The translations under genes and the position numbers were made by a program. The notes under the pieces are model-generated. The model searched no databases and was not told the origin of the DNA. It saw only the letters and a program-made list of their open reading frames with translations. From an uncultured Pelagibacteraceae bacterium (GTDB lineage Bacteria > Pseudomonadota > Alphaproteobacteria > Pelagibacterales > Pelagibacteraceae), in contig CACGBI010000007.1 of assembly GCA_902571235.1 (NCBI GenBank), positions 1 to 51,162 of the forward strand: a stretch of 51,162 nt of DNA, in the 5' to 3' direction. Below are positions 1 to 51,162 of the stretch, piece after piece. Numbering within the stretch: position 1 is the stretch's first letter; the number at the start of each line of letters is the position of its first letter.

Positions 1-82
1 GAGACTCTAAACGACTCAAACTAATTTTTATTCATTCAATTTTAATCATTTCTTACTAAAAAATTAACAGCACAGGATATCA

Positions 83-1357
83 ATGAGCGCAGAAAATATT
101 TCGTATAATTTAAAAAGATTTGCAGGAATTAAAAGAGATTATACACCAGAAGAAGTTGAGAGACTAAGGGGTTCAATTAAAATTGAATATTCTATGTGTA
201 AACATCAATCTACAAAATTATGGAATTTGTTAAATTCAGAACCCTATATTAACACTCTTGGATCATTATCAGGTAATCATGCAGTACAACATGCTAAAGC
301 AGGTTTAAAAGCAATATACCTAAGTGGATGGCAAGTTGCAGCTGATGCAAATAGTGCGGGTGAAATGTATCCAGATCAATCTTTATATCCTTATGATAGT
401 GCGCCAAAATTAGTTGACTCAATGAATAATGCTTTAATTAGAGCTGATCAAATTCAACATATGGAACTTAAAGATGGTGAAATGAGTGAAGATAAGAAAG
501 TTGATTATATGCTTCCTATAATTGCAGATGGAGAGGCTGGATTTGGTGGACCATTAAATGTTTTTGAACTTGCAAAAAAGTTTATTAAAGCAGGAGCTGC
601 AGGTGTTCACTTTGAAGATCAGTTGGCAAGTGAGAAAAAGTGTGGCCATATGGGTGGTAAAGTCTTAGTGCCAACAGGAACTATGATTAAAAATTTAAAA
701 GCTGCTAGATTGGCAGCTGACATAGCAGATGTACCTTTAATTATATTAGCTAGAACTGATGCTAATGCTGCAAAACTTATTACGAATGATCATGATGATA
801 ATGATAAACCTTTTTTAACTGGTGAAAGGTCACCTGAAGGTTTTTATTATGTTAAAGCCGGAATTGATCAGGCTATATCTAGAGGATTAGCTTATGCTCC
901 TTATTCAGATTTAATTTGGTGTGAAACAGCAACACCAAATATAGAAGAGGCTAAAAAATTTGCTGATGCTATTCATGAAAAGTTTCCAGGAAAATTATTA
1001 GCTTACAATTGTTCACCTTCATTTAATTGGAAAAAACATCTATCAGATGAAGAAATAGCAAACTTCCAGCAAGAAATTAGTAAGATGGGTTATAAATTTC
1101 AATTTATTACTCTTGCCGGATTTCATACACAAAATATTGCAATTTTTGAACTTGCTGAAAAATACAAAAAAGAGGGTATGTCTGCTTATTCAAGAATTCA
1201 ACAACAAGAATTTGCTCGAGAAAAAGATGGATACACAAGTGTTAAACATCAAAGAGAAGTTGGTACATCTTATTTTGATGCTGTTTCCAATACTATTAGT
1301 TCAGGAAAAAGTTCTACAACAGCGATGGCTGGCTCAACAGAGTCTGAACAGTTTTAA
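83..1357 (+). CDS. aceA: Isocitrate lyase
   Basis: 424-aa ORF; isocitrate lyase signature [26 protein letters not shown]; full-length. Confidence 0.95.
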
Positions 1358-1377
1358 ACTTCCTCTTAAAAGATAAA

Positions 1378-1405
1378 AGGTGACTCAGTTTTTTTTGGGT
1401 CACCT
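1378..1405 (+). terminator. Hairpin terminator after aceA
   Basis: AGGTGACTCA ... TGGGTCACCT inverted repeat (one G-T wobble) with a T-rich loop, just after the aceA stop. Confidence 0.6.
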
Positions 1406-1441
1406 AAACATCTTTTAATTTCTTTATAAACAACAAACTGT

Positions 1442-2596
1442 GTGATACTAGCTCATATGACTAACAAAAACTTTGGTTTTGGAACTCAGATAAGAAAATC
1501 ACCATATTTTGACTCTACTGTTAAATGGGGTGCCACAGGATTTTCTGTTTATAATCACATGTATATTCCAAGAGATTTTGGAAATCCTGAACAAAATTTT
1601 TGGAATTTAATTGAAAAAGCAATTCTTTGTGATGTAGCAGTTGAAAGACAAGTAGAAATTACTGGGCCTGATGCCTATAAATTTGTTCAACTATTAACAC
1701 CTCGAGATCTATCCAGCCTTTCTATTGGTCAATGTAAATATGTTTTAATTGTTAATAATGATGGGGGAATTTTAAACGATCCTGTTCTTTTAAGATTAGC
1801 AGAAAATCATTTTTGGTTGTCTTTAGCTGATAGTGACATTTTATTTTGGGCTCAAGGTGTTGCTGTAAACTCTGGTCTTAATGTTAATATTTCTGAGCCA
1901 GATGTTTCTCCTTTACAATTACAAGGTCCAACCTCAGGAAAAATCATGATGAAGTTATTTGGAGAAAGTATTAAAGACCTAAAATATTATTGGTTAAGAG
2001 AATACGAACTTAATGGAATTCCTTTGATCGTCTCAAGAACTGGGTGGTCTAGTGAACTTGGCTATGAAATCTATTTAAAAGATGGCTCTAGAGGTAATGA
2101 ATTATATGAAAAAATAATGGAGGCAGGAAAAGAACATGGTCTTCAACCAGGTCACACTTCAACAATAAGAAGAATTGAAGGTGGTATGCTTTCATATCAT
2201 GCAGATGCAGATATTCATACAAACCCTTTTGAACTTGGTTTCGATAGATTAATTAATTTAGATATGAAAGCTAATTTCATTGGTAAAGAAGCTCTTAAAA
2301 AGATTCATCAAGAAGGAATAAAAAGAAAACAAGTTGGTTTAGTTTTAGAATGTGAGCCTCTAAAAGGACCAAACACAACTTTTTGGCCTATTAAAAAAGA
2401 TGGAAAAAAAATTGGTAAAGTAAGTTCAGCAGTTTATTCACCAAGATTAAAAAAAAATATTGCACTTGCAATGGTAGAGGTTAATCATTCAAACATTGGA
2501 AATAAATTAGAAGTAGTAGCTGATAAGGAAAAATTTAATTGCATAATAGTTGAAAAACCATTTTACGACCCAAAGAAAAAAATAGCTTCCGCTTAA
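1442..2596 (+). CDS. GcvT/DmdA-like folate-dependent aminomethyltransferase or demethylase family protein
   Basis: 384 aa; VAVERQVEITGPDAYKFVQLLTPRDL, NDPVLLRL, FWLSLADSD typical of DmdA/GcvT family; substrate not determinable. Confidence 0.8.
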   Translation: MILAHMTNKNFGFGTQIRKSPYFDSTVKWGATGFSVYNHMYIPRDFGNPEQNFWNLIEKAILCDVAVERQVEITGPDAYKFVQLLTPRDLSSLSIGQCKYVLIVNNDGGILNDPVLLRLAENHFWLSLADSDILFWAQGVAVNSGLNVNISEPDVSPLQLQGPTSGKIMMKLFGESIKDLKYYWLREYELNGIPLIVSRTGWSSELGYEIYLKDGSRGNELYEKIMEAGKEHGLQPGHTSTIRRIEGGMLSYHADADIHTNPFELGFDRLINLDMKANFIGKEALKKIHQEGIKRKQVGLVLECEPLKGPNTTFWPIKKDGKKIGKVSSAVYSPRLKKNIALAMVEVNHSNIGNKLEVVADKEKFNCIIVEKPFYDPKKKIASA

Positions 2597-3360
2597 TCTT
2601 TAATATTATAACCTTTTTTAAGTAGTATCGAAACTACAGATACACAAGCTATTAAAAAAATGACCATTGATGCAATACTAATCCAAATATTAAAATCAGA
2701 AACTCCATAAAAAGCAAATCTTAAACCATTAATCAAATAAACTACGGGATTAAAATATGTCACTGTTTGCCAAAATGGTGGCAACATATCAAGTGAATAT
2801 AAACTTCCACCTAGAAAAACCATTGGAGTAATAACTAATGTTGGAATAATTGACATTTGCTCAAAGTTAGAGCTCATTAAACCAATTAAAAAACCAAATA
2901 ATGCAAAGGTAAATGCCACAAGAATTAATAAAAAAATCATCAATAAAGGATACATTACTTTTACTTCGACAAAAAAAGTTGAAGTAATGAATATAACAAT
3001 CCCCACAATAAGAGTTTTCGTAGCCCCTGCACCAACAAAAGCAAACACAATTTCAAATGTCGATATGGGTGCTGCTAAAATTTCATAAATAGTTCCATTA
3101 AATTTTGGAAAAAATATTCCAAATGATGTGTTACTTATTGATTGAGTTAATAAAGTGAGCATTAATAAACCTGGCACAATATATGAGCCGTAACTTATTC
3201 CATCAATATTTTCAACGTATCCTCCAATGACTGATCCAAAAACTATAAAATATAATGAGGTAGAAAGGACAGGAGAAAACAAAGATTGTCCCAATGTTCT
3301 CCTAAATCTATCCATCTCATGAAGATAGATTGCTTTAAAAGCAAAGAAATTAAATCTCAT
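2593..3360 (-). CDS. ABC-2 type transporter permease
   Basis: 255 aa, multiple TM segments; overlaps an ABC ATPase gene by 11 nt. Confidence 0.85.
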
Positions 3361-4309
3361 TGTTTTCCTTCACTAAATCGACAAATATTTTCTCAAGTGT
3401 ACTTTGCTCTGTTTTTAAGTCTCTTAATTTTAATCCTGCATCTTTTAAATCTTGAAGTAAATTAGTAATACCCGTTTGTTTTGCTTGAACATTATATTTG
3501 TAATCAAATGACATATTATCTTCTCTTAAATCTAAATTATACTTTGATAAACTTTTTGGAATTTCAGTCAATTTTTCTTGGAGATCAACAGTTAGTTTTT
3601 TATGTCCCATTTTTTTTAATAATTCTTTTGTTTGATCAACAATTATAATTTCACCCTGATTAATAACACCTACTCTATCAGCTATAGCTTCGGCCTCTTC
3701 TATATAATGTGTAGTCAAAATTATTGTAACACCTGTTTTTCTTAAACTTTCAACAACATTCCACATATCTTGTCTTAACTCTACATCAACACCAGCTGTC
3801 GGCTCATCTAAAAATAAGATTGTAGGTTCATGTGATAAAGCTTTTGCAATTAAAACTCTTCGTTTCATACCACCTGACAATTGTCTGAGACTTTGATCTC
3901 TCTTGTCCCATAAACTGAGATCTTTTAAGATTTTTTCTATATATTTTGGATTTGGTGCTTTGCCATATAAACCTCTTGTATATGAAACATTATTAAATAC
4001 AGTTTCAAAACTCTCTAAAGTTAACTCTTGAGGAACCAATCCTATTCGAGATCTAGTATCTCTATAATTATCAATAATGTCATAACCATCTACTGTAACT
4101 TTGCCAAATGAAGGCTTCACAATTCCACATATGATACTTATTAAAGAGGTTTTGCCTGCTCCATTAGGCCCTAGCATTGCAAAAATTTCACCTTTTTTAA
4201 TACTAAGATTTATTTTTTTTAGTGCCTCAAATCCATTATCATAAATTTTAGATAAATTAGTTATGCTTATTTGGTTATTTGACATAGAGTTAGGCATATA
4301 TAGAGACAA
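3350..4309 (-). CDS. ABC transporter ATP-binding protein (ABC-2 export type); start may be internal Met at 4285
   Basis: Walker [10 protein letters not shown], signature LSGGMKRR, Walker [13 protein letters not shown]. Confidence 0.9.
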
Positions 4310-4355
4310 TTTATAGTATTACAATAAATTTAAATTCATCATAAATTCAGGGCGT

Positions 4356-4724
4356 ATGAAAAATTTTATAATATTTATTTGTTTTGTATTGGCTTTTAGC
4401 TCTAAAGCAATCAGCAAAGAAACAACCTACAAAAAAGAGGCATTTGATAAAGCTTTATCAGATGGAAAAGTTGTTGTGGTAAGTTCTTGGATTAAATATT
4501 GCACATCATGTGCTAGCCAAATGAAAGTTTTAGAGAAAGCAAAAAAAGATTTTGATAATATTGAATACTTTGCTTTCGATGTAAGCAATAAAGAAATAGC
4601 AGATTTTTTTAATGTACAATATCAGACTACACTTTTAATTTTTAAAGATAATAAAGAGGTTTACAGAAGTATTGGTGAGACAACTAAAGAACTTATTTAT
4701 GATGCTTTGAAATCCTCGATCTAA
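4356..4724 (+). CDS. Secreted thioredoxin-like protein
   Basis: signal-peptide-like N-terminus; WIKYCTSCASQM redox CxxC; thioredoxin-fold pattern. Confidence 0.75.
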   Translation: MKNFIIFICFVLAFSSKAISKETTYKKEAFDKALSDGKVVVVSSWIKYCTSCASQMKVLEKAKKDFDNIEYFAFDVSNKEIADFFNVQYQTTLLIFKDNKEVYRSIGETTKELIYDALKSSI

Positions 4725-6163
4725 ATTTTTTTTTTTAATTTCAAAATTATTGCTGGTAAAAAAGTAGCAATAACAAATGACAAAAATAACAAAGATTGAG
4801 ATACAAAGGGTGAAAATAAATCTTTTGGTATTAATACCCCTACTAAGAAACTTTTAGAAAAATCTGGAAACGGAAACATTAAGAATCCACCAATCAAACC
4901 AATTACAATTGAAAGATAAGCAGTTTTTTCATTTACTTTATTATAAAAACTATAAAAAACAGTCAAAACAAACGCACAGCAAAATAAATCTGCCAATAAA
5001 AATAGATACAAAATATCAAATCCTTTTGAAGCAATACTGAACGCAATTAATGATAAAAAAACAATAAAATATTTAGAAATTTTTAAATAATCTGTCTTTT
5101 TATGTAAGTTAAAAGTTGCTTTACCATCCACTATAAACAAACTTGAGATTGCATTTACTAATGTATCAACTGTTGAAATCGTTAAAGCTAAACCAAGAAT
5201 AACAATTATAAAAGATATAAATTCTGTTTGATTATTTAATAACAATTTAAAAAAACCTAAATCAGCTCTTATTGAAGGATCTATAGAAAATGACACCATT
5301 CCAATAAAACCCATCAAAAAAACTATTGGAACAATTATAAAAAAAGAAAGTATCAAGGCTGATTTTAAAGTTTTGTAATCTTTAGCTGCATACACACGTT
5401 GCCAATTTCCTTGATGAAATAAATTTGTAGCAGCAACAGCAATAAAAAAAGTTAATCCCGCAGTATAACTTGGAATATAAAAAGAGCTTACAAGTTGTGG
5501 GTTTTTTTCTTTAATAAAACTGAATGAAAAATTATCTCCTGATGATGAGTTAATTATTGAAATTAAAATTATTAAAAGCAAACCAATCACAATCATCTGA
5601 ATATTATCAGTAAATATTGAAGCTCTTAGACCTCCATAAAGTGTATAAGATAATGTGGCCAAAAGCACTATTGATGCAGTAATCCAAAGATCGGTGCCTG
5701 ATAAATAATTAATTAAAACTGCAATTGCAGTTACTTCTGCACAAAGAAAAATGAACATGTAAAAAATTGTCATTACTAAAATAAGTTTAAATAAACTTTT
5801 TCCAAATTTTCGTCTCATGAATTCAATTAAAGAAGAGCCTTTTGGAAATTCTGATCTAATTTTCTTTCCAAAATATATTAAAAAAATCATTGGAAAAGCT
5901 GTTCCAAGCGCATAACCAATTACAGCTCCAATACCACCCCAAGTAGCAGCAGAAACAGGACCAAATAAAATCCACGCACCTAAAGCAGATGCAACAAGAC
6001 TTGTTGTTAGTGATAATAATTCAATATTTCTATTTGCTGTTAAATAATTGTTAATACCTTGAAATTTTTTTGAGTGATAAATTCCTAATATAGCAAATAC
6101 TAAACAAATAATTATTAATAGTAATAGTGAAGATGTTTGATTTATAAAATATGATTTATCCAT
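4721..6163 (-). CDS. thiV: Sodium:solute symporter (SSS) family, probable HMP/thiamin-precursor transporter ThiV
   Basis: 480-aa multi-TM SSS protein directly downstream of a TPP riboswitch; SAR11 ThiV is described in that context. Confidence 0.8.
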   Translation of the reverse strand: MDKSYFINQTSSLLLLIIICLVFAILGIYHSKKFQGINNYLTANRNIELLSLTTSLVASALGAWILFGPVSAATWGGIGAVIGYALGTAFPMIFLIYFGKKIRSEFPKGSSLIEFMRRKFGKSLFKLILVMTIFYMFIFLCAEVTAIAVLINYLSGTDLWITASIVLLATLSYTLYGGLRASIFTDNIQMIVIGLLLIILISIINSSSGDNFSFSFIKEKNPQLVSSFYIPSYTAGLTFFIAVAATNLFHQGNWQRVYAAKDYKTLKSALILSFFIIVPIVFLMGFIGMVSFSIDPSIRADLGFFKLLLNNQTEFISFIIVILGLALTISTVDTLVNAISSLFIVDGKATFNLHKKTDYLKISKYFIVFLSLIAFSIASKGFDILYLFLLADLFCCAFVLTVFYSFYNKVNEKTAYLSIVIGLIGGFLMFPFPDFSKSFLVGVLIPKDLFSPFVSQSLLFLSFVIATFLPAIILKLKKKI

Positions 6164-6164
6164 T

Positions 6165-6232
6165 TTTCCCTTTCTGAATTACCGGACAGGTTATGAGGGT
6201 ATAATCTCAGTCTGTTAAGACACCCCTTAAAG
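6165..6232 (-). promoter_or_regulatory. TPP (thiamin pyrophosphate) riboswitch
   Basis: Minus strand ggggtgtcttaacagaCTGAGAttatACCCtcatAACCTGtCCGGtaattcagaaAGGGaaa matches the THI-element core (GGGGUG / CUGAGA / ACCC / AACCUG / AGGG). Confidence 0.9.
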
Positions 6233-6280
6233 TTAATATACTCTTATTTATAAATAATTAAAAGAAATTAAGTAAGTAAT

Positions 6281-6580
6281 TTATTGAGTTTTATTATCCA
6301 TTATTTCAACCATACATTTAGTTGCATACTCTCTCCATTCAGATGCATTTTTTCCTTTTAAACTATTTAAATGGTCTCTATTACTTTTTATATCTTCTTT
6401 ATGTTTTATTTTATTTGCTTCATCTAAATTTTTTTCCATATTATCTAAATTTGTCTCCATAGCATTAATCCAATTATTTCCAAGTTCTACACATTTTTTA
6501 TCATCTTTTTCATCACATATTTGCTTGAAAAAATTGAATATAATATCATCGGTCTTAATTGAATTGTTCATTAGTTTCAA
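6281..6580 (-). CDS. Hypothetical protein (99 aa)
   Basis: ORF only; no recognised domain. Confidence 0.5.
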   Translation of the reverse strand: MKLMNNSIKTDDIIFNFFKQICDEKDDKKCVELGNNWINAMETNLDNMEKNLDEANKIKHKEDIKSNRDHLNSLKGKNASEWREYATKCMVEIMDNKTQ

Positions 6581-6583
6581 AAA

Positions 6584-7045
6584 TTAATGTTCTTTTCTAT
6601 ACTTGCTGTGGCATGCTTTGCAATTACTCCACATAAGTTTACCAAGTGTTCCTTTAATATCATCTGAGTCTTCAATAATTTTACTTAGTTCAGCCATGTC
6701 TGTAGAAGCTTTAGTCATCAATTTATTAAAATTTTCCTTTTCCTCCCAAATTATTGGCAGTGACTCTGTTTTAAAACCCTCTTTTGTATTTTCAGGAAAA
6801 TAATCAATTAAAATTATATAATTCTCACTCATTTCAAGCATTAAGTTTTTAGCTTTTTCAAAATCACCTTTAGAAGCTAAGTTTTGTACTTTTTTCGCAG
6901 TGCTATAATTCTTGCTAAATAATGCTTTTCGGCCTTTAATTATTTCCTCTACAGATAGCTCAGAATATGCAGGAAATGAGAAAGACAAAATAAATAATGT
7001 GATGAAAATATATTTCAAAGTATTTATGCTATATTTAAATATCAT
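6584..7045 (-). CDS. Secreted c-type cytochrome, cytochrome c'/c556-like
   Basis: signal peptide; C-terminal CKACH haem motif (CxxCH). Confidence 0.85.
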   Translation of the reverse strand: MIFKYSINTLKYIFITLFILSFSFPAYSELSVEEIIKGRKALFSKNYSTAKKVQNLASKGDFEKAKNLMLEMSENYIILIDYFPENTKEGFKTESLPIIWEEKENFNKLMTKASTDMAELSKIIEDSDDIKGTLGKLMWSNCKACHSKYRKEH

Positions 7046-7573
7046 ATGAGATTAACTAATAATTTATCAGAGTATGGCTTAATTTCCAAAATTTTTCATT
7101 GGTTAAGTGCCGCAGTCTTATTGATGCAAATACCTTTGGGTTTTTATTTGGTTGATCTCGATTTTAGCGAAAAAAGACTTACAGTGGAAAGTATTCACGT
7201 CACTTTAGGTTTAAGTATTTTTTATTTAACTATAATAAGGTTAATTTATAAACTTTTTAACCCCACTCCAGCTTTACAAAATAACATTTTTGCTGGACAA
7301 CGAATTATAGCAAAATTAAATCATATATTTTTATATTTATCAATTTTACTGATCACTATTTCAGGCGCTTTAAAAAAATTATTCAATGGAGAAATGCTTG
7401 ATCTATTTATATTTGTCTTAGAAATAAAAGATAACTTTGATTTAGCTGAACTCTTTTATGAAATTCATATAATGGGAAATTATATACTTATTGCCTTGAT
7501 TTCATTACATGTTGTAGCTGTAATTATGCACAAAGTTTTGTTCAAAGAAAATTTACTTAAACGAATTTTGTAA
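7046..7573 (+). CDS. Cytochrome b561 family protein
   Basis: four TM segments with conserved His (SKIFHWLSA, SIHVTLGLSI, LHVVAVIMHK). Confidence 0.85.
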   Translation: MRLTNNLSEYGLISKIFHWLSAAVLLMQIPLGFYLVDLDFSEKRLTVESIHVTLGLSIFYLTIIRLIYKLFNPTPALQNNIFAGQRIIAKLNHIFLYLSILLITISGALKKLFNGEMLDLFIFVLEIKDNFDLAELFYEIHIMGNYILIALISLHVVAVIMHKVLFKENLLKRIL

Positions 7574-8278
7574 AATTATACAAATTAATTTATCTTTAAA
7601 TCTTATATCTTTCCCATATTTTAAATTTAATTCTCTTAATCCTGTTGATAATTCTTCTTTTGTAAAAGTTAATAAAGTAGATATGTACCTATTTTGTATC
7701 ATATTTAAGTATTTTTTTTTTGCTATTTTAACTTTGTAAATAAATTTTTTTTTGATTATCTGAGGATTTGATTTAACAATCACATCTAAAATTTTTTTAT
7801 CTCGTATAAGAGATTTAGAAAGTCTACTTTTCATTAACTTAAAAACAGGTATTTCATTTTTATCTGTATCTAAAGAAAATATGAAAATTTTTCCCCTCGG
7901 TGTTAATCTTTTTTTTATTATCTTTAATAATCTTTTAATTTCATCTAAATTTAATAAATGAATTGTTTGCTTAATAAGTATCAGATCAAATTTATGTTTG
8001 TTTTTGTTAAAAAATTTTAAAGCATTTGTTTTGTTAAAATTGATTCTTTTATCTTTGTCTTTATGATTTATTATATCTATTCCAAATGGTTTTGTTCTCA
8101 GCTTTAATTTTGATTTTAAATTACCTAATATTTTTCCTCGACCACATCCAATATCTAAAATTATAGAGTTGGAATCTAATTTAATATTTTTAAGTAAAAA
8201 TTTATTAAATTGATTTATGTAATCTTGAGATGAGAGCCAAGTTTTGTTATCCCAATTTTTAATGACAATTGATGCCAT
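7553..8278 (-). CDS. Class I SAM-dependent methyltransferase
   Basis: motif I ILDIGCGRGKILG; remainder of fold consistent. Confidence 0.75.
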   Translation of the reverse strand: MASIVIKNWDNKTWLSSQDYINQFNKFLLKNIKLDSNSIILDIGCGRGKILGNLKSKLKLRTKPFGIDIINHKDKDKRINFNKTNALKFFNKNKHKFDLILIKQTIHLLNLDEIKRLLKIIKKRLTPRGKIFIFSLDTDKNEIPVFKLMKSRLSKSLIRDKKILDVIVKSNPQIIKKKFIYKVKIAKKKYLNMIQNRYISTLLTFTKEELSTGLRELNLKYGKDIRFKDKLICIILQNSFK

Positions 8279-8696
8279 ATTTTTTTAATCTCCAATAATT
8301 ATATGGCCAAGGTGTTAAAAATCCAACTATAAGCATCAAAGGGATTACCCACCAAGTTAATATTGCACCACCTGTTAAAAGATAATCAGTTAAATTCATC
8401 ATAACTTCCATACTTATCATGGAAATAAGGCTCATCCCTAAAGCTGTTTTAAAAGCCTTTTTTAAACTTAGATTTTGTTTAATTAAAATAAATGTCTCAA
8501 GAATTATACTAGTTATTAAACCATTTATAATTGCCAAAATCATTATTGCTAAAACTGGAAATGGTATGTTTGTTAACTGAAAAAATAAAATAGTTCCAAA
8601 ATCCCCAATGGAACAACCTAGTAAACACCATGCTGTATTTTTTGCACTTTGTTTCCAAGTATGTTTACAAGACCAGTCAAATGTAGTGGTTTCCAT
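8259..8696 (-). CDS. DUF4396-like membrane protein (listed ORF to 8864 probably over-extended; start METTTFDWS)
   Basis: Internal Met at 8694-8696 avoids the divergent ORF at 8719; HTWKQSAKNTAWCLLGCSIGDFG region resembles DUF4396. Confidence 0.6.
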   Translation of the reverse strand: METTTFDWSCKHTWKQSAKNTAWCLLGCSIGDFGTILFFQLTNIPFPVLAIMILAIINGLITSIILETFILIKQNLSLKKAFKTALGMSLISMISMEVMMNLTDYLLTGGAILTWWVIPLMLIVGFLTPWPYNYWRLKKYGINCH

Positions 8697-8718
8697 AGTA
8701 ATATGATAATGTTTAGTT

Positions 8719-9399
8719 ATGATTTTTAAACAAGTATTTGACCAGAAATCTAGCACATATACATACTTAATTGCCTCATCCAAAGGGAGAGAGGCACTGA
8801 TTATTGATCCTGTAATAGAAAATGTTGGTGAATATATTAAATTGTTAAATGATCTAGAGCTCAAATTGGTAAAAGTAATAGATACTCACATTCATGCTGA
8901 TCATGTAACAGGTGCGTCAAAACTTAAAGATATAACAAAATGTTCAACAATTATGGGTCATCATACTCCTGCTGAATCAGTTGAAATAAAAGTTGAAGAT
9001 GATGAATATATAAAACTAGATGATCTGAAAATTAGAGCAATGTATACACCAGGCCATACATCGGATAGTTACAGTTTTTTAATGGATAATTATTTGTTTT
9101 CAGGAGATACATTGTTAATAAATGGGACTGGAAGAACAGATTTCCAAAATGGAAGTTCAAAGGATGCTTACAATTCAATATTTAATAAACTTTTAAAGTT
9201 ACCAGATGAAACTCTTCTATACCCAGCTCATGATTATAAAGGTGAAAAAGTGAGTACAATTGGAAAAGAAAAAAAACAAAATCCTAGATTACAAGTCAAT
9301 AGTGTTGATGAGTATGTAGATATCATGAATAATCTAAATTTAAAAAAACCAGCGGAAATAGAAACTAATGTGTCTAGAAATATTAATCTAGGTGCCTGA
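8719..9399 (+). CDS. MBL-fold metallo-hydrolase, ETHE1/persulfide-dioxygenase-like
   Basis: DTHIHADHVTGA metal motif, YTPGHTSDSYSF, SGDTLLINGTGRTDFQ. Confidence 0.85.
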   Translation: MIFKQVFDQKSSTYTYLIASSKGREALIIDPVIENVGEYIKLLNDLELKLVKVIDTHIHADHVTGASKLKDITKCSTIMGHHTPAESVEIKVEDDEYIKLDDLKIRAMYTPGHTSDSYSFLMDNYLFSGDTLLINGTGRTDFQNGSSKDAYNSIFNKLLKLPDETLLYPAHDYKGEKVSTIGKEKKQNPRLQVNSVDEYVDIMNNLNLKKPAEIETNVSRNINLGA

Positions 9400-9834
9400 G
9401 ATAGGATTTCCTTTTAACCATTCACTTTCTTCATTTTCATAATGCTCTTTTTTCCAAATCGGAGATCTTTTTTTTATTTCTTCAATTATATATCTTGAAA
9501 GTACATATGTTTGATCTCGATGCTTACAAGCAACTGCAATTATAATACTTACATCACCTAAACTAAGATATCCCTTGGCATGCTCAATAAATACAGCTTT
9601 ATCTTTAATATCTAGTTTTTGATCTGCTTCATTATAAATTTCTTCAAAGCTTTTAATTACCATTTCATCATGACTGTCATAAGTAATTCCAGTTACTTTT
9701 TTATTATCATTAATATTTCTTACAGTACCTAAAAAATAAATTGATGCTCCAAACTTAGTGTCTTTAATGAATTTCTCAGCATTTGAGGTAATTATCTTCT
9801 CTTTTTTAGAATCTATTATTTTTGTATGAAGCAT
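9388..9834 (-). CDS. moaE: Molybdopterin synthase catalytic subunit
   Basis: GASIYFLGTVRN, SRYIIEEIKKRSPIWKKEH; adjacent to moaD. Confidence 0.9.
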   Translation of the reverse strand: MLHTKIIDSKKEKIITSNAEKFIKDTKFGASIYFLGTVRNINDNKKVTGITYDSHDEMVIKSFEEIYNEADQKLDIKDKAVFIEHAKGYLSLGDVSIIIAVACKHRDQTYVLSRYIIEEIKKRSPIWKKEHYENEESEWLKGNPISGT

Positions 9835-10103
9835 TAACCTCCTCCGATAGGGGGTATAATACCAATCTTTTGATCTTTTGTGATTTTATAATTGTCGCTA
9901 ATTATTTCATTATTTTCAGAACAAAAAGCTGAAGATTTTATAACTTTGACAAAGCTTTTATTTCCCTCAAAATTTTTATCTATATATTTAATAATCTCAT
10001 TTCGTAAATCATCTATTGAAGCTTTATCTTGAACTTCGATCATTAAATGATCGTTATCGCTGAAATCTCTACTAGCTCCAAACAATTCTAATTTAATTTT
10101 CAA
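9834..10103 (-). CDS. moaD: Molybdopterin synthase sulfur carrier subunit
   Basis: ubiquitin-like protein ending PPIGGG. Confidence 0.9.
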   Translation of the reverse strand: MKIKLELFGASRDFSDNDHLMIEVQDKASIDDLRNEIIKYIDKNFEGNKSFVKVIKSSAFCSENNEIISDNYKITKDQKIGIIPPIGGG

Positions 10104-11467
10104 TTTATTTGTTTACCGTTTTTAAATGGATCTAATATTAGTTTTTTATGATTATATTTAAATTGTTTATTATTATAATGAAGTGAATTTAGAACCAGTA
10201 TTCTTGAATTTTCTACATCAATTAAAATCATATTCCCACCATAACCACTCATCCCAAAGATAATCTTATCTTTTAATCCTGGATAATCCATATGGAATTG
10301 ACCTCCATAAGATTTGGTACGACCAACTATAGGCTCGTCTTTTTCTATGCTTCCTTTTGATATTCTTCTTTTATAAATTTCTTTTAAATATTTTCCAACA
10401 CAAGTATCATTCTGATAATCATCCATTATAGCTTTTGCAATTCTAAGATAATCAAATCTTGTTGCCATTATGTTGGGATGTCCATTTCCAAAATGTTCTT
10501 TTAAACTTGTATAGCCATAACGAATGCTATTTTTGATCTTTATTTTATCGTTGAAAACTTTGCTATAAAATTTGTCATAATCTTCACCAACTTTAAATTT
10601 CATATAATTTAAAATTAACTGAGTAACAAATCCATTGTAGTTATATCTTTCCTTAGATTTTTTTGTATTTTTGTTTCTAAAGTGTAAACGCATAGTTGTT
10701 TCAATATCCCTATCTTCATATGCGCCTAATTTACTTGTACCATCTTTAAATTCATCAATATTTTTTTGATCACCAGTATTCATATTTAAAAAATTAATTA
10801 ATTTTTGATCATGATAAAGTGAATCTTTTATTATAGGCCAGTCGCTTACTCTTGCATCAATTCCATCAATATAACCTTCACATATGGCATGGCCTACTAA
10901 ATAAGAAGTTACTGACTTACCCATTGACATTGAATAAAATTTTGTTTCATTATTTAAAAATTCTCCTAATCTTTCTTTCGGAGAAAGTTCGTCAATCAAC
11001 ACTTCACCATCTTGATAATATAAATAACTAAGGATACCTTTAGTTTTCATTTGTTTTTTTAAAAATTTATCTTCAATTAAGTTGAATTTAAAATCGTAGG
11101 AATTATTTGTTGGTTTAAATTCTTTTAAATGCTGACTTCTATCTCTATATGAATATTTCCATAAATAATAAATCAGCGAGTCTCTATTTGGGTTTGAATG
11201 ATAGGCAATATTAGTAGCTGATAATGCTTTATTTTTTATTTTAATATTTAAATTGTTAGATCCTTGAAATTTATCACATTTATTATAGTACCAAAGATTA
11301 CTATATTTTGGTTCTTCTTTACACACTGGGTTTTCTTCAATGTTTAAATATTGATGATATCCATTTTCGTATAGCCAAAGATTAAACTTGTTAATTTTAA
11401 AACTCTCAGCAAATAGATTGCTTGAAGCTAATAAACTGAAAGTTAAAATTAGAAATATTTTTTTCAT
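10100..11467 (-). CDS. Secreted beta-lactamase-family serine hydrolase
   Basis: signal peptide; SMGKS (SxxK), YNYNGF, class C beta-lactamase / 6-aminohexanoate-dimer hydrolase-like layout. Confidence 0.7.
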   Translation of the reverse strand: MKKIFLILTFSLLASSNLFAESFKINKFNLWLYENGYHQYLNIEENPVCKEEPKYSNLWYYNKCDKFQGSNNLNIKIKNKALSATNIAYHSNPNRDSLIYYLWKYSYRDRSQHLKEFKPTNNSYDFKFNLIEDKFLKKQMKTKGILSYLYYQDGEVLIDELSPKERLGEFLNNETKFYSMSMGKSVTSYLVGHAICEGYIDGIDARVSDWPIIKDSLYHDQKLINFLNMNTGDQKNIDEFKDGTSKLGAYEDRDIETTMRLHFRNKNTKKSKERYNYNGFVTQLILNYMKFKVGEDYDKFYSKVFNDKIKIKNSIRYGYTSLKEHFGNGHPNIMATRFDYLRIAKAIMDDYQNDTCVGKYLKEIYKRRISKGSIEKDEPIVGRTKSYGGQFHMDYPGLKDKIIFGMSGYGGNMILIDVENSRILVLNSLHYNNKQFKYNHKKLILDPFKNGKQIN

Positions 11468-11934
11468 TTTTTAAGTTTAGATGAGAATTTTAGGTTTTCA
11501 TATTTAAATTCAGATTTATTTTTATTGATAAAATCATCCATTAACTTAACTTTTTCATCTTCAAATTCAGCAACTTTTCTTTCATTAAGATCAACATACA
11601 AAGCTAGAATTTCAATTGTTGAGGCAAGAAATTTTTTTTTTTTGTGAATCATTTCCATTTTATATTGAAGTCTTTTTTTATCATGATCAAAATAAGTACA
11701 ATTTATGTCAACTTCTTCATTAAGTTGAAGTTCTTGATTGTAGGTAATGTGAGACTCTACAATCATTGTACTTTTTTTTGTTGTTTTGGCTGACTGTTCA
11801 CCCATCTGAAAAATATTATTTAACGTATCAGCCCCATATTTATCAAACATTAATAGATAATATGAGACGTTCATATGATCATTATAATCGATCCAATCTT
11901 TAATTACTTTTTGAGTACTTAGATAAACGGACAT
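11464..11934 (-). CDS. Hotdog-fold acyl-CoA thioesterase family protein
   Basis: IDYNDHMNVSYYLLMFD hotdog thioesterase motif. Confidence 0.8.
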   Translation of the reverse strand: MSVYLSTQKVIKDWIDYNDHMNVSYYLLMFDKYGADTLNNIFQMGEQSAKTTKKSTMIVESHITYNQELQLNEEVDINCTYFDHDKKRLQYKMEMIHKKKKFLASTIEILALYVDLNERKVAEFEDEKVKLMDDFINKNKSEFKYENLKFSSKLKK

Positions 11935-11940
11935 GTAGAA

Positions 11941-12486
11941 TTAGAATATATTTTTTAAAAATTCAGGTAACCCGTCTGGATTAGTCCACAATCCACTTTT
12001 ACCACCTTCTTTAATTAATAACTTCACATTATCTATTTTTAGATGTGGATTTACTATTTTACTTAAATCATAAATAGTAATTAAAGCAGCATTAACACCC
12101 ATAATAGCTTCCATTTCTACACCTGTTTTAGCTACTGCTGAAACTACACAGAAAACTTCTAATGAGTTATCAACCTCATTCATAATAATTTTTGTTGCAG
12201 TGTGATCAATTGGAAGTGGGTGACAAAGTGGAATTAATTCACTGGTTTTTTTTACACCTAAAACAGCTGATACTTCAGCTAAAGTTATAGGGTCTCCTTT
12301 GGGCATTTTTTTATTTTTAATAAGATCAAAAACCTCTTTACCCACATAAATTTTTCCTGAGGCTAATGCTCTACGGAATGTTTCTTTCTTAGATGAAACA
12401 TCAACCATATTAAAAGAGTTTTTTTGAAATATCTCTTTTGCCCAATCTTTAAGTTCTTTTTGATTTATAATTTTTAGTTTAGTCAT
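11941..12486 (-). CDS. moaC: Cyclic pyranopterin monophosphate synthase
   Basis: MVDVSSK, LIPLCHPLPI, GVEMEAIMGV. Confidence 0.93.
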   Translation of the reverse strand: MTKLKIINQKELKDWAKEIFQKNSFNMVDVSSKKETFRRALASGKIYVGKEVFDLIKNKKMPKGDPITLAEVSAVLGVKKTSELIPLCHPLPIDHTATKIIMNEVDNSLEVFCVVSAVAKTGVEMEAIMGVNAALITIYDLSKIVNPHLKIDNVKLLIKEGGKSGLWTNPDGLPEFLKNIF

Positions 12487-13475
12487 TAACCACCAGTTGT
12501 TGATAAATTTTTAGTTAAACCAGTTTCTCCTAGCTCTAAATAATGAGATTCTTTTTTAAATTTCATTTGGCCAAGTATTAGATCTTGTAATTCTTCAATT
12601 TGATCATCTTTTTGTAATAAATGCCTTATACTTATTCCTGTGTTCCCAAATAAACATAATCTTAGATCCCCTTTAGAAGTAATTCTTAATCGATTACAAG
12701 ATTTGCAAAAATCTTTAGAGTAAGGTGCAATTATTCCAAATTTACCTTTATAATCTGGATTAATATAATTTAGTGATGGTCCTGCATCTTTACCTAAGGT
12801 TTGATAAATCCAATTATTTTTATCCAAGTATTCTTTAAAAATCTTAGATGAAATATGATATTTTCTAAAATAATCTAAGTTATCACCAGTTTGCATTAAT
12901 TCTATAAATCTAAAATCTACTTTATTTATTTTTATAAACTCTCTCCAAGAATTAAAATCTTTTTCAGATGCATTAATATTATTTAAAAGGACTGCATTTA
13001 CTTTTATATTTTCAAAATTTAAATCTTGTAAAATTTGAATTCCTTTTAAAATTTCAGGTAATCTGTCATGACCTGTTATGGATTTAAAAGTATTTCTATC
13101 AAGACTATCAATGCTTATATTTATTCCATTTAAACCACTATCAACTAACATTTGGGCTTTTTTATCTAAATGATATCCGTTTGTAGTAATTGAAACTTTT
13201 TTAATTCCTGCTTCTTTTAAAATCTTTATTATTTCAAAAAAATCTTTTCTAACTGTGGGTTCTCCTCCTGTTATTCTTATTTTACTTACACCTAATTTTG
13301 AAAAAACCATTGCTAAACGCTTTATTTCGTCTAAATGAAGAAATTTTCTGTTATCACTTTTGTCAACTTGATAACCATTAGGTAAACAATAACCACATTT
13401 AAAATTACAAACATCTGTTATTGACATTCGAATATATGGAAACTTTCTACCAAAATTATCTTGCAATAAGCTCAT
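12486..13475 (-). CDS. moaA: GTP 3',8-cyclase, radical SAM
   Basis: CNFKCGYC radical SAM motif, CKSCNRLRITSKGDLRLCLF, C-terminal GG. Confidence 0.95.
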   Translation of the reverse strand: MSLLQDNFGRKFPYIRMSITDVCNFKCGYCLPNGYQVDKSDNRKFLHLDEIKRLAMVFSKLGVSKIRITGGEPTVRKDFFEIIKILKEAGIKKVSITTNGYHLDKKAQMLVDSGLNGINISIDSLDRNTFKSITGHDRLPEILKGIQILQDLNFENIKVNAVLLNNINASEKDFNSWREFIKINKVDFRFIELMQTGDNLDYFRKYHISSKIFKEYLDKNNWIYQTLGKDAGPSLNYINPDYKGKFGIIAPYSKDFCKSCNRLRITSKGDLRLCLFGNTGISIRHLLQKDDQIEELQDLILGQMKFKKESHYLELGETGLTKNLSTTGG

Positions 13476-13532
13476 AAGTTTAACTTATAGTAAAAAATAT
13501 TTTAAAGAAACATTTTTTGTTTAGATAATTTA

Positions 13533-13844
13533 TTAAATAAAAATTAGAAACCAATATACGGCTAAACCTGCAACAATTGTGGCTATAATATTTTTACTTA
13601 AGGTTCCAATAATTATAGCAATTATAGAAGCTAAAATTTTAGGATTATTTTCAAATTGTAAAAATCCTGAGTTATCTAAAAAAATTGCTGGAAATATAAT
13701 TGCTGGAAAAATTGCAGATGGCACATAAGATAAAACTTCTCTAATTCTATCATTAAACATCTCTTTTTTTAACAAGGCAATCATTGAGAATCTTGTAAAA
13801 AAAGTAATCAATCCACAATAAAGAATTAATGCCCAATCATTCAT
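13533..13844 (-). CDS. azlD: AzlD-family branched-chain amino acid exporter small subunit
   Basis: 103-aa TM protein overlapping azlC. Confidence 0.8.
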   Translation of the reverse strand: MNDWALILYCGLITFFTRFSMIALLKKEMFNDRIREVLSYVPSAIFPAIIFPAIFLDNSGFLQFENNPKILASIIAIIIGTLSKNIIATIVAGLAVYWFLIFI

Positions 13845-14532
13845 ATTTTTTAATCATCTTTGTTAAAATCATTGCAACAAATAATCCAACCAATGCAGCT
13901 ACAATTACATAGGCTTTATAAGGTATATAATTAAACCCAAATGTTGCTACTAGTCCTGAAATTATTATAACAATTACATTAATCAGCTTTCTAAAATCAT
14001 TAACCAATAATGCTAAAAAAGTTAAAGGAACAGCAAAACTCAAACCTAGTTTATCTGGTATAGCTGCACCTAAAATAATTCCTAGAAAAGTTGTTGTTTG
14101 CCAAACAATCCAACATGTAGCACCTCCTCCAATTAAATGAAAATAATTATTTTTTTCTTTATTCCTTTTTAAATATTCATTTGACCTTGCAAACGCTTGA
14201 TCAATCAAAAAATATGAAATTACAATTTTCCAAATTAATTTCAAATCTGATACGTGTTCAGATACAACTGCACCATAAAGTAAATGTCTTGAATTTACAG
14301 CACCAACAGAACTAACAATTACTAAAGATGAAGCACCACCAGAAAATAACTGTAATAAAACTATTTGAGAAGCGCCACCAAAAATTATTAGAGACATTCC
14401 CATTGTTTCGAAGGGTGTAAAACCAATATCAATTGCCAGTACACCAAATATTAAACCAAATGGTACAACTGGTATCATTAATGGGCTTACATCAATAACA
14501 CCTTTAAAAAAAACATTAAGATTACTTTTCAT
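13837..14532 (-). CDS. azlC: AzlC-family transporter
   Basis: 231-aa TM protein; FGGASQIVLLQL typical of AzlC. Confidence 0.85.
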   Translation of the reverse strand: MKSNLNVFFKGVIDVSPLMIPVVPFGLIFGVLAIDIGFTPFETMGMSLIIFGGASQIVLLQLFSGGASSLVIVSSVGAVNSRHLLYGAVVSEHVSDLKLIWKIVISYFLIDQAFARSNEYLKRNKEKNNYFHLIGGGATCWIVWQTTTFLGIILGAAIPDKLGLSFAVPLTFLALLVNDFRKLINVIVIIISGLVATFGFNYIPYKAYVIVAALVGLFVAMILTKMIKKYE

Positions 14533-14550
14533 ATTTTGAAAAAGCTTTTA

Positions 14551-15612
14551 TTAGAAGCAAACAATATGATCAATATATATTGGTCTTTTTATTCCAAATT
14601 TTTCATCTATTTCATGTTGATGAATATGATGTGAATGAACAAATACTGGAATCAAGTTATTACTTGGAGTTTTAAGAGTATAAATAAAGTTAGTTCCTCT
14701 AAATTTTCTATCAACTACCTCAAGTTTCAAATTACTTTTATCATCATGTTCTAGATCTTCAGGCTGAAGAAGCAATTGTACATTTGCTCCCTCTGGATAT
14801 TGTTTAATAAAATTTCCTTCAATAATTCCTAAATCTCCATTTTCTAGAGTATTTTTTCCTGTTACTTTAGCTGGTATCAATATTCCTCTATTTAAAAAAT
14901 TAACCACTTCAACTGAATTAGGGAAATGATAAACTTTATATGGATCGTCATATTGTTTAAGTTCTTGATTAAGAATTATTCCACACTTTGAACCTAAATA
15001 AAAAGCCTCATAAGAGTCATGTGTAACTATGATGGTAGTAATTTTTAATTTATTTAATATTTTTTTTAATCTTACTTGTATTTCTTCCTTAAAACTTTGA
15101 TCGACATTTGATAAAGGTTCATCTAACAAAAGAAGATCAGGTTGAGTTATTAAAGATCTTGCAAGTGAAGCTCTTTGAGCTTCTCCAGCACTGATCTGAT
15201 GAGGATATTTGTCTAAAATGTTGGAGATATCAAGTAAATCAACTATTTCTTCTAAACTAATTTTTTTATCTTTCTTTTCTTTATTTCTCTCTGAACCTAA
15301 TAGAATATTTTTTTCTACTGTATAATGAGGAAACAAACTATTTTCTTGAAACGATAATGATATGTTTCTATTTTCTGGTTCTACATTAATTTTTTTTGAA
15401 GATAACATTTTATTATTTAATTCAATTGATCCTTTTTCAATCTTTTCTAGTCCAGCAATAGTTCTTAAAATAGTAGTTTTCCCAATACCCGATGGGCCCA
15501 AAAGACATATAACTTCGCCTTCATTTTTTATAGAAAAAGATACATTTTTAACTTTAGTTTTGCCGCCTATATTAAAATCAACATCTTTAATTTCAAAAAA
15601 ATTTTTAGTCAT
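14551..15612 (-). CDS. fbpC: Iron(III) ABC transporter ATP-binding protein (FbpC/SfuC type)
   Basis: Walker A GPSGIGKTT, ISAGEAQRASLARSL, LLLLDEPLSN, C-terminal TOBE-like region; operon with permease and SBP. Confidence 0.85.
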   Translation of the reverse strand: MTKNFFEIKDVDFNIGGKTKVKNVSFSIKNEGEVICLLGPSGIGKTTILRTIAGLEKIEKGSIELNNKMLSSKKINVEPENRNISLSFQENSLFPHYTVEKNILLGSERNKEKKDKKISLEEIVDLLDISNILDKYPHQISAGEAQRASLARSLITQPDLLLLDEPLSNVDQSFKEEIQVRLKKILNKLKITTIIVTHDSYEAFYLGSKCGIILNQELKQYDDPYKVYHFPNSVEVVNFLNRGILIPAKVTGKNTLENGDLGIIEGNFIKQYPEGANVQLLLQPEDLEHDDKSNLKLEVVDRKFRGTNFIYTLKTPSNNLIPVFVHSHHIHQHEIDEKFGIKRPIYIDHIVCF

Positions 15613-17224
15613 TTGGCTCTCTTAATATATATTTTGATGTAACTATAATAAAGAAACTTGCAATTAAAATTAAAAATAATGATGGAACTGCTGCTGCTTC
15701 TAATAAATCCTCAGATGCAGAAATATAAGCAGTAGTAGCAAAGGTTTCAAAATTAAAAGGTCTTAAAATAAGAGTTATTGGCAATTCTCTTACTATTTCC
15801 AATGATATTAAAATAATAACAAATAAAAGAGAATTTCTCAAAAAAGGAACGTGAATATTCATAAAAGTTTTTCTTTTTGAAAAACCAAGAAGGTATGAAC
15901 TTTCATCAACTGAAATATTAATTTTTTCATATCCAGATTTTATTCCATTAAAAGCTAAAGAATAGAATCTTATAAAATAGACTAAGACTAGACCAAGAAC
16001 TGAACCAATGAATATTTTTTTAATAGATAAAAAGCCTAATGACTTAACTATATTATCATCAAACCAAGCAATAAAAGTTATAAATGCAATAGCCAAAATT
16101 ACTCCTGGAATTGCATAACCAGAAATAGACAAAGTAGACAATATATTTAAGGTTTTATTATTAGAAACTCTATTCCCATAATTAGATATTAAAGAAAATA
16201 TTATTAAAACTAAACTAGACAAAAAAACTAAATAAAGAGTATTTAATAAAAGATCTGTTATTTGTATATCAAATAAGTTTTCTGGAAACTTTATTGTCCA
16301 ATATAGCATTTGGCTTAATGGAAATAAAAAACTCATGAAAAATACAAAAAAACATCCTAAAAATGCAAAGAAAGCTTTATTTCCAGAAAGTTTAAATTTT
16401 TCTTTTTGCTTAAAACCACCTCTTGCATTGAAATGATATTTTGCTTTTCGTCTAGATAAGTTTTCAATTACAAATAATGAAAATATGAATAGCAATAAAA
16501 AGAAAGATATTCTGTTAGCAAAAGCTAAATCATCAAAAGTTATCCAAGCGTTATAAATACCAGTAGTTAAGGTATTGATTGAAAAAAAATCTACTGCTCC
16601 AAATTCAGCTAAAGTTTCCATTGCAACCAAAGATAATCCTGCAACAATTGCAGGTCTAGCGGCAGGTAATATTATTTTATAAAAAGATTTCAATTTTGAG
16701 AAACCAAGATTTTTTCCTAAATCTATTAAGTTTTGCGACTGATATAAAAAAGATGCCCTAACAAGAATATAAACATAAGCAAATAAAGAAAAGCTAATGG
16801 ATATTATTGCACCAAACATACCGTCGAATTTTGGTATGTTTTTATTGTAATTTGCATCACCAAATAAACTCTTTAAAATAGTAAATGCAGTACCATAGTT
16901 TTCAAAAAAAGCTGTTAAAGAGTAGGCATAGATATAAGGAGGAACTGCAAAAGATAGGATTAATGCCCATTTAAAAAAATTACTTCCTGGAAATTTGTAA
17001 AAAGATACTAAGTAAGCAGTTCCAGTGCCTATTAAAAACGTCAAAATCAATACAGATATTAATAATGCAACTGAATTAAAAATATACTCAATTAAAAAAG
17101 TATTTTTTAAAATTTCATAATAATTTGATGTGCTTTCAAAGAAACTCGTAAAAACTGTTATAATCGGAATCAATACAACAAAAGAAATTAAAAAAGAACT
17201 AAGATACCAACTGTTAAATTTCAT
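15605..17224 (-). CDS. fbpB: Iron(III) ABC transporter permease (FbpB/SfuB type)
   Basis: 539-aa duplicated binding-protein-dependent permease; overlaps fbpC by 8 nt. Confidence 0.88.
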   Translation of the reverse strand: MKFNSWYLSSFLISFVVLIPIITVFTSFFESTSNYYEILKNTFLIEYIFNSVALLISVLILTFLIGTGTAYLVSFYKFPGSNFFKWALILSFAVPPYIYAYSLTAFFENYGTAFTILKSLFGDANYNKNIPKFDGMFGAIISISFSLFAYVYILVRASFLYQSQNLIDLGKNLGFSKLKSFYKIILPAARPAIVAGLSLVAMETLAEFGAVDFFSINTLTTGIYNAWITFDDLAFANRISFFLLLFIFSLFVIENLSRRKAKYHFNARGGFKQKEKFKLSGNKAFFAFLGCFFVFFMSFLFPLSQMLYWTIKFPENLFDIQITDLLLNTLYLVFLSSLVLIIFSLISNYGNRVSNNKTLNILSTLSISGYAIPGVILAIAFITFIAWFDDNIVKSLGFLSIKKIFIGSVLGLVLVYFIRFYSLAFNGIKSGYEKINISVDESSYLLGFSKRKTFMNIHVPFLRNSLLFVIILISLEIVRELPITLILRPFNFETFATTAYISASEDLLEAAAVPSLFLILIASFFIIVTSKYILREPND

Positions 17225-17256
17225 TTTATAATCCGCCTTATAAATGAAAAAAGTAA

Positions 17257-17292
17257 AGTGCCCACAATAAACTCTCGTTTTTTGTGGACACT
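17257..17292 (-). terminator. Intra-operon hairpin (partial terminator/attenuator) upstream of fbpB
   Basis: Minus strand AGTGTCCACA-N16-TGTGGGCACT (one wobble) followed by ttactttttt. Confidence 0.5.
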
Positions 17293-17303
17293 ATTTAAGA
17301 AAA

Positions 17304-17453
17304 TCAAAAATTAAATACTTTTAGGATATGCGGAACCTCCTTAGTCTTAATTTCTGACATTTTTCTTTTATTTATTCTTTCACTGATTTTTTTACACTCC
17401 TGTAAACATGGGGAACATGCACTGGAAGATTTATTTAAATCAACTTCAGACAT
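17304..17453 (-). CDS. Unlisted 49-aa Cys-rich small protein between fbpA and fbpB (in-frame GTG at 17474 would give 56 aa)
   Basis: Manual translation MSEVDLNKSSSACSPCLQECKKISERINKRKMSEIKTKEVPHILKVFNF*; CxxCxxxC motif; same strand and within operon. Confidence 0.5.
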   Translation of the reverse strand: MSEVDLNKSSSACSPCLQECKKISERINKRKMSEIKTKEVPHILKVFNF

Positions 17454-17477
17454 AAATTTTTTTTGTTTTTTCACTTA

Positions 17478-18506
17478 TTATTTCCAACCAGCAGCTGTCA
17501 TTACTTCTAATGCGGCAGCTTGATTTTTTCCATAAGAAGCTAACTTAGTATTCATATCTTGTTTAAAATCTAATCCTAAGTTGTTTACTACTAATGGACT
17601 TGGTGAAACACCATCAATCATTGGAAACTCAAAAGTGTTGTTTGTAAAGTGCTCTTGAGATTGTGGAGTTAATAAAAACTCTACAAGTTTAATGGCATTA
17701 GCTTTATTAGGTGCTCCTTTAACTAAAGCTGCACAGCTTACATTCATGTGTGTTCCTCTATCGTTTTGATTAGGGAAAAAAGCTTTAACTTTTTTTGCAG
17801 CTTCTTGTTGTTCTGCACCTTTTTTACCAGATAACATTAGAGCTAAGTAATAAGTATTAGCCACAGCAATATCAGCTTCTCCAGCAGCTACTGCCATAAT
17901 TTGAGCTCTATCATTTCCTTTAGAGTCTCTAGCCATATTTGCAACAACTCCTTTTGCCCATTCAGCCGTAGCTTTTTTTCCATTATTTTCAATTAATGAA
18001 GCTACAAGAGATTTGTTATATATGTTGCTAGATTTTCTTATTACTAATCTGCCTTTCCATTTAGGATCAGCTAAACCTTCATAAGTCATTCCAGATAATT
18101 CAGCACCAGTAACTCTTTCAGGTGAATAATAAATTATTCTAGCTCTTTTTGCTATTCCAACCCATTTACTAGTTCTAAAACTTTTTGGAACAGCTGCTTT
18201 GATGGCTTTAGATGTTAAACCACCTTGAAGATGTCCTTTTTTATCCATAGCACCACATCTTCCAGCGTCAGCAGTGATGTAAAGATCTGCAGAAGAATCT
18301 GCGCCCTCTTCAATTATTCGTTTTTCTAAGGCACCTGATTTTCCATTAATCAGATTAACTTTAATTCCAGTCATATTTGTGAAATTGGAATAAAGCTCAG
18401 AGTCTGCTTTGTAATGTCTTGCATTAAATACATTGACTTCATCTGCAACAGCAAAAACTGAGACAATTAAAGATGTAATTAATGTTAATATTGATATTTT
18501 TTTCAC
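17478..18506 (-). CDS. fbpA: Iron(III) ABC transporter periplasmic binding protein (FbpA/FutA/SfuA type), GTG start
   Basis: signal peptide; VNVFNARHYKADSELYSNFTNMTGIKVNLI, YYSPERV; iron SBP family. Confidence 0.93.
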   Translation of the reverse strand: MKKISILTLITSLIVSVFAVADEVNVFNARHYKADSELYSNFTNMTGIKVNLINGKSGALEKRIIEEGADSSADLYITADAGRCGAMDKKGHLQGGLTSKAIKAAVPKSFRTSKWVGIAKRARIIYYSPERVTGAELSGMTYEGLADPKWKGRLVIRKSSNIYNKSLVASLIENNGKKATAEWAKGVVANMARDSKGNDRAQIMAVAAGEADIAVANTYYLALMLSGKKGAEQQEAAKKVKAFFPNQNDRGTHMNVSCAALVKGAPNKANAIKLVEFLLTPQSQEHFTNNTFEFPMIDGVSPSPLVVNNLGLDFKQDMNTKLASYGKNQAAALEVMTAAGWK

Positions 18507-18534
18507 TTGTTATCCTTTTCCCCGCATAGTTTAA

Positions 18535-18579
18535 TTGCAAATGATAATTATTCGCAATGAGAATGATTATCAATTGCAA
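18535..18579 (-). promoter_or_regulatory. Fur-box-like operator and probable promoter region of fbpA
   Basis: ttgcaaatgataat-N17-attatcaattgcaa near-perfect inverted repeat; core GATAATTATTCGCAATGAGAATGATTATC resembles tandem Fur boxes. Confidence 0.75.
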
Positions 18580-18619
18580 GAATGTCGCACCAATATCCTA
18601 AGATTTGATTTATGGTTAT

Positions 18620-19510
18620 TTAGGCTTTCCAGTCACCTATTTTACTGAATAAAAAGTTTCTAAAAGCTTGAACTCTAGCTGTATTTTTTAATGATTGAGG
18701 GTATACGAAATGAGCCTCAGTGATGGGTCCCTCGGATTTGGGCAATACTTTAATCAAATTATTTGAATTGCTTACTAAATACTCGGGTAAAGCTGCAAGA
18801 CCGACCCCAGATTCTACCGCTAAAAGTAGGCCCATTACACTATTTACCTTCATTATTGATTTTCTTTTTTTTCCATCATGCATTCCAAGTTTTAAAGCCC
18901 AGTCTGGATTATAAACTGGAGAAGGTGCTCCTTTTCCAAAGGAAATGAACTTATGCTTATTTAAATCACCAATGGTTTTAGGCATACCATGTATTTCAAG
19001 ATATTTATTAGAACCATATATAAAGTACTTAATATCAACTAGTTTTTTTTGGATATAATTTAATTGTTTTGGTCTTCTCATAAAAATACCTATATCAGCT
19101 TGTCTAGTACTTAAATCCAATTCTTTATCATCAAAAACTAGCTCAACTTCAATTTCAGGATTAAGTCTCATAAACTCTTGAATTCTTGGAGTTAACCAGT
19201 GAGTTCCAAAACTTCTTACTGTAGTAATTGTTAATTTCCCTGTTGGTTTATTTTTTTGATCACCTAATGAAGTTTCAACTTCTTTTAATTTACTTATAAC
19301 TTCATGAGCAGTTTTAAATACATATTCACCATTCTCTGTAAGAGTTAAACCTCTAGCATGTCTTTCGAATAGTTGAACTTTTAAATCCTGTTCTAATGAT
19401 TGAATTTGTCGACTTATAGCTGATTGACTAAGATTTAAATTTATAGTTGCGTTAGTAAAACTTCCTGCTTCTGCAACAGCGTGAAAAATTTTTAACTTAT
19501 CCCAATCCAT
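18620..19510 (-). CDS. LysR-family transcriptional regulator
   Basis: N-terminal HTH LKIFHAVAEAGSFTNATINLNLSQSAISRQIQSLEQDL. Confidence 0.92.
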   Translation of the reverse strand: MDWDKLKIFHAVAEAGSFTNATINLNLSQSAISRQIQSLEQDLKVQLFERHARGLTLTENGEYVFKTAHEVISKLKEVETSLGDQKNKPTGKLTITTVRSFGTHWLTPRIQEFMRLNPEIEVELVFDDKELDLSTRQADIGIFMRRPKQLNYIQKKLVDIKYFIYGSNKYLEIHGMPKTIGDLNKHKFISFGKGAPSPVYNPDWALKLGMHDGKKRKSIMKVNSVMGLLLAVESGVGLAALPEYLVSNSNNLIKVLPKSEGPITEAHFVYPQSLKNTARVQAFRNFLFSKIGDWKA

Positions 19511-20514
19511 TATTTTTTCAAATCTATAATATATCTTCCTGATGTTTCTCCTTTTAACATCTTAGGATAAATATCAATTACCTCATCTAAATTTATTTCT
19601 TTGACTGACTTTTCAAGTAGTTCAAAATTCATTAGTTTTCCAGCCTCATTCCATAAAAACTGTCTTCTTTTAATTGATGCAGTGACAGAATTAATTCCCC
19701 ATAATTTTACACCTCTTATAATAAAAGGCATTACTGTAGTGTTTAATTTAATATCTGCAGCATTACCACAAGCTGCTACTATACCTGCGTCTTTTGTTTG
19801 GGATAAAATATTTTCTAAAACCTTACCACCTACCGTATCAACTGCACCATCCCATAATCCTTTATCCAGAGGCCTTGCATCTTTGGTTAATTCAGTAGTA
19901 TTTATAACGTTTTTAGCTCCAATTGATTTCAAATAGTCTGCATTGTTATCTTTGCCTGTTACGGCAGTAACATCGCAACCAAGTTTGTTAAGTATCATGA
20001 CTGCCATGCTGCCTACTCCACCAGAAGCTCCACTTACAATAACGCTTTGAACTTTTTCACCAAGTAACAGTTCTTCTCTTGTAGTTTTTGTTGTAAATGA
20101 ACATTGAAGCGCAGTAAACCCAGCTGTACCCATTATCATAGCTTGTTTGAGTGAAATATTTTTTGGTTTTTTTACTAAAAAATCTCCATTAACTTTCGCG
20201 TATTGAGAATAACCACCAAAATAAATTTCACCTACTCTCCAACCGGTTAAAATAATTTCATCACCAGGTTTAAAATTATCATGATTACTTTCTTCTACAA
20301 CACCACTAAAATCTATCCCAGGAATATGTGGAAACTCTTTTACGAGTCTTGCTCCATTTTTCAAAATTAAAGCATCTTTGTAATTTAAACCAGAATATTC
20401 TACTTTTACGGATACATCTCCATGTTTTAAAAAACTTTTATCTATTGATTTAATTTCTCTCGTAAAACTTTCACCATCTTGGTTAAGTATAAGAGCTTTA
20501 AATTGATCTGGCAC
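19510..20514 (-). CDS. acuI: Acrylyl-CoA reductase (AcuI/YhdH family)
   Basis: MDR fold; YSGLNYKDALIL, GIDFSGVVEES, VSGASGGVGSMAV. Confidence 0.85.
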   Translation of the reverse strand: MPDQFKALILNQDGESFTREIKSIDKSFLKHGDVSVKVEYSGLNYKDALILKNGARLVKEFPHIPGIDFSGVVEESNHDNFKPGDEIILTGWRVGEIYFGGYSQYAKVNGDFLVKKPKNISLKQAMIMGTAGFTALQCSFTTKTTREELLLGEKVQSVIVSGASGGVGSMAVMILNKLGCDVTAVTGKDNNADYLKSIGAKNVINTTELTKDARPLDKGLWDGAVDTVGGKVLENILSQTKDAGIVAACGNAADIKLNTTVMPFIIRGVKLWGINSVTASIKRRQFLWNEAGKLMNFELLEKSVKEINLDEVIDIYPKMLKGETSGRYIIDLKK

Positions 20515-20515
20515 T

Positions 20516-21130
20516 TTAATCTTTTGATATACTAATAAATCTCAAATATCTATTTTGAAAACTTAAATCGTCCTTAAATTGACCTAAATAGTAATTTGTT
20601 ACTGTTGATGCTTGCTCTTTTTTAATTCCTCTCATGGTCATACATTGATGTGTTGAGTCAATTGTTACTGCTACACCTTTTGCATCTAAAGATTCCATTA
20701 AGGTATTTGCAATCTGCATAGTTAGTCTTTCTTGAGTTTGTAGTCTTTTAGAAAATACTTCGACTACTCTAGCTAATTTACTTAAACCAACTACTCTTTC
20801 TTTTGGAATATATGCAACATGAGCTTTTCCAATAATTGGTGCCATATGATGCTCACAATGACTTTGAACAGAGATATTTTTTTGAATTACCATATCGTCG
20901 TAACCCTCAACATCTCCAAAAGTTTTATCTAAAATTTGGTTAGGATCCTCAGTGTATCCTTTAAAATATTCTTTAAAAGCTTTTACAACTCTTTTAGGTG
21001 TTTCTAATAACCCTTCTCTATTTGGATCTTCTCCCATCCACGATAGAATTGTTTTAAAAGCTTCCTCTGCTTCTTTGTCAGAGATTTTTTTTATCTCATT
21101 TTGAGTATTTGTTTCTTTAACTAATTTCAT
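20516..21130 (-). CDS. folE: GTP cyclohydrolase I
   Basis: SVQSHCEHHMAPIIGKAHVAYIP, RLQTQERLT, MTMRGI. Confidence 0.95.
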   Translation of the reverse strand: MKLVKETNTQNEIKKISDKEAEEAFKTILSWMGEDPNREGLLETPKRVVKAFKEYFKGYTEDPNQILDKTFGDVEGYDDMVIQKNISVQSHCEHHMAPIIGKAHVAYIPKERVVGLSKLARVVEVFSKRLQTQERLTMQIANTLMESLDAKGVAVTIDSTHQCMTMRGIKKEQASTVTNYYLGQFKDDLSFQNRYLRFISISKD

Positions 21131-21206
21131 CGCAAGTTTTATACCTATAAATTAGTAATTTTAAAATATTTAAAATATACCTATATGTGCTACATAATCA
21201 CTTATT

Positions 21207-21674
21207 ATGTTCAAAAAAAGAGAGAATGTCCTAGAAATTGAAGAAGGAAAACTTCTATCGCCCAAATTTGATAATGATGGTCTAATCCCGGTTATTACCA
21301 TGTGTTCTAAGACAAAAGAAATTTTAATGCATGGCTATATGAATGTTGAAGCCTTAAAAAAAACTATTGAAACAAAAGAAGCTCATTATTTTAGTAGATC
21401 AAGAAGTGCTATTTGGCATAAAGGAAAAACAAGTGGATTTACCCAAAAAGTAACAGAAATAAGAATTGATGATGATCAAGATTCCATTTGGTTGTCAGTA
21501 GATATTGGTGATGGTGCTAGTTGTCATGTTGGATATCGATCATGTTTTTACAGATCAATTCCTTTAGGACCAATTGATAATGGAAGAAAAATTGAAATGA
21601 AATTTTTAGAAAAAGAAAAAAAATTTGATCCAGAAGAAGTATATAAGGGACAACCCAATCCAACAAAAATATAA
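21207..21674 (+). CDS. hisI: Phosphoribosyl-AMP cyclohydrolase
   Basis: GLIPVITM, LMHGYMNVEAL, SRSRSAIWHKGKTSG, SCHVGYRSCFYR. Confidence 0.92.
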   Translation: MFKKRENVLEIEEGKLLSPKFDNDGLIPVITMCSKTKEILMHGYMNVEALKKTIETKEAHYFSRSRSAIWHKGKTSGFTQKVTEIRIDDDQDSIWLSVDIGDGASCHVGYRSCFYRSIPLGPIDNGRKIEMKFLEKEKKFDPEEVYKGQPNPTKI

Positions 21675-22049
21675 ATGAGTGATAAACAAAAAAATGTTCT
21701 AGGGCATGATCTAGAACAATGTTCACTTGATCCATTAACTGGATGGTATCGAGATGGATGTTGTAATACCGATGAAAATGATCGAGGAGTTCATACTGTT
21801 TGTGCAAAAGTGACTAATGAATTTTTAGAATGGTGCAAAGAGGCTGGCAATGATTTAATTACACCTCATCCTGAGTTTGGTTTTCCGGGATTGAAAGATG
21901 GTGACGGTTGGTGTGTTTGTGCAAGTTGGTATGCAAAAGCAGTAGAAGCTGGAAAAGGTTGCCCTATTTATCTGAAAAGTACTCATCAAAATACACTAAA
22001 AATTTTACCTATTGAAACTTTAAAAAAATTTGCAATTGATCTCTCTTAA
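21675..22049 (+). CDS. DUF2237-family protein
   Basis: NVLGHDLEQCSLDPLTGWYRDGCCNTDENDRGVHTVCA; CxxxxxxP.TG..R.G.C pattern. Confidence 0.8.
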   Translation: MSDKQKNVLGHDLEQCSLDPLTGWYRDGCCNTDENDRGVHTVCAKVTNEFLEWCKEAGNDLITPHPEFGFPGLKDGDGWCVCASWYAKAVEAGKGCPIYLKSTHQNTLKILPIETLKKFAIDLS

Positions 22050-22057
22050 TCATTAAA

Positions 22058-22222
22058 ATGAATGATGATGCTCTATCAGTAGTATATTTAATTTTAGTGC
22101 TTGTTTTGCTTTTACCAGGTTTTATTTATGCCAATAAAAATAAAAAAGAATTTTTCAATAATATTTTGATTTGGATATTTGTTATTGGAATAATTGCAAT
22201 TATAATTAAATTTCTAAATTAA
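22058..22222 (+). CDS. Unlisted 54-aa two-TM small membrane protein
   Basis: MNDDALSVVYLILVLVLLLPGFIYANKNKKEFFNNILIWIFVIGIIAIIIKFLN*; fills the gap between DUF2237 and the ETF:QO stop. Confidence 0.5.
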   Translation: MNDDALSVVYLILVLVLLLPGFIYANKNKKEFFNNILIWIFVIGIIAIIIKFLN

Positions 22223-23842
22223 TTACATATTTCCATATTTAGGACCGCCACCACCTTCCGGAGTGATCCAGATAATATTTTGAGAGGGTTCTTTAATATC
22301 ACAAGTTTTGCAATGAATACAGTTTTGAGAATTTATTACAAATTTTTTTTTATCATTTTCAATTTGAACTTCATAAACTCCAGCTGGACAATATCTTTGA
22401 GCAGGTTCATCAAATTTTTCTAAAGTATAATTAATCGGAAGATTGGGATCTTTAAGTTTTAAATGAACCGGTTGGTTGTCTACATGATTAGTTCCTGTAA
22501 GATATACAGAACTCGTTTTATCAAAAGTTATTACATTATCATATTTTGGATAATCTATTCTAGGCATTTGATTTGCAGGCTTTAATGTTTCGTGATCAGC
22601 ATGTTTGTGTTTTAAAGTAAAAGGAATTTTGCCCCTAAACAAAATTTGATCAATACCTGTAAAAATTATTCCTAAAATTAACCCCCAACTAAAACTAGGC
22701 TTTACGTTTCGAGCTTCATAAAGCTCTTTATATAACCAGCTATTTTTAAATTTAACTTCATAAATAGATAAATCTTTATTTTCTTTTAAATGTTCATTAA
22801 TAGTTTCAGCCGCAATCATTCCACTTTTCATTGCGGTGTGAGAGCCTTTAATTTTTGGCATGTTTAAAGTTCCAGCATCACAGCCTATTAATAATGCTCC
22901 AGGCATAAACATTTTTGGTAAACTTTGAAATCCACCTTCAATTAAAGCTCTAGCTCCGTAAGATATTCTTTTTCCACCCTCTATAATTTTTTTAATTGCT
23001 GGATGTGTTTTGAATCTCTGAAATTCATCATAAGGTGATAAATGAGGGTTTTTGTAATCTAAACCAATTACATAGCCTAGAAAAACTTGTTTATTTTCTG
23101 CATGATACATAAAACTACCACCATAAGTACTGTTATCTAATGGCCATCCTGCTGTATGCATAACAAAACCTTCTTCATGATTTTTATCTTCTATTTCCCA
23201 TATTTCCTTAAATCCAATTCCATATTGTTGAGGATCTTTGTCTTTATTTAATTCAAATTTTTTAATTAATTGTTTTCCTAAATGACCCCTACACCCTTCT
23301 GCAAATACAGTTACTTTACCCAAAAGTTCAATGCCAGGTTCAAAACTGTCTTTTTTATTTCCATCTTTATCTATACCCATATCTTGAGTAGCTACGCCTC
23401 TAACAGATCCATTCTCATTATATAAAATTTCGCTAGCTGGAAATCCTGGAAATATTTCTACTCCTAAACTCTCAGCTTGTTCTGCTAGCCATCTACATAA
23501 ATTTGCAAGACTGATAATATAATTTTTATGATTTTGTTGTACTGCTGGTAGAAGCCATGTTGGCCAACTTAGCGATTTAGTTTTTCCCAAAAACAAAAAT
23601 TTTTCTTTAGTAACCTTTGTTTTAATGGGAGAATTTAATTCTCTCCAATTAGGTAATAACTCATCTAGTGCGCGAGTTTCAAAAACATTACCGCTTAAAA
23701 TATGAGCTCCAATTTCTGAAGCTTTTTCTAACAAGCAAACATTCAAATTTGGATCTAATTGTTTTAACTTTATTGCAGTAGATAAGCCAGATGGACCTCC
23801 ACCTATAATAACAACATCATATTCCATCGATTCTCTAGACAT
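22223..23842 (-). CDS. etfD: Electron transfer flavoprotein-ubiquinone oxidoreductase
   Basis: FAD motif VVIIGGGPSGLSTAI; C-terminal 4Fe-4S cluster CIHCKTCDIKEPSQNI; LIGCDAGTLNMPKIKGSHTAMKSG. Confidence 0.95.
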   Translation of the reverse strand: MSRESMEYDVVIIGGGPSGLSTAIKLKQLDPNLNVCLLEKASEIGAHILSGNVFETRALDELLPNWRELNSPIKTKVTKEKFLFLGKTKSLSWPTWLLPAVQQNHKNYIISLANLCRWLAEQAESLGVEIFPGFPASEILYNENGSVRGVATQDMGIDKDGNKKDSFEPGIELLGKVTVFAEGCRGHLGKQLIKKFELNKDKDPQQYGIGFKEIWEIEDKNHEEGFVMHTAGWPLDNSTYGGSFMYHAENKQVFLGYVIGLDYKNPHLSPYDEFQRFKTHPAIKKIIEGGKRISYGARALIEGGFQSLPKMFMPGALLIGCDAGTLNMPKIKGSHTAMKSGMIAAETINEHLKENKDLSIYEVKFKNSWLYKELYEARNVKPSFSWGLILGIIFTGIDQILFRGKIPFTLKHKHADHETLKPANQMPRIDYPKYDNVITFDKTSSVYLTGTNHVDNQPVHLKLKDPNLPINYTLEKFDEPAQRYCPAGVYEVQIENDKKKFVINSQNCIHCKTCDIKEPSQNIIWITPEGGGGPKYGNM

Positions 23843-23865
23843 ACTCTAGTTTTTAACTGTAAGGA

Positions 23866-24819
23866 TTATTTTTGTATAGTGTTTAATTTGTTCAGTTCTT
23901 CCATGAATTGAGGTAAAGCTTCAAATAAATCAGCCTCAAGACCATAGTCTGCAACGCTAAAAATTGGCGCTTCTCCATCTTTATTAATTGCAACTATGAT
24001 TTTACTTTCTTTCATTCCAGCCAAATGCTGAATTGCACCCGAAATTCCTATTGCAATATATAAATCTGGTACTACCACTTTTCCTGTTTGACCAACTTGA
24101 TGATCATTACTTATATATCCAGCGTCTACTGCTGCTCTTGATGCTCCAATCGCTGCACCGAGCTTGTCAGCAATTTCAGTAATCAATTTAAAATTGTCTC
24201 CACTTTGCATTCCTCTTCCACCTGATACAACAATTCTCGCTGTGCCTAGCTCAGGTCGGTCAGATTTTATTTCTTCCCTTTTGATAAATTTTGTATTTGA
24301 AAATTCTTCACTAGCTTCTACTTTTTCAATTGGAGCTGATCCTCCAGTGCTTTCGCATGGATCAAAAGAAGTAGGTCTTATTGTTACACATTTTTTTACA
24401 TCATTACTTTTAATTGTCGCAAAAGCATTGCCAGCATAGATTGGTCTTAAAAATGTATCTGGTGATATTACTTTAATGATGTCACTTACCTGAGAAGTAT
24501 CAAGGTGCGCAGCAATTCTTGGCATTAAATTTTTTCCAAATGTATTTGCTGAACAAACAATATGAGAGTAATTCTCTGCAAGTTTAACAATTACTGGAGA
24601 ATAATTTTCTGCAGTGAAGTTTTCATAATGGGTTGCTTCTACACTTAATACTTTTTTAACTACTGGAAGTTCAGATAATTGTTTTACTGCGGTTGAACTA
24701 TTTTGACCAATAATCACAGCATGAACGTCTGAGTCTATTTGAGATGCTGCAGTAGCTGCATTTAAAGTGAATGGTCTTAACTCTTTATTATTATGTTCAG
24801 CTATAAGTAAAACTGCCAT
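23866..24819 (-). CDS. etfA: Electron transfer flavoprotein subunit alpha
   Basis: [53 protein letters not shown]. Confidence 0.95.
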
Positions 24820-25568
24820 TATATTACCTTTGCCTCATTTTTTAATTTCTGAACCAATTCAGCAACATTAGCTACCTTTATGCCTGCTTTTCTTTTAGGA
24901 GGTTCCTCTACTTTTAATTGTTCTAACCTAGGTGATGCATCTACACCTAATTCAGATGCAGCAATTTCTTCAATAGGTTTTTTCTTTGCCTTCATGATAT
25001 TTGGTAATGATGCATATCTTGGTTCATTCAACCTAAGATCACAAGTTACAATAGCTGGAGTATTTATTTCGATTGTCTCAAGTCCCTCATCTATTTCTCT
25101 AGTAACTTCTAATTTATTGTCTTTAACATCAATTTTTGAAGCAAATGTTGCTTGAGGCCAATTTAATAAAGCGCTCAACATTTGACCTGTCTGATTACAA
25201 TCGTCATCTATTGCTTGTTTGCCCATGAATACTAAATCTGGTTTTTCTTTATCTACTATTTTTTGTAAAATTTTTGAAACAGCTAGTGGCTCTAGAATTC
25301 CGTCAACTTTTACATGAATACCTCTGTCTGCGCCAACAGCTAATGCTTTTCTAACTGTCTCTTGAGCTTTTTCTTCTCCAACAGTTATTGCAACTACTTC
25401 TGTTGCTTTACCTGTCTCTTTAATTTTTACAGCCTCTTCAATTGCATTATCATCAGGAGGGTTAGTAGACATTTTAACGTTATCTGTAACTATACCAGTG
25501 CCATCTTCTTTCACTCTAATTTGAACGTTATAATCAATAACTCTTTTTACAGCTACTAAAATTTTCAT
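24819..25568 (-). CDS. etfB: Electron transfer flavoprotein subunit beta
   Basis: [51 protein letters not shown]. Confidence 0.95.
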
Positions 25569-28006
25569 TAAGCTCTCAATAAATTATTTTCTGAATCATA
25601 TGGACTCTCATCTAGAACAGTAGCGTCGTACATTTCACCTAATATATCAACTTGTAATTTGTCGCCCACATTTGAACAATCTGGTTTAACCATTGCAAGA
25701 GCTATTGATTTATCTAATCTAAACCCAAATTCACCGCCTGTAGCTCTCCCAACAACTTTTCCATCTTTGAAAATTGGGTTATTACCCAATACGTCAGCAT
25801 TTTTTGTATTATGAACTTCTAGAGTAACTAATTTATTATCAAAGCCTTTTTCTCTCCATTTGTTAAGTGCTTCCAAACCAATAAAATTTCCTTTATTTGG
25901 GTGAATAAACCTATCTAGACCAGACTCATATGGTGAGTACTCGATTGATAATTCTGTACCTACTAATTTATAAGATTTTTCAACTCTTAGACTGTTCATA
26001 GCTCTAATTCCAAAAGGCTTTATACCTAAATCTTTTCCCGCTTCCATTAACTTATCAAATATGTGATTTTGATATTCGATTGGGTGATGCAATTCCCATC
26101 CTAACTCACCTACGAAGTTTACTCTCATTGCATTTACTGGAGCATATCCAACATTCACATTTTTAGCAGTAAGCCATTTAAAATTCTCATTAGAAAAATC
26201 ATCTGTTGAAACTTTTTGCATTAATTGTCTAGCTTTAGGACCTGCTACAACCAAAACCCCAGTGCTGTTTGTTAAATCTTCAAAAATTACTGAACCATCA
26301 TCTGGCATCCATTTTTGTATCCAATCATGATCTAATCTTAGATTTGCTCCAGCAGAAACTAAGTAATAACTATTCTCAGCCTCTTTCATTATTGTAAACT
26401 CAGAATGAACCCCACCTTTAGTATTTAATGCATGACATAAATTTATTCTTCCAATTTTTTTCGGAAGTTTATTAGCAACCAAATAATCAAGAAATTCCTC
26501 TGCTTTTGGTCCTCTAATTCTACATTTTGCAAACGCTGTCATATCTAAGAGACCTACGTTTTCTTTTACATTTTGACATTCTTTTTTAATTGCATCGAAC
26601 CATTTTGATCTTCTAAATGACCAATCATCTTTTTGTTCCATTCCATCTGTTGCGAAAAAATTTGGTCTCTCCCAACCAAATTTTTGACCAAACACAGCAC
26701 CTAAATTTTTCATTCTCTCATAACAAGGAGCAGTTCTTAAAGGTCTAGCTGCAGGTCTTTCTTCATCAGGATAGTGTGTGATAAAAACATGACTGTAGGC
26801 TTCTTCATTTTTAGCTTTTAAATAAGATTTAGTTGCATAATTTCCGTAACGTCTTGGTTCAACACCAAGCATATCTATAGTTGGTTCGCCATCAACTATC
26901 CACTCAGCCAATTGCCAACCAGCACCGCCTGCTGCAGTAATTCCAAAACTGTGTCCTTCATTAATCCAAAAATTCTTTAGTCCCCAAGCAGGTCCAACAA
27001 TTGGATTCCCGTCTGGTGTATAACAAATAGCTCCATTATAAACTTTTTTAACCCCAACTTCTCCAAAAGCAGGAACTCGATGAATTGCTCCTTCAATATG
27101 TGGTGCTAATCTATCTAAATCCTCTTGAAATAATTCATACTCAGAATTTTTTGAAGGTCCTTCAACATAGCAAGCTGGAGCCCCATCTTCGTATGGACCT
27201 AGAATTAATCCACCTGCTTCTTCCCTCATATACCATCTACTATCACTATCTCTTAAAACCCCCATCTCAGGAAGACCATCTTTTTTTCTTTTTTGAATTT
27301 CAGGGTGTGGTTCTGTTACAATGTATTGATGCTCAACTGGTATAACGGGAATATCTAATCCAACCATTTCTCCAGTTTGTCTTGCAAAATTACCAGAACA
27401 TGAAATTATATGTTCACATTCAATTGACCCTTTATCCGTTTCAACAACCCAGCCGTCTTTAGTTTGCTTCATAGCAATAACAGCTGTATTTCTGTAAATT
27501 TCTGCACCCATATTTCTTGCACCGGTGGCAAGTGCTTGAGTTAAGTCTGCTGGCTGAATGTATCCATCTTCTGGATGTTGTATTGCTCCTACTAAATCAT
27601 CTGTATGACATAAGGGCCAAATTTCTTTTACCTGTTGAGGAGTTAAAAATTTTACATCAACTCCTATAGTTCGAGCAACACCTGCATATTGATGATACTC
27701 ATCCATTCTATCTTTAGTACTGGCTAAACGAATATTTGATACAACACTAAAACCAACATTTTTTCCTGTTTCTTCTTCTAATTTTTTATAAAGATCAACA
27801 GCATATTTATGAAGCTGTCCTACTGAATAGCTCATGTTAAACAAAGGTAATAGTCCAGCAGCATGCCACGTTGAACCTGAAGTTAATTCTTTACGTTCTA
27901 CAAGAACAACATCTGACCAACCTTTTTTAGCTAAGTGATAAAGAGCACTTACACCAACTACTCCTCCACCAACTACTACAACTTTCGTTTTTGTTTTCAT
28001 GAGCAA
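25568..28006 (-). CDS. Dimethylglycine/sarcosine dehydrogenase family protein (FAD oxidase + GcvT-like fusion)
   Basis: N-terminal [33 protein letters not shown]-terminal folate-binding GcvT domain; followed by etfB. Confidence 0.88.
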
Positions 28007-28056
28007 TTCCTACTAAATTTTTTGAAATAACGAAACAAAATTGTATCTAAGTATAA

Positions 28057-28530
28057 TCAAATTGAACTTCCGAGAGGGATGGGATTTGAGACAATAGTAG
28101 TCAGCCAGCAATCCTTAAGGCCTCCATCCTCCATATATTTTTCTACTTGCCAATTAAACTTATGATAAATTTTATTCTTATCTAAAATAACTACTTCAAA
28201 TTGAGCCCATTTATCACCACTTCTGAGCAGTGTAATTGTGTGACTTAAATGATTAAGCATCATTTGGTATGTATCTCCTTTTATCATCCTTTTAAAATTG
28301 TCTAAGGGACCAGTTACTTTTTTATTATTTGGATGTGCAAAATTCCAAGTTTGTTCAATTCCTCCATCTTTGTACTCTCTATCGTTATTCATAAGTCCCT
28401 CTAATTGTATTTTTACTACTTCGGCAGGTAAAATTGAATTTTTTGGAATTAATAAATCTGCTTTTAAAAATGAAGCATTAAGAAAAAAAAATACAATTAC
28501 ACTAAACGTTAAGTGCAGTTTTTTTAACAT
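28057..28530 (-). CDS. DUF4864-like secreted protein (start likely MLKKLHL)
   Basis: signal peptide; NDREYKDGGIEQTWNFAHPNNKKVTGPLDNF resembles DUF4864. Confidence 0.6.
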   Translation of the reverse strand: MLKKLHLTFSVIVFFFLNASFLKADLLIPKNSILPAEVVKIQLEGLMNNDREYKDGGIEQTWNFAHPNNKKVTGPLDNFKRMIKGDTYQMMLNHLSHTITLLRSGDKWAQFEVVILDKNKIYHKFNWQVEKYMEDGGLKDCWLTTIVSNPIPLGSSI

Positions 28531-29071
28531 CGTTAAGAAATTCTTTTCTTTTTTTTTCACTTACAAATGGTACAGCAAAGTATCTTCTATAATTGATATT
28601 ATAAATGCCGCACATATGAAAAACTCCTCTTTTTAATCTTCTAATTGGTAAGTTTAAAAAAAACGTAGTAATTGCTAATCTTGGAGATCCGTAAGTACAA
28701 AAAATGATTGCTTTTTTATCTCTAAGATTCCCAATTGGATATCCATAATTACCCCATAACTGTTTAAATCTGAAAGCCCATGGCGGTGCCAGAACTTTAT
28801 CTATCCATCCCTCAACTATTGCAGGCATTCTAAAATTCCAAATCGGTGCAATCAAAACTATCGTATCACTAGTCTCAATTCTTTTTCTATGATCCAAAAC
28901 AATATCATCAGGTTCTTCTCCTGCAAAAACTGGATCAAATTTTTCTTTATAAAGATCTATAGCATCAACAGAATGCCCTTTTTCTTCAGCGGTTTTTATA
29001 AAGGTTTGTCTAATAGCTGAATTAAATGATTTGTCATCATAATGACCATATATAAGAAAGATTTTTTTCAT
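28502..29071 (-). CDS. NAD(P)H-dependent flavodoxin-fold oxidoreductase
   Basis: KIFLIYGHYDDKSFNSAIRQTF; IVLIAPIWNFRMPAIVEGWIDKVL. Confidence 0.8.
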   Translation of the reverse strand: MKKIFLIYGHYDDKSFNSAIRQTFIKTAEEKGHSVDAIDLYKEKFDPVFAGEEPDDIVLDHRKRIETSDTIVLIAPIWNFRMPAIVEGWIDKVLAPPWAFRFKQLWGNYGYPIGNLRDKKAIIFCTYGSPRLAITTFFLNLPIRRLKRGVFHMCGIYNINYRRYFAVPFVSEKKRKEFLNDVKKTALNV

Positions 29072-29072
29072 A

Positions 29073-29507
29073 TTAACTTTGTAAAACTGGAAATGCTTGC
29101 CGTACTTTTAAAAAATGTTTTTGATATTCCATTTTAGTACATTTATCTTCAACATATTCAATCTTATTTTCTTCAACAATTTTTTTTGCCTCTTCATTTT
29201 TAATACCTAACTGTAACCATAAAACTTTAGCTTTGATATTGACTGCATCTTTTGCAATATCTAATGCTTCTTTCGAAGGTCTAAAAACATCTACGATATC
29301 AACTGTGTCTTTAATATCGGTTATTTTTTCAAAAACTTCCTCTCCTAAAATTTTTTGACCTTTAGCTTTGGGATTAACAGGAAAAACTTTAAATCCATAC
29401 TCTTGCATATACTTCATGACAATAGTTGATGCTTTAGTTGGATCATTACTTACTCCAATCATTGCAATAGATTTATATTTTTTAAGTATTTCTTTAATAT
29501 TACTCAT
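29073..29507 (-). CDS. CoA-binding (YccU-like) protein
   Basis: IAMIGVSNDPTKASTIVMKYMQEYGFKVFPVNPK; VLWLQLGIKNEEA. Confidence 0.85.
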   Translation of the reverse strand: MSNIKEILKKYKSIAMIGVSNDPTKASTIVMKYMQEYGFKVFPVNPKAKGQKILGEEVFEKITDIKDTVDIVDVFRPSKEALDIAKDAVNIKAKVLWLQLGIKNEEAKKIVEENKIEYVEDKCTKMEYQKHFLKVRQAFPVLQS

Positions 29508-29697
29508 TATTTTTTCTTATCTGATCTTCACAAAACTTCTTTGCTTCTTTCAAATCTGTAATTTTAGTCTCAGATAATTTTTGACTACCAGCGACGCAGG
29601 CATCAACAGCTCTTTTAAAATTATGATCTCGCATGTCTAAAACTACATAAAGTCCAATAATTATAAAAATTACAATTAAGCCATTTTTAATTGTCAT
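29500..29697 (-). CDS. Hypothetical small single-TM protein (65 aa)
   Basis: N-terminal TM; overlaps both neighbours by 4-8 nt in operon orientation. Confidence 0.55.
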   Translation of the reverse strand: MTIKNGLIVIFIIIGLYVVLDMRDHNFKRAVDACVAGSQKLSETKITDLKEAKKFCEDQIRKNNE

Positions 29698-30467
29698 TTA
29701 TTTTTCCATTTTGGTTTTCTTTTTTCTAGAAATGCTGAAATACCTTCTTTGGCATCCATAGCCATCATATTTAAAGTCATCATTTTACTTGTATAAGCAT
29801 AAGCTTTTCTCAATGGCATTTCCAATTGTTTATAAAAAGCTTGTTTACCAATTTTAATTGTAAGATTTGATTTAGAAGCAATTTTTTTTGCAATCTTTAT
29901 AACTTCACTATTTAATTTTGATTTTGAAAAACAATCATTTATTAAACCTACCTCTTTTGCATAATCAGCTTTTATTGGTTCTCCTGTAAGCAACATTTTC
30001 ATCATTGGTTTTCTATTAATTTTTCTACTAACAGCAACCATTGGTGTGCTGCAAAATAACCCTATATTTACTCCAGGAGTTGCAAATAAAGCATCTTTGG
30101 TACTGTAAGCAAGATCGCAACTTGCAACTAGCTGACATCCAGCAGCGTAGGCTGCACCATGAACTTTAGCTATAACCGGTTTTCGTCCTTCAATAATTTG
30201 AAGCATTAGTTTTGAACACAAGTTAAATAGTTTTTGATATTTTTCTTTTTTTTTTAAACCTTTTACTTCTTTTAAATTATGGCCAGAACTAAATCCTTTT
30301 CCAGCACCCTCTAGAATTATTACTTTAACTTTCTTATCTTTATTAAGTTTTTTAAAAACTTTAATTAAATCAAGCAGATTTTTTGTTGATAAAGAATTAT
30401 ATGTTTTAGGATCATTAATTATTACTCTTAAAATATCTTTTCCCTGATTAACAATTTTAATATTCAT
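29694..30467 (-). CDS. Enoyl-CoA hydratase/isomerase family protein
   Basis: GKGFSSGHNLKEV, AKVHGAAYAAGCQLVASCDLAYS. Confidence 0.88.
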   Translation of the reverse strand: MNIKIVNQGKDILRVIINDPKTYNSLSTKNLLDLIKVFKKLNKDKKVKVIILEGAGKGFSSGHNLKEVKGLKKKEKYQKLFNLCSKLMLQIIEGRKPVIAKVHGAAYAAGCQLVASCDLAYSTKDALFATPGVNIGLFCSTPMVAVSRKINRKPMMKMLLTGEPIKADYAKEVGLINDCFSKSKLNSEVIKIAKKIASKSNLTIKIGKQAFYKQLEMPLRKAYAYTSKMMTLNMMAMDAKEGISAFLEKRKPKWKNK

Positions 30468-30473
30468 TAAAGA

Positions 30474-30848
30474 TTATTTGAGTTTACCTTCTTCTCTCAT
30501 TTTCGCTCTTATTTTAGTGGCTGAAATTTCCTGTATTTCCTTCGAAAGTTCAATTTCCTCAATTTTATACCCTACACCTCTACCATAACAAATATTTGTA
30601 ATGTTTGGCACCATCATAATCTTAAAACGTCCCTTAAACTCAGGATTCAATCTATCTTCGATATTTTTTTTAACTGTTTCAAAATCAAATGGATTGTCAT
30701 CAACTCCTTGAACATCTCTTATTTGAATACAAACTTGACCAGTCTTCTTTATGATTTCTTTAAATAAAGTATAATGACCATCATGAAATGGTTGCCATCT
30801 TCCTAGCATTTGTGCTGTTGGTTTTTTATTATCCCATTCATAAGTCAT
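30474..30848 (-). CDS. Nucleotidyltransferase (HxGH cytidylyl/adenylyltransferase, NadM-like); start MTYEW
   Basis: MLGRWQPFHDGHYTLF and EISATKIRAKM; ATGA overlap with upstream kinase gene. Confidence 0.75.
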   Translation of the reverse strand: MTYEWDNKKPTAQMLGRWQPFHDGHYTLFKEIIKKTGQVCIQIRDVQGVDDNPFDFETVKKNIEDRLNPEFKGRFKIMMVPNITNICYGRGVGYKIEEIELSKEIQEISATKIRAKMREEGKLK

Positions 30849-31255
30849 TGTTTGATCTCCTTTAATATTTTTGGTGCCCAATTTTTAGCATCTTGAGTTG
30901 TAACATGAAAGTCATACTTATCAGGTTTTACAAACATTTTGTTTGTATCATCAAATCTACCCTCTTTTATTGTATCAACCCAAATAATAAAATCCGCAGG
31001 AAATAAACTTCTTGCTTCAGGTGTAGGACAAATAAAATCAGCAACAACATAATCACCTTTTTCTTTTAATTTAATTGCAAAGTCTGCCATTCTTTTAGCC
31101 TGTCTTTTTCTTCCTTCTTCAGAAAAATCCCAATCATTAGCTTCTTTTCTTACTTCATCTGCATTCAATCTTTTTGCATTAAGCATTGGACCTAACTCAT
31201 TTGCTAAAGTGGTTTTTCCTGAACCAGGTAATCCCATTATCAAAATTATTTTCAT
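30845..31255 (-). CDS. P-loop kinase, adenylylsulfate-kinase-like
   Basis: IMGLPGSGKTTLANELGPMLNAKRLNADEVRKEANDWDFSEEGR. Confidence 0.75.
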   Translation of the reverse strand: MKIILIMGLPGSGKTTLANELGPMLNAKRLNADEVRKEANDWDFSEEGRKRQAKRMADFAIKLKEKGDYVVADFICPTPEARSLFPADFIIWVDTIKEGRFDDTNKMFVKPDKYDFHVTTQDAKNWAPKILKEIKQ

Positions 31256-31256
31256 A

Positions 31257-32450
31257 TTATACTAAATTACTAGCAACCCATTTATGAAATTGGTGAGTTG
31301 GTTGATCCATAATAGGTGAAAAGTTTCCTCCATTATATACTGGTGAATTTCTTCCATCTTGCATGCCTTCGACCGCACTTATATCTTCTAACATCACGTC
31401 TTTCCAAAACCTTGAGTTTTCTTTTCTCAATTCTTTCAAATATTCACCATTTGCACTTTCATTTCCAACATAATAAATCTGCATATGTTCTTTAGTCTTA
31501 TTCATTGCTAAAGGTTCTAGCCAAAAAACATATAAATGATCAATATGTAATCCAATCATTACATTTGGAAATAAAGCAATATATTCTGAATTTTTTAATT
31601 TATCCTTTTCCCAATTTGGAAAAGATTTAAACTTTTTATTTCCCTTGATAAGTTGTTCATATTTTTTACTTCCCTGACCGGCAAATCTATTTGGCAATCC
31701 TTGGATATGATAATGATCATTAATACTAGAAACTTTATTTAACTCTGGGTGAATTGTGGGTAAATGATAACTTTCACAATAATTTTCAATTGCAAACTTC
31801 CAATTACATTTTACATCTAAACTAAAGTAACCATAATCATTTGAGTGTACTATTAATTTCTGATCTTCTTTATTAATAAAGCTAGACCATCTTCTTTCAA
31901 GAGGTTTAATGTATTCTTCAAAATCAACTTCATTGGAATTTATATTAACAAAGATAATATCCATCCAAATTTTAGTTCGAACTTCTTTTAAATGGCTTTT
32001 AGTTTTATCAAATTTTTTATGTTGATGATTATTTAAACCACCAATATGAGGAGTTGCTACTAGATTTCCTTTAAAGTCATAAGACCAAGAGTGATAAGGA
32101 CATCTAATAACATTTTTAAGGTTACATGCTTTGTCTAAAAGCTTAAATCCTCTGTGGCTACATACATTATGGAATACTCGAATCTTCATTTCTTTATCTC
32201 TAATCAAAATTAAAGGAATCCCGAGTAGATTGTATGGTTTAGCATCTCCAGCTTTTGGAATTGAACTCCCAACACCAACCACTGTCCATTTATTGAAAAA
32301 AATCTTCTCTTTTTCATAGGCTAAATAATTGGCATTTGTGTAGCAGTCATTTGGTAAGCCTTTTGCGGATTCTATTGGCTTATCTACATTATTTAATTTT
32401 TCAATATCAAGTATTTCTGAAAGAGGTAATTTTTTAAGATTCTGATCCAC
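31257..32450 (-). CDS. Rieske non-heme iron oxygenase alpha subunit (choline/betaine/aromatic-type); listed ORF extends to 32531, probable GTG start at 32450
   Basis: Rieske CSHRGFKLLDKACNLKNVIRCPYHSW; mononuclear Fe site ENYCESYHLPTIHPE. Confidence 0.85.
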   Translation of the reverse strand: MDQNLKKLPLSEILDIEKLNNVDKPIESAKGLPNDCYTNANYLAYEKEKIFFNKWTVVGVGSSIPKAGDAKPYNLLGIPLILIRDKEMKIRVFHNVCSHRGFKLLDKACNLKNVIRCPYHSWSYDFKGNLVATPHIGGLNNHQHKKFDKTKSHLKEVRTKIWMDIIFVNINSNEVDFEEYIKPLERRWSSFINKEDQKLIVHSNDYGYFSLDVKCNWKFAIENYCESYHLPTIHPELNKVSSINDHYHIQGLPNRFAGQGSKKYEQLIKGNKKFKSFPNWEKDKLKNSEYIALFPNVMIGLHIDHLYVFWLEPLAMNKTKEHMQIYYVGNESANGEYLKELRKENSRFWKDVMLEDISAVEGMQDGRNSPVYNGGNFSPIMDQPTHQFHKWVASNLV

Positions 32451-32552
32451 AAAAAAAATTATCACGAGGTTATTTTTAAGCAACAAATTTCGTTTTAGAT
32501 TATTGCTGAATTTCTTTGACAGCTTTTTCAAATAAGATAATGATCTGAAAAA

Positions 32553-33281
32553 ATGAACTTTTCTCTAGAAATTAGTCCAAAAACAGACCTTGATACAGTC
32601 CCAAAGGTAAGTGATGTTTATATTACAATGTTACCAGGTGGAGATTATAAAGAGACTGCCCAAAAAGCTGTTGAGTTAGTTAAAAAAGGATTTAACCCAG
32701 TGCCACATTTTCCAGCAAGATCTATGCACAACGAAAAAGAGCTTAAAGATTATGTTGATATGTGTAAAGACGGAGGAGTTAAACAAGCTTTAATTATAGG
32801 TGGTGGTAGAGAACCATTGGGAAAGTTTGATAGCTCATTTCAACTTTTAGAGACTGGTTATTTTGAGAAGATGACTATAGGAATTGCTGGACACCCAGAG
32901 GGGAGTCCTGATATATCCGATTCAGATTTAGAAAAAGCTATGATAGATAAGAAGCCTTATGCTGATTATATTGTAACCCAATGGATGTTAGATCCTCAGC
33001 CTATCATAGATTTTATATCTAAACAAAGCGTACCAGTGCATGTAGGAATTACTGGACCTCTAAAAATATCTAGCTTAATTAAATTTGCTAATATTGTAGG
33101 AGCAAAAAATTCCCTTAACTTTCTTAAGTCTAATTTTAGTAAGGCGTTAGATTTATTGAAACCTAAAGACCCTAATGATTTAATTGGGAAAGTTAAATCG
33201 CATACTGATTTCTTCCACATTTATACATTCGGCGGCTTGAAGGAAACTAACAAGTGGTTGAAGGAGAATGGTTATGTCTAA
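32553..33281 (+). CDS. Methylenetetrahydrofolate reductase family protein (short, MetF-like)
   Basis: FSLEISPKTD, VPHFPARSMHNEKEL, GIAGHPEGSPD. Confidence 0.85.
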   Translation: MNFSLEISPKTDLDTVPKVSDVYITMLPGGDYKETAQKAVELVKKGFNPVPHFPARSMHNEKELKDYVDMCKDGGVKQALIIGGGREPLGKFDSSFQLLETGYFEKMTIGIAGHPEGSPDISDSDLEKAMIDKKPYADYIVTQWMLDPQPIIDFISKQSVPVHVGITGPLKISSLIKFANIVGAKNSLNFLKSNFSKALDLLKPKDPNDLIGKVKSHTDFFHIYTFGGLKETNKWLKENGYV

Positions 33282-34632
33282 AGAATTTGACTATACTAAA
33301 CTAAAACATGTTACCTCAGTTGATCAATCAGATCGGGAAGTACCATATAATTTAAGACAAAGCGGGCCAACAAAAGTTGAGATGTTAATTTCAACAAGAG
33401 TTAGAAAATCACCTTATTGGCATTTATCAATGCAAGCAGGCTGCTGGAGAGCAACTGTATATAATCGTATTTATCATCCAAGGGGATATGTAAAACCAGA
33501 AGATGGTGGAGCGATGGTAGAATATGATGCAATTGTAAATCACGTTACAATGTGGAACGTGGCAGTAGAAAGACAAATTAGAGTTAAAGGTCCCGATGCT
33601 GAAAAATTTACAGATTATGTAATTACTAGAGATGCAACAAAAATTTCACCAATGAGAGCAAGATATGTAATTTTGTGTAATGCTTATGGTGGAGTTTTAA
33701 ATGATCCAATTCTTCTTAGAATTTCAAAAGATGAATTTTGGTTTTCTTTATCAGACTCTGATATAGGTATGTATCTTCAAGGTGTTAATGCTGACGGAAG
33801 ATTTAATTGCACAATTGAAGAAATTGATGCTTGTCCAGTTCAAATTCAAGGCCCTAAGTCAAAAGCTTTAATGAAAGATCTTTGTGGAGATCAAGTTGAT
33901 TTTGATAATATGCCTTTTTATGGTTTGGCTGAGGTAAAAGTTGGTGGAAGAAGTTGTGTAATTTCTCAATCAGGTTTTTCTGGTGAAGCTGGATATGAAA
34001 TATATTTAAGAAATGCAACTTTGTATGCTGAAGATATGTGGAATGCTGTCCTTGCTGCTGGAAAAAAACATAACTTGATGGTAATTGCTCCTGCTCATCA
34101 TAGAAGAATTCAAGCTGGTATTCTTTCTTGGGGGCAAGATATGGATATGCAGCATAATCCTTTCCAGTGTAATTTGGGTTACCAAGTTTCTCTATCTGGA
34201 AAAGGGGAATGGAATAAGACAGCGGATTATGTAGGAAAAGCTGCATTAGAAAAAATGGGTAAAGAACTTAGAGATGGTAAAAAACCATATAAACTTCAGT
34301 TAGTTGGACTTGAATTAGGAGGAAAACCAATTGAGGAGTATGCACCTGATTTTTGGCTAATATCTGCTGAAGGTGGTGGAGATCCGATTGGATTTATTAC
34401 ATCTCCTTGGTACCACCCAGAAAAAAAACAAAATATCGCAATGGGATATGTACCATTTGATGGGACACTAAATGCAAATGGTTTTCCAAAAGGTAAGGTT
34501 GGAACTAAATACAAAGTTCATTTGCCTGATATTTACTCTGAAAAATCGGGTGAACCTGTTGATGCAGTTGTAGTGGATATTCCATTCAAAGAATCTTTTA
34601 ACGCAAATACTAGAGAAGTTGTAAAAGGTTAA
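33268..34632 (+). CDS. GcvT/DmdA/LigM-like aminomethyltransferase family protein (start possibly 33274)
   Basis: VAVERQIRVKGPDAEKFTDYVITRD, NDPILLRI, SGFSGEAGYEIYL; paralogous to the 1442..2596 ORF. Confidence 0.85.
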   Translation: MVMSKEFDYTKLKHVTSVDQSDREVPYNLRQSGPTKVEMLISTRVRKSPYWHLSMQAGCWRATVYNRIYHPRGYVKPEDGGAMVEYDAIVNHVTMWNVAVERQIRVKGPDAEKFTDYVITRDATKISPMRARYVILCNAYGGVLNDPILLRISKDEFWFSLSDSDIGMYLQGVNADGRFNCTIEEIDACPVQIQGPKSKALMKDLCGDQVDFDNMPFYGLAEVKVGGRSCVISQSGFSGEAGYEIYLRNATLYAEDMWNAVLAAGKKHNLMVIAPAHHRRIQAGILSWGQDMDMQHNPFQCNLGYQVSLSGKGEWNKTADYVGKAALEKMGKELRDGKKPYKLQLVGLELGGKPIEEYAPDFWLISAEGGGDPIGFITSPWYHPEKKQNIAMGYVPFDGTLNANGFPKGKVGTKYKVHLPDIYSEKSGEPVDAVVVDIPFKESFNANTREVVKG

Positions 34633-34640
34633 ATTTTTTT

Positions 34641-34663
34641 AGGGGGAGTGCTATACTCCCCTT
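34641..34663 (+). terminator. Hairpin terminator
   Basis: aggGGGAGTgctatACTCCCCtt hairpin just after the stop codon at 34632. Confidence 0.65.
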
Positions 34664-34667
34664 TAAA

Positions 34668-34772
34668 ATGACTAAAGGATTTCTAATAGCTATTTGCATT
34701 ATAATAGCTATTGCTTTAATACTCTTTCCATTAATTGTTTCTTATAAAGAGCAAAAAAATAAAAAAAAATAA
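34668..34772 (+). CDS. Unlisted 34-aa single-TM micropeptide
   Basis: MTKGFLIAICIIIAIALILFPLIVSYKEQKNKKK*; stop overlaps next ATG (taATG). Confidence 0.45.
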   Translation: MTKGFLIAICIIIAIALILFPLIVSYKEQKNKKK

Positions 34773-35314
34773 TGTTCGGTGAATTTTTAAATATAGTCTT
34801 TAAATCAATTAAGTTAGATAAAACTTTATATAGTGATAGCAAAAACTTTGGTGAAGCTGCAATTTATTTTGCAGGCCTAATAATGATTTTAGATGGTATT
34901 GCTGGTGCTGTTGCAGCTAATACTGTGATTAAAACAGCAATAGCGATGTCAGGTCTAACAGCAATATTAACATGGTTAATTTGGGGTATTTTTATTTATG
35001 TAATTGGAGTAAAGCTTTTTCCAGACAAACAAACAAAGATACCTTTTAAAAAAGTTTTGACTGCTGTTGGCTTTGCTCACGCTCCAGGTTTGTTAAGATT
35101 TTTTGCAGTAACTCCTGAGTTAATGGTTCCAATTATATTTCTTACACAATTTTGGATTTTTGCAGCCTTAATTATTGCCACCAAGCAAATCTTAAATCTA
35201 AAATCAAATTTCAAATCATTTGGAATAGTTTTTTTATCTTTTTTAATTATTGCTTTTTTATCTATATCATTTGTTATGAGTAGAATGAATGTTTTGCCGG
35301 TAAATAATATTTAA
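34772..35314 (+). CDS. Yip1-domain-like membrane protein
   Basis: 180 aa, about five TM segments; FKKVLTAVGFAHAPGLLRFF typical of the YIP1 family. Confidence 0.75.
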   Translation: MFGEFLNIVFKSIKLDKTLYSDSKNFGEAAIYFAGLIMILDGIAGAVAANTVIKTAIAMSGLTAILTWLIWGIFIYVIGVKLFPDKQTKIPFKKVLTAVGFAHAPGLLRFFAVTPELMVPIIFLTQFWIFAALIIATKQILNLKSNFKSFGIVFLSFLIIAFLSISFVMSRMNVLPVNNI

Positions 35315-35481
35315 ATTGGAAATATTGTTTTTGAAATTCTGCAAGATTCGCAGACCTTAAAACCCGTGAGAATTATATTGTGAGATACGCTTTGTTCTTT
35401 TCTTTTACATTCATCACAAATATCGTCTAAATCATTAAATTTTTCATCATCAATAATTTCTTTTTCAATTTTATCAGTCAT
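35311..35481 (-). CDS. Unlisted 56-aa putative zinc-binding protein
   Basis: MTDKIEKEIIDDEKFNDLDDICDECKRKEQSVSHNIILTGFKVCESCRISKTIFPI*; two CxxC knuckles; start overlaps upstream gene by 8 nt. Confidence 0.6.
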   Translation of the reverse strand: MTDKIEKEIIDDEKFNDLDDICDECKRKEQSVSHNIILTGFKVCESCRISKTIFPI

Positions 35482-36085
35482 TATCAGTTAATCCAGCACC
35501 AGCAGCACCTTTTTTTAAGCTATCTGATTCATTCACAAATGTTTCTTCTGAGAGTTTGTACAAAGTTTTCCAATCATCTTCTAAAAAATTATCCTTATTT
35601 TCTAATAAATCAATTTTAACATTTTTAGCGCTAATAGGAAAATCCTTATTAAATAAGTTTGATGAAATGTTAACATTAAGATTTAATAAAAATTCAATTT
35701 CGTCAAATTTTACACTTATTCTTTTGCCTATTATTTCTGAACTTCTGCTCAAAAAAGATATCATCAACAAAGGGAAGGCAACATTATCAAACGTTATTTT
35801 TTTTAACTTTTCAATACTTCTTATTTGATCAAGGAAATTGATTCCTAAGGAAATAGGACAAAATGAGTTTTTTTCAGATATATTTTTCTCTTTAATTAAA
35901 CTTAAGTTTTCAAAATTTTGATGAGGTCTTAATTTATAATACTGGATTAATGTCTTAACACCCTGAAATCCAAATAATTCTAAAAGTCTGACACTTTTTC
36001 CAATTTCCTCTGCCTCACCCCATGAAAAACCAATAGCCCTGCTTGCTCGTTTTGAAGTGGTATCTATTTCACTCAATGATTTCAT
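35474..36085 (-). CDS. DUF3726-like protein of unknown function
   Basis: N-terminus LSEIDTTSKRASRAIGFSWGEAEEIGKSVRLLELFGFQG recalled as DUF3726. Confidence 0.6.
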   Translation of the reverse strand: MKSLSEIDTTSKRASRAIGFSWGEAEEIGKSVRLLELFGFQGVKTLIQYYKLRPHQNFENLSLIKEKNISEKNSFCPISLGINFLDQIRSIEKLKKITFDNVAFPLLMISFLSRSSEIIGKRISVKFDEIEFLLNLNVNISSNLFNKDFPISAKNVKIDLLENKDNFLEDDWKTLYKLSEETFVNESDSLKKGAAGAGLTDND

Positions 36086-36091
36086 TTTTTG

Positions 36092-37747
36092 TTAAGAGTT
36101 ATAGACCCATTGCTGGTCAATATTTTTTAAATCAGTTGGAAGTGGAGCACCTTGAAACATGCATATTCTTAACCACTTATCTGATCTTGGATCAAATTTA
36201 AGAGCTCCAAAAAAAGAGAGTTTTAGTCTAAGCATATCAATAGGGATAACATCTTCACCAATTGTATTATCTTGAATTTCAGAATACGGAAAGTTTTCAA
36301 TTATAAATGCTCTTCTGATGACATGTCTGAGATCTGGATTTTCAATTAAAAATTTATCTATTGTTAAATTATTTTTCGAAACAAGTAGTATTTCATATAA
36401 TCTTTTAATATCTCTTGCAATTGCAAGAGGTTGTTCTAATTCGGAACCATTTTCCTCAAATCTATCAGCATATCTTGGTTCCTCTTTATTTTTTGAAATA
36501 AACCAAAAATTTTTATTGTTTTCTTTTTTTTTAAAATTAATTTTTAAAATATCAGAGTATCTTTTTTCAATAATATTTCTTAAATCATTTATTTTTCGAT
36601 CAGTTGGTATTGTGAAATACTGATCCTCATCTGAGCTCATTTTGCTAATTAAAGGCTTAACAATATCATCAAAAGGTTCCAACATCATTGATACAACATA
36701 TTCAATGCATTCTTCACATGCATTTTTTTCTAACCATAAATAAATTTTATTGAAGGAATAATTAGTTTCAAAATTAAAATCACTATCAATAAATTTTAAA
36801 AATTTTTTAACGTCATTTAAAAGAGAATTAATTTTTTTTTTTTGGTAAACACTATCTGTATTCCAGCTTGTAATATTCTTAAGTGAATTTTTTAGACTCT
36901 CTTTAAATATCTTGATTTCTCTAAAATTTACTTTTTTTATTTCTCTAATTTTTTGTAAAGCAATTTCTCTACTCATAATCCAATTATTTAATAGGGTAGG
37001 ATGATTGACTATAAAAGGAGCCATACCAAGACCAGTAGAGTTTCCAATGCCAAGGTTTCTACAAATACTTGGGTCTAATTTGACAGCTTTTTTGGGATTT
37101 TTAAATTTAGCAACATGATTAACTTGATCAAATGTGAACTGTCTTACTAAATAAACTAACATCATCTCTAATCTAAATGGACCATTAATTTCCTCTCTAT
37201 TTTTTATTCTAAATCTATCCGCAAGCCCAAATTTTCCAGATCCATAAACAGCTGTTGTTCTATAAAGATATCCTACATTGTTTAAAAGATCTAAATCAGG
37301 CTGCTTACCTTTACTTAGACTATCAATTACATGATTAAATACTCTAATCGACTTGTTGGCTCTAGATAGTGTTAATTCTTTATAAGATAATCTACCCACT
37401 TCTTGCTTTGGAACTTCATTTTTTAATCTATCAATATCACTTTTTAATGGTACTCCATCATGTAAAGTAAAAGCAGCATCCCATTTAGTTGCTATGACTC
37501 TATCTGATCTTTCTTTATCATTAATTTTATTTGCAAAACATATTAATGAATAAACTCTCTCTTTCTTTTTAAATGAATAAATCGCTGTACCAAAACCATT
37601 TTCATCTAAATCAAATAAATCATTTTTGTATTCCCATTCTTTAAACTCATCTAAAAAACTTCTTAAAAAAGACAATCTTGATTGATGAAAAGATCCAAGT
37701 CTAGATAATTTCATTATTGTGTTTGGGTCTCTTAATTTAACCTGCAT
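36092..37747 (-). CDS. Conserved protein of unknown function (551 aa)
   Basis: Full-length ORF; VGYLYRTTAVYGSGKFGLADR, LGIGNSTGLGMAPFIVNHPTLLNNWI; no known catalytic motif recognised. Confidence 0.75.
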   Translation of the reverse strand: MQVKLRDPNTIMKLSRLGSFHQSRLSFLRSFLDEFKEWEYKNDLFDLDENGFGTAIYSFKKKERVYSLICFANKINDKERSDRVIATKWDAAFTLHDGVPLKSDIDRLKNEVPKQEVGRLSYKELTLSRANKSIRVFNHVIDSLSKGKQPDLDLLNNVGYLYRTTAVYGSGKFGLADRFRIKNREEINGPFRLEMMLVYLVRQFTFDQVNHVAKFKNPKKAVKLDPSICRNLGIGNSTGLGMAPFIVNHPTLLNNWIMSREIALQKIREIKKVNFREIKIFKESLKNSLKNITSWNTDSVYQKKKINSLLNDVKKFLKFIDSDFNFETNYSFNKIYLWLEKNACEECIEYVVSMMLEPFDDIVKPLISKMSSDEDQYFTIPTDRKINDLRNIIEKRYSDILKINFKKKENNKNFWFISKNKEEPRYADRFEENGSELEQPLAIARDIKRLYEILLVSKNNLTIDKFLIENPDLRHVIRRAFIIENFPYSEIQDNTIGEDVIPIDMLRLKLSFFGALKFDPRSDKWLRICMFQGAPLPTDLKNIDQQWVYNS

Positions 37748-38731
37748 TTAAATATTTTTATAAAAATTAAACCAATTATTACCAAGTATGCCATTGGTCT
37801 CATCCTCGGAAAATCCAACTTTTTTTAATCCAATTTCTAAGTTTTTAAACCCTCGAGCATCTTGGAACCAATCAGGTTGTTTCGGAAAACCTGGTTTATT
37901 TTTTGAGCCTTCACCATAATTTTTACTCTTAGACCAAGTACCATTTCTCATCCAGTCAACGATACTGTCTGGCTGATTTAAGCAAAGATCTGAACCTATC
38001 CCAATATTTTTGACATTCATAATTTCTGCTGTCTTCGCAGTCATTTCACAAAAACTTTCCAAATTACAATTTGAGTTATTTTTCAAATGATGAGGATACA
38101 GTGATAAACCCAGCATTCCTCCACTTTCTCCGAGAGTTTTAAGTAAATCATTTGACTTATTTCTTTTTGCTGGATGCCAAAAAGTTGGATTTGCATGCGT
38201 AATAGCTATTGGTTTATCGCTAAATTCAATAGCATCTAAAGTACTTTTTTCAGCTGAATGTGACATATCAACAACTATTCCTACTCTATTCATTTCTTTA
38301 ATTGCTTCTTTACCAAAATTTGTCACTCCACTATCTATTTTTTCATAACAACCAGTTGCTAACAAAGATTGGTTATTATAAGTAAGTTGCATAAATCGAC
38401 ATCCAAGTTCATGAACTTTTTCAACTAAATTAATATCATCTTCTATGGGTGAGCAGTTTTGAAAGCCAAAAAAAATAGCAGTTTTTTTTTCTATATGTGC
38501 CTTTTTAATATCCTCATAACTTTTACCTAAAAAAATTAAATCTGAGTTTTGTTTAAATAATTTATCCCACTTTTTAACTTCAAGAAGTAGTTCATCAAAA
38601 TCCTCATGATAAACTATAGTTACATGAACAGCATCCAAACCGGCCTCTCTATTTATTTCAAAAATTTTTCGAGTCCAATTACAATATTGTAAGTTGTCTA
38701 TTCTATAATTCATTAGTAGTTTATAAACCAT
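37748..38731 (-). CDS. Membrane-dipeptidase (M19)-like protein (start possibly 38713)
   Basis: IVVDMSHSAEKSTLDAIEFSDKPIAITHANPTFWHPAKRNKSNDLLKTL; M19 fold motifs. Confidence 0.8.
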   Translation of the reverse strand: MVYKLLMNYRIDNLQYCNWTRKIFEINREAGLDAVHVTIVYHEDFDELLLEVKKWDKLFKQNSDLIFLGKSYEDIKKAHIEKKTAIFFGFQNCSPIEDDINLVEKVHELGCRFMQLTYNNQSLLATGCYEKIDSGVTNFGKEAIKEMNRVGIVVDMSHSAEKSTLDAIEFSDKPIAITHANPTFWHPAKRNKSNDLLKTLGESGGMLGLSLYPHHLKNNSNCNLESFCEMTAKTAEIMNVKNIGIGSDLCLNQPDSIVDWMRNGTWSKSKNYGEGSKNKPGFPKQPDWFQDARGFKNLEIGLKKVGFSEDETNGILGNNWFNFYKNI

Positions 38732-38798
38732 ATCAATATGTATTTTTAATTTCTATGAATTTTATTGAATTTTTAAGTATATTTTGAAATAAGGTTTT

Positions 38799-39299
38799 TT
38801 GACTAATATGAATAAAAAAAAACCTCTTAAAGTATCAATTGTGATGGGTAGTAAGTCTGACTACAAGATCATGAAATTTTCTGAAAAAACGCTTAAAAAT
38901 CTAGGTGTTAATTATGAAATAAAAATTATCTCAGCTCATCGTACACCAAAAAGAATGTTTGAGTACGCCTCAGCTGCTGACAAAAACAATATAGGAGTTA
39001 TTATTGCTGGAGCAGGAGGATCTGCCCATTTACCTGGTATGATCGCAGCTTTAACTTCAATACCAGTATTAGGTGTTCCTGTTGAAAGCAAAAAATTAAA
39101 AGGTTTAGATAGCCTGCTATCGATAGTTCAAATGCCGAAAGGAGTGCCCGTAGGAACTCTTGCTATTGGTGAAGATGGAGCAATTAATGCGGCCTTACTT
39201 GCTTCATCAATTTTAAGCAATAATAATAATAAATTAAAAAATAAGCTTAAAAGTTGGAGATTGTCTCAAACTAAGTCAGTAAAAAAATATCCTAAATAA
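38799..39299 (+). CDS. purE: 5-(carboxyamino)imidazole ribonucleotide mutase
   Basis: [40 protein letters not shown]. Confidence 0.95.
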
Positions 39300-40345
39300 T
39301 GTCTGAAATAAAACTTGGGATTATTGGTGGTGGACAATTAGGAAGTATGCTTTCAATTGCTGCAAAAAAATTGAATATTAAAATTATAATTTTTTGTGAT
39401 GATCAAAATGCACCTGCACAAAATTTTTGTGATGAATTTATTTACAGTAAATATAATAATAAAGAAAAAATGTATGAGTTTGCAAGCAAAGTAGATATAA
39501 TAACTTATGAATTTGAAAATATTCCTTTCGAAACTTTAAATGAATTAAATAAATTAAAATCTGTCTTACCAAAACCATCAGTAAACCGTTTAATTCAACA
39601 TAGATTAGCAGAAAAAGATTTTATCAATAAATTAAATATTAGAACTACTAGATATGTGCACATTGAAAATAAAGAAGATCTTTTACCTTTAAGTGATTTT
39701 TTACCTGGAATATTAAAGACAACAACTATGGGGTATGATGGCAAGGGACAATATCCAATTAAAAATTTAAGTGAAATTGACTCTTTAAATATAAATTTTG
39801 AAAATGATTATATATTAGAAAAATTAGTTAAATTAAAAAAAGAAATTTCTGTTATAATTACCCGCTTTAGTAATAATAAATATGAAATTTACGAACCAAT
39901 AGAAAATATTCATGAAGAACAGGTGTTAAGACGTTCTAAAATTCCAGCAGAAATTAATGAAAAAATTTTTAAACAATCAAAAGATTGGGCAATATTAATT
40001 GCTGAAGAATTAAAATATATTGGAACTCTTTGTGTGGAATTTTTTATTGATCGTAATGAAAATTTATATGTTAATGAAATTGCTCCAAGAGTTCATAATT
40101 CTGGTCACTTGACCATTAATGCTTACAATGTGAGTCAATTTGAAAACCATATAAGGGCTGTGTGTTCTCTAGATCAAATTGCAATAAAAAAAATATCTAA
40201 TGCTGAAATGATAAATCTTATTGGAGATCAAATAATTCCTTTTCGTGAAAATCCTAAAATCAAAGACAATCAATTTCTTTTTGACTATCTTAAAAAAGAT
40301 ATTAAGGAAAAAAGAAAAATGGGTCATTTAACTACTTTAAAATAA
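39299..40345 (+). CDS. purK: 5-(carboxyamino)imidazole ribonucleotide synthase
   Basis: IGIIGGGQLGSML, GILKTTTMGYDGKGQ, VNEIAPRVHNSGHLTI. Confidence 0.94.
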   Translation: MSEIKLGIIGGGQLGSMLSIAAKKLNIKIIIFCDDQNAPAQNFCDEFIYSKYNNKEKMYEFASKVDIITYEFENIPFETLNELNKLKSVLPKPSVNRLIQHRLAEKDFINKLNIRTTRYVHIENKEDLLPLSDFLPGILKTTTMGYDGKGQYPIKNLSEIDSLNINFENDYILEKLVKLKKEISVIITRFSNNKYEIYEPIENIHEEQVLRRSKIPAEINEKIFKQSKDWAILIAEELKYIGTLCVEFFIDRNENLYVNEIAPRVHNSGHLTINAYNVSQFENHIRAVCSLDQIAIKKISNAEMINLIGDQIIPFRENPKIKDNQFLFDYLKKDIKEKRKMGHLTTLK

Positions 40346-40813
40346 ATGTTTAGATTAATTGAGGGTAATTTTGATCATCCTAAAGTAAATCAGCTTTTAA
40401 AAAAACATTTTATTGAGTTAAGAGCTGCTTCACCTGAAGGAAGTGCTCATGTTTTGGATATTCCAGGTCTTAAAGTGCAATCAATAAAGTTTTGGAGTCT
40501 GTGGATAGATGATCAATTAATAGGTTGTGGAGCTTTGAAATTTCTAGATCAAAATCATGGTGAATTCAAATCTATAAGAATCCATGACGATTTTAGAGGC
40601 AAAGGAAATGGTATTAAAATAATTAATCATTTAATTGAAGAGGCTAAAAAACATAATATAACTAGAATAAGCATTGAAACTGGAGCAGGTAAATTTTTTG
40701 CACCAGCAAGAAAATTATTTGATGTTTGTGGATTTAAACCCTGTCCTCCTTTTGCCCATTATAAAGAGGATATAAATTCACTTTATTTAACCAAACATTT
40801 AGACAACAATTAA
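40346..40813 (+). CDS. GNAT family N-acetyltransferase
   Basis: KSIRIHDDFRGKGNGIKIINHLIEEAK acetyl-CoA binding motif. Confidence 0.85.
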   Translation: MFRLIEGNFDHPKVNQLLKKHFIELRAASPEGSAHVLDIPGLKVQSIKFWSLWIDDQLIGCGALKFLDQNHGEFKSIRIHDDFRGKGNGIKIINHLIEEAKKHNITRISIETGAGKFFAPARKLFDVCGFKPCPPFAHYKEDINSLYLTKHLDNN

Positions 40814-40930
40814 AACTTTATTGCTGTCAATTAATCTATTTTGTTGACAAATCTCTCAATTTTATAAACAAAGCGTACTTTACTTAATTATAAGTAATAA
40901 ATTAATATAACAAAAAGTAAGAAGATAAAT

Positions 40931-41137
40931 ATGAGTCTACAAGGAAAAGTAAAATGGTTCAATCCAACCAAAGGTTTTGGTTTTATTGAAAGAGAAGATA
41001 AAGAAAAAGATGTGTTTGTACATGTTTCAGCTGTAAGAGATGCTGGTATGAACGGTTTAGATGAGGGTCAAGCTTTGACTTTCGATGTTGAAGATGGTCC
41101 TAAAGGTCCTTCAGCAGTTAACTTAAAAACTGCATAA
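40931..41137 (+). CDS. csp: Cold-shock domain protein
   Basis: [31 protein letters not shown] (RNP1/RNP2). Confidence 0.97.
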
Positions 41138-41155
41138 TTTTCATTATATCAATTG

Positions 41156-41209
41156 TTGGCTATAAAAATTTTAAGAACTCTTGAATGAGACTTATTTTTT
41201 TGTAGCCAA
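41156..41209 (+). terminator. Long stem-loop downstream of csp
   Basis: TTGGCTATAAAAA-N28-TTTTTGTAGCCAA (13-bp stem, one wobble). Confidence 0.5.
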
Positions 41210-41236
41210 TAATCTTTTCTTAAATATATTATTAAA

Positions 41237-41983
41237 ATGATCGGTATACTTGGAGGGATGGGCACTCAAGCAGGTCTAGACTTCTGTAATAAACTTGCAA
41301 TTTTAAATAGGGGAAAAATCGATCAAGAGTACCCATTATTTTTACTGTATAATAAAGCTAACATTCCCGGAAGACCTGAGTCTATCGGGGTTCATACTGG
41401 AAACTTATCAAATAGGTTAGTAAATAAAAAAAGTAAAAAAAAATATTTATTAGTCTTAAAAAGTTTACTCAAAGGTTGTCAATTACTAAAAAAAAGTAAA
41501 TCTAAATTTATTGTTATACCGTGTAATACTGCTCACTATTGGTATGATGATTTGATAAAAAAAATAAAATTACCCATAATTAATATGCCTAAGGAAGTTT
41601 TTAATCATACGGTCAAAAAGTGTAAAATAAATTCAACTATTGGGTTACTCGCTACAGAAGGGACTTTAAGGACCGGTGTATATAATAAATTTTTCGATAA
41701 AAAGTATAATCTTATTTATCCTAACTCTTTACTTCAAAAAAAATCAGTTAACAAAGCAATTAAATTAGTAAAGATGGGTAATGTAAAAACAGCTAGTAAA
41801 GTGATTAAACCTGCAATTGATTTTTTGATAAAAAAAAAATGTAAAAAAATAATTCTTGGATGTACAGAATTGCCAATCGCAATTTTTGCATTCAAATCTT
41901 TTAAAAATATTAAAACATCAAAAATTTTCCTAGATCCAAATTTAATATTAGCTCAGGCAGCTATGAAAAAATATAAGAAATAG
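41237..41983 (+). CDS. Aspartate/glutamate racemase family protein
   Basis: IGILGGMGTQAGLDF; catalytic Cys in VIPCNTAHYW and ILGCTELPIAI. Confidence 0.88.
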   Translation: MIGILGGMGTQAGLDFCNKLAILNRGKIDQEYPLFLLYNKANIPGRPESIGVHTGNLSNRLVNKKSKKKYLLVLKSLLKGCQLLKKSKSKFIVIPCNTAHYWYDDLIKKIKLPIINMPKEVFNHTVKKCKINSTIGLLATEGTLRTGVYNKFFDKKYNLIYPNSLLQKKSVNKAIKLVKMGNVKTASKVIKPAIDFLIKKKCKKIILGCTELPIAIFAFKSFKNIKTSKIFLDPNLILAQAAMKKYKK

Positions 41984-41992
41984 TCATAGTCA

Positions 41993-42430
41993 ATGCCGTC
42001 TAAAGAGAAACCATACGTATTATATGTTGCGGAGTTAATCTATTCAGAAGTTTGCGAAATCAAGAAAAAAAATCCTTATTTAAATAATGTTGATGCTATC
42101 GAGGCTTTTATAGGTTCTGATACTTATATTTATATAAGTTCTGGTAAATTTCATGATGAATGGTTTGAAAAGTTAAAAAAAAATAAATTTATTGACCCAA
42201 AAACAAAAAAAAAAATCCCTGATGAAACAATAAGATTATTACAGGTCCAAAAAGATGCGGTGATAAAACAATTAATACAATTTCCAGATTTATATTTTGC
42301 TAAAAGTCATTATCCATTAGAATTATCTCAAAGGGCATTTGACCACTTATGGAGAATGTGTGAAAGCTATGAATTGTGGTGTAAAGAAACTAAGCAGGAA
42401 AATTTGATATATCTTAATATTATTGAGTAA
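41993..42430 (+). CDS. Hypothetical protein (145 aa)
   Basis: ORF only. Confidence 0.55.
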   Translation: MPSKEKPYVLYVAELIYSEVCEIKKKNPYLNNVDAIEAFIGSDTYIYISSGKFHDEWFEKLKKNKFIDPKTKKKIPDETIRLLQVQKDAVIKQLIQFPDLYFAKSHYPLELSQRAFDHLWRMCESYELWCKETKQENLIYLNIIE

Positions 42431-42737
42431 TATTATTAAGATTGAGCTTTTTTCTTGTCATTTTTATTCTATTTTCAACTAACTTTCTTAATTCTTTATT
42501 AAGGTTATTTTGTTTATTCTTTTTATCGATCTCTTGTTTGACCAATGTTAATGAGTTTTTTCCAGTTGTTTTTTTAATACTTTGATCAATTAAGAACTGT
42601 GCGCTAGCTTTATATATATTACCAGAAGTAAGAGCTGTTAAGCCAGGTCCAATCACAGACAAAAATGAAATAAAACCTGTTAAAAAGAAAAGTGAAATTA
42701 ACAATGTAAAAATTTTTGCAATTCTCAAACTCATCAC
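42420..42737 (-). CDS. Hypothetical membrane/secreted protein (105 aa)
   Basis: N-terminal TM/signal segment. Confidence 0.5.
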   Translation of the reverse strand: MMSLRIAKIFTLLISLFFLTGFISFLSVIGPGLTALTSGNIYKASAQFLIDQSIKKTTGKNSLTLVKQEIDKKNKQNNLNKELRKLVENRIKMTRKKLNLNNITQ

Positions 42738-42837
42738 TAAATTTTATGTGATTTGAAGGTCTAATTCTATTAGTAAATAGTTCATTTTAGGTGTTGATTT
42801 ATTTGATTTTACTGAATTTATTAGTTTATAAAATATA

Positions 42838-43686
42838 ATGATAAGAATATTTCCTTTAATATTTGTTCTATTGTGGTCTTCTGCTTTTATTACAACTAAA
42901 CCGCTTATTGATAATAGTGATCCATTTTCAGCTCTTGCTTTTAGATTTTCAATAGTAACATTAGGATTCTTTTTATTTTCCTTATACACAAAACAAAAAA
43001 TTCTAGTAAATAAAAAAAATTTTATTGAGTCATTTTTCAGTGGTGTTCTTTTTCATGGACTTTATTTAGGTGGAGTTTTTTTTTCAATTTCAAAAGGAAT
43101 GCCAACAGGAATAGCTGCGCTAATAGTGACTCTTCAACCAATCCTTACTAATGCATTAAGTGGACCCATATTAAATGAGAAAGTAACTATTAAACAGTGG
43201 ATTGGGGTTTTGCTTGGCTTTTCTGGTGCAATTCTTGTTATTGGTTTGGATATTGGCTCAAATATTCCAGTAGTTGGTTTAATTGCAACTATAATAGCTC
43301 TAGTTGCGATTACTTCATCAACTATTTGGCAAAAGAAACTAAGTAATAATTTACCTTTGTCTGTAAGCAATATGTATCAAGCTTTAGGAGGAGTAACATT
43401 TCATATCTTAATTATAATTTTTTTTGCAAAACCCTATATTGATTTTACGCAAACATTTATCATTGCTATGAGCCATCAAATATTTTTGGTATCGTTTGGT
43501 GCTTTTACTATATTAATGTATTTAATAAAAAAAAACTCAGCAAGTAAAACTGTTTCAATATTTTTTTTAATTCCAGCTACATCTGCTTTTATGGCTTGGC
43601 TTTTTTTAAATGAAAACTTGACTAATTTAGATCTTTTAGGTTTTTTTATAACCACAATAGGTGTTTATATCGCTACTCGTGATTAA
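42838..43686 (+). CDS. DMT (EamA) family transporter
   Basis: 282 aa with about ten TM segments; LLWSSAFITTKPLID, EamA duplication. Confidence 0.88.
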   Translation: MIRIFPLIFVLLWSSAFITTKPLIDNSDPFSALAFRFSIVTLGFFLFSLYTKQKILVNKKNFIESFFSGVLFHGLYLGGVFFSISKGMPTGIAALIVTLQPILTNALSGPILNEKVTIKQWIGVLLGFSGAILVIGLDIGSNIPVVGLIATIIALVAITSSTIWQKKLSNNLPLSVSNMYQALGGVTFHILIIIFFAKPYIDFTQTFIIAMSHQIFLVSFGAFTILMYLIKKNSASKTVSIFFLIPATSAFMAWLFLNENLTNLDLLGFFITTIGVYIATRD

Positions 43687-43692
43687 AAATAC

Positions 43693-44280
43693 TTATAATG
43701 ATTTAAAACCAAATTCTAAAGATGCGTCTGTAATAGAGTGATACAAAGATTCTCCAAAACTTCTTAAAGCGAACAATCTTACTTTATTAGGATTGTCATT
43801 CAACATGTCAACAGTAAAAGCTATTCCATTGTAAATAGAATTTATTGAATTATTTTTTGCCAATGTATTAAAATTAAAAGGACACCCTTTCTTTAAAATT
43901 TCTTTTACTTCATGTCCTTCTATTTGAATTATAGCTCTTGAATGAGATAGGTCTGTTACAGCAAAATCTGTTTCTTGAAAATTTTGTAAAATAATTTTTA
44001 ACAAATCTTTTTTTGTTGAAACTAAAAGCCAATTTTTTGGTCCATTCCACAATATTCTTGTATCATTATTATTTACCACTAATAATGGCTCATCTTTTAA
44101 TCTTAAACCATCAATGTCAACAGTTTCAAAAGAAACTGTAGAATTTTTATACTGAACTATTTGAACAATTAATAAATTATTTATTTCAGAAATTTTTAAA
44201 AGATCATTTTCATTTTTGCCTTCATGATCACCAAATTTACCTGTTGAATGAACATTTGCTAAAGCTGACATTGAACTCAT
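43693..44280 (-). CDS. soxG: Sarcosine oxidase subunit gamma
   Basis: position after sox[25 protein letters not shown]. Confidence 0.85.
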
Positions 44281-47273
44281 GATCTAACTCTTTCACCTTT
44301 TGGATCAACATAATGTGAAGAAACTATTTCAACTGGTATTACTTTATTTTTGAGTGGTGACATTACAAATAATTTTTCTCCAATCATGTTTTTTCCATCT
44401 TTCAATATTGCTAATGAAAATGGATTATCATGCTCAACACTCCAGCAAGACGCTGAGATATAACCTAATTTTGGATTTGGTAATGGTGCATTTGAATCTT
44501 TGACTAAATGTGATCCCTCTGGAATACTTGTTTTTTTGTCTAAAGGAACAACACCTACAACTTTTTGCCTATCATCAGCTGTAAATGCCTTTCTAGTTAA
44601 AGATCTTTTTCCAATAAAATCTTTCTTTTTACTTAGTAGACCCTCTAGAGAATTGTCATAAGGAATTGTTCTTCCATCAAGCTCTGATCCTGCTACGTGT
44701 CCCATCTCAATTCTTAAAGTTGATAATGCCTCTGTGCCGTATGGTTGAATTTTGAATTCTTGACCAACTTCCATAATTTTTTCCCACATAAAGTTTCCAT
44801 TATCTGACTCAACATTAACTTCATATGCTAGCTCGCCAGAAAATGAGATTCTAAAAATTCTAGCCTTTACCCCAAACAAATCTCCCTCCATATAACCCAT
44901 AAAAGGTAAACCCTCATTTGATACATCGGAGTTTGGAAATAGTTTTTGCAATAAATCCCTTGATTTCGGTCCGGCTATTGCTGCCCCTGCCCATTGTTCT
45001 GTACTTGAAACTACATTCACGTTTAATTCTGGCCAGACTAGTTGTAAATAATATTCTAAATGCGAAAGAACATTTGCAGCTTGTGCAGTGGTGGTAGTCA
45101 TATGATAATGATTTTCAGAAATTCTTGTAGTTGTTCCATCATCCATAACAATTCCATCTTCTCTCAACATTACACCGTACCTTGCTTTACCCACTGGCAA
45201 CTTTAACCATGCATTGGTATAAACTCTATTAAGCAGTTCTGCGGCATCTGGACCTTTGATATCTATTTTTCCTAATGTAGTCACATCACAAACACCTACA
45301 TTTGTTCTTACATTTTTTGCTTCTCTTTTTGATCCTTCAAATAAATTTTCCTGATCTTGTTTGTAGTATCTAGGTCTTAACCACACACCTGCATCAACAA
45401 AAACTGCATTATTTTTTTCATGCCAAGAATGCATAGGTGATTTTCTTGTTGGCTTTGAATGCTTTCCAACTTCTCTTCCTACAATTGCTCCAATAGAAAC
45501 TGGTGTGTACGGTGGTCTAAATGTTGTATGACCAACTGCAGGCACAACTTTATTTTCAATTTTTGACACTAGTTGTAAACCATTAAGATTACTTGTTTTG
45601 CCTTGATCAGTAGCCATTCCAAGAGTTGTATATCTCTTGACATGTTCGATTGATCGATATCCTTCTTTTAAAGCAATTTCTATATCTGATACCGCAACAT
45701 CATTTTGAAAATCTAAAAATCGTTTATAATTTTTACCTTTGGGAAGTGGTACACACCAAAACTTATCATGAACAGTTGATTTTTTTTCAACCACGTTTGG
45801 AAAAGAAATTTTATTATCTTTATTAGTAATTTCTTTTGATAATTTATGACCAGTTTCAAATGAACTTTTTAAAGTTTCATCTAAAGTATAAGTTCCATTT
45901 GCAGCACCTAAAGTAGTTTCATTTTGTTTTGATATTCCCGGAACAAATGCATCTATATCATCTTTAAATTTTGTTTTATTTCCTGATTGTGAAGCTAAAT
46001 GTATTGTTGGAGTCCAGAAACCAGAAACACAAATACAATCACAATTAATATTTTCTATTACACCTAGTTGTTCTTTATCATCAGAAATTTTTGCTATATC
46101 TGCTGATTTTACTTTCTTGTAACCTTGAGCAGCTACCACTACATAAGAAAATTTTATATTTATTCCTAAATCAATTGCCTCATCAACTATTTCAGATTTT
46201 GGATTTTTTCTTGTATCTAAAATAACAGGGTCAACTCCATTTTTTTTAAATTCGATTGCTGTTTCATATCCGCTATCATTATTTGTAAATATTAATGGAT
46301 TTTTTCCAACTAATACTCCATAAACTTTAAGATATTCTTTCGCAGCTGATGAAAGCATCACTCCTGGTGTATCATTGTTACCAAATACAATTGGTCTTTC
46401 AATAGATCCAGAGGAAATTAAAACCTCTTTTGCTCTTATATACCAAAGTCTTTGTTTTGGATGAAATTTCTTGGTTTTTGGTAAGTGATCACTTATTCTT
46501 TCAGACATCACTAACATATTATGATCATAGTAACCAAAGACTTGAGATCTATTTTTTACTGTCACGTTAGGCATTTCTTTAAGCTCAGAAATAATTCCAT
46601 CAGCCCATTCTTTGCCTGATTGATTGCCTATATTTACCTCACTGGTTAATAGTGTTCCACCAAACCTAGATTTATCTTCTGCTAAGATTACTCTAGCACC
46701 ATTCTTAGCTGCAGCATAAGCGCTTGCTAATCCAGACGGTCCAGATCCAGTAATCAATAAATCACAATATTCATATTTATGTTCATACCTTTCTTTGTCA
46801 TGTTTTATAGACGCAACCCCAAGACCAGCTGCTTTTCTTATAAATGGCTCGTAAATTTTAAACCAAAAGCTTTTTGGCCACATAAAAGTTTTGTAATAAA
46901 ATCCTGCAGGAAGAAATATCTTTAAAAAATTATTTATAGCTCCAATATCAAAATTAACACTGGGCCAACAGTTTACACTTGTTGCCTCTAAGCCATCAAA
47001 AAGTTCTTGTTCAGTAGCTTTTATGTTTGGTTCAGTTTCACCATTTCTATATAATTGTACAATTGCATACGGTTCATCAACTCCAGCACCAAAAAAACCT
47101 CTGGGCCTATGATACTTGAAGCTTCTACCCACCAAATGAACTCCATTTGCAATTAACGCTGATGCTAAGGTGTCTCCCTCATAACCATAATAATTTTTTC
47201 CATTGAACTTAAATGAAATTTTTTTATCTCTATTAATTAATCCTACATTTTCTAATCTAAACGGCTGTGTCAT
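44277..47273 (-). CDS. soxA: Sarcosine oxidase subunit alpha
   Basis: 998 aa; [43 protein letters not shown] motif [23 protein letters not shown]-terminal GcvT domain. Confidence 0.95.
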
Positions 47274-47542
47274 TATGAAATTTCCTGATTAGCTTTTAAA
47301 GTTTTAAAAATTTCATGAGTTGCTGTGTCTCTCTCTACTTTTATCCATTGGCGACAACCCGATAAATGTTGCCATAACTCCCAATGTTTTCCTCTTAAGC
47401 TTTTTCTATTATAAACAAAATCATCCCACTCTTGATCAGATACTTCTTTACCTAATTCAGGTCTTTTTATTGTGGCATCTCCTCCATAAGAAAATTCATT
47501 TTGTGATCTCATTCCACAATGAGGACATTTAATATGAAGCAT
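47273..47542 (-). CDS. soxD: Sarcosine oxidase subunit delta
   Basis: IKCPHCGMRSQNEFSYGGDA; GKHWELWQHLSGCRQW. Confidence 0.95.
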   Translation of the reverse strand: MLHIKCPHCGMRSQNEFSYGGDATIKRPELGKEVSDQEWDDFVYNRKSLRGKHWELWQHLSGCRQWIKVERDTATHEIFKTLKANQEIS

Positions 47543-48799
47543 TTATGAAATCCAAGTTTTTGTTCCAAGTCCTTTTTCATCTAATAAGTGACCTGTATTA
47601 AATCTATTTAAATTATACCCAGCATTTAGTTCATGTACTCTGTCTTGTGCAATTGTATGAGCAAATGTCCAACCAGATGCTGGTGTTGCTTTGAATCCAC
47701 CATAACACCAACCACAATTTAAATATAAACCTTCAATGTGGGTTTTATCAATTATTGGAGAACCATCCATAGACATATCCATTATACCGCCCCAAGTTCT
47801 AAGCATTTTTAATTTGCTGAGGAATGGCATCATTGCAATACCTTCGGTTAAAACATGTTGTAAAGTAGGCAAGTTTCCTCTTTGAGCATAACTGTTATAT
47901 CCATCTAAATCACCACCCATTACCATTTCACCTTTGTCTGATTGACTAATATAAAAATGTCCAGCACCAAAAGTAACTACTCTATCTAAAACTGGTTTTA
48001 CTGGTTCAGATACACATGCCTGTAAAAGATGTGTTTCAATTGGTAGTCTCATATTTAATTTTTCAGCTAATATATTTGTGCTGCCCGCAACACATAAACC
48101 AATTTTTTTTACTTTAATATCTCCACGTGATGTTCTAACGCCTTTTATTTTTCCACCAGTGACTTCAAATCCAGTAACTTCACAATTTTGAATTATATCA
48201 ACTCCCATTGAGTCTGCTTGGCGTGCATAACCCCAAGCTACCGCATCATGTCTAGCTGTACCTGCGCTAGGCTGCATTAATCCACCAAATATTGGAAATC
48301 TAACATTTTCAGAAAAGTCTGCCATTGGGATGATTTCTTTAACTTGTTCTCTGTTTAAAAGAACAGCATCAATTCCATTTAATCGCATTGAATTTCCTCT
48401 TCTTGCGTAAACATTCATTTGCGCATCAGAGTGAGCAAGGTTTATAATTCCCCTTGGAGAGAACATTACATTATAATTTAAATCTTGGCTCATCCTTCTC
48501 CAAAGATCCATTCCAAATTCACTAAACAATGCATTATCATCATGCATATAGTTTGATCGAATTATTGTAGTATTACGACCTACATTGCCTCCACCAATCC
48601 ATCCTTTTTCAATGATGGCAACATTAGTAATATTATGCTCTTTTGCGAGGTAATATGCTGTTGCTAAACCATGGCCTCCACCTCCGATAATGACTACATC
48701 ATACTCTTTTTTAGGAGTTGGGTCTTTCCAAGCAAGGTCCCAATTCTCATGGTTAGAGAAAGCATTTTTGATTAAATTAAATACTGAATATTTTTGCAT
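47543..48799 (-). CDS. soxB: Sarcosine oxidase subunit beta
   Basis: VVIIGGGGHGLATAYYLAKEHNITNVAIIEKGWIGGGNVGRNTTIIRSNY. Confidence 0.95.
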   Translation of the reverse strand: MQKYSVFNLIKNAFSNHENWDLAWKDPTPKKEYDVVIIGGGGHGLATAYYLAKEHNITNVAIIEKGWIGGGNVGRNTTIIRSNYMHDDNALFSEFGMDLWRRMSQDLNYNVMFSPRGIINLAHSDAQMNVYARRGNSMRLNGIDAVLLNREQVKEIIPMADFSENVRFPIFGGLMQPSAGTARHDAVAWGYARQADSMGVDIIQNCEVTGFEVTGGKIKGVRTSRGDIKVKKIGLCVAGSTNILAEKLNMRLPIETHLLQACVSEPVKPVLDRVVTFGAGHFYISQSDKGEMVMGGDLDGYNSYAQRGNLPTLQHVLTEGIAMMPFLSKLKMLRTWGGIMDMSMDGSPIIDKTHIEGLYLNCGWCYGGFKATPASGWTFAHTIAQDRVHELNAGYNLNRFNTGHLLDEKGLGTKTWIS

Positions 48800-48924
48800 A
48801 TTAGAATTTTATAATAATGAATATAAATTGTTCGTATTTTTTTTATATATATTATTTAGATATTTCCAAAGGCTTTAAAAAGAGATACTAATCATCAAAT
48901 TTTAAAAATTACAAAGGATCCTCA

Positions 48925-50607
48925 ATGAGTGAAGTAAAATCAGATATCCAAATAGCAAGAGAAGCAAAAATGCAACCAATAAAAGACATATTGGCTAAAA
49001 TTAATGTTCCAGATGAAAGTACAGCTTTTAGTCCAATGGGGAGACATATAGCAAAAATAAACTTGGAATATCTAAATTCAATTAAAAAAAAGGATGGTAA
49101 TTTAATTTTGGTAACTGCAATTACACCAACACCAGCTGGCGAAGGTAAAACCACAACTTCAGTTGGGCTAAATGACGGTTTAAATAAAATTGGAAAGAAA
49201 TCTATTGTTTGTCTTAGAGAGCCAAGTCTTGGTCCCTCTTTTGGAATGAAAGGTGGTGCTGCTGGGGGAGGATATGCTCAAGTTGTACCCATGGAACAAA
49301 TTAATTTACACTTTACTGGTGACTTCCATGCGATCACCTCAGCACACAATTTATTGTCAGCCTTAATTGATAATCATATTTACTGGGGGAACAAACTTAA
49401 TATTGATGTTAGAAGAGTAGTTTGGAAAAGAGTAATGGATATGAACGACAGATCTTTAAGATCAATTGTTGTTGATCTTGGTGGTGTGGCCAATGGTTAT
49501 CCTAGACAAGATGGTTTTGATATTACTGTAGCATCTGAAATTATGGCAATCTTTTGCTTAGCCACTGATTTAAAGGATTTAGAAAATAGAATTGGAAATA
49601 TTACAATTGGTTATACCAGAGATAAAAAAGCAATTTGTGCAAAAGACCTAAACGCTCAAGGTCCAATGACTGTATTATTAAAAGAAGCAATTAGACCTAA
49701 TGTGACACAAACTTTAGAAAATAATCCTGCAATTATTCATGGTGGACCATTTGCAAATATTGCTCATGGATGTAATTCAGTTATTGCTACTAAAGCTGGT
49801 TTAAAACTTGCAGATTATGTTGTAACAGAAGCTGGTTTTGGTGCTGATCTTGGAGCTGAAAAATTTTTAGATATAAAATGTAGAAAATCAGGAATTAAAC
49901 CTGACTGTGTAGTAATAGTGGCAACTATAAGAGCTTTGAAAATGCATGGTGGTGTGCCAAAAGATGAATTAAAAAATGAAAATGTCGATGCTCTAAAAAA
50001 AGGTCTAGTAAATTTAGAAAGACACATCAATAATACAAGAAAATTTGGTCTTCCAGTAACAATTGCTGTAAATCACTTTATAACAGATACTGATAAAGAG
50101 ATGAATACACTTCTTGATTTTTGTAAAACTCAAGGAGTTAAAGCTTCAAAATGTACTCATTGGTCTAATGGTGGAGAAGGAACTAAAGAGTTAGCAAAAA
50201 ACGTTGCTGAAATATGTGAGGATAAAAAAAACACATTCAAATATTTATATGAAGACAACCTACCTTTATTTAAAAAAATAGAAAAGATTGCACAAGAAAT
50301 TTATCATGCAAGTGAAGTTGTTGCAGATACTAAAATTAGACAACAATTAAAAGACTTTGAGGAAAAAGGTTATGGAAAACTTCCTGTTTGTATTGCTAAA
50401 ACTCAATATAGTTTTTCTACTGACCCTAATCTTAAAGGAGCACCTACTGGACATGTATTGCCAGTTAGAGAAGTGAGGCTATCTTCAGGAGCAGAGTTTA
50501 TAGTTGTTGTTTGTGGAGAAATAATGACCATGCCTGGTTTACCTCGTGTTCCAGCTGCCGACTCGATTAAGTTAAATGATAAAGGCGATATAGAAGGTTT
50601 GTTTTAA
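48925..50607 (+). CDS. fhs: Formate-tetrahydrofolate ligase
   Basis: [42 protein letters not shown]. Confidence 0.97.
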
Positions 50608-51162
50608 ACTTTAATTTTTAATTTTTTGTTACTTATTATTGTTCTTAATAGATTAATCATCATTGGAACTTTATCTTTATTAACTTTTTTTAAAATAAAA
50701 GGTGCTATCTCTCTAGCCAATTGTTCACCTTCAACAGTATCGTTAGGCATAAATTTTTTTTTTGCAGTTTTAAAGGTATATCCTTTTCCTAAATAACTTC
50801 CCATTTTACTGTTTCTTCCTCCAGCTGCACTCACAAATAAATCACCAGCTCCGGCAAGGCCTAATATTGTTTCTTCTTTGCCTTTAAAAAATTTAGTCAA
50901 ATATTTCATTTCTATTAGAGATTTTTGAAATAAATTTGATGATGCATTTAAACTTTGACCAGCGCCAATAATCATTGAATATATATTTTTTATTGCTGAA
51001 CATACTTCAATACCAACTATATCCTTTGAAAATTCTGTTATGTAGTATTTTGTAGATATAATTTTTCCAATATTTTTAGCAATACCAATATTTTTATTTG
51101 CAACAATAACACTTGTTTGATTTTTTTTTGCGAGTTCTTTTGCTAAACAAGGACCTTTTAAA
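50604..51162 (-). CDS. gpsA: Glycerol-3-phosphate dehydrogenase [NAD(P)+], partial (runs off window end)
   Basis: Reading frame stays open upstream of listed Met to the window edge ([24 protein letters not shown]...[15 protein letters not shown]); [21 protein letters not shown]. Confidence 0.85.

Follow-up and report, generated by a model that had tools for sequence, protein, structure and literature searches.

The locus studied here raises two questions: which methylated compound is handled by a GcvT-fold protein of 454 aa, and whether the two genes beside its own belong to the same reaction sequence. The window, a stretch of 51,162 nucleotides from an uncultured Pelagibacteraceae bacterium (GCA_902571235.1, contig CACGBI010000007.1), comes from a genome that is 72.6% complete and whose nearest relatives are Pelagibacteraceae (SAR11). 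It contains three intact genes: a Rieske non-heme iron oxygenase alpha subunit of 424 aa on the minus strand (31257-32531; Pfam Ring_hydroxyl_A, 1.6e-47; Rieske, 5.2e-17) and, on the plus strand, a short MTHFR homolog of 242 aa (32553-33281) and the 454-aa GcvT-fold methyltransferase (33268-34632; Pfam GCV_T, 7e-39). The two plus-strand frames overlap by 14 nt, and the Rieske gene is divergent from the MTHFR gene, the called starts lying about 20 nt apart and that of the Rieske gene being an uncertain TTG. Coordinates and profile matches bear out this arrangement, which an earlier note on this DNA had read as a candidate undescribed module that may demethylate an O-, S- or N-methyl compound, the Rieske oxygenase possibly acting before or alongside it. 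Our analysis suggests that the 454-aa protein is probably a THF-dependent glycine betaine (GBT) demethylase, that the MTHFR oxidises its product and that the Rieske gene stands apart.

The pair itself is not undescribed, since it already appears in Sun et al. (2011; PMC3160333) as SAR11_1264 (metF) and SAR11_1265 (an aminomethyltransferase with no substrate known), an equation that we made by gene pair and annotation. It is present in 36 of 41 genomes of the genus, including 15 of the 16 high-quality ones; the 454-aa protein is 92-96% identical in the 80 SAR11 loci fetched and down to 83% identical in a wider sample of the genus, and the short MTHFR overlaps its gene in all 80. The clade of the 454-aa protein also occurs in 18 of 385 genomes sampled across the class (at least 61% identity to the query) and in four genomes of another class of the phylum, while two near-complete genomes of the sister genus have neither this family nor dimethylglycine dehydrogenase (DMGDH). 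What is new here is the assignment to GBT, the mutual exclusion with MtgB described below and the wider family, for none of which a prior account was found in the open-access literature searched.

The host genome has eight matches to the 454-aa query, all of them GcvT-domain proteins, and by curated cut-offs and phylogeny the query is DmdA-like, yet is not DmdA, LigM or GcvT. It reaches 226.2 bits against the DmdA profile (NCBIfam equivalog PRK12486, cut-off 410), which the true DmdA of this genome, a 31% identical paralog on contig 5, matches with 573.8 bits; a paralog of a third type (1442-2596 in the window), taken to be SAR11_1303, stays under the cut-off with 382.6 bits. Scores also fall below the cut-offs for the LigM and DesA NCBIfam equivalogs (33.3 and 40.2 bits, cut-offs 580 and 800), for GcvT (TIGR00528; 121.9 bits, cut-off 235.85) and for the two-domain TMAO demethylase Tdm (141.6 bits over its C-terminal part only, cut-off 1100), and the genome encodes a distinct GcvT-like protein besides. 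The phylogeny called for in the earlier note places the 454-aa family in a clade of its own (100/100), outside both DmdA and GcvT, in a tree whose deep branches are long and of unsure order and where the exact place of the long DmdA branch is likewise unsure.

The AlphaFold model of the protein (pLDDT 83, pTM 0.85) is nearest to DmdA (3tfh, TMt 0.92), with LigM at about 0.58, and the ND, S and YE residues of DmdA appear from the alignment to be conserved. As DmdA acts on the onium osmolyte DMSP and GBT is likewise an onium compound, this fold favours GBT as the substrate, the predicted reaction being, as for DmdA, the transfer of a methyl group from an onium osmolyte to THF. The protein differs from DmdA in its sequence (29-31% identity), its separate clade, an N-terminal extension (VDQSDRxVPxNLRQSGP) kept across the family, and a phenylalanine: W197 of the host genome's DmdA aligns with F237, and Phe is found in every clade member. 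W197 would correspond to the reported DMSP-specificity residue, and the key residue for DMSP has been given as W or F (PMC7487153). Sun et al. (2011) guessed that SAR11_1265 demethylates the DMSP product MMPA (3-methylmercaptopropionate), thus removing the second methyl group of DMSP, and pointed to its closeness to dmdA and similar abundance in metagenomes (PMC3160333); that DmdA is the nearest fold agrees with this. The clade apart from DmdA and the invariant Phe make removal of the second DMSP methyl quite unlikely, as does the fact that MMPA in SAR11 goes via DmdB/C to methanethiol (PMC5069961). Outside SAR11, furthermore, the neighbours of the family are GBT genes, and no dmdB- or dmdC-like gene is seen among those neighbours that are annotated, the annotation being partial.

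The proposal that GBT is the substrate rests on genome context and on the mutual exclusion with MtgB. The window itself encodes a DMGDH (25568-28006, minus strand; DAO and GCV_T domains by Pfam), close orthologs of which adjoin the 454-aa gene outside SAR11. In line with it is the beta subunit of electron transfer flavoprotein (24819-25568, minus strand), and the alpha subunit (23866-24819, minus strand) and a probable ETF:quinone oxidoreductase (22223-23842, minus strand) are encoded nearby, the first two named by NCBIfam and the third by a FixC-like FAD domain and a Cys-rich C-terminal CIHCKTCDI read from the sequence. Further along the window are the sarcosine oxidase genes, all on the minus strand and in the order SoxB-D-A-G: SoxB, the beta subunit (47543-48799; TIGR01373, above cut-off), SoxD, the delta subunit (47273-47542; an 89-aa ORF in this gene order), SoxA, the alpha subunit (44277-47273; TIGR01372, above cut-off), and SoxG, the gamma subunit (43693-44280; TIGR01375, below cut-off). 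A formate-THF ligase (FHS), which ends the THF-linked C1 oxidation route, lies on the plus strand (48925-50607; PRK13505, above cut-off).

A similar context is found beyond SAR11. All 18 clade members among the class-wide genomes have a DMGDH-family match (E<=1e-100), compared with 136 of the 385 genomes overall, four of the 18 being without a strict DMGDH ortholog; in G161, G258, G364, G075 and G286, DMGDH lies within 1 kb of the 454-aa family gene. One locus (L131) combines SoxBDA, the family gene, MTHFR, FHS and DMGDH; DMGDH and SoxBDA lie near the family gene in three others (L127, L129, L130), SoxBDA, a DMGDH-like gene and MTHFR are found in L119-L121, and L147-L148 have the family gene, MTHFR, FHS and a DMGDH-like gene, their sister locus L146 having a serine dehydratase and a DMGDH-like gene. 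The immediate neighbours in L122, L123, L124, L126, L128 and L132 give no functional hint; annotation in L122-L128, L132 and L133 is mostly uninformative, in part because simple ORF calling yields false frames in G+C-rich DNA. L133 falls outside the clade and was set aside; L134-L135 are SAR11.

In Ruegeria pomeroyi, MtgBCD with MetF2 carries out the reaction that we predict for the 454-aa protein, from GBT and THF to DMG and 5-methyl-THF, followed by MTHFR oxidation, and occupies a slot next to DMGDH; unlike the 454-aa protein, MtgBCD has an unrelated fold, needs cobalamin and consists of three proteins. An enzyme for the first GBT step should replace the B12-dependent MtgB (MTTB, PF06253) beside DMGDH. 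To see whether the 454-aa family does so, we recorded its presence, and that of MTTB and of DMGDH orthologs, across one set of 385 alphaproteobacterial genomes. A strict DMGDH ortholog was present in 65 of them: 13 had only the 454-aa family, 1 had both, 49 had only MTTB, a broad family whose counted members are not all proven GBT enzymes, and 2 had neither (Fisher p 8.6e-11). The pattern held when each combination of taxonomic family and state was counted once (9, 1, 28 and 2; p 1.9e-6), neither test being tree-aware. It recurs within a single taxonomic family (f29), where G028 carries the 454-aa gene but lacks MTTB, and G159 carries MTTB but lacks the 454-aa gene; two genomes, G301 and G247, carry both, the MTTB of G247 being weak. 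In 11 genomes MTTB is separated from DMGDH by 64-429 bp, and in 5 the 454-aa gene is separated from it by 128-720 bp; no MTTB was found in the four carriers from the other class. A relative in G016 (48-52%) falls outside the clade and was not counted. GbcA would offer another first step: GbcAB likewise converts GBT to DMG, in an oxygen-dependent reaction, and a strong GbcA relative was found in 6 of 372 genomes, none above the cut-off. By adjacency and by exclusion with MtgB, the 454-aa family takes the GBT-to-DMG slot beside DMGDH in place of the known enzyme.

The DmdA/AMT paralogs (E<=1e-60), which served as a negative control, show no such exclusion with MtgB (9/5 against 41/10, p=0.28). 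These paralogs are mostly of the SAR11_1303 type and are common in MtgB genomes, which makes it most improbable that GBT is handled by the protein encoded at 1442-2596 and that the 454-aa protein has another role, even if SAR11_1303 lies near the opuABC GBT transport genes and a role in GBT metabolism was postulated for it by Sun et al. (PMC3160333). The exclusion pattern defines a place in the pathway and does not name the compound: the same counts would be expected if the family acted on a different betaine that leads to DMG, or served DMGDH in a partner role. A different N-methyl compound entering the DMG/sarcosine route, such as choline, carnitine, a proline-betaine-like compound or DMG itself, must accordingly be weighed, the more so as the DMGDH and sarcosine oxidase context is more telling about the pathway than about the precise compound and MTTB homologs, taken together, act on several betaines (PMC12478193). 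We nevertheless judge such a substrate unlikely: DMG is already served by DMGDH, its immediate precursor is GBT, and the exclusion concerns the MTTB gene directly beside DMGDH, which is where the GBT enzyme would be expected. For the substrate that the earlier note had left open among O-, S- and N-methyl compounds, both the gene neighbourhoods and the exclusion with MtgB favour glycine betaine.

If the 454-aa protein is a GBT demethylase, its overlapping partner would be the enzyme that takes up the methyl group. The MTHFR-like protein scores below the cut-offs in Pfam (22.2 against 24 bits) and for canonical MetF in NCBIfam (27.7 against 310 bits), and its residues 3-236 align with the solved MTHFR 7xg9 (phmmer, 3.2e-34), which makes it a homolog of the S6MTHFR type. 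The two near-complete SAR11 genomes that were searched have no MTHFR match other than this one, whereas in many larger genomes a canonical MetF is present as well; the carriers of families f76 and f120 and G312 have canonical MetF only, so the short partner is not universal. SAR11 have been reported to lack MetH and MetE (PMC12478193). With no methionine synthase known to consume 5-methyl-THF, an oxidative role is the best explanation for the MTHFR. S6MTHFR of Sphingobium provides a biochemical precedent for it (PMC12585457). In Sphingobium SYK-6, LigM and S6MTHFR similarly pair a THF demethylase with an oxidative MTHFR homolog, although LigM acts on aryl methoxy groups and is distant from the 454-aa protein in both profile score and fold (see above). 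Transcripts of SAR11_1264 and SAR11_1265 drop together, 5-10 fold, in stationary phase (PMC5069961), which is consistent with one unit. Fold, context and the S6MTHFR precedent thus support the scheme put forward earlier, in which a GcvT-fold enzyme is predicted to pass a methyl group to THF and a reversed MTHFR to yield methylene-THF.

The Rieske gene probably lies outside this demethylation module and has a separate function. The encoded protein has the motifs CSH and CPYH and the iron-ligand motif NYCESYHLPTIH, as read from the sequence; its nearest solved relative is the carnitine monooxygenase 6y9c (9e-32), and it is a distant homolog of GbcA (NF058607), matched over residues 56-266 only with 122.6 bits against a cut-off of 670. 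Among the 72 of the 80 SAR11 loci that had enough flank, it is immediately divergent from the pair in 46, displaced in 19 and missing from the locus in 7, and where present it is 60-91% identical. A relative that acts on carnitine and the 46 divergent loci would suit a single demethylation system in which the Rieske enzyme works before or alongside the 454-aa protein. We rejected such a system, which seems hardly credible, on linkage and on the missing reductase: 26 of the 72 SAR11 loci keep the pair with no adjacent Rieske gene, and outside the genus no Rieske homolog lies beside the pair at any of the 19 loci L118-L132 and L145-L148, of which some have short flanks. The earlier note had itself named a lack of conserved linkage in related genomes as a ground for refutation, and linkage proves partial in SAR11 and absent outside. 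Its remark that no partner reductase is visible nearby holds and can be extended, as no PF00175 (FNR-type) reductase domain was found in the host genome (completeness 72.6%) or in any of four SAR11 genomes that are each a single contig and 99-100% complete. A homarine lead for the Rieske gene yielded no description of such a gene in the literature searched.

We propose that the 454-aa protein would bind glycine betaine and THF in its DmdA/GcvT fold and pass a single N-methyl group straight to THF. DMG and 5-methyl-THF would thus form in a step needing neither cobalamin nor oxygen nor a homocysteine acceptor. The overlapping MTHFR would convert 5-methyl-THF to 5,10-methylene-THF and feed it into the THF-linked C1 oxidation route, and DMG would be converted to sarcosine by the nearby DMGDH, with electrons passing to ETF (EtfBA) and then to ETF-QO (22-28 kb in the window). 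Sarcosine could then yield glycine via SoxBDAG (43.7-48.8 kb) or another dehydrogenase, while the Rieske gene would be a separate SAR11 neighbour. In this scheme the anatomy of the genes, their conservation and context, the clade, the modelled fold and the exclusion with MtgB are observed, whereas the substrate, its product and the direction in which the MTHFR runs are inferred.

Glycine betaine ranks among the major osmolytes of the sea, where SAR11 are the most abundant heterotrophs. According to a recent proposal (2025, PNAS), only SAR11 depend on one BHMT to start GBT breakdown (PMC12478193). BHMT is predicted to yield DMG from GBT as well, yet it is an unrelated protein that uses homocysteine as acceptor and makes methionine, and its occurrence in SAR11 is patchy: bhmT is under SAM-riboswitch control in a hypervariable region, and was not found in the incomplete genomes of HTCC9565 and HIMB114 (PMC5069961). 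The host genome has one S-methyl_trans protein (320 aa, no NCBIfam name at E<=1e-25), either BHMT or MmuM, and the window gave no Rfam riboswitch match at gathering thresholds. HTCC1062 cells from cultures grown in medium containing 50 uM methionine turned 14C-methyl-GBT into CO2 with negligible incorporation (PMC3160333); as this strain also has bhmT, its GBT oxidation does not require the 454-aa enzyme. On balance we favour the reading that the family is a B12- and oxygen-independent GBT:THF methyltransferase, near-universal in SAR11 and present in at least 10 other proteobacterial families, that serves SAR11 as the main catabolic GBT demethylase, with BHMT in SAR11 for methionine supply. 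If so, a core THF-dependent enzyme would explain the full oxidation of the methyl groups and free this step from vitamin B12, its gene would be a marker for oceanic GBT turnover, and a protein whose substrate has been left open since 2011 would have one.

The window holds a third DmdA-like aminomethyltransferase gene, of the SAR11_1303 type, at 1442-2596, where it adjoins isocitrate lyase. Its protein scores 382.6 bits, below the DmdA cut-off of 410 bits, and paralogs of this type are frequent in genomes that carry the B12-dependent glycine betaine demethylase MtgB as well. A relative at 48-52%, in genome G016 (L133:9448-10668), falls outside the main clade of the 454-aa protein family and possibly represents an intermediate lineage; this genome contains DMGDH and SoxBDA and is without MtgB.

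At locus L146 of genome G442, the matches of the MTHFR gene adjoining the family gene (8271-8718) are split over two frames, as if it were frameshifted; it is open in two relatives, L147 and L148.

The Rieske oxygenase encoded at 31257-32531 has carnitine monooxygenase as a relative, and no FNR-type reductase domain (PF00175) was detected in the five SAR11 genomes searched. The Rieske gene is adjoined, in many SAR11 loci, by an overlapping pair of small genes encoding a cytidylyltransferase-like protein and an APS-kinase-like P-loop protein (30474-31255 in the window). ETF-QO, EtfA, EtfB and DMGDH lie in line at 22223-28006, all on the minus strand, and their roles as predicted from sequence would provide a ready electron route for the oxidation of dimethylglycine.
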